From the NCBI GenBank assembly GCA_012035135.1, contig JAAUPI010000009.1, forward strand, positions 1 through 46,849: a stretch of DNA of 46,849 nt, read 5' to 3'. Numbering within the stretch: the stretch's first letter is position 1; the number at the start of each line of letters is the position of its first letter. Both the position numbers and the translations under genes were made by a program. Below, in pieces: positions 1 to 46,849 of this stretch. Source of the stretch: Microcoleus sp. CSU_2_2. Its GTDB lineage: Bacteria; Cyanobacteriota; Cyanobacteriia; Cyanobacteriales; Microcoleaceae. A model generated the notes under the pieces. That model was not told the origin of the DNA and searched no databases. It saw only the letters and a program-made list of their open reading frames with translations.

Positions 1-14
1 TAATCTCGTAAATG

Positions 15-122
15 TAGTAAATGTAGGGTGCGTCGCTACGAACAACTCTCGTTGCTATTGGGAGATCTCATAGCGACGCACCATACCAATTATAACGGGG
101 ATGGGAAACCCGGATTTGGTAT
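15..122. repeat. 108-bp palindromic (MITE-like) element, copy A
   Basis: This stretch is identical, in inverted orientation, to 44712-44819. It contains two stem-loops. One has 12-bp arms at 27-38 and 71-82 (GGTGCGTCGCTA and its complement). The other lies at 83-122 with ATACCAA/TTGGTAT arms. It ends exactly at the stop codon of the znuB gene on the minus strand, so it may also act as that gene's 3' structure. Related palindromes with the same GGTGCGTCGC arms occur at 5791-5850 and 30285-30340. Confidence 0.85.
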
Positions 123-961
123 TATTCTCCTTTCTTTCTAGTCAAAATTCCTTGACTGGGACTCAACAGCAAAGCCAATAAAAATAACCCAAAAATCACC
201 AGGACGATCGCCGCCCCAGACGGCATATTCAAATAATAACTAAGATACATACCTGTAACGCTGGCTAAAATTCCAATAATTGCTCCCAATCCCATCATTA
301 AATGTAACTCTTTAACTAACAAATACGCAGTAATTCCCGGCCCAATTAACAGCGAAATTACTAACAGCCCCCCCACAGTTTGCAAACTCGCCACAATCGT
401 CAGCGTAATCGCCGAAATCATCCCCAAATAAATTTTTTTTACAGGCAAACCGCTAGCTTGCGCTCCCAGTGGGTCAAAAGTATAAAATAACAGTTCTTTG
501 TAAAACACTTTCACCGCTACCAAAATTATCAAAGTTGTGACAAAAGTTTGCTGTACGTCAGACGGTGCAACTGACAAAATATTGCCAAACAAAAAACCAT
601 CCAGATCTAACTTTGTTGTCCGCAAAAAACTAATCAGGGTGATACTAATTGCTAAAAAAGTAGATAAAATTAATGCCATGATCGCATCAATCTTAATCCG
701 CGATTGTGACTGAATCCACACCATAATTGCAGTGCTGATAATTCCCGATATAAAAGCACCGATCGCAATATTGAAGCCCAAAGCAAAAGCCACAGGCAAT
801 CCCGCTAAAACTGAATGGGCGATCGTGTCAACCATCATGCCCATTTGCTGTACAATTAAATAGGAGCCGACCACCGCGCAGAGAATTCCTAGCAAAATGC
901 CGATCGCGATCGCATTTCGCATAAACTCAAATTGCAGCGGCTCAATTAGTATGTTTAACAT
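122..961 (-). CDS. znuB: Zinc ABC transporter permease (ABC-3 family)
   Basis: This 279-residue integral membrane protein has about seven to eight hydrophobic segments and the usual length of the ABC-3 permeases (ZnuB/MntB/TroB). The region around QQMGMMVDTIAHSVLAGLP and the late LLVISLLIGPGITAYLL segment are typical of the family. It would form the inner-membrane channel for a divalent metal delivered by ZnuA and driven by ZnuC. The znuC gene lies upstream on the same strand across a gap of about 140 bp, so the two are probably co-transcribed. Zinc rather than manganese is inferred from the third histidine ligand in the nearby binding protein, the Zur-like operators and the COG0523 GTPase neighbour. 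Confidence 0.9.
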   Translation of the reverse strand: MLNILIEPLQFEFMRNAIAIGILLGILCAVVGSYLIVQQMGMMVDTIAHSVLAGLPVAFALGFNIAIGAFISGIISTAIMVWIQSQSRIKIDAIMALILSTFLAISITLISFLRTTKLDLDGFLFGNILSVAPSDVQQTFVTTLIILVAVKVFYKELLFYTFDPLGAQASGLPVKKIYLGMISAITLTIVASLQTVGGLLVISLLIGPGITAYLLVKELHLMMGLGAIIGILASVTGMYLSYYLNMPSGAAIVLVIFGLFLLALLLSPSQGILTRKKGE

Positions 962-1103
962 TTAATTACCTTGATATCTCGATCGGACAAGCGAGGCATA
1001 GCCTCTATATCTGCGTTACCAGGCTCCAGCCTGGTAACGAGTAAAAATTATATTGTCTGCGTAAATATGGGAGATCTGCGATGAAAAATAACTCCCCTTT
1101 CGC

Positions 1104-1823
1104 TCACGCAGAAACTAAACTTAAATCGTATCCATAAGCCTTTTGAATATTCTTGGCAGTCAGCACTTCCCCGCTGGAACCGATGGCAATTAACTGCTTA
1201 TTCAGCAACAATAAATTATCATATTTTTTTAAAGTTTCCCCTAAATTGTGACTGATTACTAACAAAGTCTTATTTTCCGATTTCAATTCGGCAAAAATAT
1301 CAAAAATAATCTCTTCTGTCGCTTTGTCGATCGCATTAAAAGGCTCGTCAAAAAAGAATAAATCGGCTTGTTGGGCGATCGCCCTTGCTAAGAAAATCCG
1401 TTGTTGCTGTCCGCCGGAAAGTTCGCCAATTTGCCGATCGCGCAAATCCCACATTCCCACCCGTTGCAAAGCGGCTTTTACCAATTCTTGTGACTGACGA
1501 GAGGGCGATCGAAACCAACCAGTCTGGACAGTTCGCGCCATCATCACCGCATTCCACACCGTAATCGGATAATCCCAGTCAATTTGCGATCGCTGCGGCA
1601 CGTAAGCCACCCGCTGCAACTGTTCCTTCAACAACCGCCCCTGATATTTCACCCTCCCCCGACAAGCCGGAATCAATCCCAGCATAGCTTTCACCATCGT
1701 GCTTTTCCCAGCGCCGTTGGGCCCGAATACCCCCGTTAATTGACCGGGATCTATATGGAAATTGATGCTGTTGAGGGCCGAAATCCCTCGATAGTTGACA
1801 GCCAAGTCTTGCACTTCTAGCAT
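1104..1823 (-). CDS. znuC: Zinc ABC transporter ATP-binding protein
   Basis: This 239-residue ABC ATPase has Walker A GPNGAGKST near residue 35, the signature LSGGQQQR near 135, Walker B LFFFDEP near 155 and a switch histidine in LLVISHN. It powers metal import through the ZnuB permease encoded just downstream. The start at 1823 lies 66 nt from the palindrome at 1889-1901. A Zur-type regulator bound there could control both this operon and the divergent znuA 5' fragment. In an MntABC-type system the gene would be called mntA; zinc is favoured by context. Confidence 0.9.
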   Translation of the reverse strand: MLEVQDLAVNYRGISALNSINFHIDPGQLTGVFGPNGAGKSTMVKAMLGLIPACRGRVKYQGRLLKEQLQRVAYVPQRSQIDWDYPITVWNAVMMARTVQTGWFRSPSRQSQELVKAALQRVGMWDLRDRQIGELSGGQQQRIFLARAIAQQADLFFFDEPFNAIDKATEEIIFDIFAELKSENKTLLVISHNLGETLKKYDNLLLLNKQLIAIGSSGEVLTAKNIQKAYGYDLSLVSA

Positions 1824-1866
1824 AATTGGAGATTTTGAGAACCATTCTTGTTTGCAGCTACTAGAA

Positions 1867-2087
1867 TAGGATAACTCGAAAAACCAATAACGATTATCGT
1901 TCCAAAGGTAAAAATGTTAAAGAACTTGCCAGGAAAAACCCGCAGATTTGGCAGCGCTGCTGTTTTGGCACTTGGCATCGGATTGGCTGGATGCAGTGGA
2001 AGCCCCCAAGCCAGCAATCCGGTGTCAGAGAGTCCCGCAGCGACTCAAACCCAAGCCAGCCCGGCCGCTAACTTGCCAAAAGTAGTC
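1867..2087 (+). repeat. 221-bp duplication of the znuA promoter and 5' end, copy 1
   Basis: This segment matches 4668-4888 over its full length with only scattered substitutions. It covers the Zur-like palindrome, the ribosome binding site and the first 58 codons of znuA. The match stops abruptly at 2087. The next sequence carries a 15-bp string (ATCGCCCGCGGCTCC, 2093-2107) that recurs at 4583-4597, just in front of the second copy. The layout suggests that the GTPase/WD40 segment arrived inside an ancestral divergent znuCB/znuA locus. Confidence 0.9.
1889..1901. promoter_or_regulatory. Zur-like operator between znuC and the znuA fragment
   Basis: AACGATTATCGTT is a perfect 13-bp palindrome in the divergent promoter region. 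It resembles the AT-rich inverted repeats bound by Fur-family zinc regulators. The same palindrome precedes the intact znuA at 4690-4702. Assignment to Zur is inferred from gene content. Confidence 0.55.
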
Positions 2088-2141
2088 AGTCGATCGCCCG
2101 CGGCTCCTACTAACTACTTGTCTCCCCCTTTTTTTTCTTGA
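1914..2141 (+). pseudogene. Truncated znuA 5' fragment
   Basis: The first 58 codons encode a lipoprotein signal peptide (LALGIGLAGCSG lipobox) and a Ser/Pro/Ala-rich linker. They are nearly identical to the start of the intact znuA at 4715. After codon 58 similarity ends and the frame runs through unrelated sequence to a stop at 2139-2141, giving 75 residues with no metal-binding domain. The promoter palindrome and ribosome binding site (AAAGG) are kept, so a small lipoprotein could still be made under zinc control. I read it as a leftover of a duplication. Confidence 0.8.
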
Positions 2142-2434
2142 ATTTGAGCTTACCACTTTTCTTTTATTTACACAAATTATTCAGACGCGCTATGTATCAA
2201 AAAAACATTCTCCCCGCGCTGTCTGCATCTCGATTTGCGAGGCAATTAAAGACCAATTTAGAGCATCCAAGTCTTGAGAATTAATTGCTAGAAAACCTAG
2301 AGATTTATCTATGATAGTCCACAAGTATTATTTGATCTGTTTTTGGTAAAACCCGCCCTTACAGTCTCCAGCGAACACTTTATTAACATTATTTAATATT
2401 GTTGCTGTTGCCAGCCTGTGTGGTGTAAGATACC
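2142..2434. other. Intergenic region upstream of the COG0523 gene
   Basis: About 290 bp lie between the znuA fragment and the Zur-like box. I see no convincing gene or strong hairpin here. It probably carries promoter sequence for the GTPase gene. Confidence 0.5.
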
Positions 2435-2447
2435 GATAATGGTTATC
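2435..2447. promoter_or_regulatory. Zur-like operator upstream of the COG0523 GTPase
   Basis: GATAA-TGG-TTATC is a perfect inverted repeat 25 bp before the start codon at 2472. Its GATAA/TTATC half-sites match the general form of zinc-regulator boxes in cyanobacteria. This would place the metallochaperone gene in the same zinc-starvation regulon as znuA and znuCB. Confidence 0.6.
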
Positions 2448-2471
2448 ATTGTACAATAATCGAGGTCAAGT

Positions 2472-3443
2472 ATGGTGACTGCTGGGGCGATCGAATCAGT
2501 TCCTGTTACCGTTCTCACAGGATATCTGGGTGCAGGCAAAACTACGCTACTGAACCACATCTTAACACAGGAACATGGCAAAAAAGTTGCAGTAATCGTC
2601 AATGAATTCGGCGAAGTAGGCATCGACAACCAACTGATAATTGATGTCGATGAAGAAATTTTTGAAATGAACAATGGCTGCATTTGCTGTACAGTCCGAG
2701 GCGATTTAATTCGGATTATCGGTAACTTGATGAAGCGACGAGAAAAATTCGACCACATAGTCATCGAAACCACAGGTATAGCCGACCCTGCACCCGTAAT
2801 TCAGACATTTTTTGTAGACGAAGATATGCAGAACAAATTGCGGCTAGATGCAGTTGTCACCGTAGTCGATGCCAAGCACATCTATCAGCACTGGGACGCC
2901 GAAGAAATCCAAGAACAAATTGCTTTTGCCGACGTGATTTTGCTCAACAAAAGTGACTTAGTAACTGAGGAAGAATTAGCAGAATTAGAGAAGCGAACCC
3001 GCGCCATGAATGCAATGGCAAAAATCCACCGCACCCACAACTCTGAATTAGAAATTAATGCTTTGTTGGGCATCAAAGCATTTGATTTAAACCGGGCATT
3101 AGAAATCGAACCGGACTTTTTGAGCGTACACGTTCACGAACATGATGCAACAGTAAAATCAATAGCAATAGTAGAACCCGGTGCTATTGACGGCAACAAA
3201 TTTAGCGATTGGATCGGCGAATTGCTGCGAACTCAAGGCCCGGATATCTTTCGGACCAAAGGCATCTTAAATATTGCAGGAGAAGACAAGCGATTTGTTT
3301 TTCAAGGAGTGCATATGCTGTTTGACGGCCGACCGGATAGAGCCTGGAAAGCTACCGAAACTCCGAAAAATGAGCTTGTATTCATCGGGCGCAACTTAAA
3401 TGAAAATCAATTGCGAGAGGATTTCCGTGGGTGTCTAGTTTAA
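2472..3443 (+). CDS. COG0523 (CobW-like) GTPase, putative zinc metallochaperone
   Basis: This 323-residue G3E-family P-loop GTPase has Walker A GYLGAGKT near residue 17. It also has the invariant metal-binding CICC motif in NGCICCTVRGDL near residue 68, ETTGIADP, and the guanine-specificity motif NKSD near residue 157. A C-terminal CobW_C domain contains the metal-ligand-like HVHEHD stretch. Family members use GTP to hand metal to target proteins, and those in Zur regulons are linked to zinc. The start is supported by GAGG upstream and the Zur-like box at 2435. The stop overlaps the start of the next gene by 13 bp, so translation is probably coupled. Confidence 0.9.
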   Translation: MVTAGAIESVPVTVLTGYLGAGKTTLLNHILTQEHGKKVAVIVNEFGEVGIDNQLIIDVDEEIFEMNNGCICCTVRGDLIRIIGNLMKRREKFDHIVIETTGIADPAPVIQTFFVDEDMQNKLRLDAVVTVVDAKHIYQHWDAEEIQEQIAFADVILLNKSDLVTEEELAELEKRTRAMNAMAKIHRTHNSELEINALLGIKAFDLNRALEIEPDFLSVHVHEHDATVKSIAIVEPGAIDGNKFSDWIGELLRTQGPDIFRTKGILNIAGEDKRFVFQGVHMLFDGRPDRAWKATETPKNELVFIGRNLNENQLREDFRGCLV

Positions 3444-4540
3444 AAGAAACGGGCAAAAAAAAGAGCGGTAGCAGCAAACAAACCCTGCAATTTCACGCTA
3501 AAGAAATGCTGTCTGACTACGTAACTGCTGTTACTTGGTCGCCAGACGGCAAAACTTTGGCGGTTAGTTCCGCTGCGGGCGAAGTGATGCTAGCGACAGT
3601 AGGGGCAATTAATGAATTGTCCTTACAACCGCTGCAAACGGCCACAGGAAAATCGGCAGATTGCTTGTCTTTTTCCTCCGACAGTCAACTCCTAGCTGCG
3701 GGAGGACAAGACGGAAAAGTGCGAATTTGGCGCACCGATTCGGGCGAATTAATTGCTGAGTTGGATAACAAGCGGGTGTGGGTTGATAAGTTAGCTTGGA
3801 GTCCCAACTGCAACCAGTTAGCTTTCAGTATCAGCCGTGGCGTTCAAGTCTGGAATGCGGACGATAATATTGTTGAGGTAACGCTGAATTTTGAAGCATC
3901 TTCGGTGCTAGACTTGGCTTGGCATCCAGTTGCTAAATATCTGGCAGTTAGTGGCTATCAAGGCGTTAAAGTCTGGAACGGCGAAGACTGGGACGAAGAC
4001 CCGCACGTCTTGTCAGTACCGTCTGCAACAGGTGCAATTTCTTGGTCGCTACAAGGGCAATATTTAGCTTGTGGCAATATCGACAACACCCTAATTGTTA
4101 ATGAATGGGGCAGTTCTCAACCATGGATAATGCAGGGGTTTCCGGGGAAAGTTCGAGAGTTAGCTTGGTCCGATCGAACTAATTCTTTGGGTGCACCTTT
4201 GTTAGCTGCTTCGAGTTCTCAAGGGATTTCTGTTTGGGAAAGAGACGCTGATGAAAGTGTCGGTTGGGAAGGTTGGGCGTTAGAGGTGCATGAAAATGTG
4301 GTAAATGCGATCGCCTTTCAACCTACCACATTTTTATTAGCTTCGGCAGCCGCAGACGATCGAGTTTGTTTGTGGAAGCAAGCAAAAGAATTGCTGCAAA
4401 TTCTGGAGGGTGCCGATGGAGGTTTTTCTTGTCTTGCATGGCATCCTCAAGGTCAATTTCTCGCAGCAGGCGGATGCGGTGGTGAATTGATTGTTTGGGC
4501 AAAATCAATCCGGGGAAAAGGATTCAGTAGGGTCCCCTGA
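3431..4540 (+). CDS. WD40-repeat protein coupled to the COG0523 GTPase
   Basis: The 369-residue protein starts at a GTG inside the end of the GTPase gene, with AGAGG as ribosome binding site. It contains about seven WD40 repeats, visible as recurring (V/L)W endings such as VRIWRTD, VQVWNAD, VKVWNG, ISVWERD, VCLWKQA and LIVWAK. It would fold as a seven-bladed beta-propeller, usually a protein-binding platform. There is no signal peptide, so it is probably cytoplasmic. Overlap with the GTPase suggests it acts with the metallochaperone, for example as a docking partner. Its exact role is unknown. Confidence 0.85.
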   Translation: MSSLKETGKKKSGSSKQTLQFHAKEMLSDYVTAVTWSPDGKTLAVSSAAGEVMLATVGAINELSLQPLQTATGKSADCLSFSSDSQLLAAGGQDGKVRIWRTDSGELIAELDNKRVWVDKLAWSPNCNQLAFSISRGVQVWNADDNIVEVTLNFEASSVLDLAWHPVAKYLAVSGYQGVKVWNGEDWDEDPHVLSVPSATGAISWSLQGQYLACGNIDNTLIVNEWGSSQPWIMQGFPGKVRELAWSDRTNSLGAPLLAASSSQGISVWERDADESVGWEGWALEVHENVVNAIAFQPTTFLLASAAADDRVCLWKQAKELLQILEGADGGFSCLAWHPQGQFLAAGGCGGELIVWAKSIRGKGFSRVP

Positions 4541-4667
4541 CGCAGGGAGTCGGCAGTTGAAACCGATGCAGGCGGTGTTCTCATCGCCCGCGGCTCCCGC
4601 AAGTCATCCGATTTTCACCCCCAGCTACACTTCCCTTTCGTCCCTCTCTAAGAGACTAAGAAATAAG

Positions 4668-4888
4668 TAGGATAACTCGAAAAACCAATAACGATTATCG
4701 TTCCAAAGGTAAAAATGTTAAAGAACTTGTCAGAAAAAACCCGCAGATTCGGAAGTGTGGCTGTTTTCGCACTTGGCATCGGACTGGCTGGATGCAGTGG
4801 AAGCCCCCAAGCCAGCAATCCGGTGTCAGAGAGTCCCACGGCGACTCAAACCCAAGCCAGCCCGGCCGCCAACTTGCTAAAAGTAGTG
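4668..4888 (+). repeat. 221-bp znuA 5' duplication, copy 2 (intact gene)
   Basis: This is the partner of 1867-2087. It lies in the same orientation about 2.8 kb away and continues into the complete znuA gene. Confidence 0.9.
4690..4702. promoter_or_regulatory. Zur-like operator upstream of znuA
   Basis: The palindrome AACGATTATCGTT lies 12 bp before the znuA start codon, within the duplicated segment. It is close enough to the ribosome binding site for a bound repressor to block transcription or an elongating polymerase. Confidence 0.55.
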
Positions 4889-5755
4889 GCCACTACTGGT
4901 GTTATTTGCGACATCACGAAAGAAATTGCCGAAAGTTCGATAGACACCACCTGTTTAATTAAGCCCGGAGACGACCCCCACGCCTATCAAACCAAGCCGG
5001 AAGACCGCAAAGCCATTGAAACGAGCAATCTGATTTTGTATGGCGGTTACGACCACGAACCCAGTATCATTAAACTGATCAAATCTAGTACCAATTCCGC
5101 GCCCAAAATCGCCGTCCACGAACTCGCCGTTCCCAAACCGCTAATCGGCGAACACGAGCACGGCCCCGAAGAAAAAGCTGAAACCAAACCGCATACAGAA
5201 AGCGAAAAAGTTCCCGACCCTCACGTTTGGCATAATCCTCAAAATGGCATCCGTATGGTAGAAACTATTCGCGACGAATTGAAAAAAGTTTCTCCTAGCA
5301 ATGCTGAACTTTATACCAAAAATGCAGCAAAATTAACAGAAGATTTGCAAAAATTAGATACTTGGATTAAAGCTCAAATTGCGACGATTCCGGCAGAAAA
5401 ACGCAAGTTAGTAACTACTCACGATGCTCTGAGTTACTATGCAAATGCTTACGGTTTGGAGATTGCTGGAGCTTTGCAGGGTGTGACTACAGAGGAACAG
5501 CCAACAGCAGCCAGAATTGCCGAATTATCTTCGGAAATTAAGTCCGCAGGAGTCCCGACAATTTTTGCCGAAACGACGACTAATCCGAAGTTGATGGAGA
5601 CTGTGGCTAGGGAGGCAAATGTCAAAATTTCGGACAAGGAACTCTACAGCGACGAGTTGGGCAGTCCTGGTAGCGGTGCTGATACTTATGAGGGGATGCT
5701 GAAAACTAATACTTGCGCGATTACTTCTGGGCTCGGCGGCAATTGTAGTCCCTAA
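4715..5755 (+). CDS. znuA: Zinc-binding lipoprotein of the ZnuABC importer
   Basis: This 346-residue cluster A-I (SBP_bac_9) solute-binding protein begins with a lipoprotein signal peptide and lipobox LAGC near residue 26. Likely ligands are His in DDPHAYQ, His in DPHVWHN, His in TTHDALSYY and Asp in YSDELG. A His at the third position is typical of zinc binders, whereas manganese binders usually have Glu there. A charged loop with several His residues (HEHGPEE to KPHTESEK, about residues 145-165) precedes the second ligand, as in other ZnuA proteins. AAAGG precedes the ATG. The gene is separated from znuCB by the GTPase/WD40 pair. Confidence 0.9.
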   Translation: MLKNLSEKTRRFGSVAVFALGIGLAGCSGSPQASNPVSESPTATQTQASPAANLLKVVATTGVICDITKEIAESSIDTTCLIKPGDDPHAYQTKPEDRKAIETSNLILYGGYDHEPSIIKLIKSSTNSAPKIAVHELAVPKPLIGEHEHGPEEKAETKPHTESEKVPDPHVWHNPQNGIRMVETIRDELKKVSPSNAELYTKNAAKLTEDLQKLDTWIKAQIATIPAEKRKLVTTHDALSYYANAYGLEIAGALQGVTTEEQPTAARIAELSSEIKSAGVPTIFAETTTNPKLMETVAREANVKISDKELYSDELGSPGSGADTYEGMLKTNTCAITSGLGGNCSP

Positions 5756-5790
5756 TCAATTTTGGATTTTGGATTTAGGATTGCTATAGT

Positions 5791-5850
5791 AAGGTGCGTC
5801 GATCGAAAGAATCTGCAATTTGTACCGAACATCTGACGGCGACGCACCTT
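5791..5850. repeat. GGTGCGTCG palindromic repeat
   Basis: Arms AAGGTGCGTCG (5791-5801) and CGACGCACCTT (5840-5850) form an 11-bp stem around a 38-nt loop just after znuA. A half copy (TATAGTAAGGTGCGT) follows at about 5877. It belongs to the same family as 15-122. It may serve as a 3' structure for znuA and for the convergent gene that follows. Confidence 0.7.
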
Positions 5851-5905
5851 AGAAACCTCACTTTCTTGAAAACCAGTATAGTAAGGTGCGTTGCCTCTGA
5901 GAAAA

Positions 5906-6166
5906 TTAAGGCAAATTTTCCTCATCCGTACTAGGAGGTTTTTGACCAATTCCCAAGTTTTTCTTAGAGGATTTTAAATCCTTCCACAGCACCTTAATAT
6001 CTTTATAGGCTTTTTCCGCGCTGATTTTCCCGCCCGTTTCCAGCGAGCAAATGTATGTTATTTTCTGAGCAAACTCCTGCAAGTTGGCATTAAACGCCAA
6101 ATTTTCCGGCGTGAAATCACCGTAGTAGCGATGGCGAGGATGTAAAAAATCTTCCCGCTCTTTCAT
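5906..6166 (-). CDS. Conserved cyanobacterial small protein (DUF7219-like)
   Basis: This 86-residue soluble protein contains HPRHRYYGDFTPENLAFNAN and a predicted helical second half (EFAQKITYICSLETGGKISAEKAYKDIK). This pattern matches a small protein family I recall from many cyanobacteria (DUF7219). No catalytic motif or signal peptide is visible and the function is unknown. AGGAGG lies upstream of the start (complement of CCTCCT near 6170), which supports translation. The gene is convergent with znuA. Confidence 0.75.
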   Translation of the reverse strand: MKEREDFLHPRHRYYGDFTPENLAFNANLQEFAQKITYICSLETGGKISAEKAYKDIKVLWKDLKSSKKNLGIGQKPPSTDEENLP

Positions 6167-6368
6167 GGCCCCTCCTAATTCAAGTTTTTGTTTGCGTCTC
6201 TGCTGTCAATATGTGCTGTTTGTACATCGTTTCGCGACGCTAACCTGCTTCTATTCTATGGCACAAGTCGCGATCGCGTTTTTTGCGCTGTACTAGACTC
6301 GATCGATTTCAATTTTAACCTGACATTAGCCATAATTTAACTTTTCTTTAACCTTAACGCACAAAAAT
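6167..6368. other. Intergenic region
   Basis: About 200 bp between the DUF7219-like gene and the terminator hairpin. No gene is seen. It contains HIP1-type sequence (CGCGATCGCG at 6272) and presumably the promoter of the minus-strand small gene. Confidence 0.4.
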
Positions 6369-6393
6369 GGGAGATGCGGACACCGCATCTCCC
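6369..6393 (-). terminator. Rho-independent terminator, probably for smtA
   Basis: An 11-bp perfect stem (GGGAGATGCGG and complement) with a 3-nt loop is followed on the minus strand by ATTTTTGTG. It lies about 240 nt downstream of smtA. Confidence 0.6.
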
Positions 6394-6629
6394 TTGAGAT
6401 CTAGTTTACTGCTTTTTCTTAACTTTTTGGGAAGCCCAGCACTTATCCTAAATCCGGGTTGCTCACCCCCTTTTTGAGCACGGTTGCTCATTTCTCTCCC
6501 TCCCTGTTCTGGGGATTCGGGCTTTTCTCGCCATCTCCCCCTCTCCCCATCAACCGAGAATGAAACAGTCCTGCCCTATCCCCCTCTCCCCATACAGCAT
6601 TAAAAGCGTTTTTTAATCGGGAGTTGAGA

Positions 6630-6797
6630 TTATTTGTGGCATCCGCAGCCGGTGTGACCGCAGCCAGTGCCGTTAGGATGACCCTCAGCGCAGGCGCCCG
6701 AACAGTAGTAGTGACCGCCTTTTTCAATGGCTTCACTGAGGCTGACAATGCACAGGCAAGAAGAACAGGCACATTTCATTTGGGTTACGGTAGTCAT
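6630..6797 (-). CDS. smtA: Bacterial metallothionein SmtA
   Basis: The 55-residue protein has nine cysteines and several histidines in the classic cyanobacterial metallothionein order: KCACSSCLC, then YYCSGACAEGH, then GCGHTGCGCHK at the C terminus. It closely follows the SmtA pattern, which holds four zinc ions in a Cys/His cluster and buffers excess zinc and cadmium in the cytosol. A longer frame is open upstream, but the start at 6797 is chosen because AGGAG lies about 10 nt before it and the N terminus (MTTVTQMKCAC) matches known SmtA proteins. It is divergent from smtB with the operator between them. Confidence 0.95.
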   Translation of the reverse strand: MTTVTQMKCACSSCLCIVSLSEAIEKGGHYYCSGACAEGHPNGTGCGHTGCGCHK

Positions 6798-6833
6798 TTT
6801 TGTGCTCTCCTGGTGGGTGTTTATATTTATATC

Positions 6834-6847
6834 TGAACACATATTCA
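6834..6847. promoter_or_regulatory. SmtB-type operator in the smtA/smtB divergent promoter
   Basis: TGAACACATATTCA has the TGAA...TTCA half-site form of ArsR/SmtB operators. It is followed by a second, overlapping inverted repeat (ACACATA/TATGTGT, 6838-6855). It lies 37 bp upstream of smtA and about 60 bp upstream of smtB. Zinc release of SmtB from this site is expected to turn on smtA. Confidence 0.65.
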
Positions 6848-6905
6848 TGTATGTGTCAAGGTGATGTAAAAAATTTGTTACAAAATCAGTATCGATCGCC
6901 CTAAA

Positions 6906-7343
6906 ATGAAAATGAGAACCAAACCAAATCTGCACAGAATGTCACTCAACCCTGCTGTTAACGAAGTCGCAAATCAGCCCCAAACCGATACACCAATATG
7001 CGATATACCCCACCAAATTAACAGCAATCTAACTAGCAACATCCAAACACAAGTTCTCAACACTCGGAAAGCCCAACGAATGGCAGAGTTTTTCAGCCTT
7101 TTGGGAGATGCAAACCGTCTGCGACTGCTATCAGTTTTGGCAAAGCGAGAACTGTGCGTGTGCGACTTAGCAGCGGCTTTAAGCATGAGTGAATCAGCAG
7201 TATCGCATCAGTTACGGGCATTGCGGGCGATGCGATTGGTCAGTTATCGCAAGCAAGGCCGACAAGTTTTTTACAGTTTGCTCGATAGACACGTTTTGGA
7301 ACTTTATAATGCAGTGGCGGAACATTTAGACGAAGAAGAATAA
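6906..7343 (+). CDS. smtB: ArsR/SmtB-family zinc-responsive repressor
   Basis: This 145-residue winged-helix protein has the core AEFFSLLGDANRLRLLSVLA, the recognition helix SESAVSHQLRALR and the wing YRKQGRQVFYSL. The alpha-5 zinc site is complete: Asp and His in DRHVLELY, then His and Glu in AEHLDEE. An alpha-3N-type site is also possible because of ELCVCD together with a Cys in the N-terminal tail (TPICD). It should repress smtA, and probably itself, until zinc binds. The first ATG at 6906 lacks a clear ribosome binding site; starts at 6912 or 6939 are possible. Confidence 0.92.
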   Translation: MKMRTKPNLHRMSLNPAVNEVANQPQTDTPICDIPHQINSNLTSNIQTQVLNTRKAQRMAEFFSLLGDANRLRLLSVLAKRELCVCDLAAALSMSESAVSHQLRALRAMRLVSYRKQGRQVFYSLLDRHVLELYNAVAEHLDEEE

Positions 7344-7361
7344 GCTTTCAAACACGAATCC

Positions 7362-7418
7362 GGGAAATCTCGGAGGAGAAGCCTACACTTACCCGGCAGG
7401 GAAGTGTAGGTAGTTCAC
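7362..7418 (+). mobile_element. Solo right-end remnant of an IS200/IS605-type element (possible omega-RNA end)
   Basis: GGGAAATCTCGG leads into a hairpin with 9-bp arms (CCTACACTT at 7382-7390, AAGTGTAGG at 7402-7410) followed by TAGTTCAC. The order GGGAA, CTCGG, AGCCT, TTACC, AGG, AGT, AC resembles the sequence after the tnpB stop at 46586-46647. No transposase lies next to it. I infer a decayed or non-autonomous element end just after smtB. Confidence 0.45.
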
Positions 7419-7489
7419 AGAAAACACGCTAAACACGAGTTGGGTATTAAGTTGACACGCTTTGAACAAGACTTAATTTCCTATAAATT

Positions 7490-8350
7490 TCACTTCAAAG
7501 TTAATACCTTTGAATGCAAACTAATATCAGGTATACACCGCCCAACCGCTGCCGCCACAGGCCACAAACTCGCAACTAAATCAACCATATCTGCCAAAGA
7601 AAGAGCTTGCCGCGCGTCTGAAACCGACTTTTCCGGTTGCGGGTGGCATTCAATAATTAACCCGTCAGCGCCGCAAGCAACTGCTGCTTTAGCTAAAGGT
7701 GCAACTAACTCTCGCTTGCCGACAGCATGAGAAGGATCTACAATTACTGGCAAATGAGTTAACTGTTTCAGCGCTACTACTGCACCTAAATCCAATACAT
7801 TTCTGGTATAATTGTCGAAACTGCGAATACCTCTTTCGCATAGAACTACATCAGGATTTCCGTGAGCAATAATGTATTCAGCAGCCATGACAAACTCTTC
7901 AATTGTGGCTGACAAACCGCGTTTGAGCAGGACAGGTTTTCCGGCTTGACCGATCGCCTTTAATAGCTCGAAGTTTTGCATATTGCGACTACCTATTTGT
8001 AGCATATCAGCATAGGTGACAACTGGCTCGATTTGGGCGATCGACATTACCTCCGTCACCACCGGTAAACCGTAACGTCGGCTAACATCCGCCAAAATTT
8101 CCAGCCCTGCAATTCCCAAACCCTGGAAAGAATAGGGAGAAGTACGGGGTTTATAAACTCCCCCCCGCAAAGCTTGAACTGAGGCGACAGCAAGTTTGCT
8201 GGCGACTGTTTCCATTTGTTCTAAGCTTTCCACGGTACAGGGGCCGCCGACTATTAGCAATTCGGTGCCCCCGACAGAGACTGTATCTGATAATTTGACA
8301 ATTGTTTGATGTTCTGGATGAGATTTAGTTGTGAGTTTGGCATCTAACAT
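7490..8350 (-). CDS. aroF: DAHP synthase, type I beta (3-deoxy-7-phosphoheptulonate synthase)
   Basis: This 286-residue TIM-barrel enzyme condenses phosphoenolpyruvate and erythrose 4-phosphate, the first step of the shikimate pathway. Family marks are GGPCTVES (metal-ligand Cys), RGGVYKPRTSPYSFQG, LLKRG, CERGIRSFDNYTRN, DPSHAVG and ECHPQPEKS. The N-terminal stretch of about 35 residues before the barrel is too short for the ferredoxin-like or ACT-like regulatory domain seen in some relatives. Allosteric control may therefore be weak. AGGAGA lies 8 nt before the ATG. The long leader upstream carries two aromatic-rich peptide ORFs and two terminators (8387-8673), which strongly suggests transcriptional attenuation by aromatic amino acid supply. 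Confidence 0.95.
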   Translation of the reverse strand: MLDAKLTTKSHPEHQTIVKLSDTVSVGGTELLIVGGPCTVESLEQMETVASKLAVASVQALRGGVYKPRTSPYSFQGLGIAGLEILADVSRRYGLPVVTEVMSIAQIEPVVTYADMLQIGSRNMQNFELLKAIGQAGKPVLLKRGLSATIEEFVMAAEYIIAHGNPDVVLCERGIRSFDNYTRNVLDLGAVVALKQLTHLPVIVDPSHAVGKRELVAPLAKAAVACGADGLIIECHPQPEKSVSDARQALSLADMVDLVASLWPVAAAVGRCIPDISLHSKVLTLK

Positions 8351-8386
8351 GATGGATTCTCCTGGAATATAAAGTGGGTGGATGAC

Positions 8387-8418
8387 AAAAAAACCCGGAA
8401 CCTTAAAGAGTTCCGGGT
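8387..8418 (-). terminator. Attenuator terminator 2 of the aroF leader
   Basis: On the minus strand a 9-bp stem (ACCCGGAAC/GTTCCGGGT, 8410-8418 with 8393-8401) with an 8-nt loop is followed at once by a run of T. It lies between leader peptide 2 and the aroF start, so termination here would prevent aroF expression. Its 5' arm is also complementary to the last codons of leader peptide 2 (8446-8456). Confidence 0.85.
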
Positions 8419-8443
8419 GAGTGCGAAAAGACAGCGCGACAAT

Positions 8444-8506
8444 TTACCCAGAACTCCTGTTGGGCCAAAAATAAAAGCCGTAATACCAGTTACTGAATAA
8501 TGTCAT
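8444..8506 (-). CDS. Aromatic leader peptide 2 of aroF (attenuation peptide)
   Basis: The 20-codon ORF encodes MTLFSNWYYGFYFWPNRSSG. Eight residues are aromatic, and seven of the eight positions 7-14 are Trp, Tyr or Phe. AGAGG lies about 11 nt upstream of the ATG. The stop is 26 nt before terminator 2. The last codons (8456-8446) can pair for 11 bp, including one U-G wobble, with the 5' arm of that terminator. Ribosomes stalled at the aromatic codons would leave this segment free and favour read-through; ribosomes reaching the stop would cover it and allow termination. Function is inferred from this architecture. Confidence 0.85.
   Translation of the reverse strand: MTLFSNWYYGFYFWPNRSSG
8446..8456 (-). 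promoter_or_regulatory. Antiterminator arm in leader 2
   Basis: The RNA segment GAGUUCUGGGU (8456 to 8446) pairs with ACCCGGAACUC (8418 to 8408). The pairing covers all nine bases of the 5' arm of terminator 2, so the two structures exclude each other. Confidence 0.75.
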
Positions 8507-8554
8507 CGCTGTTTTCGCCTCTACTCGATCTATGGGTGGTAAAACAAATGCCGT

Positions 8555-8587
8555 AAAAAACAAAACCGCAGGTATTAATCTGCGGTT
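8555..8587 (-). terminator. Attenuator terminator 1 of the aroF leader
   Basis: On the minus strand an 8-bp perfect stem (AACCGCAG/CTGCGGTT, 8580-8587 with 8564-8571) with an 8-nt loop is followed by TTGTTTTTTACGG. It sits between the two leader peptide ORFs, about 30 nt after the stop of leader 1. A transcript ending here would contain only leader peptide 1. Confidence 0.8.
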
Positions 8588-8632
8588 CGCCTGGGTGTCC
8601 ATAGTGAATTTACAATTCACCCTGGGCGAACC
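8584..8632 (-). promoter_or_regulatory. Antiterminator hairpin overlapping leader 1 and terminator 1
   Basis: The RNA arm GGUUCGCC (8632 to 8625) lies within codons 14-17 of leader peptide 1. It pairs for 8 bp with GGCGAACC (8591 to 8584). The second arm shares four bases (8584-8587) with the 5' arm of terminator 1, so forming one weakens the other. Smaller internal stems (GGGTG/CACCC and GTGAATT/AATTCAC) lie in the loop region. Confidence 0.7.
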
Positions 8633-8673
8633 TGACCGTACCAAAAATAAAAATAGCTGTTGGTTGCGAACAT
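8617..8673 (-). CDS. Aromatic leader peptide 1 of aroF (attenuation peptide)
   Basis: The 18-codon ORF encodes MFATNSYFYFWYGQVRPG, with an uninterrupted run of six aromatic residues at positions 7-12. It begins about 38 nt downstream of the predicted transcription start and ends 30 nt before terminator 1. It is in a different frame from the longer open frame that contains leader 2. The ribosome binding site is weak. The antiterminator arm lies in its last codons, 6 nt after the last aromatic codon, the spacing expected for a ribosome-stalling switch. Confidence 0.82.
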   Translation of the reverse strand: MFATNSYFYFWYGQVRPG

Positions 8674-8717
8674 AAGTAAAGCGCTGGAATTTTTGGATTA
8701 AACACAATACTTTGATA

Positions 8718-8746
8718 AACCTAGCACAGACAAACAGGAATGTCAA
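8718..8746 (-). promoter_or_regulatory. Sigma-70-type promoter of the aroF leader
   Basis: On the minus strand TTGACA (8741-8746) is separated by 17 bp from TAGGTT (8718-8723). This fits a group 1 sigma promoter. Transcription would start near 8711, just upstream of leader peptide 1. Confidence 0.7.
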
Positions 8747-8757
8747 GCAAAAAATTT

Positions 8758-9332
8758 GTAGGGCGGGTTAAGTTAATCATTTTCCGAGCCAATAAACGAT
8801 CTCGGTGTCAAATCCGCCTCTACAGAAATTAGATTTATTTAATTGGAATTAATAACTTTTTTAGGAATATTTTTCTAGACTTAAATCAAGGCAGATATAA
8901 AAGTTTAATCGCTTATTTGTAAATGTTTGTGAAGTCAGAAAGCTTAACCAAATAAATTTGTATAAATTGCTACATTTTTTTGGAATTGGCGATCGCACGA
9001 GTTGAGAAAAAACACAGTATATCGAATCAAAGAACAACAAAAAGTAGAGCGCAACTTTTGTTTACTGTACCAAATACACTCCCGTAAAGTCGATCGGCTT
9101 TACCGCAGTAATCGCCCGTTAACAGCCACTAGACAAGCTCCATCGGCATTTTAACCTGATTTGAACCCCACTACAAGCTACGCGCGATCGAGATCGAAGT
9201 CATCCTTCAGATAGAAGTAATTGCCGAATAAGTGGGTTAGATTTATGAACAATAGCAAGTCTAAGAATATTAACTTATCTCAAACTTTCACTTCCGAAAC
9301 AAAATCGTCTTGACAAATTTCAGAGGCTAATT
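8758..9332. other. Intergenic region between aroF leader and glycosyltransferase
   Basis: About 575 bp without a supportable gene. It opens with an imperfect inverted repeat (TGTAGGGCGGGTT at 8758 and ATCCGCCTCTACA near 8812) of the dispersed cyanobacterial type. The rest is AT-rich and probably carries the promoter of the gene at 9333. The function of its middle part is not evident. Confidence 0.5.
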
Positions 9333-10643
9333 ATGTCCCCCTTAGAAAACTCAGTCAACAATAATTATAGCAATAATAACGGTGCAGGATGGGAGATACG
9401 ATTTACCTCAATAGATACGGCGCGATCGTTGTCTCAACTAGCCCCCTTGCCCAAAGTGCGCGCCAACTTATCAAACGAATCTGCTTTAGATACACCGGAT
9501 CTCGTTTGTCTGTCACATTTGCGATGGAATTTCGTCTACCAGCGACCGCAACATCTCCTCAGCCGCTGCGCTAAAAACCGCCGCGTATTCTTTGTCGAAG
9601 AACCAGTTTTTAGTGCTGGTACTGATTGGCGGCTAGATGTCACCATCCACGAAAGCGGAGTGTGGGTAATCGTACCGCACCTGAGCGAAGAAATCAGCGA
9701 AGAAACAGCACAAAAAATTCAGCAAGAAATGCTGAAAGACTTGTTTAAAGCAGCAGGAATTCAGCAGTACATTCTGTGGTATTACACCCCAATGGCCGTG
9801 AGTTTTACCAACCACTTAAAACCCCTAGCCGTAGTCTACGACTGCATGGACGAACTGTCAGCATTCCAAGGTGCTCATCCGGCTTTAAAAGCTAATGAAA
9901 GCGAACTTTTGAAGCGCGCCAACGTAATGTTTACGGGCGGACACAGCCTGTACGAAGCCAAACAGCATCAGCACCCCAATATTCATGCTTTTCCCAGCAG
10001 CATTGAAAAAGAACACTTTGCTACAGCTAGGTACTTGGCAGAAGAACCGGCAGATCAAAAAGACATCCCTCATCCGCGTTTGGGATTTTTTGGTGTTATT
10101 GACGAACGCATGGATACCGAACTGCTGCGCGGGATTGCTGAAGCGAAACCCGACTGGCATTTAGTCATAATTGGCCCCGTTGTCAAGATCGATCGGGCAA
10201 CTCTTCCCACTCACCCAAACATTCATTATCTGGGCGGTAAATCTTATCAACAACTGCCGGAATATTTGGCAGGCTGGGATATAGCAATGCTGCCTTTTGC
10301 GATTAACGAATCGACTAAATTTATCAGTCCTACCAAAACACCAGAATACCTCGCAGCAGGCAAACCAGTAATTTCAACTCCGATCCGCGACGTGGTGCGT
10401 CCCTACGGAGAAAAAGGTTTAGTTCAGATTGCCAGCAATGCGTCAGAATTCGTGGCCTGCGCTGAAGAAATCTTGAAGGAAAGTGCAGATAGAACCAATT
10501 GGCTCAACGAAGTTGATGCATTTTTAGCAGACAATTCTTGGGACAAAACCTGGGACGAAATGCTGGGGTTAATAGAAAGTGCGATCGAGAGCAGAAGTAA
10601 GAAGTCAGCAGTTAACAGTCAACAGTCAGCAGTTAACAGTTAA
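9333..10643 (+). CDS. GT-B fold glycosyltransferase
   Basis: The 436-residue protein starts its conserved part at LVCLSHLRWNFVYQRPQHLLSR (about residue 58). Its C-terminal donor domain includes RLGFFGVIDERMD, WDIAMLPFA and STKFISPTKTPEYLAAGKPVISTP (about residue 340), typical of group 1 glycosyltransferases. No signal peptide is seen, so it is cytoplasmic or membrane-peripheral. The neighbouring UDP-galactopyranose mutase suggests it may use UDP-galactofuranose or act on the same glycan; this is inference. AGAGG precedes the ATG. The last 14 residues (KKSAVNSQQSAVNS) are encoded by a heptamer repeat array, so the natural C terminus has probably been replaced or extended by repeat sequence. 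Confidence 0.85.
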   Translation: MSPLENSVNNNYSNNNGAGWEIRFTSIDTARSLSQLAPLPKVRANLSNESALDTPDLVCLSHLRWNFVYQRPQHLLSRCAKNRRVFFVEEPVFSAGTDWRLDVTIHESGVWVIVPHLSEEISEETAQKIQQEMLKDLFKAAGIQQYILWYYTPMAVSFTNHLKPLAVVYDCMDELSAFQGAHPALKANESELLKRANVMFTGGHSLYEAKQHQHPNIHAFPSSIEKEHFATARYLAEEPADQKDIPHPRLGFFGVIDERMDTELLRGIAEAKPDWHLVIIGPVVKIDRATLPTHPNIHYLGGKSYQQLPEYLAGWDIAMLPFAINESTKFISPTKTPEYLAAGKPVISTPIRDVVRPYGEKGLVQIASNASEFVACAEEILKESADRTNWLNEVDAFLADNSWDKTWDEMLGLIESAIESRSKKSAVNSQQSAVNS

Positions 10644-10732
10644 CAGTCAACAGTCAACAGTCAACCGTTAACTATCAACTATCAACCATCAACTATCAAC
10701 TATCAACTATCAACTATCAACTATCAGAGGTG
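10600..10732. repeat. Heptanucleotide repeat array (CAACAGT/CAACTAT type)
   Basis: About 130 bp of degenerate 7-bp units (AACAGTC, then AACTATC) spans the end of the glycosyltransferase gene and the gap before glf. It ends at AGAGGTG, which serves as the glf ribosome binding site. Such arrays are a known class of short tandem repeat in filamentous cyanobacteria. Confidence 0.9.
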
Positions 10733-10737
10733 TTTTA

Positions 10738-11955
10738 ATGTTTGACTACTTAATTATTGGAGCCGGATTTGCAGGTAGCGTCATTGCCGAAAGGCTAGCT
10801 AGTCAGGCCGGAAAAACAGTCTTAATAATTGACACCCGCAACCACATCGGTGGCAACGCATACGATCATTACGACAACCACGGCATCCTTGTACACAAAT
10901 ACGGCCCTCACATTTTTCACACCAATTCTCGCCCTGTTTTTGAGTACCTTTCACAATTCACTCAATGGCGGCCTTATGAACATCGCGTCTTGGCCAGCGT
11001 TGATGGTCAACTATTACCAATTCCCATCAATCTCAACACAGTAAATAAACTTTACGGACTGAATCTCACCTCATTTGAGGTCGAAGATTTCTTTGCGAAA
11101 GTAGCCGAACCTATGGAGTACATTCGCACTTCCGAAGATGTCGTTGTCAGCAAAGTTGGTCGCCAACTGTACGAGAAATTTTTCCGCAATTACACCCGGA
11201 AACAGTGGGGAATGGACCCGTCGGAACTCGACAAATCAGTGATTGCTCGCGTACCAACCCGCATTAACCGGGACGATCGATATTTCACTGATACCTATCA
11301 AGCAATGCCACTGCACGGCTACACTCGGATGTTTGAAAAAATGCTTTCTCATCCAAACATCAAGGTGATGCTGAATACAGACTACCGCGAAATTGAGGGT
11401 TTTATTCCTTACGGGGAAATGATTTACACCGGGCCTGTCGATTCGTATTTCAATTATTGCTATGGCAAACTCCCTTACCGTTCCTTGGAATTCAAGCACG
11501 AAACGCTCAACGTTCCCGTACACCAAGTAGCACCAGTGGTAAATTACCCCAACGAGCATCTATATACTCGCTGCACCGAGTTTAAATATCTCACCGGACA
11601 AGAGCATCAAAAAACTAGCATTGTCTACGAATATCCCCAAGCTGAGGGAGATCCTTACTATCCAGTTCCGCGTCCAGAAAATGCCGAAATTTACAAGAAA
11701 TATAAGGCTTTAGCTGATGCAACTCCGGGAGTTTCTTTCGTAGGGAGACTGGCGACTTATAAATATTACAACATGGATCAAGTTGTAGCCCAAGCCCTAA
11801 CCACTTACACTCAAATTACTGCCAAGCCTGTCATTGAATTGCCAGGAAAGCTTAAGGAGTCTGCTCCAAGTTTAAGCTTGAATAAAGTTGCAGATTTGAC
11901 CACCGCAGTACCTTTAGAAGTTGCTGCTAACAACGGCAAATCTACTAGTAAGTAG
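10738..11955 (+). CDS. glf: UDP-galactopyranose mutase
   Basis: This 405-residue flavoprotein interconverts UDP-galactopyranose and UDP-galactofuranose. The FAD-binding motif IIGAGFAGSVIAERLA lies at the N terminus, followed by HIGGNAYDHYD, YGPHIFHTN, and the substrate-loop regions FRNYTRKQWG and VPTRINRDDRYFTD. The C-terminal FVGRLATYKYYNMDQVVAQAL is characteristic of the family. The preceding glycosyltransferase is in the same orientation 94 bp away, so the two may be co-transcribed. Its product would supply galactofuranose for a surface polysaccharide or O-chain. Confidence 0.95.
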   Translation: MFDYLIIGAGFAGSVIAERLASQAGKTVLIIDTRNHIGGNAYDHYDNHGILVHKYGPHIFHTNSRPVFEYLSQFTQWRPYEHRVLASVDGQLLPIPINLNTVNKLYGLNLTSFEVEDFFAKVAEPMEYIRTSEDVVVSKVGRQLYEKFFRNYTRKQWGMDPSELDKSVIARVPTRINRDDRYFTDTYQAMPLHGYTRMFEKMLSHPNIKVMLNTDYREIEGFIPYGEMIYTGPVDSYFNYCYGKLPYRSLEFKHETLNVPVHQVAPVVNYPNEHLYTRCTEFKYLTGQEHQKTSIVYEYPQAEGDPYYPVPRPENAEIYKKYKALADATPGVSFVGRLATYKYYNMDQVVAQALTTYTQITAKPVIELPGKLKESAPSLSLNKVADLTTAVPLEVAANNGKSTSK

Positions 11956-12196
11956 CTAGCAGGACTTAATGTATAGGTTGGGTTGAGGTTACGAAACCCA
12001 ACTCTCGATCGAGAGTCATATCATGTTCGATCGATTGACCATAATATACCGGCTCTTGGCGGGTTTTTGAGATTGTCAATTATTGGCGAGTTTTGTTCAC
12101 GAACCCGCCCCTACCATAATATATTAGGTGATGTTCGGTACGATAGGGCGATCGGCTTGCATCTAAATTGCCTAAATAATTCAAACAAGCATTGAG
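11956..12196. repeat. Repeat-rich intergenic region
   Basis: An inverted repeat GTTGGGTT/AAACCCAAC lies near 11978-12001. A longer imperfect one (GGCGGGTTTTTGA with ACGAACCCGCC) lies near 12058-12111. Both are the dispersed intergenic type. The first could act as terminator for glf. No gene is supported. Confidence 0.55.
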
Positions 12197-12202
12197 GTGA
12201 AA

Positions 12203-12544
12203 ATGAGTGTTATAGTTAAAATAGTTTTGTCTCATGAAGTTTTCAAAGGTTCTAGATGGTCTCGGTTTCAGAAAGAAATAAAGCGGCTAATTGAAAGCGG
12301 AGGAAAAATTATCATGCTAGACTTCTCCAATATCAATTTTCTGAACAATTCGGAGTTAATGGCTGTAGTTGCACTCATGAAATTAGTTAGAGACAGCAAC
12401 TGCATACTTTTGATCTCTTCAATGAGCGAAGAAGTGAGAATTCTATTTGAACTCACGGGTTTAGAAAAAATATTTAAGTGTTTGCCACCTCATGAAGATC
12501 CCCCCGTCCTAGAAATAGATCGAATTAAAGCTCAGGTTGTTTGA
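12203..12544 (+). CDS. STAS-domain protein (anti-sigma factor antagonist-like)
   Basis: This protein of about 113 residues has the STAS core: KIIMLDFSNINFLNNSELMAVVALMKLVRD, then LLISSMSEEVRILFELTGLEKIF. A Ser (N-N-S-E) sits at the position usually phosphorylated in SpoIIAA-type antagonists. GAGGTG precedes the ATG at 12203; a GTG at 12197 would add two residues. No kinase or phosphatase is adjacent. Partners may be the SpoIIE/ATPase set at 23.3-26.0 kb or proteins outside the window. Confidence 0.75.
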   Translation: MSVIVKIVLSHEVFKGSRWSRFQKEIKRLIESGGKIIMLDFSNINFLNNSELMAVVALMKLVRDSNCILLISSMSEEVRILFELTGLEKIFKCLPPHEDPPVLEIDRIKAQVV

Positions 12545-12643
12545 AGTGAAAACTTTTGATTTTTTAGCGAAAAATTAACTCGCAAAAAAATTGTCAAAGT
12601 CGGGATAATTATCGCTAACCTATAAGTATAACTTCGGGTAGAT

Positions 12644-14533
12644 GTGCGAATGAGTTGGTTAGGCAGAGAACTAGAAAATTGCGATATTGAAGAAGCCACA
12701 AATCTGGACAGCAAGGTGACTGTTGAAGGGCGTAAAACAGGTTATCCACGCCCTCAATTGCGTCGCAGCAATTGGATTTGTCTTAACGGTCAGTGGCGGT
12801 TTGCTTACGATGACTCCGGACGCTGCGTGCAGCCTCTTGACATTACCGATTGGACTCATACGATCGAAGTACCGTTTGCTCCCGAATCGGTCAAAAGTGG
12901 CATCGGCGACACGAATTTTCACGCTAACTGCTGGTACGATCGCGAATTCGACGTGCCCCACGCAGAAGGCAGAGTTCTCCTACACTTTGGGGCCGTAGAC
13001 TACCGCGCCCGCGTCTGGGTGAACGGTCAGTTCGTCATCGAACACGAAGGCGGCCACACTCCTTTCACCGCAGACATTACAGCAGTTTTAAACCACAGTG
13101 GCCCGCAGCGGGTGACAGTCTGGGCCCACGACGATCCCCAAGATTTGGCAAAACCTCGCGGCAAGCAAGATTGGCAGGTGGAACCCCACAGTATTTGGTA
13201 TCCGCGCACGACTGGCATTTGGCAGACGGTGTGGGTAGAATTAGTGCCTCATACTTATATCGATCGCATCCGGTGGACTCCGCAGTTTGAACGCTGGGAA
13301 ATCGGCTTTGAAGCGTTTGTCGCGGGCGATCGGCAGTCGGGAATTCAAGTTAAAGTTAGACTGTCGATCGGCTGTATGCTGCTAGTCAACGACACCTACG
13401 AAGTTATCAACAGCGAAATCCACCGTCGCATCGCCCTGTCAGATCCTGGTATAGACGACTACCGGAACGAACTGCTGTGGAGTCCCGAAAAACCGACATT
13501 AATCAACGCTCAAGTGCAGTTGTGGGCCGACGGCAAATTGCTAGACGAGGTTAAATCTTATACCGCCATGCGGACTGTGAGTATTCAGCGCGATCGGTTC
13601 ATGCTAAACGGCCGCCCCTACTATTTGCGACTGGTACTCGACCAAGGTTACTGGCCAGACACCCTGATGAGTGCCCCCTCCGACGAAGCTTTGCGCTACG
13701 ATGTCGAATTAGTCAAAGCAATGGGCTTCAACGGCGTCCGCAAACACCAGAAAATCGAAGATCCGCGATTTTTGTACTGGGCTGACGTGCTGGGGCTGCT
13801 AGTGTGGGAAGAAATGCCCAGCGCCTATCGCTTCACTCGCAAAGCCGTTGACCGGCTGACGCGGGAGTGGACGGAAGCGATCGATCGCGACTCCAGCCAC
13901 CCCTGTATCGTAGTCTGGGTGCCGTTCAACGAATCCTGGGGAGTTCCCAATTTAGTCGAAGCCGAGGCCCACCGCAACTACGTGCAAGCCTTATATTTCT
14001 TGACGAAAACCTTAGACCCCACTCGCCCCGTCATCGGTAACGACGGCTGGGAGAGTACGGATACCGACATCCTCGCCATTCACGACTACGACAACAACCC
14101 GCAAACTGTGGCAAAACGTTACGGGCCCGAAGTCCAGCTAGCCGATTTGTTCGATCGCGGGCGTCCCGGCGGGCGAGTCCTCACCCTCGACGGACACCCG
14201 CACCAAGGACAGCCAATGATGCTGACAGAATTTGGCGGCATCGCCTGCGCCGGCCGCGAAAACCCAGATTTTCTCAGGGTTTGGGGCTACGTGCGGGCGT
14301 CGGACACTTCCGAGTTGCAACACCGCTACAGCGCACTGCTAAAGGTAGTAAATCGAGTGGAAATGTTCAGCGGATTTTGCTACACGCAGTTGACCGATAC
14401 TTTCCAAGAAGCTAACGGTTTGCTGTATGCCGATCGTACTCCCAAATTTCCCATAGAGGCGATCGCGGCGGCAACTCTCGGTTGGGATATTCCCGAAGAA
14501 ATTGCACCGCCGCAAGCGATTACCCAGTGCTAA
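12644..14533 (+). CDS. Glycoside hydrolase family 2 (beta-galactosidase/beta-glucuronidase-like)
   Basis: This 629-residue protein has the GH2 layout. A sugar-binding jelly-roll domain comes first ([52 protein letters not shown]). An immunoglobulin-like domain follows, then a TIM barrel. The acid/base Glu lies in VPFNESWG (about residue 430) and the nucleophile Glu in MLTEFGG (about residue 528). No signal peptide is visible, so it is probably cytoplasmic. The substrate cannot be read from sequence; a beta-galactoside or beta-glucuronide is likely. The start is GTG at 12644 or ATG at 12650. Confidence 0.88.
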
Positions 14534-14705
14534 GTAGCAACCTATAAGATTCAGCCAGTCCCTTGCAAGGGTTTGGCGTGGGCGTGGGCTTGTACAAGGA
14601 GGGAACCGGAGAGATCGAAGTCTCCCTTTTTAAAGGGGATTTAGGGGGATCTCCTCTCCAAAAGGGGCGATCCTGAATCAATAACACTTACCGAGGAACA
14701 ATTCG
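14534..14705. repeat. Intergenic inverted repeat of the CCCCCTAAAT/AAAGGGGG type
   Basis: GAGATCGAAGTCTCCCTTTTTAAAGGGGATTTAGGGGGATCT (in pieces, 14612-14652) is a dispersed intergenic repeat. It lies between two convergent genes and may help terminate both. Confidence 0.5.
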
Positions 14706-15113
14706 CTACTGCATCAAACAACTACCAAGTTCTGGATACTGATGAAACATACTATCCACACTTGCTAAAGATGCCTGATATTCCAGGGCTGTTGCGATAA
14801 TAATGCGATCGAAAGGGTCTCTATGAACCGCAGCCAAGTTAACTGCACGACTACAAATCTCAGGTGTAAGAGGAAACAACTCGATTCCCGATGGTTCTAA
14901 GGCTGCCCGAAACCATTCATCCGTAGAACAGGGTAATTCTAATCGTCCACGACGTTGAGCCAGAGCAACTTCGTAACAGGATACGGGTGAAATGCCAACC
15001 TGACTTGCATTTTCGATTCTCTCTTGCCATCCAGATGGAAAATTCTCAAATGCCAGATTCACATACCAAATCCACATATGAGTATCCAGAACAATCACGT
15101 CAGACATTCCCAA
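14706..15113 (-). CDS. vapC: PIN-domain toxin of a VapBC-type module
   Basis: This protein of about 135 residues has the four acidic marks of PIN ribonucleases: Asp in VLDTHMWIWYV, Glu in SCYEVALAQRRG, Asp in HRDPFDRIIIATAL and Asp in LASVDSMFHQYP. Such toxins cut RNA, often tRNA or rRNA, when the antitoxin is degraded. Its start overlaps the end of the antitoxin gene by about 19 bp or less (possible starts at 15113 and 15107), so the two are co-translated. Confidence 0.88.
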   Translation of the reverse strand: MGMSDVIVLDTHMWIWYVNLAFENFPSGWQERIENASQVGISPVSCYEVALAQRRGRLELPCSTDEWFRAALEPSGIELFPLTPEICSRAVNLAAVHRDPFDRIIIATALEYQASLASVDSMFHQYPELGSCLMQ

Positions 15114-15316
15114 TCCTGCTCATCAACCACTGGACTAACCAAATCGCCTAATATCCTGGCTTTACCTGCGATCGCAGCAGCCGGAGTCCGGTGTTTAGCA
15201 CTCTGCACCGTCTCTTCTAAAACAGTCACAATCACACGAGCAGAAGTGACAGATGGTGCGTCAGACAACCACTTGACCTGACCGTTCTCGTAGATCGCTT
15301 CGTAACTTTTTAGCAT
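15095..15316 (-). CDS. Antitoxin of the PIN toxin (DUF104/AF2212-like)
   Basis: A protein of about 73 residues starting MLKSYEAIYENGQVKWL, with a small beta-rich N-terminal domain typical of AF2212-like antitoxins (YEAIYENG, ARVIVTVLEE) and a C-terminal tail that would wrap the toxin. A longer open frame runs up to 15370, but GGAGAG lies just upstream of 15316, so I chose this start. It would neutralise the toxin and repress the operon. Confidence 0.75.
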   Translation of the reverse strand: MLKSYEAIYENGQVKWLSDAPSVTSARVIVTVLEETVQSAKHRTPAAAIAGKARILGDLVSPVVDEQDWECLT

Positions 15317-15435
15317 CATCTCTCCAGTATCGAGTATACGTAATAATGTCCGCCAAACTACGTTTGTCAACTTTTATGATTGTAAGCCTGCCTGGAGCAG
15401 AACACACGGTTTTACTGGTGCGCCGTTTACAGTGA

Positions 15436-15478
15436 ACCTCGCTGTCAACTGTCAACTGTCAACTATCAACTATAATCA
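15436..15478. repeat. Heptanucleotide repeats upstream of the GH1-like gene
   Basis: Five to six units of CAACTGT/CAACTAT run up to the ATG at 15479. No ribosome binding site is seen there, so the repeat may have displaced the original 5' region. Confidence 0.8.
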
Positions 15479-16597
15479 ATGTTTCAAAGTTTTTTCATGG
15501 GTGGCTTTGAATGTTCTACCCACAAATTGCGATCGGGAAAACGCCTCGACGTAACCGCCGCCACAGGCCACGATAAATTTACGGTTGCCGACTACCAGTG
15601 CTTGCAACAGCAAGGCATTTACACAGTTCGCGAAGGTCTCCGCTGGCACTTAATCGAACAGTCGCCCGAAACCTACGATTTTTCCAGCACCCTGCCAATA
15701 ATCCGTGCCGCCCGCGACACAAAAATGCAGGTAATTTGGGATTTGTTTCACTACGGCTGGCCTGACGATATTGATATTTTCAGTCCCGAATTCGTGTCCC
15801 GATTTGCCAAAATGGTACGCGCTTTTATGCAGGTGCTAATTGCAGAAACAGACCAAACACCTTTTGTAACGCCTGTCAATGAAATTTCATTTATTGCCTG
15901 GGCGGGCGGCGATGTTGCTTATATCAATCCCTTTGCGAAAGGGCGGGGAGACGAACTCAAAATTCAGCTAATTAAAGCGGCGATCGCAGCGATCGAAGCC
16001 GTTTGGGAAATCGAACCCCGCAGCCGCATTGTGCAAATCGACCCGGTAATTAATATTATTGCCGATCCTGACAGACCGCAGGATAAAAACGAGGCAGAAG
16101 GTTATCGCTTATCTCAATATCAAGCATGGGATATGTTGGCGGGACGTTTTCGCCCGGAACTCGGCGGCAAAGAAAAATATCTCGATATTATTGGGGTGAA
16201 TTATTACGATCGCAATCAGTGGATTCACAATGAAGATCCGATGAAATACACCGATCCGCTGTACCGCCCGTTTCGCGAACTGCTGCAAGAAGTGTTCGAT
16301 CGCTACCAGCGACCTTTATTCGTAGCAGAAACTGGGACTGAAGACGAATTGAGACCTGTGTGGTTTAATTATGTTTGCAGCGAAGTTTTGGCAGCAATAA
16401 AAGCTGGAGTTCCGATCGAAGGAGTGTGTTTGTATCCGATTGTCAACCATCCGGGTTGGGATGACGATCGCCACTGTTACAATGGTCTGTGGGATTATTG
16501 CAATGAAAAGGGCGATCGAGAAATTTACCAGCCTTTGGCCGATGAATTGCAGTTTCAACGGCAGCAGATTGAACCGTTGCTGAAACCGCAGGATTGA
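15479..16597 (+). CDS. Glycoside hydrolase, GH1-like TIM barrel
   Basis: This 372-residue protein has a retaining beta-glycosidase pattern: acid/base Glu in VTPVNEISF (about residue 137) and nucleophile Glu in FVAETGTEDE (about residue 283), with IIGVNYYDRNQW and EGLRWHLIEQ between and before. These agree with clan GH-A, close to GH1, but the protein is shorter than typical GH1 enzymes (about 450 residues). No signal peptide is seen. It may work on the same glycan as the GH2 enzyme upstream. Confidence 0.78.
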   Translation: MFQSFFMGGFECSTHKLRSGKRLDVTAATGHDKFTVADYQCLQQQGIYTVREGLRWHLIEQSPETYDFSSTLPIIRAARDTKMQVIWDLFHYGWPDDIDIFSPEFVSRFAKMVRAFMQVLIAETDQTPFVTPVNEISFIAWAGGDVAYINPFAKGRGDELKIQLIKAAIAAIEAVWEIEPRSRIVQIDPVINIIADPDRPQDKNEAEGYRLSQYQAWDMLAGRFRPELGGKEKYLDIIGVNYYDRNQWIHNEDPMKYTDPLYRPFRELLQEVFDRYQRPLFVAETGTEDELRPVWFNYVCSEVLAAIKAGVPIEGVCLYPIVNHPGWDDDRHCYNGLWDYCNEKGDREIYQPLADELQFQRQQIEPLLKPQD

Positions 16598-16638
16598 TAA
16601 AGCAAATTGCAGGTTCCTGAGGTACATTCAATAGTCTG

Positions 16639-16918
16639 TAGGGACACTCCAAGAGCCCATTGGTGTCAACTTAAGGCTGAAACCCTTTGTATCTCTCGTT
16701 TATAGCCGAGCCTAGATCCCCCTCGCATCCACGCCGCTTGCTCCACTTGGGGGGACCCCAAGACCGCAGCGGCTCCCCGATCGAAGGGGGACTTTGAGTA
16801 ACTTCTTGTCCCCCCCTTCTTAAGGGGGGCTAGGGGGGATCTAATCTTAATCGCTAAACTGCAATCTCTGACTACCTTTGACTTTAAGTTGACACCAATA
16901 GGCATTGCCGTGTCCCTA
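16639..16918. mobile_element. MITE-like element with composite terminal inverted repeats
   Basis: Each end carries TAGGGACAC at the outside (16639-16647, inverted at 16910-16918) and ATTGGTGTCAACTTAA inside (16659-16674, inverted at 16884-16899), separated by 10-11 variable bases. The 280-bp interior holds a G/C-run inverted repeat (CCCCCTTCTTAAGGGGGGCTAGGGGGGATCT type) and no gene. The structure suggests a non-autonomous transposable element. Confidence 0.6.
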
Positions 16919-17020
16919 GTAACAGGTATGTACATCGGTCTCCTTTTTGCTTGCTGATAAAACAAGTTTGACTCAGAGATTTTGTCTCACCTTTCTTTGT
17001 TGTTGTGCGACCTGTAAATG

Positions 17021-17473
17021 TTAGACTCTTAATACAGGACTTTCGGGATTTTCGGGATTGGGAATGAGACGCTGATTCTTGCAATCTACCAACAAATCTA
17101 AAGTTTCTAACACAGTTTGACCGATTAGCACCGTATCGCCCAAAACCATCACAGCCTCGATCGTCTCTCGCCCTTCCAATTCAATAATAACAGGTCCAGT
17201 GATTCCCGCTGTTTCTTGTCTGCCGTCAGCATATTTTGCTATTTGCTGACTCCGAATTCTCAAACCGAGGTGTTGTACTACCTCCGCAGGTAAAGCAGTT
17301 CTAACTGCGCCAGTATCTATCAGTGCTTCTGCCTCGTAGGTGCGCAACAGATTTGGATTTAGCAATCCTCGACTCACTAAGGCTTCATCAATTGCATTCG
17401 TTAGCTTGACCTTGACTCGAACTGCACCGATATTTTTACTAACTTGAATTTTAGCGCGATCGAGATTTATCAT
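17021..17473 (-). CDS. Clan AA aspartic-protease-like protein
   Basis: The 150-residue protein contains the retropepsin-type active-site motif ALIDTGAVRTALP (about residue 50), followed by a flap-like segment (YADGRQETAGITGPVIIELEGR) and a second hydrophobic strand (VLIGQTVLETLDLLVD). Such single-domain proteins act as dimers. Small cyanobacterial members are common and uncharacterised. AGAGG lies upstream of the ATG at 17473. It stands alone, facing the Fe-S protein gene divergently. Confidence 0.8.
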   Translation of the reverse strand: MINLDRAKIQVSKNIGAVRVKVKLTNAIDEALVSRGLLNPNLLRTYEAEALIDTGAVRTALPAEVVQHLGLRIRSQQIAKYADGRQETAGITGPVIIELEGRETIEAVMVLGDTVLIGQTVLETLDLLVDCKNQRLIPNPENPESPVLRV

Positions 17474-17717
17474 ATCGCCTCTTTTCGTCTATAAAGTCTA
17501 CTTTTAATTTTAGCTTGAAAGCGGACACCGGAGGATCTAAATTTCAAGTAGCAGTTTGAAAACACGCCTTAGGTACAATCACTTTACTCCTAGGAACGAG
17601 CGGACAAGCTCTAAAAGCCATTCTCAAAATTTTGTATGTAATTTATCCAATATCTTCGTTTATTATAATAAGCGAAACAATTAAAAGTCAGTAGTCCCTA
17701 CTCCCCATTCAAAATTA
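17474..17717. other. Intergenic region (divergent promoters)
   Basis: About 245 bp between the protease-like gene and the A-type Fe-S protein. AT-rich, with no clear hairpin or gene. Confidence 0.4.
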
Positions 17718-18047
17718 ATGATTAATCTTAGTAAAACCGCAGCCCTGGAAGTAACCCGTCTCAAGTCGAAGCATCCAAACCCCAATGCTTTATTACGTTT
17801 GGGCGTAGAATCGAGCGGCTGCTCGGGTTTGTCTTATACAATGGGTTTTGAAGATGCGATCGACCCAGAAGCCACCGTTTGCGAGTCAGAAGGCATTCAA
17901 ATCGCGATCGACCCCCAGCAATTAAAATATCTCAACGATCTCACCTTGGATTATTCAGAGGATTTGATGGGCGGAGGTTTCCGATTTCACAATCCTAACG
18001 CGGCTCAAAGTTGTAGTTGTGGTAATTCCTTTTCGGCCAGGGAATAA
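17718..18047 (+). CDS. A-type iron-sulfur cluster carrier (HesB/IscA/SufA family)
   Basis: This 109-residue protein has the three conserved cysteines of A-type carriers: one in SSGCSGLSYTM and two in the C-terminal CSCGNSF. The hydrophobic LDYSEDLMGGGFRFHNPNA also matches. It would accept or deliver Fe-S clusters during cofactor assembly in the cytosol. No suf or isc genes are adjacent, so the subfamily is left open. Confidence 0.92.
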   Translation: MINLSKTAALEVTRLKSKHPNPNALLRLGVESSGCSGLSYTMGFEDAIDPEATVCESEGIQIAIDPQQLKYLNDLTLDYSEDLMGGGFRFHNPNAAQSCSCGNSFSARE

Positions 18048-18349
18048 CCAACCTGTAGAGTGCATCAGTTGCAGATAAGCATTCTTTTTTTAGTTATCCA
18101 ACTCATGCTTCTATTTTGGTTAATTGATCCTGGGCTGGAAATCTTCCCTAATTCTCATTTATTGATTGGGTTTAACCATTTAACGGGACTTAAACCAATT
18201 TCAAGCCCAAACAAAGCCCAAACTAGCTTTATAAGCGGAGAATACGTCCCAATTTTCGTTCAGCCACGATCGCCCTATCCTTGCTATACTTCCAACTACA
18301 GATATTTACAGCAAGCACCGTTGGTGACACCAACAGCAGGGCGAAAACA

Positions 18350-18730
18350 ATGGAAACAGTCGAAACAATCGAAACAGGGAACGAGCACACGCAAAATCGT
18401 TACTGGGGTAGAGTTACGGTCATAGACGAAGGCGAACGTTACAAAATCAATCGCATTGAACTCAAACCGGGCCACCACATCAGCACCCAAATGCACTATC
18501 ACCGCAGCGAACATTGGGTTGTTGTCTCCGGCACGGCTAAAGTTATCTGCGATCGTCAAGAAACTATTCTGATGCAAAAACAGTCAACCTACGTTCCCAT
18601 GAATACGCCTCACCGCGTGGAAAACCCAGGCGTCATTCCTCTAGTGATGATTGAAATTCAAAATGGCGAATATCTCGGCGAGGATGACATTATCCGTTTC
18701 CCGCATGATGCTGACGACGAAGATCAATAA
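18350..18730 (+). CDS. Cupin protein (mannose-6-phosphate isomerase type II-like)
   Basis: This protein of about 126 residues has a cupin core resembling the C-terminal half of ManC: WGRVTVIDEGERYKINRIELKPGHHISTQMHYHRSEHWVVVSGTA (read in segments), then MNTPHRVENPG and EIQNGEYLGEDDIIR. Metal-ligand-type His residues are in MHYHRSEHW and TPHRV. Stand-alone cupins of this kind may isomerise mannose 6-phosphate, but this is not certain here. An upstream TTG at 18281 gives a longer frame; ATG at 18350 fits the family start better. Confidence 0.8.
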   Translation: METVETIETGNEHTQNRYWGRVTVIDEGERYKINRIELKPGHHISTQMHYHRSEHWVVVSGTAKVICDRQETILMQKQSTYVPMNTPHRVENPGVIPLVMIEIQNGEYLGEDDIIRFPHDADDEDQ

Positions 18731-18801
18731 CTAACAAGTCGTCAGGTGCGCCCATAGGCACCCTAGAGTTAAATTTTTTGTGTAAATCCTACCATTAAAA
18801 T

Positions 18802-18831
18802 TGTAGGGGCAATTCCGGAATTGCCCCTACA
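18802..18831. terminator. Perfect 30-bp palindrome between convergent genes
   Basis: TGTAGGGGCAATTCC is followed directly by its complement, with A- and T-rich sequence on both sides. It sits between the convergent cupin and pentapeptide genes and probably acts as a bidirectional terminator. The GTAGGGGCAATTC motif is also a common dispersed cyanobacterial repeat. Confidence 0.6.
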
Positions 18832-18886
18832 TTATTATATTAATCTGGTTAAGCACGCGAATTTGATATAACAAGTGGCGATCGTC

Positions 18887-19558
18887 CTAGGGCAAAGAAG
18901 CATTTTTCAAATCTACATTTGCCATATTTGCATTCTTTAAATTAGCACCTGTCAAGTCAGAACCTCCCAAGTTGGCACCAGTCAAATTTGCACCGGTCAA
19001 ATTTGCATCCCGCAAGTTAACTCCCATCACGTCGATTCCCGACAAGCTGCCACCCCGGAGGCTGACATTAGCTAAATTCGCGACGGACTGGCGAGCATTT
19101 CGGAGGTTTGCACCTGCCAAATTAGCACTTTCTAAATTGGCGCCGATTAAATTAGCACTGGTGAGGTTGGTATTTTTCAAACTGGCAATCACCAAACCAG
19201 CCAGACTCAGGTTAGCGCGACTCAAGTCAGCACCCTCCAAATTAGCGCCGTGCATCTTCGCAGCAATTAAACTCGCACCATGCAATTTAGCTTGATTGAG
19301 ATTGGTCTGGTTGAGTTTGGCTTCGTTGAGGTTCGCACCGTTTAAATTGGCACTGCTCAAGTTCGCACCGCTCAAGTCAGCTCCGCTGAGATTTTTACCA
19401 GCAAGCTGTGCTCCTGTCAAGTCACAACCACGACAATTTTTAGTTTCTAATAGTTGCTTGACTTGTTCCACATTTTCTGCTCTTACCGGAGATGCGAAAC
19501 CGATCGCAATTAATAGTCCAGTTGTTAAAACCCCAGTTGTTAAAATTCCCAATTTCAT
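18887..19558 (-). CDS. Secreted pentapeptide-repeat protein
   Basis: This protein of about 223 residues has an N-terminal signal peptide (MKLGILTTGVLTTGLLIAIGFASPVRA) and then a short segment with KNCRGCDLTG. About 30 A(D/N)LXX pentapeptide repeats follow, which would form a right-handed quadrilateral beta-helix. Export to the periplasm or thylakoid lumen is expected. The start at 19558 is chosen because AGGGTGAG lies just upstream and it gives a clean signal peptide; an upstream Met at 19603 is less likely. The role of such proteins is unknown. Confidence 0.85.
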   Translation of the reverse strand: MKLGILTTGVLTTGLLIAIGFASPVRAENVEQVKQLLETKNCRGCDLTGAQLAGKNLSGADLSGANLSSANLNGANLNEAKLNQTNLNQAKLHGASLIAAKMHGANLEGADLSRANLSLAGLVIASLKNTNLTSANLIGANLESANLAGANLRNARQSVANLANVSLRGGSLSGIDVMGVNLRDANLTGANLTGANLGGSDLTGANLKNANMANVDLKNASLP

Positions 19559-19721
19559 ATACTCACCCTTAGCGATATCTCTCTCTTTAATAATATCGGA
19601 CATTTTTTGAGAGTATTCAGCGATCGGCCTCTTGGATAAACTGTGACAATCATCACCCTGTAACGCACCAAAATATGCAATAATTAGGAATGTTTCAACC
19701 TGTAAAAGCTATTGTAAAGAA

Positions 19722-21341
19722 TTATTGCTTTTTCAGGAACCAAAAGGGGAAGGCTTGCGTCGGTTCAAGGCGGACTCCGGAGACGCTATTCTGAGCAAAG
19801 GTATAGTCTTTATCTTGCCACAGAGGGAGGAAAGGTACATCTCGGGCTAGTATGTCTTGAATTTCAGCAAAAAGGGCTTTGCGGATTTGGGGGTTTGGTT
19901 CTTTTCGCTGTTTGTCGATCAGTTGATTTACTCGATCGCTATAATAAAACGAACCCTGGCCTTGACTTGCACCCTTGACGCAGCCCCCAGCAGCCGAACC
20001 TTCGGCACAATCTAAAAACGGCTGAATGTAATTGTCAGCGTCAAAAAAGTCGGCGTACCAATCTACTAAAACCGCAGGATAAATCCCCTTCTCAATGTTT
20101 TGAAATAAGGTTGGAGATTCGACGCTATTAATTTCTACTTGCATGATTCCATCCATTTTAAGTTTAGCTAAGGCCTTGATGGTGCTAGCAACTAAAGCTC
20201 TTTTGATGGAAGCCGAAGGATGCCAAATTTGCAAGATCAAAGGATTGGTGGCTGAATATCCGGCTTTAGTTAAAAGTTCCTTGGCTTTTGTCATGTTCGC
20301 ATCGCCGTACATTTCCTGAAAAACGGGTTTGTGAACGTCGAAGGTTGTGGGAACCAGACTGTACAGCGGCTGCGCTTGACCTCGGAGGACGCGATCGTTA
20401 ATCAGTGGGCGATCGATCGCAGCGGCGATCGCCTGTCTCACCTCTAACTTATCCAGCGGTTGAGACTTAATATTCAGGGTCATATAACTGACTGTACTGC
20501 TTTCGGCAGCGAATTCCTGCCATTTCCCCTTTTTTGCCCCCTCGTCCAAGCTGCGAACTTGATCGGCATCGAGAGACAAATAAGCAACATCGATCGCACC
20601 CGTGCGAAAAGTATTGAACAAATTTGCCGAACTAGAAAGCAGCAAAAGATCGATTCCTTGATTAGCAGGTTTTTCACCCCAATACTTATCGAATACGTCA
20701 AACTTGAGAGAATCGCTGCCATATTTTGCCAATTTGTAGCGTCCAGTTCCGACAAAAGTATCCGGCTTAAATTTACCGTCTCCTATTTCATACGCTTTCG
20801 GAGAAATTGCACAAGTACCAGCAAATGTGAGCATGGCAGGAAAAGCAGCAAAAGGCTTTTTGAGTTGAAAAGTTAACTCATATTCGCCCGTTGCTTTCAC
20901 TGATTCTACTGCATCTCCCAACAAGAAAGCCGGACGACCACCATTTTTGATAAACCGTTGCAAGGAAAACTCCATTGTGGCGGCATTAAAAGGCGTTTCG
21001 TCGTGAAAAATAACGCCTTGACGCAAGGGGATTGTATATGTCAATCCATCTTTGCTAATCTTCGGCATTGCTGTCGCTAAATGGGGGATTAACTTAGTAG
21101 TTCCCGACTCGTAGGTGTAGAGAGTGTCGCCCAAATTGCGCAGCAACTGCCCTGATATAACTTCGTAAGCGTCCGCAGGGTCGATCGTCCGCAGTTTCAA
21201 GGTAGTGCCAATAGTAACGCGACCATTATTAGCATTGTCACCGACAGCATTAGTCGATCGATTTGCCCGCTGTCCGCAACTTGCAGTTAACAAACAGCAG
21301 AGACAAAAGAGAGCTATAACTTTAATTACTGAAGGTCTCAT
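19722..21341 (-). CDS. ABC transporter solute-binding lipoprotein (family 5, peptide/nickel type)
   Basis: This protein of about 539 residues starts with a lipoprotein signal (FCLCCLLTASCGQ). It then shows the SBP_bac_5 pattern: LRTIDPADAYEV, YTIPLRQGVIFHDETPFNAATMEFSLQR, FVGTGRYKLAKY, DVAYLSLD, AIAAAIDRPLIND and WYADFFDADNY. It captures a substrate outside the inner membrane for an ABC importer. No permease or ATPase genes are adjacent, so it is an orphan or may have a sensing role with the signalling genes upstream on the same strand. The start could also be 21380. Confidence 0.85.
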   Translation of the reverse strand: MRPSVIKVIALFCLCCLLTASCGQRANRSTNAVGDNANNGRVTIGTTLKLRTIDPADAYEVISGQLLRNLGDTLYTYESGTTKLIPHLATAMPKISKDGLTYTIPLRQGVIFHDETPFNAATMEFSLQRFIKNGGRPAFLLGDAVESVKATGEYELTFQLKKPFAAFPAMLTFAGTCAISPKAYEIGDGKFKPDTFVGTGRYKLAKYGSDSLKFDVFDKYWGEKPANQGIDLLLLSSSANLFNTFRTGAIDVAYLSLDADQVRSLDEGAKKGKWQEFAAESSTVSYMTLNIKSQPLDKLEVRQAIAAAIDRPLINDRVLRGQAQPLYSLVPTTFDVHKPVFQEMYGDANMTKAKELLTKAGYSATNPLILQIWHPSASIKRALVASTIKALAKLKMDGIMQVEINSVESPTLFQNIEKGIYPAVLVDWYADFFDADNYIQPFLDCAEGSAAGGCVKGASQGQGSFYYSDRVNQLIDKQRKEPNPQIRKALFAEIQDILARDVPFLPLWQDKDYTFAQNSVSGVRLEPTQAFPFWFLKKQ

Positions 21342-21404
21342 AAATATTTCAAACTGGCGTTTGTATTTTCCCATAACCATTTTGCTAAATCATCCAAAAT
21401 AATA

Positions 21405-21428
21405 ACTGCCAACTGCCAACTGCCAACT
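21405..21428. repeat. Heptanucleotide repeats
   Basis: About three units of CCAACTG lie between the cyclase gene and the solute-binding protein gene. Confidence 0.7.
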
Positions 21429-21434
21429 GACTCT

Positions 21435-22910
21435 TTATATTCCTTTGAGTAACAATCGCCAATCCTGACAGCGTTTCTTATAGATGCGAGCCACTCGATC
21501 GCCCGAATTTGTCCGCAAACACTCTTCAAACAATTTTCCTGCTTCTCGAAACTCCTTGCGATCGTACATTAACATAGCTTCAGTATATACGTGCAAATTT
21601 TCTAGCTTTGCCGATCGCTTTTCCGGCGTTTCAGCATCAAATACTTCATAGACGGTTACAAATTGAGATTTTCCTTTTACCTGTACCTTATCCACGATCC
21701 GAATAGCGTAATCAGTCGGATTTTGCAGCCGTTCAAAAGTGGCGTGAGAAATTAACAGTGGCACGCCGTAACTTTTGGTCAACCCTTCTATACGAGATGC
21801 TAGATTAACAGCATCGCTAATCACAGTCGTGTCCATTCGACTTTTGCCACCGACTGTCCCCAGCATCAAAGTGCCAGTATTGATCCCAATACCAATTTGA
21901 ATCGGGATGTAGCCAACACTTTGACGGTGTTGGTTGTACTCAATCAAGATATTCAGCATAGCAATACCCGCTTTTACGGCGTCATCGGCACAGTCGCTGA
22001 ACAAAGCCATAATTGCATCGCCGATATATTTGTCAATAAAGCCGTTATTGCTAATAATAGCAGGCTCCATCCGCGAGAAATAACCATTGATAAATTTAAA
22101 ATTTTCTTGCGGAGTTAGAGTTTCCGAAAGCGTCGTGAAGTCGCGGATATCCGCAAACAGTACCGACATTTCCTCCTGTACATGATCGCCTAAATTGACA
22201 TCTATAATACTTTCACAGCCCAGCAAATTGAGAAATTGATGCGGAACAAATCGTCCGTAGGAATCAGTTAATCCAAGTTCTGCATCTAGAGCTTTCTCCA
22301 AAGATTGATTGAGTTTGTAGAGTTCATTGATAAAATTTTGGCGCTCCGATTCTCCTTGCTTGCGTTCTGTGATATCTTGAAAAACTGCCATAGCAAAAGT
22401 AAGGTTGCCGTCTTCATCAAAAATTGGCGTTCCCCAACCCTCAATCGGGATTTTTCGATCTGGTTGATGAATTTCCATATCATCAGCCATTGTAATTTCG
22501 CCCTTGAAAGCTCGGACAACTGGTAAATTTTCAGACGGGTAAAGCGTATCAGTTCCAGCTACATAGATTTGATAGACTTCTGACACATCTTCAAGTGTAT
22601 CTAAGGGCAAAACGCCTTTACCGAGTAACTGCTTTCCGGCGCGGTTGAAGTAGCAAGGTTTACCATTAGCGTCGAGTACGCCAATTCCTAGCGGAACAGC
22701 TTCCAGAAATTGAGACAATCTCAGTTCGCTTTCCCGTACCGCTTTCAAGGCCCGATAGCGTAACTCGTCTGTAACCGAGTCAGAGTGTTGAGAGGTAGTT
22801 TCCAGCAAGATTTCCAGATCCGCTTTTTCCTCATTCAAGTCTTCCACTTGCTGGCGCAATCTTTCTATCTCCAAAAGTAGCTGTTCTCTTGATGGTTGTT
22901 CTTCCAGCAT
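21435..22910 (-). CDS. PAS-linked class III adenylate/guanylate cyclase
   Basis: The 491-residue protein has an N-terminal coiled coil (residues about 3-40), a PAS domain (LSQFLEAVPLGIGVLDANGKPCYFNRAGKQLLG, read in segments) and a cyclase catalytic domain from about residue 245. The metal-binding Asp residues are in VLFADIRDF and DKYIGDAIMALF. The transition-state Asn and Arg are in VNLASRIEG. The set looks complete, so it should make a cyclic nucleotide; ATP versus GTP preference is not decided. A C-terminal TPR-like stretch follows (EAMLMYDRKEFREAGKLFEECLR). It lies at the end of a signalling gene set on the minus strand. Confidence 0.9.
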   Translation of the reverse strand: MLEEQPSREQLLLEIERLRQQVEDLNEEKADLEILLETTSQHSDSVTDELRYRALKAVRESELRLSQFLEAVPLGIGVLDANGKPCYFNRAGKQLLGKGVLPLDTLEDVSEVYQIYVAGTDTLYPSENLPVVRAFKGEITMADDMEIHQPDRKIPIEGWGTPIFDEDGNLTFAMAVFQDITERKQGESERQNFINELYKLNQSLEKALDAELGLTDSYGRFVPHQFLNLLGCESIIDVNLGDHVQEEMSVLFADIRDFTTLSETLTPQENFKFINGYFSRMEPAIISNNGFIDKYIGDAIMALFSDCADDAVKAGIAMLNILIEYNQHRQSVGYIPIQIGIGINTGTLMLGTVGGKSRMDTTVISDAVNLASRIEGLTKSYGVPLLISHATFERLQNPTDYAIRIVDKVQVKGKSQFVTVYEVFDAETPEKRSAKLENLHVYTEAMLMYDRKEFREAGKLFEECLRTNSGDRVARIYKKRCQDWRLLLKGI

Positions 22911-22981
22911 GACTCCAGAAATTGCGCCTTTACGAACAGAAAATAGCGTAACAGTCTCTATCTTAAAAGCAATCGCAGATT

Positions 22982-23326
22982 TTATACTAACTCCAACTCT
23001 AGAGAAGGCATCAGCCGTTGCAAATTCTTCAAAGATTTACCTTGCCAAGCTATGCGTTGAGATCCTTGTACCACCATTGACAACCGCCCTTTTTTACGCA
23101 GCTCGATGATAAACCTGGACAGCATACTGATCCCGGAACTGTTCAAAAATTCTAAGTGCTGCACATTGAGAGTAATTTTAGGTAGCTCTAACTCCCCTAC
23201 ATCGCTTAGCAACTTGGCGATTGGCGCGTACTCCGCAGGCCCGCTCAGTCGCAGCGAGCCAGAAAAACTTACGGTTGTCGTCGATCGATCGTACCAGATA
23301 TGGTAATCTTCTGTCTTAATTTCCAT
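22982..23326 (-). CDS. STAS-like anti-sigma antagonist (slr1659 type)
   Basis: This 114-residue protein resembles the slr1659-type family often paired with an slr1658-type ATPase. It has YHIWYDRSTTTVSFSGSLRL, then ITLNVQHLEFLNSSGISMLSRFIIELRKKG with the Asn-Ser-Ser-Gly loop expected to be phosphorylated. It lies 44 bp downstream of the ATP-binding regulator on the same strand. It would be the switch protein of a partner-switching pathway. Confidence 0.82.
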   Translation of the reverse strand: MEIKTEDYHIWYDRSTTTVSFSGSLRLSGPAEYAPIAKLLSDVGELELPKITLNVQHLEFLNSSGISMLSRFIIELRKKGRLSMVVQGSQRIAWQGKSLKNLQRLMPSLELELV

Positions 23327-23370
23327 TTCAGTAAAAAAGTTCCTTAAATAATCTCGATCGCGAGTCTGGC

Positions 23371-23976
23371 TTATACTTTCAATTGCACCATTGTTGTCAC
23401 TGCAATTACTTGCGGCTCTTTTTGCACAGTCTCGAACTTCCAGCCGATCTTAGCGGTATAATCGGCAAGCATAGTTAGCAAGCCCAAACCTGAACCGGTA
23501 CAGTTGTCGTCCGCAGCATTTTTTTCCAACTGCTGAAGGTACAATTCACTGGGGTTGGAAGCGAGCAACTCCTGAATGTACGTCTGAAACTTGCCTACGG
23601 CTTGCGGAGGAATGCTGTTGGCCACTGAAAATATCAGTCCGTCGCTTTCCAATTGCAATTTAATATCGATCAGGTAATCTGAGGTTTCATCATTAAACTT
23701 CATCGCATTCTCTAATAACTCGTTAGCAATATAGCTAACAGCACTTTTAATCTCGGCTTGTCGGTTAACCGTCGAGGGATCGTCTTCATTCCCTGGGAAA
23801 AAAGTCGTCAAGTAATCAGCAAGAAAATCCGCTGACAAACCGTTGTTCCGCCATCGCTGGTTGAGGGGAATAGAACTAGGGGAAAATCCAATTATTAAGT
23901 ATTCGTGGCTGGTGGCTGGCTCGATAAAATCGCCGAAGATCTGAATCATATTGATTAGTCTGTTGTCAGTAGTCAT
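23371..23976 (-). CDS. ATP-binding regulator (slr1658 type, HATPase-like)
   Basis: This 201-residue protein has a GHKL-ATPase-like core: N box in IANELLENAMKFN and a glycine-rich lid in DDNCTGSGLGLLTMLADYTAKIGW. It belongs to the slr1658-type superfamily of predicted serine kinases/anti-sigma regulators. It is likely to phosphorylate the STAS protein encoded immediately downstream. It lies between the SpoIIE phosphatase gene and the STAS gene on the same strand. Confidence 0.8.
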   Translation of the reverse strand: MTTDNRLINMIQIFGDFIEPATSHEYLIIGFSPSSIPLNQRWRNNGLSADFLADYLTTFFPGNEDDPSTVNRQAEIKSAVSYIANELLENAMKFNDETSDYLIDIKLQLESDGLIFSVANSIPPQAVGKFQTYIQELLASNPSELYLQQLEKNAADDNCTGSGLGLLTMLADYTAKIGWKFETVQKEPQVIAVTTMVQLKV

Positions 23977-23994
23977 CAGTCATTGGTAATGGGA

Positions 23995-24054
23995 ACCCCC
24001 CCAAGGGGGAATTTGGTAATGGGTAATAGGTGTCAACTGTCAACTGTTAACAAT
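23995..24054. repeat. Short repeats between spoIIE-like gene and ATPase gene
   Basis: GGAACCCCCCCAAGGGGGAATT is followed by CAACTGT-type heptamers. They form the spacer within the putative operon. Confidence 0.6.
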
Positions 24055-24057
24055 GAG

Positions 24058-26034
24058 CTATTTTTGTTTGAGTACCAGCAATGTAATGTCATCAAAAACT
24101 TTTTGTTCGCCGATGTGCGATCGTACATCGTCAATTACAGCGTGCCTAATTTCTGATGCCGTTCGCTGCCAACTAATCTTTATTACGTCAATTAACTTCT
24201 CTAAACCATAAAGCTCTTTATTCATATTTTCAGCTTCCGTAATCCCATCAGTGTACAGCACTACCACATCTCCTTTATGCAACTGTACCATTGTTTCACC
24301 CACAAAATCAGCAATATCTGCATCCAGACCGATCGGGAAACCCAAGTCGATCGTATCAAAGCGCTCTACAGAACCATTACACCGCACCACAATCATTTCT
24401 TCGTGTTGCCCGCTCAACTTCAGCATTCCTTGCTGATAGTCCAACAAAGCAAGGCTAGCATTCTTATCAGATTTCATACGTTGCACATTCTCGTAAATTG
24501 CCCGGTTGATAGCGCTTAAAAATCTTACGGGATCGGGTTCATTGTAAGCCAGCAAAGTCCGCACTGCTGTTTGAACCATAATCATTAAAACCCCACTTTC
24601 CAATCCGTGCCCCGTGACATCGCCAATGCCAATTTTTACTCGACCGTCTTGCTGAAGTACGTCATAATAATCGCCACCTACTTCATCAGCCGCCTCCATA
24701 AATCCTGCAATATCTAAGCCAATAACTTCCTTGAGTTCCCTGTCTTTTGGCAACAGCATCTGTTGGATTTTGCGAGTGACATCTAGTTCCGCACTCATTC
24801 GCATATTTTCGGTTTTTAGGCGATCGTTCAGAACAGTAATTTCTTGGTTTGCATAAACTAATGCCTCGGCAATTTTGTTGAACGAACCGACAACTTGTCC
24901 CAGTTCGTCTTTATTATCCAAAGTGATTTTGTGGTTTAAATTGCCACTTGACATCTTTTTTGAAGCTTCGTCAAGTACAAATACAGTTTGCATTACAGCC
25001 CGATAAAACGCGACAAATAAATAAATTACTATTGCCAAAATTATTGACACAAAGATAGCAATTATTTGTCGCCTCTTCACAAAACCGTCAATGCGCATTT
25101 GCAAAAGCAAGTCTAATTCATTGATAGTTTTATCCCAAAGTTTAAAGCTGAATTCTTGAACCCGATCGCTCTCTTTTTGATAACTATAATATTCTACTAA
25201 TTCTGTGGGAGTAATCAGTTTATCTAGTTGCTTAGTTAGCTGCTCTGTAGCCGAGTTAAATTTTTTTAAATCCTCGGTTAATTTACCCCGCAGATTCCCT
25301 TGGGGATTATTGTTAAACGCTACCTCCATATTAATTGCCAAATTATTATTCATTTCTCTCAATTTACCAGAAAGAGTAATCAGTTGCGCTCTTTCCTCTG
25401 GTGTTACATCGTCGGAACGCGAGCTAATTTTTTGAGAAAGTAGCCTAATCTCTGACAATATTTTTTGCATCTCTGGAAGTTTCAGCAAAGTAGCATCCAT
25501 CAAATAATAGGTATCCAAGTCTGGATCTAATATCAAATTGGAAGTATCGCCGATGCGAGCGCCCAATCTATAGATTTCCGCCGCTAAACCTTGATATAAT
25601 GAATCGTAGGTTTCTAAACTCCACTGGGTACGATGTAACTTAAAAAATTGCCATTTTTGATAAAATTTATTAAAATAATCGCTGGATATTAATATATCTC
25701 CTAGCTGGCGATCGGTATTTGCCAGGACTTGAAAATTAGCATCTATTTTAGATTCTAAATCTCCTCCTATATTTGCTGCATTTGAATTTGGATTTAAACG
25801 CTGATAATTTAACAATTGCAGTTTAGGTATGTATTCCCTCAACTGTCGCAGCGGGCGCAGGTATTGGTTGCCGTAAATTTCCTTTTGTGCAAAATCAACT
25901 CTGCTGTTAATTTCGGAAATTAGGAGGTACATAACTAATGTTAGTGGCATGGCAAAGAGAAAACCGATGAGGGTGAATTTTTGAGGATAGCTCAGCCGAT
26001 TCATTAAATGGACTCCGAGGGATTTTCTTTTCAT
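24058..26034 (-). CDS. Membrane-bound PP2C-type (SpoIIE/RsbU) phosphatase with HAMP domain
   Basis: This 658-residue protein has an N-terminal transmembrane helix (FTLIGFLFAMPLTLVMYLLI), a large extracytoplasmic helical sensor region (about residues 45-325), a second transmembrane helix (IIAIFVSIILAIVIYLFVAF), a HAMP domain and coiled coil. The SpoIIE phosphatase domain follows, with metal-binding acidic residues in DEVGGDYYD, IGDVTGHGLESG, LYTDGITEAEN and VFDDITLLVL. It should dephosphorylate a STAS protein, most likely the one encoded two genes downstream, in response to an external signal. Confidence 0.9.
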   Translation of the reverse strand: MKRKSLGVHLMNRLSYPQKFTLIGFLFAMPLTLVMYLLISEINSRVDFAQKEIYGNQYLRPLRQLREYIPKLQLLNYQRLNPNSNAANIGGDLESKIDANFQVLANTDRQLGDILISSDYFNKFYQKWQFFKLHRTQWSLETYDSLYQGLAAEIYRLGARIGDTSNLILDPDLDTYYLMDATLLKLPEMQKILSEIRLLSQKISSRSDDVTPEERAQLITLSGKLREMNNNLAINMEVAFNNNPQGNLRGKLTEDLKKFNSATEQLTKQLDKLITPTELVEYYSYQKESDRVQEFSFKLWDKTINELDLLLQMRIDGFVKRRQIIAIFVSIILAIVIYLFVAFYRAVMQTVFVLDEASKKMSSGNLNHKITLDNKDELGQVVGSFNKIAEALVYANQEITVLNDRLKTENMRMSAELDVTRKIQQMLLPKDRELKEVIGLDIAGFMEAADEVGGDYYDVLQQDGRVKIGIGDVTGHGLESGVLMIMVQTAVRTLLAYNEPDPVRFLSAINRAIYENVQRMKSDKNASLALLDYQQGMLKLSGQHEEMIVVRCNGSVERFDTIDLGFPIGLDADIADFVGETMVQLHKGDVVVLYTDGITEAENMNKELYGLEKLIDVIKISWQRTASEIRHAVIDDVRSHIGEQKVFDDITLLVLKQK

Positions 26035-26562
26035 AATTGATACATTTCAATAAGATTATAATAAAAAGTAGCGATCGAGACTAAAATGTGATTGAAACGA
26101 TCGCCAACCAAGCGAGGCTACCATAATTATTCAGTGAGAGCGTACATAACTTTTAATTCGTTCCCATACCTGTAACAACAGATTGTCTTGTCTCCCTTGG
26201 ATGTCGCAGGCTCCGGTAGGCTCCCACAGTGTAAAACGCCTCCTTAAGTTTTGAGGTAAGCTAAATAGTCATATGTACTAAAATTTTTGGGCAGAATCAG
26301 ATGTTTTTAAGAATATTTACTTAAGCCTAAATTGGTTTGAATACCCTAGGTTCTACGTAAAAATTCGGTAATAACTTTAGATACAAGTTTCCTGAAACAC
26401 TGATGCAAGCAGCGAATAATAATTAGTTGGATCGCTCTACTCGTACTATCGGTTCTGCGCAAAGGAAACAACAGCACTAGCAGCGGTGTCTAAATAAGTA
26501 TCTGTAGTTTAGTGCCCAGAGCGATCGCCAGAATGTGAAGTGAGGCAGAGAGAGGGCTTTTT
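26035..26562. other. Intergenic region between divergent genes
   Basis: About 530 bp with no supportable ORF or strong hairpin. It must hold the divergent promoters of the SpoIIE-like gene and of the gene at 26563. Confidence 0.5.
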
Positions 26563-27141
26563 ATGAAACCAATTTCCCAAAATCATTCTAAAAAGAGTCA
26601 CAACCGAGCTGAAAAGCAGCCTAGTCCTTTAATATTGGCTTTGCTGCTGACAGGAATTTTGACATTGGAAATATATCCGGCGCTCATAGACACCGCAGCC
26701 GCCAACGCGGGCGCTCTCAAATATTCTATCGCTCATTTGGAAAGCCAAGAACAGCAAACCGTACAGCAATTTCCCGGATCACCCGAACCGAAAAAAACCC
26801 ACTATTCCCAATTTGCGCTGAACAGTTTAACTCCCGAACTAAGCAATTCTGCCCAGGGTACGCGCCAAAATCCCCCGAACCAATTGCCCGCTGCTGTAGC
26901 AGCAGCAGTTCGCCAAGACTTGTCGCGCCAAACTGGGATTGCGCTGGGGAAGTTGAAAGTGACTGAATCCAGTCGGCAAAGTTGGCCGAATACTTGTTTG
27001 GGGATCTCGAAAGCTGATGAAATTTGCGGTCAAATGATTGTTGAAGGTTGGCGCGTTGTAGTTTCTGACGGCCGCCAAACTTGGGTTTACCGCACCGACG
27101 CTAGGGGAAATGTTTTGCGTTTGGAAAAGAAAGTGAGTTAG
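26563..27141 (+). CDS. Conserved cyanobacterial protein of unknown function
   Basis: The 192-residue protein has a basic N terminus, one hydrophobic segment (LILALLLTGILTLEIYPALI, residues about 23-42), a disordered Gln/Pro-rich linker and a conserved C-terminal domain of about 85 residues starting LPAAVAAAVRQDLSRQTGIAL. This domain has two cysteines (NTCLGISK, EICGQMIVEGW) and ends in WVYRTDARGNVLRLE. I know this domain from many cyanobacterial exported proteins but not its function. It is probably anchored in the membrane with the domain outside the cytoplasm. Confidence 0.75.
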   Translation: MKPISQNHSKKSHNRAEKQPSPLILALLLTGILTLEIYPALIDTAAANAGALKYSIAHLESQEQQTVQQFPGSPEPKKTHYSQFALNSLTPELSNSAQGTRQNPPNQLPAAVAAAVRQDLSRQTGIALGKLKVTESSRQSWPNTCLGISKADEICGQMIVEGWRVVVSDGRQTWVYRTDARGNVLRLEKKVS

Positions 27142-27258
27142 TCATCAGTCATTGATCATTAGTTGTTAGCTGCCATATTAAAAACGGCAGCCCGGATGCC
27201 TACCCCAGAAGAGTCCTAACTAATAACTAATGACTACCAGGAACTCTTAACAGGGAAC

Positions 27259-27430
27259 GGGCAACAGTACAAAAGAAAGGCAACAGGCAACAGGCAATAG
27301 GCAATGATTTCCTGTTGCCTGTTGCCTGTTCACTGTTGCCTCTTCCTTTCTATAAGTTGTTTGTTTGGGTTGGGGTTAAATCCCCATCCCTTGGACAGTC
27401 TGTTGCCTGTTCCCTATTGCCTGTTCCCTT
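27259..27430. repeat. Inverted arrays of GGCAACA/TGTTGCC-type heptamers
   Basis: CAACAGG and CAATAGG units (about 27281-27302) are followed by complementary TGTTGCC/CTATTGC units (about 27312-27344 and 27401-27428). The two arrays can fold into a long hairpin between the convergent gene ends at 27141 and 27431, so it may terminate both. Confidence 0.8.
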
Positions 27431-28513
27431 TTAAGACTGTCTTTCAATGATGCCACCACCCAGCAAGATATCCCCGTCATACCAGACAGCGGCTTGTCCG
27501 GGCGTAATACTCAACTGTGGTTCGTCAAAAATCAACTTAACTCTTGTACCGCTGGCCTTTTCTTTTCCATCGGGGGTTTCCAAAGGAACAACTGTAACGG
27601 GGACAGGGTACGATCGATAGCGAATCTGTGCCAGGGCCCGAATTGGAGTCGTTGGCGGTGCTACAGAAACCCAATTCACTCGATCGATATGACATTCTGA
27701 ATTGGCGGCTAAGAGTCGATCGCCCACAATGACCCGATTCCGGGCAGCATCGAGTTCAATCACGTACAGCGGTTCGGGTGCGGCAATCCCAAGTCCCTTC
27801 CGTTGACCAATCGTGTAGTGGTGTACGCCGTCGTGCTGTCCGAGAACTTGCCCGGATCGATCGACAATATCACCCTTTTGCGGAGCAATGTATTTGTCCA
27901 GAAAAGCTCGCATCGAACCGTTACTTTCCACTAAACACAAGTCCTGACTTTCCGGCTTGTCAGCAGTTTTTAAGCCAAACTCAGCCGCAATTTTCCGAGT
28001 TTCAGTTTTAGTAATTTCCCCCAAAGGAAACTCCGTACCTGCCAACAAATCTTGTGTCAAATCATACAAGAAATAAGACTGATCTTTTGCAGGGTCGATC
28101 GCCCGTAGCAACTGATAGCGATCCGTATCAGCATCGAAAGTAACACGAGCGTAGTGACCCGTAGCAATCTTTTCAATTCCGAGCTCTTCGCGAGCATACT
28201 TGAGCATCGGGCCGAATTTCACAGTTTTATTGCACTGCGAACAAGGCAGAGGCGTAATTCCTGCACTGTAACCCTCCACCAAATAATCCACAATACTTGC
28301 CTGAAAGACTTCGCGGCTGTCAACAATGTGGTGGGGAACACCCAACTGTTCGCAAAGGTGAGCGGCATCCACCATTCCCTCAGAGCAGCACTGACCTTTG
28401 CCTTTCATCAACCACAACGTTAAGCCCACCACTTCATAGCCCTGATGGTGTAAAATTGCGGCTGCTGCGGAACTATCGACCCCGCCGGAGAGGCCTACAA
28501 CAATCTTGTTCAT
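27431..28513 (-). CDS. mnmA: tRNA-specific 2-thiouridylase
   Basis: The 360-residue enzyme adds sulfur to U34 of Lys, Glu and Gln tRNAs. The ATP-pyrophosphatase P-loop [10 protein letters not shown] lies at residue 9. The first catalytic Cys is in [15 protein letters not shown] (about residue 95) and the second in ESQDLCLV (about residue 190). ATGHYARV and DQSYFLYDL also match. The length is typical for the family. It is convergent with the gene at 26563 and divergent from nnrD. Confidence 0.96.
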
Positions 28514-28629
28514 GATTCGGAGAGAAATTGCTATCTTACTGTTACTTCGATTGATCGAGCTAATTTATTATAGTACATAAATACTACAAGCTGCTACTGG
28601 TGCTGTCTAGCTGAAATTTTAACACTGTT

Positions 28630-30276
28630 ATGACTATTGAAAAATTTGTCGTCACCGCCGCCCAAATGCGGCAAATAGAAACCAGAATATTTGCCGCTGG
28701 AATGCCCGTATCAGCTTTAATGGAAAAAGTAGCGGGACTGCTTGCCAGACGCATTCAAAAGCTTTGGAAGGAAGAAGGAAGAGGGAAGAGGGAAGAGGGA
28801 AGAGGGAAGAGGGAAGAGGGAAGAGGGAAGAGGGAAGAGGGAAGAGGGAAGAGGGAAGATATTGTCAATTATCAATTCCCTGCGATCGGCGTTTTAGTTG
28901 GGCCTGGACATAACGGCGGTGATGCTTTAGTTGTTGCCCGCGAACTGCATTTTCAAGGCTATCAAGTCGTTATCTACTGCCCATTCTTTCAATTGAAAGA
29001 ACTCACAGGAAATCACGCTCAGTATGCGCGTTCTTTAAAAATTCCCTTCGTTGACAAAGTTGAACCGCTGAAAAAATGTGATTTGCTGATAGACGGTTTA
29101 TTTGGCTTTGGCTTAGAACGAGAAATTATCAATCCCATCGCGGGCGCGATCGATGAAATAAATCAGTTTAAAAAACCTGTTTTTAGTATTGACATTCCGT
29201 CGGGAATACATACGGATAGTGGAGCAGTTTTGGGAACGGCAATCCGAGCTACACATACCCTGTGTTTGGGGTTGTGGAAATTGGCATTTCTCCAAGATAG
29301 AGCTTTAGAATATATCGGCACATCTGAGTTAATTGATTTTGATATTCCCACCGCAGATATTGAAGCAATATTGGGCAATCAGCCGCCGATCGAACGGATT
29401 GTCAAAGAATTTGCAACTCAGCATTTGCCCTGGCCTCGATCGCCAATTGCTCACAAATACACCAACGGTCATTTACTAATTATTGCAGGTTCTGGCCGCT
29501 ACAGCGGAGCCGCAATTTTGTCAGGATTGGGAGCAAGGGCAAGCGGCGTGGGAATGCTGTCAATTGCCGTTCCCGAATCTATTAAACCGATGTTGAGCAG
29601 TCAGTTGCCAGAGGCATTAGTGATTGGCTGTCCAGAAACACACAGCGGTGGAATTAGCGAATTACCAATCGGAATTGATGTCAGCACTTATGATGCGATC
29701 GCGGTCGGGCCAGGTCTGACATTAGAAGCAGCAATTGCGGTAGAATCTGTATTAGAAAGCGATCGAGCTTTGGTGTTAGATGCCGATGGTTTAAATATCC
29801 TCGCTCAACTCGGAACAGTCCCCATTTTGTCGGAACGATCGGCACTAACAATTATCACGCCTCACCCAGGCGAATTCAAACGTTTATTTCCCGAATTAGC
29901 CGATAAAATGGGCGATCGAATAACAGCAACTCAACAAGCAGTCCAGCTTAGCGGTGCAGTGGTATTGCTCAAAGGAGCGAGAGTTTGTATTTGTTTTAAA
30001 AATGAGGGCGATCGTACCATCACTTACCTCAATCCCGAAAGCACTCCAGCCCTTGCCAGAGGCGGCAGTGGCGACGTTCTCACAGGCTTATTAGGGGGCT
30101 TATTAGCAACTGCGATCGCCCGCAATTCACCCGTAGAATTAGTAGTGCCAACAGCAGTTTGGTGGCACGCTCAAGCCGGAATTATGGCAGCCAAAGAACG
30201 GACTGAGTTAGGAGTAGATGCTTTTACTTTGACAGAATATTTAATTCCGGCTTTGCGAAATAAAATTGGTTTGTAG
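28630..30276 (+). CDS. nnrD: Bifunctional NAD(P)H-hydrate epimerase/dehydratase with in-frame heptamer repeat
   Basis: This 548-residue protein repairs hydrated NADH and NADPH. The N-terminal YjeF_N epimerase domain (GVLVGPGHNGGDALVVARELHFQG, read in segments) is followed by the ribokinase-like dehydratase domain (HLLIIAGSGRYSGAAILSG, VITPHPGEF in the form IITPHPGEF, and ARGGSGDVLTG with the catalytic Asp). A heptamer microsatellite (28777-28859) inserts about 30 residues of (EEGRGKR)n near residues 48-78, between the first helix and the first beta strand of the epimerase domain. The reading frame is kept, so the protein is probably still functional. Confidence 0.93.
   Translation: MTIEKFVVTAAQMRQIETRIFAAGMPVSALMEKVAGLLARRIQKLWKEEGRGKREEGRGKREEGRGKREEGRGKREDIVNYQFPAIGVLVGPGHNGGDALVVARELHFQGYQVVIYCPFFQLKELTGNHAQYARSLKIPFVDKVEPLKKCDLLIDGLFGFGLEREIINPIAGAIDEINQFKKPVFSIDIPSGIHTDSGAVLGTAIRATHTLCLGLWKLAFLQDRALEYIGTSELIDFDIPTADIEAILGNQPPIERIVKEFATQHLPWPRSPIAHKYTNGHLLIIAGSGRYSGAAILSGLGARASGVGMLSIAVPESIKPMLSSQLPEALVIGCPETHSGGISELPIGIDVSTYDAIAVGPGLTLEAAIAVESVLESDRALVLDADGLNILAQLGTVPILSERSALTIITPHPGEFKRLFPELADKMGDRITATQQAVQLSGAVVLLKGARVCICFKNEGDRTITYLNPESTPALARGGSGDVLTGLLGGLLATAIARNSPVELVVPTAVWWHAQAGIMAAKERTELGVDAFTLTEYLIPALRNKIGL
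28777..28859 (+). repeat. In-frame GGAAGAG heptamer microsatellite within nnrD
   Basis: About twelve perfect 7-bp units. Because three units make 21 bp, the array encodes a seven-residue repeat, EEGRGKR, four times. Gain or loss of units not in threes would shift the frame. Confidence 0.95.
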
Positions 30277-30284
30277 TTCTGTAG

Positions 30285-30340
30285 GGTGCGTCGCTATCAG
30301 ATCTTGAATTTTACTTGCAGATTGTCAAAGGCGACGCACC
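30285..30340. repeat. GGTGCGTCGC palindromic repeat
   Basis: Arms GGTGCGTCGC (30285-30294) and GCGACGCACC (30331-30340) flank a loop of 36 nt just after nnrD. Same family as 15-122, 5791-5850 and 44712-44819. Confidence 0.75.
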
Positions 30341-30484
30341 TTACCAAGTAGAGTATTTCTACTTAACTCAAATGTGTTACCGCACATAAGTGTCACTATA
30401 AAAAGTGACTGTGAAGCCACCAAACACACCTGTTATCAATGAAATATCAAATGAAAACACTCGAATGCAGAGAGGATTCCCATC

Positions 30485-31015
30485 ATGTATACAGAAGAAA
30501 AAACCCTAAACAATGAAGCTATGGCTCTCGTCGCCGATACTGCTTCTGGGTCAAATCTAGCAGTTGCTGAAGCATCTGGAATCATCAAACCCACTTTAAA
30601 GCGGGGTTCTACAGGTCAAGCTGTCAAGGAACTACAACAGCTTCTATTTCATTGGGGATATTATTTTGGTGCGATCGATGGTATTTTCGGCGTCTATGTT
30701 GAAAACGCTGTCAAAAACTATCAACACCGGGTATTTTTAGCTGAAGATGGGATTGTTGGTTCTATCACCTGGCAAGCACTATACTCTGGCGCACCTGTGA
30801 ATATGCCGATTCTGATGAATGGTAGTTCAGGTAATGCTGTCAAAATTGTCCAGAATGTCTTGAAATTGAATGGATACTATTTCGGTTTCGTTGACGGATT
30901 CTTCGGGCCAATGACCAAAGTAGCGGTGATTCAGTTCCAAACAAATAAGGGTTTACCAGCCGATGGAATTGTCGGGCCGAAAACTTGGCACGCTTTGAGC
31001 AAGTTGCCACATTAA
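30485..31015 (+). CDS. Protein with two peptidoglycan-binding domains
   Basis: The 176-residue protein contains two PG_binding_1 modules: about residues 38-100 (RGSTGQAVKELQQLLFHWGYY, ending EDGIVGSITWQALY) and about 108-172 (GSSGNAVKIVQNVLKLNGYY, ending ADGIVGPKTWHAL). The N-terminal 35 residues show no signal peptide, so the export route is unclear. Such modules bind cell-wall glycan or occur in phage-like lysins. No catalytic domain is present. AGAGG lies before the ATG. Confidence 0.88.
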   Translation: MYTEEKTLNNEAMALVADTASGSNLAVAEASGIIKPTLKRGSTGQAVKELQQLLFHWGYYFGAIDGIFGVYVENAVKNYQHRVFLAEDGIVGSITWQALYSGAPVNMPILMNGSSGNAVKIVQNVLKLNGYYFGFVDGFFGPMTKVAVIQFQTNKGLPADGIVGPKTWHALSKLPH

Positions 31016-31269
31016 TAACAGTTGACAGTTGACAGTTGATAGCGAAAATCCGATCGGGATTTTTGCTGTCAATTGGAGTTTAGACTAAGTAAGTCGGTGG
31101 AAAAAATCATAAGTATGTAACGAAACATTAAGTTAGGTAATAGGTAATTGCAGGATTGGTAATTTGAGATCGGGCTCACGCTACCGACGATTATTTCTGA
31201 CCCATTCCCTATTACCAGCGGGCAACTCATCTATCTGAGAAAGGCTATAATCACTAATGACTTCTGCCA
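31016..31269. other. Intergenic region with heptamer repeats
   Basis: It begins with three CAGTTGA units and a short hairpin (CGAAAATCCGATCGGGATTTTTGC, 31043-31066) that may terminate the peptidoglycan-binding gene. The rest has no visible gene. Confidence 0.5.
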
Positions 31270-31923
31270 CTATTTAACTGCAAAATGTTTGTCAACTATT
31301 GCTGGAATTTCTGCGGGCTTGATACGACTGTAGCGAGTTTTATCTGGCATCAAAACTATATTTGGCCCGGCTTTACACTGTTTGAGACATCCGGTTCCTT
31401 GAACAGTAACTTGCCCTTCTAACCCCCTAGAATTTAGAGCATTTTCTAAAGCTTTACATACTGCTGCACCACCGCGTTTCTGGCAGTCAGATTTTTGACA
31501 TACTAATATTTTTGTTTTGGTTTTAGCTGGAGCTGTCGCCGTTTTAGATGTTGTGCGTGAGTTGATTTTGCTATTTTCGATCGGGCGATCGGATGTCAAA
31601 ATCGCAACTGGTGTATTGGTCGGATCGAGCTGTTTCGGTGTGAGAGAGTTGTTGCTAACAGAGAGTTTCAGACTATAAGCTTTGAGTTTTAATTTCCCAT
31701 TTTTTAAGTTCAACTCTTTCTCGCCTGCCACCTGAACTCTCAACCCAGGCGTTAAAACTGGGGCTAGAGATTCCCGCAATTCCTTGCAGAGCTTGACCAG
31801 GAATTCTATGCCGCGATCGCTGCTAATTCGCAAATACTTGAGTTTGTAGCCATCTTCAATAATTAAATTAAGGATTTCTCCCTCTAAGCTAAACTCTGAA
31901 ACTTGCTTGTAAGAGGTATACAT
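31270..31923 (-). CDS. Thioredoxin-like [2Fe-2S] ferredoxin-domain protein
   Basis: This protein of about 217 residues has two parts. The N-terminal 100 residues form an unnamed domain (EFSLEGEILNLIIEDGYKLKYLRI). The C-terminal 85 residues form a thioredoxin-like ferredoxin with four likely cluster cysteines: ILVCQKSDCQKRGG, and TGCLKQCKAGP near the end. Similar C-terminal domains occur in NuoE-like and shethna-type proteins. A linker rich in Thr, Lys and Pro joins them. The start at 31923 is chosen because AAGGAA lies upstream; the frame extends to 32007. Confidence 0.8.
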   Translation of the reverse strand: MYTSYKQVSEFSLEGEILNLIIEDGYKLKYLRISSDRGIEFLVKLCKELRESLAPVLTPGLRVQVAGEKELNLKNGKLKLKAYSLKLSVSNNSLTPKQLDPTNTPVAILTSDRPIENSKINSRTTSKTATAPAKTKTKILVCQKSDCQKRGGAAVCKALENALNSRGLEGQVTVQGTGCLKQCKAGPNIVLMPDKTRYSRIKPAEIPAIVDKHFAVK

Positions 31924-32078
31924 GATTAGTGTTCCTTTGTTGACGATGTTGTAAAAGTTATTAGTGAAAGTTAGCAGTGTCGATCGAAAAAGAGTTGAGT
32001 TTCCCACAAATCTATTTATTTGTAGAGCAACATCATCTTGAACTCTGCCTTCTGCCTTCTACCTTCAGATAAAGGGTT

Positions 32079-32336
32079 TTACCCAATTTGCCAGCAGCAC
32101 TCCAGCCACTGCGCCAGTTCACTCTTCGGGGCGCTGAATTGTCTCAATACGCTCGCTAGCTGAGCAGCTTGCTTAGCCGTGTTGATTTTGACCCGCAAAG
32201 GTTGGTCAACTCCGCAACAGCAGGGAATTTCTAGTTCTTGCAAGCGCTTGTAAACTTGCCATCTATCTAGCCAACTGACTTGGACAATCTCACCAACTTC
32301 TAATTCGGGTTCTGCTGGATTCATTATTTTTGACAA
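32079..32336 (-). CDS. Small conserved cyanobacterial protein, unknown function
   Basis: The 85-residue protein (or 81 if it starts at the Met at 32324) has several cysteines (EIPCCCGVD, LECCW) and a helical repeat-like C terminus. EIVQVSWLDRWQVYKRLQELEIPC looks like a conserved core. No known motif is recognised. It lies upstream of the ferredoxin-domain gene on the same strand and may be linked to redox or metal handling; that is a guess from context. Confidence 0.65.
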   Translation of the reverse strand: MSKIMNPAEPELEVGEIVQVSWLDRWQVYKRLQELEIPCCCGVDQPLRVKINTAKQAAQLASVLRQFSAPKSELAQWLECCWQIG

Positions 32337-32687
32337 CAGTAATAATTTGCATTAATTTTTACCCTGACTCATGGCAGACAGAAGTTAAAAGCTAGATTTT
32401 GGAAAAAAGTCAAGGATTCTCCAAAGCCCTTCCTCAAAAATTTTGCCTTTAGCATAGGTACTTTCTGCCTTCTGGAGATTTGCCCCATTTTCAGGAAGCA
32501 TTTAGTAGAAGCATCTTTGTAGAGCATAACGCAACTGCTAATAATTCTCAATAGCTTTTGTAAAAAATTTTCCTACGTTACAAATCTTTCACTACAGAGC
32601 TGGGGTTGACCCTGCTTGACTGGTCAATCGAGCGTGTTAGACTCTATTCTATTGCCAATAAATCTACCTATTGATAGGAGAACACAC
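32337..32687. other. Intergenic region upstream of the Dps-like gene
   Basis: About 350 bp between divergent genes. Small open frames are present but none has a convincing start or family match. It should contain the promoter of the Dps-like gene. Confidence 0.45.
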
Positions 32688-33230
32688 ATGGCTGAGACTC
32701 AGAGTGCATTGAGACCATTTGGCCACCTAGCTGAAAACCCCATTTTGTTGGAGCATTCAGTCACAGCTCCGGTTTGTGAAGGAATGAACGCGCTGCTGGC
32801 CAGTTTTCAGGCTCTTTACTTGCAATATCAGAAACACCATTTTGTTGTGGAAGGGGCAGAATTCTATTCCTTGCACAAATTCTTTGAAGAAAGCTACGGA
32901 GAAGCTCAAGATAGCGTTCACGATTTGGGCGAACGGTTGAATGGGTTGGGAGGCATACCGGCTGCTGGTTTTAACAAGCTAGCCGAATTGTGCTGTTTCG
33001 AGCCTGAACCTGACGGCGTCTATTCCTGCCGCCAAATGTTGGAACACGATTTGACTGCGGAGCAAGCTATTATTGGTTTGCTGCGACGTCAAGCAGGACA
33101 AGCGGAAAGTTTGGGCGATCGAGCCACGCGCTATCTCTACGAAAAAATCCTGCTGAAAACCGAGGAACGGGCTTACCACATTTCTCACTTCCTGGCACCT
33201 GATACTTTGGTGCAATTGAGCTTGAATTAA
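32688..33230 (+). CDS. Dps/ferritin-like protein
   Basis: This 180-residue protein has a four-helix Dps-type fold: [49 protein letters not shown] (in segments) includes the His, Asp and Glu residues that build the inter-subunit ferroxidase site. It would form a dodecamer that oxidises and stores iron and protects DNA from peroxide. It differs from many Dps proteins in a Cys-Cys pair ([11 protein letters not shown]) and a longer middle part. AGGAG lies 9 nt before the ATG at 32688; the frame is open from 32616 without a better start. Confidence 0.85.
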
Positions 33231-33235
33231 CAACC

Positions 33236-33308
33236 TGTTTGTAGTGAGGACTTCAGTTGCTTCTTACAGATTTTGGCAACTAAGGACTAAAGTCCTTGCT
33301 ACAAACAT
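33236..33308. repeat. GTAG-AGGACTT inverted repeat
   Basis: TTTGTAGTGAGGACTTCAGT and ACTAAAGTCCTTGCTACAAAC form an imperfect hairpin of about 17 bp. This is a dispersed cyanobacterial intergenic repeat. A partial copy (TTTGTAATCAGGACTTCAGTCC) follows rsmG near 34059. Confidence 0.75.
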
Positions 33309-33330
33309 TTTTTATTATATAGAAATTGAT

Positions 33331-34047
33331 ATGAATCAGATTGAAATTCCTGTGTTGCCGGCGATGAATGAGTTGTGGCAGCAAACGCTTAATTGGCAGC
33401 CAGATGACTCGCAGCAGGAACAGTTTCAGCGACTCTATGAATTAATTGTTGAAGGCAACCGCCATTTGAATTTAACTCGAATTACTGAGCCGATCGAATT
33501 TTGGGAAAAACATTTGTGGGATTCTCTGCGGGGAATTGCCAAGCTACTCCAAGCTAACAATAATCTAGGGGGAAAAGGCGAATTCCCCGTACATTCATTG
33601 CAGCAAGTTATTGATATTGGAACTGGTGCAGGTTTTCCGGGATTGCCTGTGGCGATCGCGCTGCCACAACTATCAGTTACTTTGCTCGATTCTACTCGGA
33701 AAAAAATAGATTTTTTGGAAACGGTTTTGCCATCATTGGCAATAAAAAATGCTGCTACTTTACTCGGTAGATCGGATGAAATTTGGCGACAGTCGCATCA
33801 CCGACAAGCTTACGATATTGCCTTTCTCAGAGCAGTGGGAGCAGCTTCGGTATGTGCTAAATATGCACTACCATTCCTAAAAAAAGGCGGTTTAGCTGTA
33901 CTTTATCGAGGTAATTGGACGGCGGAGGAAGAGGCGGATTTGCAAAGTGCGATCGAGCCTTTGAGCGGAATAGTTGAGTCAGTCGAAGCCTTCACAACAC
34001 CAGTGAGTCAGAGTGTGCGGCACTGCGTTTACTTGCGAAAAGTTTAG
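33331..34047 (+). CDS. rsmG: 16S rRNA (guanine-527-N7)-methyltransferase
   Basis: This 238-residue SAM-dependent enzyme (GidB/RsmG) has the family pattern NLTRITEPIEFWEKHLWDSL, then the SAM-binding loop VIDIGTGAGFPGLPVAIALP, DSTRKKIDFLETV and RAVGAASVCAKYALPFLKKGG. Methylation of G527 of 16S rRNA affects streptomycin sensitivity in bacteria. A frame extends upstream to 33244 through the repeat, but the ATG at 33331 fits the family length. Confidence 0.95.
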   Translation: MNQIEIPVLPAMNELWQQTLNWQPDDSQQEQFQRLYELIVEGNRHLNLTRITEPIEFWEKHLWDSLRGIAKLLQANNNLGGKGEFPVHSLQQVIDIGTGAGFPGLPVAIALPQLSVTLLDSTRKKIDFLETVLPSLAIKNAATLLGRSDEIWRQSHHRQAYDIAFLRAVGAASVCAKYALPFLKKGGLAVLYRGNWTAEEEADLQSAIEPLSGIVESVEAFTTPVSQSVRHCVYLRKV

Positions 34048-34148
34048 GCGAGATCGGTTTGTAATCAGGACTTCAGTCCTTCCTCGCTTATTTTAACCAG
34101 AAGTTCGATCGCTTCCGGTTGAACAGCTTAGGAGATGTCTATTTGATA

Positions 34149-34661
34149 TTACCTATCGTCTTTTGCTTCGGTGTTCGAGATAAATCTAATTGCTGTCGGC
34201 ATTCGGTTGTATAAATCTGGGGCGGTGCGAATGATTTTTCGCAAAATTTCATCTGTTACCCAAAAGACTAGGGGAAAGGAAAATTTTTTGCTGAATTCGC
34301 TGCATACTAGGTTGGTAGAAAGCAGCAGCCGATCGATCGCTACCACTGACTCTAAACCGATGAGGATTAAGGCGGGAGGTGGTTCGCTTTCGGTTTCGGC
34401 TGCGATTGTCGTGTAGAGAGTTGTCGCAGATTTGGGTAACAACAGTTGTCGCGGTTTTAGGGCAGAATTTGCTTGAAGCCGATCGACTATTTGTTGCCGC
34501 AAAGCCAGCGAGTTGCAGTGGACTAAAATAAATGAAAAGTAACCTTGGGAAAGGGCGATCGCTCGCGTTAAGGTTGAGAACGATCGATCGTTATATTTAG
34601 CTAACTCATATTTAGCTAACTCATATTTAGCTGTATTTTCAGAGGTCTGCGGGACAAACAT
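34149..34661 (-). pseudogene. Truncated N-terminal domain of a cyanobacterial NTPase/TPR-type protein
   Basis: The 170-residue frame holds a recognisable domain: FSFILVHCNSLALRQQIVDRL, LPKSATTLYTTIAAE, ALILIGLESVVAIDRLLLSTNLVCSEF, FPLVFWVTDEILRKIIRTAPDLYN. In related cyanobacterial proteins this domain heads much longer proteins with TPR repeats. Here it stops with nothing after it, so I read it as truncated, although a short stand-alone protein is possible. Near the start, a 15-bp unit repeated two to three times encodes KYELAKYELAKYND. Confidence 0.6.
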
Positions 34662-34689
34662 AACTCACAGATTTTTTATTTAGTTAAGA

Positions 34690-34775
34690 CTTATGCAGTG
34701 GTCAGAAACCGGGTTTTTGCTGAGAAGACGCGTTACAGCCAGTACAAACGGGTAAAAAACCAGGTTTCTTTAGTT
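34690..34775. repeat. AGAAACCGGGTTT inverted repeat
   Basis: AGAAACCGGGTTTTTGCTGAGAAG and AAAACCAGGTTTCTTTAG are arms of a dispersed cyanobacterial repeat between 34702 and 34770. No gene is present in the gap 34662-34853. Confidence 0.6.
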
Positions 34776-34853
34776 TTGATGCGTAAGTTTTTTTGGGAGT
34801 ATTTTCGTTATTATAGCAGTATTTTAAATTAAAATCAATAGTTTATCGCAATT

Positions 34854-36629
34854 CTAAGCTAGGGGCAAAGTAAACCAAAAAATTGCCCCAGTACCCGGAC
34901 TGCTAATTACCCCTACTTCCCCGCCGTGAGCCTCAATAATTTGTCGGCAAAGATACAGCCCCAAACCCAAACCCATCAAGTGTCGAGATCGATCGCCCCT
35001 AACGTACAGCTCAAAAAGATGTTCGCACTGTTCCGGCGATATTCCCACCCCGTCATCTTCGACAGTACAACAAATCATACTAATTGGGGAATTGGGAATT
35101 GGGAATTGGGAATTGGGGATTGGGAATTGCTCCGTATCCTTTTTCTGATTGCCTCGCTTTGTACTTAATTCAGTAGCATTTATTACTTGAGCTGAAACTG
35201 TCAAATTCAGTCCCGGCAGATTGTGTTTCAAAGCATTAGCGATTAAATTGGAAAACACGCGCCACAACTGAGTAGCATCAGCATTCACTGCTGGTAAATC
35301 ATCTGGAACTAAATTTTTAAACATAGTTTGATTGTCATTCATTAAGGGCTGCAAATCTGTGGCAGCCGCTTCAATTAATGTCTTCAAATCTACCCGATCG
35401 CAGTGCAAAACTACACCGCGCAATTCACTCGCGTGAACCTCCAATAGCGAATCTATCAACCGCAATTGCTGCTCGCTACCTTGAATCATGCGCTCCAAAA
35501 CAGAACGAGGAATCGCGATCGATTCCCCGGTTTTGGTCTGCCAATTTTTCAGGACCATTAACATTCCCGAAACCGGGTTTCGCAAGTCGTGAGAAAGAGC
35601 GTGAATAAACAATCTCAGAGCTTCTTGCGCTTGCTTCCGCTGCGAGATGTCCTCAATTAAACCTTCATAATAAAGTACGATGCCGTTGGGGCTCCGCACC
35701 GCTCGCGCCTTCTCAGAAATCCAGACAATGCTGCCGTCAGAGCGGTAAATTTGAGACTCAAAATCCGATACTCTGCCACTTTCTTCGATCGAATGCAAAA
35801 ACTCGGTTCTGCGCGCCGCATCGACGTACAACTGACGCTCGATATCAGTAAATTTTGCGGTGACTTCCTCCGGGGAATCGTAACCGTAAATCTTCGCCAA
35901 AGCTGGATTGGCTGTAATGTAGCGGCCGTCGGGAGTGCTTTGAAAAATTCCCTCACCGGCATTTTCAAAAATGCTGCGGTACTTTGCTTCCGCCGCCTCC
36001 AATTGTTGATAAGCAGATTCTAACTCGCGACGGGTGCTAAACTCAGTTCGTTGGAGTCGATCGTACCAATAAACTGACAAGTCACAGATAAAACAAAACC
36101 AAAATAAATACAAGTAAAAACCGCTCAGCCTAAACGGAGTATACCGGATAAAATTCAGGTTCAAAAATAAATTTATTCCGAGGTGGCAGAGCAAAACACC
36201 AAGTTGAGAAATTAGGTGCAGAGGCCAGCGGACGGGCATTAATGTAGCTTGGGTGAGAAATGCTAAACTCCAGGTTAAAATTGGTAGTTCTCCCACTCTT
36301 GCTAGGGCAAAGCCAATCTGTACAACGATCGTCAGCGACCATGAAAAACCCAAGAATAGCAAACCTGGATAACGCTGTCCGATCGGAGTTTTTTGCAACG
36401 CTAAACAGGTCAGCAAGCCCAACTCTACAGCCATGCTAGTGTACAGGTAAACTGGTTTAAACTCCTGGGGAGCGAAGACAGATTCTCCGAAAAGATAGAT
36501 AATAATTGTGAAAGCAAAAAATATGGCAATCCGCACAGCAGGGCGCAGCCGGTCTCTGAGGAAGCGATCGCGCCACACCTCATAAACCGTGAATCCTTGA
36601 ACTGATTTAGCATTGCCCAGATGGGTCAT
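34854..36629 (-). CDS. Membrane PAS sensor histidine kinase
   Basis: This 591-residue protein has about five transmembrane helices in the first 180 residues, then a PAS domain (YRSIFENAGEGIFQSTPDGRY) with a PAC tail. A HisKA domain follows with the phospho-acceptor His in FIHALSHDLRNPVSG (about residue 345), then a HATPase domain with N box LIANALKHN, G1 DDGVGISPEQ and G2 GLGLGLYLCRQ. A loop of the ATPase domain between N and G1 boxes carries a heptamer-encoded insert (EQFPIPNSQFPIPNS). No response regulator is adjacent. Confidence 0.88.
   Translation of the reverse strand: MTHLGNAKSVQGFTVYEVWRDRFLRDRLRPAVRIAIFFAFTIIIYLFGESVFAPQEFKPVYLYTSMAVELGLLTCLALQKTPIGQRYPGLLFLGFSWSLTIVVQIGFALARVGELPILTWSLAFLTQATLMPVRWPLHLISQLGVLLCHLGINLFLNLNFIRYTPFRLSGFYLYLFWFCFICDLSVYWYDRLQRTEFSTRRELESAYQQLEAAEAKYRSIFENAGEGIFQSTPDGRYITANPALAKIYGYDSPEEVTAKFTDIERQLYVDAARRTEFLHSIEESGRVSDFESQIYRSDGSIVWISEKARAVRSPNGIVLYYEGLIEDISQRKQAQEALRLFIHALSHDLRNPVSGMLMVLKNWQTKTGESIAIPRSVLERMIQGSEQQLRLIDSLLEVHASELRGVVLHCDRVDLKTLIEAAATDLQPLMNDNQTMFKNLVPDDLPAVNADATQLWRVFSNLIANALKHNLPGLNLTVSAQVINATELSTKRGNQKKDTEQFPIPNSQFPIPNSPISMICCTVEDDGVGISPEQCEHLFELYVRGDRSRHLMGLGLGLYLCRQIIEAHGGEVGVISSPGTGAIFWFTLPLA
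35082..35129. repeat. GGGAATT heptamer repeat inside the histidine kinase gene
   Basis: About seven units of 7 bp, in frame on the minus strand, encode the (FPIPNSQ) repeat in the loop before the G1 box. Confidence 0.9.
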
Positions 36630-36693
36630 AAATAGAAGTCAGTTGACAGTTGACAGTTGACAGGAAAAGAGTACCTAATTTACCTGAGAAACG

Positions 36694-39600
36694 CTAGATT
36701 TCCAGAACAGGTAAACAAAACCAGAAAGTTGAACCTCCGCCGGGAGTGGTTTCAAAACCGATTTCGCCACCGTGGGCTTTGACTATTTGCTTGGAGAGGT
36801 ACAGTCCTAAACCTAGCCCGGTTAATGGTCGGCTGTTGGGGTCTTGAACGTAGAGTTCAAACAGAGATTCGCGTTGTTGTTCGTTGATTCCTGCTCCATT
36901 ATCTGCGATCGTACACTTCACCATTTGACAGTCGATCGGCCGATCGACAATTGGTCGCCAGTATTTCCTATTTGCCCTCCGTATCGGGGCAATTTGTAAT
37001 TGTGATCGAGGTGAATTTTTGTACGCATTGCCTGATTTTTCACTCTATTTTCGATCGGCTGCAATGGTGATTTCAAACTGGCATCTAACATCTGAGTTTG
37101 ATTACCTGACGAAGATATGAGATTGGCAATACATTTAGCTTGAGGATTATTTGAGCTTAAATTTTGTCGATCGTCTTCAATCAGCATCAGTTTTTCAACT
37201 TCAATTACCTCGGCACTAAAAGTTACATTAACTCCCGGAGGATTATGTTTGACCGCATTAGTTAGCAGATTGTCTAGCACCCGCTGCAAGTATTTGCTGT
37301 CAGCATTTACCTGTGGCAAATCTGCTGGAATTTGCTGAATCAAGGTTGCTTGATTTTTCACCAACAGCGGTTCTAACTCGGCAACAATTGTCGAAATTAA
37401 AGATGGCAAATCGAGCGGTACGGTATTGAGAAAAATACCTTTGACCTCGCTAGCATGGGCGTCAAGCAGAGAATTAACCATCCCCAACTGGTGTTCGCTG
37501 GCCTGAATAATCCGCTGTAAAATCGATCGAGCCACCGGCACGGCCTCTTGAGACTCACAAGACGACTTGTTAAGCAAATTTTTCAGCAGGATTAACATTC
37601 CCATTACAGGCGTGCGGAGATTGTGAGAAACAGCGTACAAAAATAGATCTTTAAGGCGGTTGCTTTCTTGCAATTCATACATTTTTTGCTGTAGTTGGTG
37701 GGTGCGTTCCTCCACTTGAGATTCTAGGTTGGCATTGAGAACTTTTACCTGCTGCAAAAGTTGAGCTTGTTGAAGAGCGATCGCCACTTGGGTAGAGAGT
37801 TTTTCTAACAAATCAATTTCAAATTCTTGCCACTGGCGGGGTCCAGAACACTGGTTGACTGCCAAGAGTCCGAACAACTCATCCCCCAATACGATCGGCA
37901 CATTTAAGGTAGCCCGAATTTGATAGTCGCTGTAGTATTTGGCAACTGCATCGCAAACTTGCACGCTAGCAGTATCGCATACAGCTCGGACGCGGTGAGC
38001 CGCATAAAACGTTCTCAGATGTTCGAGGTGACTTTCATCAGTCAGAACCCAACCCAAGACAGAAGGGCACTGAGAACCCACAGATTCAGCCACAATCCTA
38101 CCGTACACCTGGCCCGTCTGCATTGCCCCATCCGCATCCATAATACCGATGAAAGCGCGGTCAGCCTTGAAAAATTGCCGGACTTCAGCAACAGTAGTAT
38201 TGAGAATTGCTTCGAGGTCGAGAGATTGCCGAATCCGTAGCGCCATTTCTGAGAGCAAGCGATCTCGTTCGACCGATGCACGCAAAGCTCTTGCCGCCCG
38301 CTGGCGGTCGGTAACGTCTTGCACCGTCGCAGCAATGACGTTTGAGTTAATTGCCGATTGTTCGCACACAATGCGTTCGGAACCGTTGGGTAGCACAATT
38401 CGGTAGTCAATGCAATAGGGTTTCGCTCAACATAGCTTGGCGGTGCGATCGCGCCACCAATTCTCGGTCTTCTGGATGTACCGCTTGCAAAAAACGGCCG
38501 GTGTTGGCTTAACTCTTCCGGGAACAAAACCTAACAGCCGATAAAGCTCATCTGACCACCGCAGTTCGATCTGAGGTCGATCCTGTTCTCGAAATTGCTC
38601 GCAGTTGCAAGTGGGTTCACTGGCTGGATAATCTAAATCCCAATTTCCCAATTGAGCGATATGCTGAGCATTTGCCAAACTAGCTTCGCGATCGCGCAGC
38701 ATTAAAGCCGTGCGGTGCACTTCCACTAGAGCCTGCTGTCGTTCTGCTACCGCAGCGGCCAACATCAAGGCCATAATCGCGATCGTACCGGTAAAAGCTT
38801 GTAACAGTAAAACCGCTTGTTGGAGATTCTCGGTTTTGACCAGAAAAGGGCCACATCCCTCCACGGTTCCCAAAATTGCGATGTAAGACACGATCGAATA
38901 AGCAAAAATAGCTCCTTGAGGGCGAAATCGTAGGGCAGCCCAAACTATTAAAGGAAAAGGCAGATATTCCAAGGGATACAGAGCGCTAGTCGCGTCTGTT
39001 TTTGAGTTAAATACCAACCAGCTAACGCTCAGCAGCAGAATTAGCCAGATTGCTACTTCTAGATAATTAATGATTAAAAATCGACAATTAAAATTTGAAA
39101 TATAGCGGTTTTGGCTGGAATGAAGTACACCCGGAAAATTGGTAATTTGCGATCGAAAATTGGCAAATGCACTGTCGTATCTTACCCAATTAAATATTTC
39201 TAGAATATCACGTTTTATTTGAAATTTAGAGTGTTTAATCGTGTGGCTCAAGGTGAGAAGTAGGGGCGTCACGATCAAAATTCCCATGCCGTCTCCGAGC
39301 CAAGTCGTCCACCAATTTCTAGAGAAATTGCTCCACTGAGCCCAACCCAAAATGCACGCGCCCAAGTTACCGAGGGTCGCACCGAGGAAAGTAGAGCCGA
39401 TGACAGCGATTGCTAACAATCCTAGAACATCTCGCAATCGATCGATTTTGGTAGAAAAACCACTCCGGATCAACCAAGCCTCGCCAGCCAGGGCTTGTAC
39501 CGTCACGCTAAAGGCTGATGTGACCAGGACTGAGGAGGGTATCCCACCGAAAGTATAGTTTAACAGCAGGGAACCGAGGGCAACTCCGGGCCACATCCGT

Positions 39601-39773
39601 CGCCCTTGTAGTAGTAGTGCGGCCAGGGCAATTCCGGCGGGCGGCCACACGGGGGAAGCTTCGGATTTTACCAGTCCCAGTATCGACGCTGCGAGTTTTC
39701 CGGTAACAAAGTAGGCAATAGCCAGAATGCCTATCTGCAAGAGCGGTCGAGTGCGGCTGTTGAGCAGTTTCAT
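36694..39773 (-). pseudogene. MASE1-PAS-GAF histidine kinase gene broken by three frameshifts
   Basis: The pieces, read in order, give one sensor kinase of about 1000 residues. A MASE1 membrane domain (PVWPPAGIALAALLLQGRRMW) starts at 39773. A PAS domain is broken near 38494, at a run of six A (plus strand), where the motif VHPEDRELV continues in another frame. It is broken again near 38420-38430 before KPYCIDYRIVLPNG. Next come a GAF domain, HisKA (LYAVSHNLRTPV) and N box (LLTNAVKHN). A third shift between about 36925 and 36990 leads to the G1/G2 boxes (IADNGAGI, GLGLGLYLSKQI) ending at 36694. The C-terminal half resembles the kinase at 34854. Base-calling error is possible but three shifts favour decay. 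Confidence 0.8.
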
Positions 39774-39849
39774 GTTTAGGTTCGATCGAATCCTCCATGG
39801 TTTAATGTTTAATTTATACCCGCAGCGGGCGATCGGACTTCCTCCGGGC

Positions 39850-39990
39850 GAATCACCTGACAGGGGGAGGAGTTGACAGTTGACCCTTCGACTACGCGAG
39901 CGGGAAAGCAGTTGACAGTTGAAGGTTTTTATTCGTAGCAACTAGCCAATGATTTAAGGACTAATGACTGCTGACTAATGACTAATGACT
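39850..39990. repeat. Heptanucleotide repeats between kinase genes
   Basis: GTTGACA-type units (39870-39882, 39909-39925) and CTAATGA-type units (39959-39989) lie between the broken histidine kinase and the Ser/Thr kinase gene. Confidence 0.75.
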
Positions 39991-39992
39991 TC

Positions 39993-41621
39993 CTAAAATC
40001 CAAAACCCCGCTTGCCGTCAGGCTTAGTAGTCAGCCAATTGGTCTTTGCCGTGGCTAATTGTTCTTCTGTTACCGTAGCGTCGGTAAGATTCGCGCCACA
40101 CAAATTCGCCCCCCGCAAATTCGCCTTGCTTAAATAAGCCCCCGTCAAATCAGCACCTCTGAGGTCGGCGCCTTCAAAATTGGCAGTGCTGCAATAAGCT
40201 TCAGTCAAATTGGTCGATCGCAAATTCGCCCTAATTAATCTCGCGTGACCCAGATTTGCCCCCGACAAATCCGCTGCTTGCAGGTTTGCCTTCACCAGTC
40301 TGGCCTGATAAAAATTTCCCCCCGCTAATTGGGCTTTTGGCAGTTGCAGACCGGACAATTCGCAGTCTGCAAAATCGCGCTTACCTTTAAAATATGCAGA
40401 GCGCAGGCTGTTACTTTCCCACCTAGCCGTAACTTTCCCCGCCTTTGTCGCTGCTAAATTGCCATTGGAGGGCATGGCAGTTCCGAAAGTTCTGCCGGAC
40501 TCAGCCAAACTCCGAGCAACTCTGGGCTGCATCCCCGTATTTCCCGATTGGGTGAATGCAGTTCTGCCACGGAGGCTTTGTTTCGATCGCATATCTTGCG
40601 TTTTCATGGGGGGCGATGCCCACGCCGTACCCTCGTCATTAAATATCGTCGGTTCTTCAACTGTGCGACTAGAGCCGTTGAATTGAGTTGCTAAGCCGTG
40701 AGCCAGCCGGGGGTCTTCAAATTCACCGTTCAGAGCTTTAATCACATCTGTTGTTGACTGGAAGCGGTGGCCGACCATCGGCTTGAGCATTTTATCGAGA
40801 ATCCGCGCCAAATCTGGACTTACCTGAACGTGGGGCCGCCACACAATTTCGCCGGTTACTGCGTCGAAATCTAAATCTTTGGGCGATTTTGCAGTCAGCA
40901 AGTACAAGGAAGTCATGCCCAAGGCGTAAATATCGCTAGCAAATATCGGCCGCAACGCCATTTGTTCGGGCGGGGCAAAGCTAAATGTGCCGACTGAAAA
41001 TTTTGTGTTGGCGCTTTGGTCGGCGGGGTCTAATAATAATGTTTGGCTGACTTGATCTTTTACGGCTCCGAAGTCAATTAAGACTAAGTGGCTGTCTTGC
41101 GATCGGCGAATAATATTTGCGGGTTTGATATCTCTGTGAATTACTCCTTGACCGTGAATGTACTGGACTACGGGCAGAATTTCTAATAAAAAATTTTTAA
41201 CATCTGATTCGTTGAAACGACCCGATTGTTTGACTTCTTGTTTCAAAGTCCAGCCTTTAACATACTCTTGAACTAAGTAAAATTGCTGTTCGGCTTCAAA
41301 GTAATCTAGTAGTCTCGGTACTTGCGGGTGGTCGCCGAGTTGACCTAGAGTTTTTGCTTCTCGCTTAAATAACTCCCGCGCCATTTCTAATACTCGTGGC
41401 GACGAACTGCTAGGTCGCAGTTGCTTGACTACGCAACTCGGCTGACCGGGCAAGGAGATGTCTTTTGCCAAAAATGTAGCTCCAAAACCTCCTTGTCCTA
41501 GCGGTTCAATTATTTGATAGCGAGCGCGTAGCAGCAAACGCGCTCCGCACGTCTGACACTGGAGAATAGAGTCAGGTGGGTTTTGTGGATGGGGACAGGC
41601 CGGGTTTACGCAGTAGCTCAT
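39993..41621 (-). CDS. Ser/Thr protein kinase with zinc-ribbon and pentapeptide repeats (SpkB-like)
   Basis: The 542-residue protein begins with a Cys-rich motif (CVNPACPHPQNP...CQTCGARLL) and a Hanks-type kinase domain: glycine loop LGQGGFGATFLAKD, catalytic Lys in CVVKQL, catalytic loop HRDIKPANI and metal-binding DFGAVK. A linker follows, then a C-terminal stretch of about 20 pentapeptide repeats (A(D/N)LXX). This order matches SpkB of cyanobacteria, which has been linked to stress responses. No signal peptide; cytoplasmic. Confidence 0.9.
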   Translation of the reverse strand: MSYCVNPACPHPQNPPDSILQCQTCGARLLLRARYQIIEPLGQGGFGATFLAKDISLPGQPSCVVKQLRPSSSSPRVLEMARELFKREAKTLGQLGDHPQVPRLLDYFEAEQQFYLVQEYVKGWTLKQEVKQSGRFNESDVKNFLLEILPVVQYIHGQGVIHRDIKPANIIRRSQDSHLVLIDFGAVKDQVSQTLLLDPADQSANTKFSVGTFSFAPPEQMALRPIFASDIYALGMTSLYLLTAKSPKDLDFDAVTGEIVWRPHVQVSPDLARILDKMLKPMVGHRFQSTTDVIKALNGEFEDPRLAHGLATQFNGSSRTVEEPTIFNDEGTAWASPPMKTQDMRSKQSLRGRTAFTQSGNTGMQPRVARSLAESGRTFGTAMPSNGNLAATKAGKVTARWESNSLRSAYFKGKRDFADCELSGLQLPKAQLAGGNFYQARLVKANLQAADLSGANLGHARLIRANLRSTNLTEAYCSTANFEGADLRGADLTGAYLSKANLRGANLCGANLTDATVTEEQLATAKTNWLTTKPDGKRGFGF

Positions 41622-42159
41622 GTTAATCGAGTGTGCCTCAGTTTTTCTAATCTAGCCAGCGCAGCTCGACTGCACAAACACCCTTTTTTTGCTTCTGCTA
41701 GAAATACTTATCTCTCAGTTGCTGAGGGTCGTGCGTCCGGTTGCGAATTGGGATTGCACCTAAGTCTTTTAGGCAGATATCTTTGCCCTATTTTATTATC
41801 TCGCTGCTGTGAGTTTTTTCTGTTGATTATCCTTGAAAATAGTTTAAAGACTTGCTAAAGTTATCCTTTTTTGTGTAAAGTCTTTCTAAACTTAGGTGCT
41901 TTTTGCGCGGTTAGATATCTCTAGCATACCTCATTCTATTTTGAGAATGTTACCAATCTGTCACCAACCATCTGCCTTCCGAGCAATCGATCGTTTCTGC
42001 TTATGTATAGCATAATAGTCTTGACAAATTCAAGTAAATGTGGTAATAACCCTGAATAAATTCAGGGGCTACACGGTCAAAGTCCGCCTGTACGGACTAA
42101 TAACTACCGACAACTGACAACTGCCAACTGCTAACTACTAACTGACAACTGACTAAATT
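41622..42159. other. Intergenic region upstream of pheT
   Basis: About 540 bp. It holds CCCTGAATAAATTCAGGG (near 42051, dispersed hairpin) and a run of CAACTG/CTAACTA-type heptamers (about 42107-42150) that reaches almost to the pheT start. No leader peptide or gene is seen. Confidence 0.5.
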
Positions 42160-44607
42160 ATGCGTATTTCTCTAAACTGGTTGCGGGAATTGGTGGATAT
42201 TTCGATCGCCCCGGAAGAATTAGCCGAAACTCTGACAATGGCCGGATTTGAAGTGGAAGATATCGAAGACCGTCGCCCTTGGGCCCAGGGCGTGGTTTTG
42301 GGCAAAATATTGGCCTGCGAACAGCATCCAAATGCTGACAAATTGAGAGTTTGTCAAGTGGATGTCGGCCAACCAGAGCCTCTGAATATTGTTTGTGGCG
42401 CACCCAATGCTAGGGCTGATATTTACGTGCCCGTAGCCGTTGTGGGAACTTTTTTGCCAAATATTAATTTGAAGATTAAACCAGCTAAATTGCGAGGCGT
42501 TCCATCTGAAGGGATGATTTGTTCTCTGGCAGAATTGGGGCTGGCAAAAGAATCAGCGGGCATTCACATCTTTGAGTTAGAAAATCCCGAATTAGGCAGC
42601 GATATTCGACCGCTTTTGGGTTTAAACGATGTAATTTTAGACTTGACCGCAACTGCGAATCGTGCTGATGCTTTGAGCATGGTGGGTGTGGCGCGGGAAG
42701 TAGCGGCGCTGACTGGAGCGAATTTGAGAATTCCTGAAGTGACGGATATGGCTATTGGTGGGAAAAACACCTCTAATTTGGCAGTAGAAATATCGGAGTT
42801 GGAAGGATGCCCGATTTACGCGGGGACGGTTATTGAAAGAGTGAAAATTGCGTCTTCTCCGGCTTGGTTGCAGCAGCGGTTGCAGGCGGCGGGAGTGCGG
42901 CCGATTAATAATGTGGTTGACGTAACTAATTATATTTTGCTGGAGTGGGGGCAGCCACTGCACGCTTTCGATCGCGATCGACTACAATCTTTGACCGGCA
43001 CTCAAGATATCAGCATCGGCGTCCGCTTTGCTTCCTCAGGCGAATCCTTCAAAACCTTGGACGGACAAAACCGCAATTTGCAAGCACAAAATCTGTTAAT
43101 TACTGCTAGCGACAAACCCGTAGCTTTGGCTGGAGTGATGGGTGGCGAAGATACGGAAGTTCACGAAGGAACGCAAAATTTAGTCTTAGAAGCAGCGATT
43201 TTTGACCAGGCAACGATTCGTCGTTCTGCCCGCGCTCAAGGCTTGCGGAGCGAGTCTTCGATCCGCTACGAACGAGGCGTGAATCAAGCGGCCTTGACGA
43301 CGGCTTGCAACCGCGCTGTAGCCCTAATTTTGGAGCTGGCGGGAGGCGCTGCGACGGTGCAGAAAACGGCGAGTTCCGGTGCGGATGATTTGAGTTTTTG
43401 TTGCTCGATCGAATTGCGTCTCGATCGAGTAAATTTGGTTTTAGGGCAGTTGAAAAGAGGCGAAACTGGCGGTTCTCCCTATCTGGAATCAGAAGAGGTG
43501 AAAAACATTCTTACAGCCTTGGGATGCGAAGTTGTTCCTGCTGCGAAAGAACGGGTATTTACGATAACAGTTCCGCCTTACCGCTATCGCGATTTAGAAA
43601 GAGAAATCGATTTAATTGAAGAAGTAGCGCGACTGCACGGCTACGACAATTTCTGCGAGACTTTGCCGAGTAAAACGGCGGCTGGTTATTTGTCGCCGGA
43701 ATACGCGGCTGTTCGGAATATTCGATCGGCTTTTCGGGCGGCCGGTTTGACGGAACTGATGCACTATTCTTTGGTAAAAACTGAAGGAGAAAATCAGGTG
43801 GTGTTGGCGAATCCCCTGTTTGTCGAGTATTCGGCTTTGCGGACTGAAATGCTGTCGGGTTTAATTGACGCTTTCGGCTACAATTTGGAACAGGGAAATG
43901 GGGCGCTAAACGGTTTTGAAGTCGGCCGCATTTTCTGGAAAGATGGGGATGAGATGCAAGAAGCAGATGCAATTGCTGGAATTATCGGGGGAGATCCAAC
44001 TGTTTGGAAATGGCAGCAGGGAGGGCGCGATCGACCTTTGACTTGGTTTGAGGCAAAAGGTATTTTGGAAAGCGCGTTTCAAGAATTGGGTTTGGCGGTG
44101 GAATATCAAAGAGATTCCTCTAATTCACGCTTGCATCCGGGTCGCACGGCTGCGTTATCGTTAAATGGGAAGCACTTAGGAATTTTTGGACAGTTGCACC
44201 CGCAATTGCAGCAAGAAAAAGATTTGCCCGAGCAGGTTTACGTGTTTCAATTAGATTTGGGATTGCTGGTAGCTAATTTGGAGCGATCTAACAATTTGAC
44301 TCGCAAATTTACGGATTATTCCAGTTTCCCCGCTTCTGACAGAGATATTGCATTTTTTGCACCGATTGAAGTTCCGGTTGTAGATATGCAAAGTGCGATG
44401 AAACAGGCGGCCGGCAATTTGCTAAATTCGGTGGAATTGTTCGACGAGTATCGGGGCGAAAACGTGCCGACAGGACAGCGGAGTTTGGCTTTTCGGTTAG
44501 TTTACCGCGCGGGCGATCGAACTTTGAGCGACACCGATGTCGAACCGGCACAGCAAAAAGTTCGCGATGTTTTAGTTGAGAAATTCGGCGTTAGCTTGAG
44601 AAGCTAG
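42160..44607 (+). CDS. pheT: Phenylalanyl-tRNA synthetase beta subunit
   Basis: This 815-residue protein has the full bacterial PheT layout: an EMAP-type tRNA-binding domain ([26 protein letters not shown], in segments), B3/B4 domain with the editing site ([11 protein letters not shown] region follows), B5 domain ([24 protein letters not shown]), catalytic-like domain and a C-terminal FDX-ACB anticodon domain ([19 protein letters not shown] to the end). It works with PheS, which is not in the window. The start has no clear ribosome binding site; a heptamer repeat lies just upstream. Confidence 0.96.
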
Positions 44608-44620
44608 AAACTTAGCTGAT

Positions 44621-44708
44621 CTAGGGCGGATACGCCCTCGGCAATCATGCAGCAGATGCCACGTTTATGAAGTACACCCGTGCTGCGATCGACCTCTGTA
44701 AGGACATA
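44621..44708 (+). repeat. 88-bp direct repeat, copy 1
   Basis: Identical to 44817-44904. It begins CTAGGGCGGATACGCCC, a small palindrome. The two copies flank the 108-bp element 44712-44819, with 196 bp between their starts. Confidence 0.9.
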
Positions 44709-44711
44709 GTT

Positions 44712-44819
44712 ATACCAAATCCGGGTTTCCCATCCCCGTTATAATTGGTATGGTGCGTCGCTATGAGATCTCCCAATAGCAACGAGAGTTGTTCGTAGCG
44801 ACGCACCCTACATTTACTA
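44712..44819. repeat. 108-bp palindromic (MITE-like) element, copy B (inverted)
   Basis: Perfect inverse of 15-122. It lies just after pheT and between the two 88-bp direct repeats. Its 12-bp hairpin arms are at 44752-44763 and 44796-44807. Confidence 0.9.
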
Positions 44820-44904
44820 GGGCGGATACGCCCTCGGCAATCATGCAGCAGATGCCACGTTTATGAAGTACACCCGTGCTGCGATCGACCTCTGTAAGGA
44901 CATA
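44817..44904 (+). repeat. 88-bp direct repeat, copy 2
   Basis: Identical to 44621-44708. Its first three bases overlap the end of the 108-bp element. Confidence 0.9.
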
Positions 44905-44960
44905 TCCTGTTGCGTGGCGATCGGACTCCATCGAACTCAGGTTGCTCACTTATTCCCAAT

Positions 44961-44988
44961 AAAAAACCTCAGACCCGCAAGCCTGAGG
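44961..44988 (-). terminator. Rho-independent terminator on the minus strand
   Basis: CCTCAG and CTGAGG (44983-44988 and 44967-44972) form a stem followed on the minus strand by TTTTTTATT. It could terminate the gltA transcript, whose stop is about 300 bp upstream, but that distance is unusual. Confidence 0.55.
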
Positions 44989-45289
44989 ACCGGAGTTCCT
45001 GAAAATCGTCACTTAAGAACATTGTCGCCAACAAACATCACAAAATACAAGAGGGGCGCAACCCAGCACGGCAGTTCTTGGCAGACAGAGAAAGAAGTTT
45101 TGTATCAAAAATTCAAAACTTTATCAAAATTCAGGGGTTGAAAACCCCAGGTCGGCGGAATGTTGTTATGGTGGGGTGTAACTCCCCATCCTAACAACCT
45201 CAAGCTTCATCTCTCAACTGTCTTCCCCTCTTGGGGGGCGAGGGGGGTTGTCAACCCAACGGCCGGCGAGCGGGCAAGCTGTCAACTGT
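44989..45289. other. Intergenic region between minus-strand terminator and gltA
   Basis: About 300 bp with short dispersed repeats (GTGGGGTGTAACTCCCCATCC near 45170; CCCCTCTTGGGGGGCGAGGGGGG near 45227). No supported gene. Confidence 0.45.
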
Positions 45290-46513
45290 TTAAGACCTTT
45301 TTTCGATCGGAATATAGGGAGCACCATGAACCCCTGTGTATATTTGAGTAGGGCGGTAAATGCGGTTTGCCTCTATCTGTTCCTTCCAGTGAGCTAACCA
45401 CCCAGCAACGCGGGCGATCGCAAATACTGGTGTAAACAAGTCTGTAGGAATTCCCATTTTTCGGTAAACCAAACCGGAATAAAAATCTACATTTGCATAA
45501 ATTCCTTTGTGAGCTAGTTTTTCCTCAACCACTTCTTCTAACTTAACAGCAATGTCGTAATAACTATCGCGACCGAAGTTGTCAAATAACTGTTCTGCTA
45601 AACCTTGAAGAATAGTTGCTCTGGGATCTTTCACCTTGTAAACCCGGTGACCGAAGCCCATGATTTTGTCCTTATTTTCGACGCATTTCTCGACAAAAGG
45701 TCTTACATTTTCTACCGAACCAATTTGCTCCAACATATCAATTACTTCTTCATTAGCTCCCCCATGCAGTGGGCCAGCCAAAGTGCCAACCGCCGAAGCA
45801 ATCACCCCATAAGGATCGGTGAGCGTCGAAGCTGTTACCATTGCCGAAAATGTAGAGGCATTGATTGTATGTTCGGCGTGGAGAGTCAGACAAACATCGA
45901 AAATATTAGCTAACAGCGGATCTGGTTCTCGCTCGTTGAGCATATACAGAAAGTTAGCCGAGTAGTTCAAGTCATCCCTCGGACGCACCGGGTCATTACC
46001 TCGTCGCATTTGCTGGAACGCCGCCACCATTGTCGGAATTTTCGCTAGCAGTCGTACTACAGCTTCTCGAATATATCCTTGATTGGGCAAAGCTCGACGA
46101 GAGTAGAACAAGCCCAAGGCTGCTGCTGAAGCTTGCAGGGCGTCCATAGGATGTCCACCTTCGGGAAAGCATTTCATCATGTCCCGGATGCGATATTTGA
46201 TCCGTCGATGATATCGAATTTCATGCTCGAAGGCTTCTAGTTCTTCCTTAGTCGGAAGTACCCCCCAGATTAATAAATATGAAGTTTCCACAAAGGAACT
46301 TTTGAGTGCCAGTTCCTCGATACTAATCCCGCGATATTCCAGTACCCCTTTTTGTCCATCGACATAGCTAATGCTGGACAAGGTAGCGGGAACACCTTCT
46401 AAACCTGGTTTAAATTCGCCAACGACCATTGCGATACCGTGTTGTGTAAGTTGAATCATTGAAAGTACATTAGCAGAAAGCAAGATAGTGTCGCCGTGTT
46501 GACGAATAATCAT
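45290..46513 (-). CDS. gltA: Citrate synthase
   Basis: This 379- to 407-residue enzyme forms citrate from acetyl-CoA and oxaloacetate. Family motifs are GVLEYRGISIEELA, SSFVETSYLLIWGVLPT, catalytic His in AEHTINASTF (H of LHAEHT), GPLHGGANEEV and GFGHRVYKVKDPRA, with the catalytic Asp in VDFYSGLVYRKMG. The most conserved start would be MVVGEFKPGLEG at 46429; frames from 46459 and 46513 add up to 28 residues not usual in cyanobacterial homologues. No strong ribosome binding site separates the options. The last residues (IPIEKRS) are normal. Confidence 0.93.
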   Translation of the reverse strand: MIIRQHGDTILLSANVLSMIQLTQHGIAMVVGEFKPGLEGVPATLSSISYVDGQKGVLEYRGISIEELALKSSFVETSYLLIWGVLPTKEELEAFEHEIRYHRRIKYRIRDMMKCFPEGGHPMDALQASAAALGLFYSRRALPNQGYIREAVVRLLAKIPTMVAAFQQMRRGNDPVRPRDDLNYSANFLYMLNEREPDPLLANIFDVCLTLHAEHTINASTFSAMVTASTLTDPYGVIASAVGTLAGPLHGGANEEVIDMLEQIGSVENVRPFVEKCVENKDKIMGFGHRVYKVKDPRATILQGLAEQLFDNFGRDSYYDIAVKLEEVVEEKLAHKGIYANVDFYSGLVYRKMGIPTDLFTPVFAIARVAGWLAHWKEQIEANRIYRPTQIYTGVHGAPYIPIEKRS

Positions 46514-46585
46514 TTATGTCTGGCGATTTGCAGTCTGCTTCGTAAAACTTACCCAAACTTAGTTAAAGCTATCTTTAACCAAAAT

Positions 46586-46647
46586 TCAGAGTTCACTTCC
46601 TGCGCTATTGAGTGGTCGGCCATCCCAAGGTAAGCAGGCTATCCCCC
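46586..46647 (-). mobile_element. Right end of an IS200/IS605-type element (tnpB 3' flank)
   Basis: Downstream of the tnpB stop, on the minus strand, the sequence reads GGGGGATAGCCTGCTTACC, then GACCACTCAATAGCGCAGGAAGTG. CCTGC/GCAGG arms can form a hairpin like those at element ends and in omega-RNA. The exact end of the element is not clear. Confidence 0.5.
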
Positions 46648-46849
46648 TCAAGCCGAGGGTTCCCAATTTAAAATATTTAAACTGGCGTTCAAATCGCGGT
46701 CTATCGATAAGCCACAAGCAGGACAGTCGTAAGTCCGAATACTTAGTGGCATATCTTGCTTGTGTCCGCAATTGCTGCACAGCTTAGAACTGGGAAACCA
46801 ACGATCTACCAGCACCAAACTTGCGCCATACATTTTACATTTGTACTCA
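46648..46849 (-). CDS. tnpB: TnpB (RNA-guided nuclease of IS200/IS605), C-terminal part, cut by window edge
   Basis: The frame is open to the window end and carries the TnpB C terminus. YKCKMYGASLVLVDRWFPSS leads into a four-Cys zinc finger (KLCSNCGHKQ, YDCPACGLSID). RDLNASLNILN follows, with the last RuvC-type Asp in IDRDLNA. The rest of the gene, including the main RuvC residues, lies outside the window, so integrity is unknown. The protein ends at NWEPSA. Confidence 0.9.
   Translation of the reverse strand, partial: EYKCKMYGASLVLVDRWFPSSKLCSNCGHKQDMPLSIRTYDCPACGLSIDRDLNASLNILNWEPSA

Follow-up and report, generated by a model that had tools for sequence, protein, structure and literature searches.

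The DNA analysed here (the window) is a stretch of 46,849 nucleotides from the cyanobacterium Microcoleus sp. CSU_2_2 (contig JAAUPI010000009.1). Its minus strand carries, in this order, a promoter, a short open reading frame (ORF1), an intrinsic terminator, a second short open reading frame (ORF2), a second intrinsic terminator and aroF (7490–8350), which encodes a type I-beta DAHP synthase of the short form (TIGR01361, E = 1.3e-107; PF00793, E = 1.1e-77). The match of the aroF product to the 338-position profile PRK08673 begins only at position 70, and the second DAHP synthase copy of the genome has 353 residues, with 53% identity to aroF over residues 23–263; judging from these comparisons of predicted proteins, the aroF isozyme is without the N-terminal extension present in its paralog. 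The next gene 3' of aroF (6906–7343) lies in the opposite direction, so aroF appears to stand alone in this window. A zinc neighbourhood (4715–7343) is found beside aroF, with genes for a ZnuA-like protein (4715–5755), a prokaryotic metallothionein (6630–6791, minus strand) and an ArsR-family regulator (6906–7343).

The promoter consists of a −35 element TTGACA (8746–8741), a 17-nt spacer and an extended −10 element, TGC-TAGGTT (−10 at 8723–8718), from the position of which transcription is expected to start near 8711. A reading of the sequence alone (the sequence-only reading) had placed a good promoter ahead of ORF1. This promoter (8718–8746) is absent from the listing of a consensus scan, yet TTGAC and TGnTAnnnT are invariant across 28 aligned upstream regions, picked from 90 for their diversity, and the element is retained here on the strength of sequence and conservation. 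The two aromatic ORFs, the two terminators and the start of the DAHP synthase gene all lie at the positions first noted.

ORF1 (8617–8673, minus strand, as are all of the following elements) encodes MFATNSYFYFWYGQVRPG and ends with a TGA stop codon. Its end, GGTTCGCC...GGGTG, is complementary to the sequence CACCC.GGCGAACC, which precedes terminator 1; the antiterminator of module 1 is a covarying helix with a 5' arm within the end of ORF1 (GGTTCGCCCAGGGTG, 8618–8632) and a 3' arm at 8584–8597 (CACCCAGGCGAACC). The sequence GAACC (8588–8584) is at once the end of this 3' arm and the start of the 5' arm of terminator 1 (8555–8588), which was found by a terminator scan, is supported by conserved pairing and comprises a stem (8588–8563) and a T run to 8555. 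ORF2 (8444–8506) encodes MTLFSNWYYGFYFWPNRSSG and ends with a TAA stop codon. Its last codons and the first base of the stop codon form the antiterminator 5' arm of module 2 (AGTTCTGGGT, 8446–8455), complementary to ACCCGGAACT (8409–8418), which is both the antiterminator 3' arm and the 5' arm of terminator 2 (8387–8418; stem 8418–8393, T run to 8387); the scan detected this terminator too, and both pairings recur in relatives. A third helix of module 2, supported by covariation and duplex energies, joins an arm in the start region of ORF2 (GCGAAAACAGCG and ATGACA, 8501–8518) to the segment following the ORF2 stop codon (TGTCGCGCTGTCTTTTCGC, 8441–8423). In both modules the antiterminator 5' arm is located within the end of the ORF, where it is necessarily masked once a ribosome has reached the stop codon.

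ATG-initiated ORFs of 10–40 residues with at least six Phe, Tyr or Trp in nine residues number three in the window (ORF1, ORF2 and one at 34779–34832), against a mean of 0.33 and a maximum of 2 in 100 dinucleotide shuffles of the window, a count that is by far outweighed as evidence by conservation. The third of these ORFs (plus strand), which encodes the aromatic-rich peptide MRKFFWEYFRYYSSILN, is followed by an ORF of at least 200 residues in the same direction only from 42160, and is probably a chance occurrence.

These elements could operate as follows. Transcription would start at the predicted promoter and a ribosome would translate ORF1. If Phe-, Tyr- and Trp-tRNA were charged, the ribosome would reach the stop codon and mask the antiterminator 5' arm, terminator 1 would fold and the transcript would end near 8555. 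If the ribosome stalled in the aromatic run of ORF1, the free arm would pair with the first bases of terminator 1 and the polymerase would continue. ORF2 and terminator 2 would impose a second such decision ahead of aroF.

Conservation and distribution of the leader

Among the matches listed in genome contigs, 526 relatives were confirmed, and the leader was followed in the 80 best of these. ORF1 and ORF2 are present as a pair upstream in 77 of these 80 loci, and ORF1 starts at most 600 nt from the match in 76 of the 77 (655 nt in L077). The three misses are L034 and L035, for which only 102 and 47 nt of upstream sequence are available, and L012, which has a rearranged upstream region and has lost module 1 and the start of ORF2. 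With the addition of loci from whole genomes, 98 distinct upstream regions were available, 90 of which contain ORF2; the eight others are long-paralog controls (L002, L109, L110 and L111), the three loci just mentioned and L099, from a genome of the window's own genus (G011), in which the gene has no leaders. Typical peptides have the form M..NSYFYFWFRVVHRE and MTYFSSWFYGFYFWPR.SSG. By our own reading, an ATG start codon is lacking in ORF1 of L019 (1 of 77) and in ORF2 of 9 of the 77 loci. ORF1 stops right after the aromatic run in L089 and L105, with the antiterminator arms retained. The pattern used to extract module 1 did not pick up L014, although a terminator with changed pairs is present in its sequence. 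In L066 and L071, no T run could be identified behind terminator 2. The idea of aromatic leader peptides would have been refuted by flanking DNA conserved in relatives without the aromatic ORFs, and the outcome was the opposite: conservation extends to the ORFs as well as to the arms, the terminators and the promoter.

Covariance models of both modules were also run, with stricter filters at the cost of weak matches, against 386 genomes of the phylum, 37 of which have a full close relative of the short DAHP synthase (E at most 6.6e-128). With an E limit of 0.01, the module 1 model gave matches in 38 genomes, in one place each; these are 36 of the 37 genomes and, in addition, G084 and G420. Strong matches to the module 2 model (E at most 2.1e-5) were likewise obtained in 38 genomes, in this case 36 of the 37 together with G420 and G306. 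In the genomes with the full short gene, the strong matches adjoin, by their coordinates, the short gene and not the other DAHP synthase. The module 2 match in G306 (E = 1.7e-5) has no aromatic ORF and was rejected as a false hit. At E up to 0.1, the module 2 model matched 112 of the 386 genomes, 74 of them with weak matches only; the only one of these 74 that was read, G005 (E = 0.01), has no aromatic ORF. The covariance models took the place of a search for the ORF2 core by a six-codon DNA pattern, which had matched 93 of the 386 genomes, its hits not being read singly. One contig (C3 of G140) has 13 matches to the leader-core pattern, and the ten listed are all TTTGGCTTTTATTTCTGG, are scattered and look like repeated sequence.

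The two genomes with a module 1 match and no full short gene retain parts of one. In G084 (L243), what is left of the DAHP synthase gene is joined to module 1, and terminator 1 and module 2 are missing from the sequence read. In G420 (L242), an insert of about 5.8 kb interrupts the short gene (about 1270–7927 of the reverse complement) after about residue 77; it encodes a phage-type integrase (PF00589, E = 5e-13), and its junctions bear a 16-bp direct repeat. Both leader models still match at this locus. The insert resembles the elements that heterocyst formers excise during development. The leader element is dedicated to one isozyme, and decays with it in the cases seen.

It could be supposed that regulation rests on a single module, the other being left over as a passive relic or serving as an insulating terminator. 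Nature provides copies of this kind, with module 1 only in G164 (L241) and module 2 only in G056 (L107) and in G190 (L172), where a promoter of the same form lies right before module 2. Such an arrangement is nevertheless decidedly unlikely to be the general one, given that both modules are found in 35 of the 37 genomes with the full short gene, that both sets of arms are kept and that both codon runs are selected.

Codon-level selection in the two leader peptides

Codon changes were inferred on the aroF gene tree for 89 loci. Of the 41 changes inferred for the aromatic positions in ORF2, 37 leave an aromatic codon (25 are synonymous and 12 replace one aromatic residue with another), and the same is true of 52 of 82 changes in ORF1, 33 of which are swaps between aromatic residues, whereas a simple mutation weighting gives an expectation of about 21% for unselected aromatic codons. 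Elsewhere in ORF2, among the positions counted, 189 of 242 changes lead to a different residue. The anchor pattern has probably displaced some ORF1 rows by one residue, and changes in ORF1 would then be overcounted. The codon runs of ORF1 and ORF2 are, by these counts, both under selection, and the aromatic runs with synonymous substitutions anticipated for relatives in the sequence-only reading do exist. In distant families, the order of Phe, Tyr and Trp is permuted and the richness in aromatic residues is kept (for example YFYFYFFW, NFYFWFFYW and SFNSYYFWFYFW), so that what is kept is the class of codon and no single motif.

The peptides themselves might act, with no readout of tRNA charging: they could stall the ribosome as arrest peptides in response to free aromatic amino acids, or work in trans once released. 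ORF2 does keep more than its aromatic residues: among 79 distinct ORFs, the codon after the last Trp (core +5) specifies Pro in 72, mostly as CCC, and Arg comes next in 61, although this Pro is missing in several distant lineages. Sinorhizobium offers a reported precedent for action in trans, the leader peptide peTrpL, as described in the part of the source available (PMC7298713). An arrest motif should, however, be fixed, contrary to the frequent aromatic swaps and to the permuted order in distant lineages, and the C-terminus of ORF1 varies in a manner that preserves RNA pairing (Arg/His swaps maintain the antiterminator pair) and is missing in L089 and L105. Action of the peptides themselves is, on this evidence, very improbable.

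Competing helices and modelled dependence on ribosome position

Covariation was evaluated in an alignment of all 45 non-redundant module 1 regions (A2) and in one of the non-redundant module 2 regions (A1), which comprises 43 of the 44, L048 being omitted for its misplaced end; module 1 of L043 was excluded from extraction, from the ribosome-masking folds, from the codon-change count and from the retest of the start-region helix. In the module 1 antiterminator, 94.3% of cells are paired (87.6% in shuffles) and 30 cells have double changes (8.2 in shuffles), values as high as these being reached in 0 of 500 shuffles; the number of pairs with double changes (4) is not above that in shuffles (104 of 500 as high). 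The module 1 terminator is nearly invariant, with 100% of cells paired in the 45 sequences. The module 2 antiterminator has 94.4% of cells paired, and this pairing is nearly invariant, which leaves only weak covariation (double changes in 2 pairs and 2 cells, with 21 and 83 of 500 shuffles as high). The module 2 terminator is 95.3% paired, and 19 of its 20 double-change cells are in one pair.

The covarying helix between the start region of ORF2 and the segment between its stop codon and terminator 2 is a new feature, absent from the first reading. It is 71.4% paired with 57 double-change cells, exceeding all 500 shuffles on both counts, and is better than versions of itself slid along the alignment, while the number of pairs with double changes (9) is matched by shuffles (8.9; 336 of 500 as high). 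Duplex energies were −15.4 kcal/mol with cognate and −11.6 kcal/mol with foreign partners in 78 loci, and −13.1 versus −10.1 kcal/mol in a retest with 19 representatives, for which 0 of 20,000 permutations was as good; these permutations ignore relatedness. In L018 and L079, pairing of the start region with its own partner is no better than with foreign ones. The helix crosses the module 2 antiterminator, and the two are consequently mutually exclusive in a pseudoknot-free fold. A start-region helix in module 1 gave only a weak signal (55 of 20,000 permutations as good, 21 representatives), which relatedness could explain.

Dependence on the position of the ribosome has been modelled only, by folding the leader after removal of the bases from the ribosome backwards, the first free base being 16 nt after the first P-site base. 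The values obtained are equilibrium values, describing a poised switch and not its kinetics. With the ribosome at the stop codon, the mean predicted probability of the terminator is 0.98 in both modules, and it exceeds 0.8 in 87 of 87 loci for module 1 and 87 of 88 for module 2. With the A site at the core, the antiterminator has a probability of 0.46 in module 1 and 0.49 in module 2, and synonymous recoding lowers these values to 0.07 (real sequence higher in 74 of 83) and 0.02 (80 of 85). Mean antiterminator values lie between 0.38 and 0.61 for A sites from core −5 to +2 in module 1 and from −6 to +3 in module 2, one position represented by a single locus apart, and the antiterminator disappears from core +3 to +5, in the region of the last aromatic codons. 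Positions upstream of the run behave much alike (0.38–0.43 at core −5 and −6, where n > 1), so that the folds place the switch point just past the run and do not mark out the run itself as special. Averaged over the aromatic codons, a stalled ribosome makes the antiterminator more probable than the terminator in only 30 of 87 loci for module 1 and 40 of 88 for module 2.

In ORF1, the modelled stall is effective at core −1 to +2 (mostly Tyr, Phe, Tyr and Phe) and less so at +3 (mostly Trp; 0.26), and module 1 would therefore be set mainly by Phe and Tyr, its Trp codon coming late. The early Trp of ORF2, present at core −3 in 68 of 79 distinct ORFs, lies in the effective zone, and module 2 would follow Trp, Phe and Tyr. 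The folds suggest on these grounds that module 1 senses Phe/Tyr and module 2 Trp/Phe/Tyr, the response to amino acids being itself an inference. With no ribosome in the model, the antiterminator prevails in module 1 (0.66) and the terminator in module 2 (0.92), from which the untranslated defaults of the two modules seem, by inference, to differ. Hiding the ORF2 start region raised the module 2 antiterminator from a mean of 0.04 to 0.29 (0.11 with a control mask), the rise exceeding 0.2 in 27 of 86 loci.

Conserved and covarying helices are also what would be expected if the leader RNA were a riboswitch or a protein-binding site, with the ORFs merely carried along. This explanation is hardly tenable in view of the selection on aromatic codons, the presence of arms at the stop codons and the modelled switch point at the last aromatic codons. 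The leader families in Rfam include the Phe leader and the Trp leader. No Rfam match at gathering level was obtained in the whole window, and a search of the leader itself (8340–8760) with an E limit of 5 yielded no more than two weak hits (E = 0.13 and 3), far below gathering scores and neither of them to a leader family, T-box and other Rfam riboswitch models not being matched. Chance occurrence of aromatic ORFs near terminators, for which it can be said that aromatic codons are AT-rich and terminator-like sites abundant (the scan of 7000–9500 found 2 against 2.8 expected in shuffles, and alone proves nothing), is ruled out by conservation across many genera, covariation and codon selection, the shuffles being a weaker check.

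Probable attenuation in series and its relation to known systems

We consider it very likely that the short DAHP synthase gene is governed by two transcription attenuators, arranged in series and both ribosome-mediated; there are no RNA, translation or expression data, and translation of the ORFs and the two transcript ends are inferred. Two attenuators reading Phe, Tyr and Trp codons, as first proposed from the sequence, are supported by both the comparative and the folding evidence. If ORF2 were untranslated, its start-region helix would compete with the antiterminator, and module 2 would stop transcription by default, opening only on a ribosome stall. The two modules may thereby form a coincidence gate, in which module 1 would respond to Phe/Tyr and be open when untranslated, and module 2 would respond to Trp/Phe/Tyr, with its start clamped, and be closed when untranslated. 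This gate is a tentative proposal, quite possible on the modelled defaults but not to be relied upon. Were it true, the isozyme without the N-terminal extension would be made only when active translation coincides with a lack of charged aromatic tRNAs, and the leader would be a natural reporter of the coupling of RNA polymerase and ribosome in cyanobacteria, organisms that are not known to possess Rho. Attenuation needs a ribosome close behind the polymerase, so the leader would make such coupling testable by means of a reporter. Coupling in cyanobacteria is suggested as a possibility, without demonstration, in the available parts of two articles (PMC13378304, PMC10802570), and no demonstration of it was found in the literature, to the extent that the sources were available.

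The sequence-only reading knew of no comparable system in cyanobacteria, and no aromatic attenuator in these organisms was found in the open-access full-text literature, among the matches listed. A 2016 survey states, in the part available, that there are no reliable data on attenuation in cyanobacteria (PMC4833913). The main text of a survey of premature terminators (PMC2965389) contains none of the terms cyanobacter, Nostoc, aroF, aroG, DAHP and aromatic, and the sole occurrence of 'attenuator' in a review on scytonemin (PMC7997468) is in the title of an E. coli reference. If the present interpretation is true, a classical form of control not yet established for the phylum exists there in doubled form, on the isozyme without the N-terminal extension. 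It bears on the engineering of aromatic products in cyanobacteria.

Leader attenuators of E. coli form alternative hairpins, and module 2 is like them in that its third helix is predicted to favour the terminator when the ORF is untranslated. The trpL, pheL and pheST leaders of E. coli, as covered in the part of the source available (PMC11802643), share with the aroF leader a peptide with regulatory codons and a competition between antiterminator and terminator, but each has one attenuator for one amino acid, as opposed to two in series for three amino acids. The aroR-aroF system of Corynebacterium glutamicum (Neshat et al., 2014, via the available parts of PMC11802643 and PMC4046766) also has a leader peptide with aromatic codons, Phe-Tyr-Phe, ahead of a DAHP synthase gene, and ribosome stalling is said to raise its transcription under Phe limitation, Tyr supply having no effect. 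As far as those parts go, this system differs from the cyanobacterial one in its single leader, with Phe and Tyr only, and belongs to another phylum; the likeness drawn here is one of function. Attenuators with terminator/antiterminator pairs have also been predicted at aromatic genes in other bacteria, before tyrA operons, some of which include a type I-beta DAHP synthase; the word 'leader' is absent from the main text of that study, and no cyanobacterium figures in its attenuator table, within the part available (PMC1173090). Tandem attenuators with two short ORFs, one of them rich in codons for a single amino acid, are known from the mgtCBR leader of Salmonella (mgtM and mgtP), which senses two different signals, ATP and proline (PMC3641672, available part), whereas the cyanobacterial pair would read overlapping sets of aromatic codons. 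The aroF leader is very probably a case of known ribosome-mediated attenuation, and is new in its ORF2 start clamp, its conserved promoter and its link to a single isozyme.
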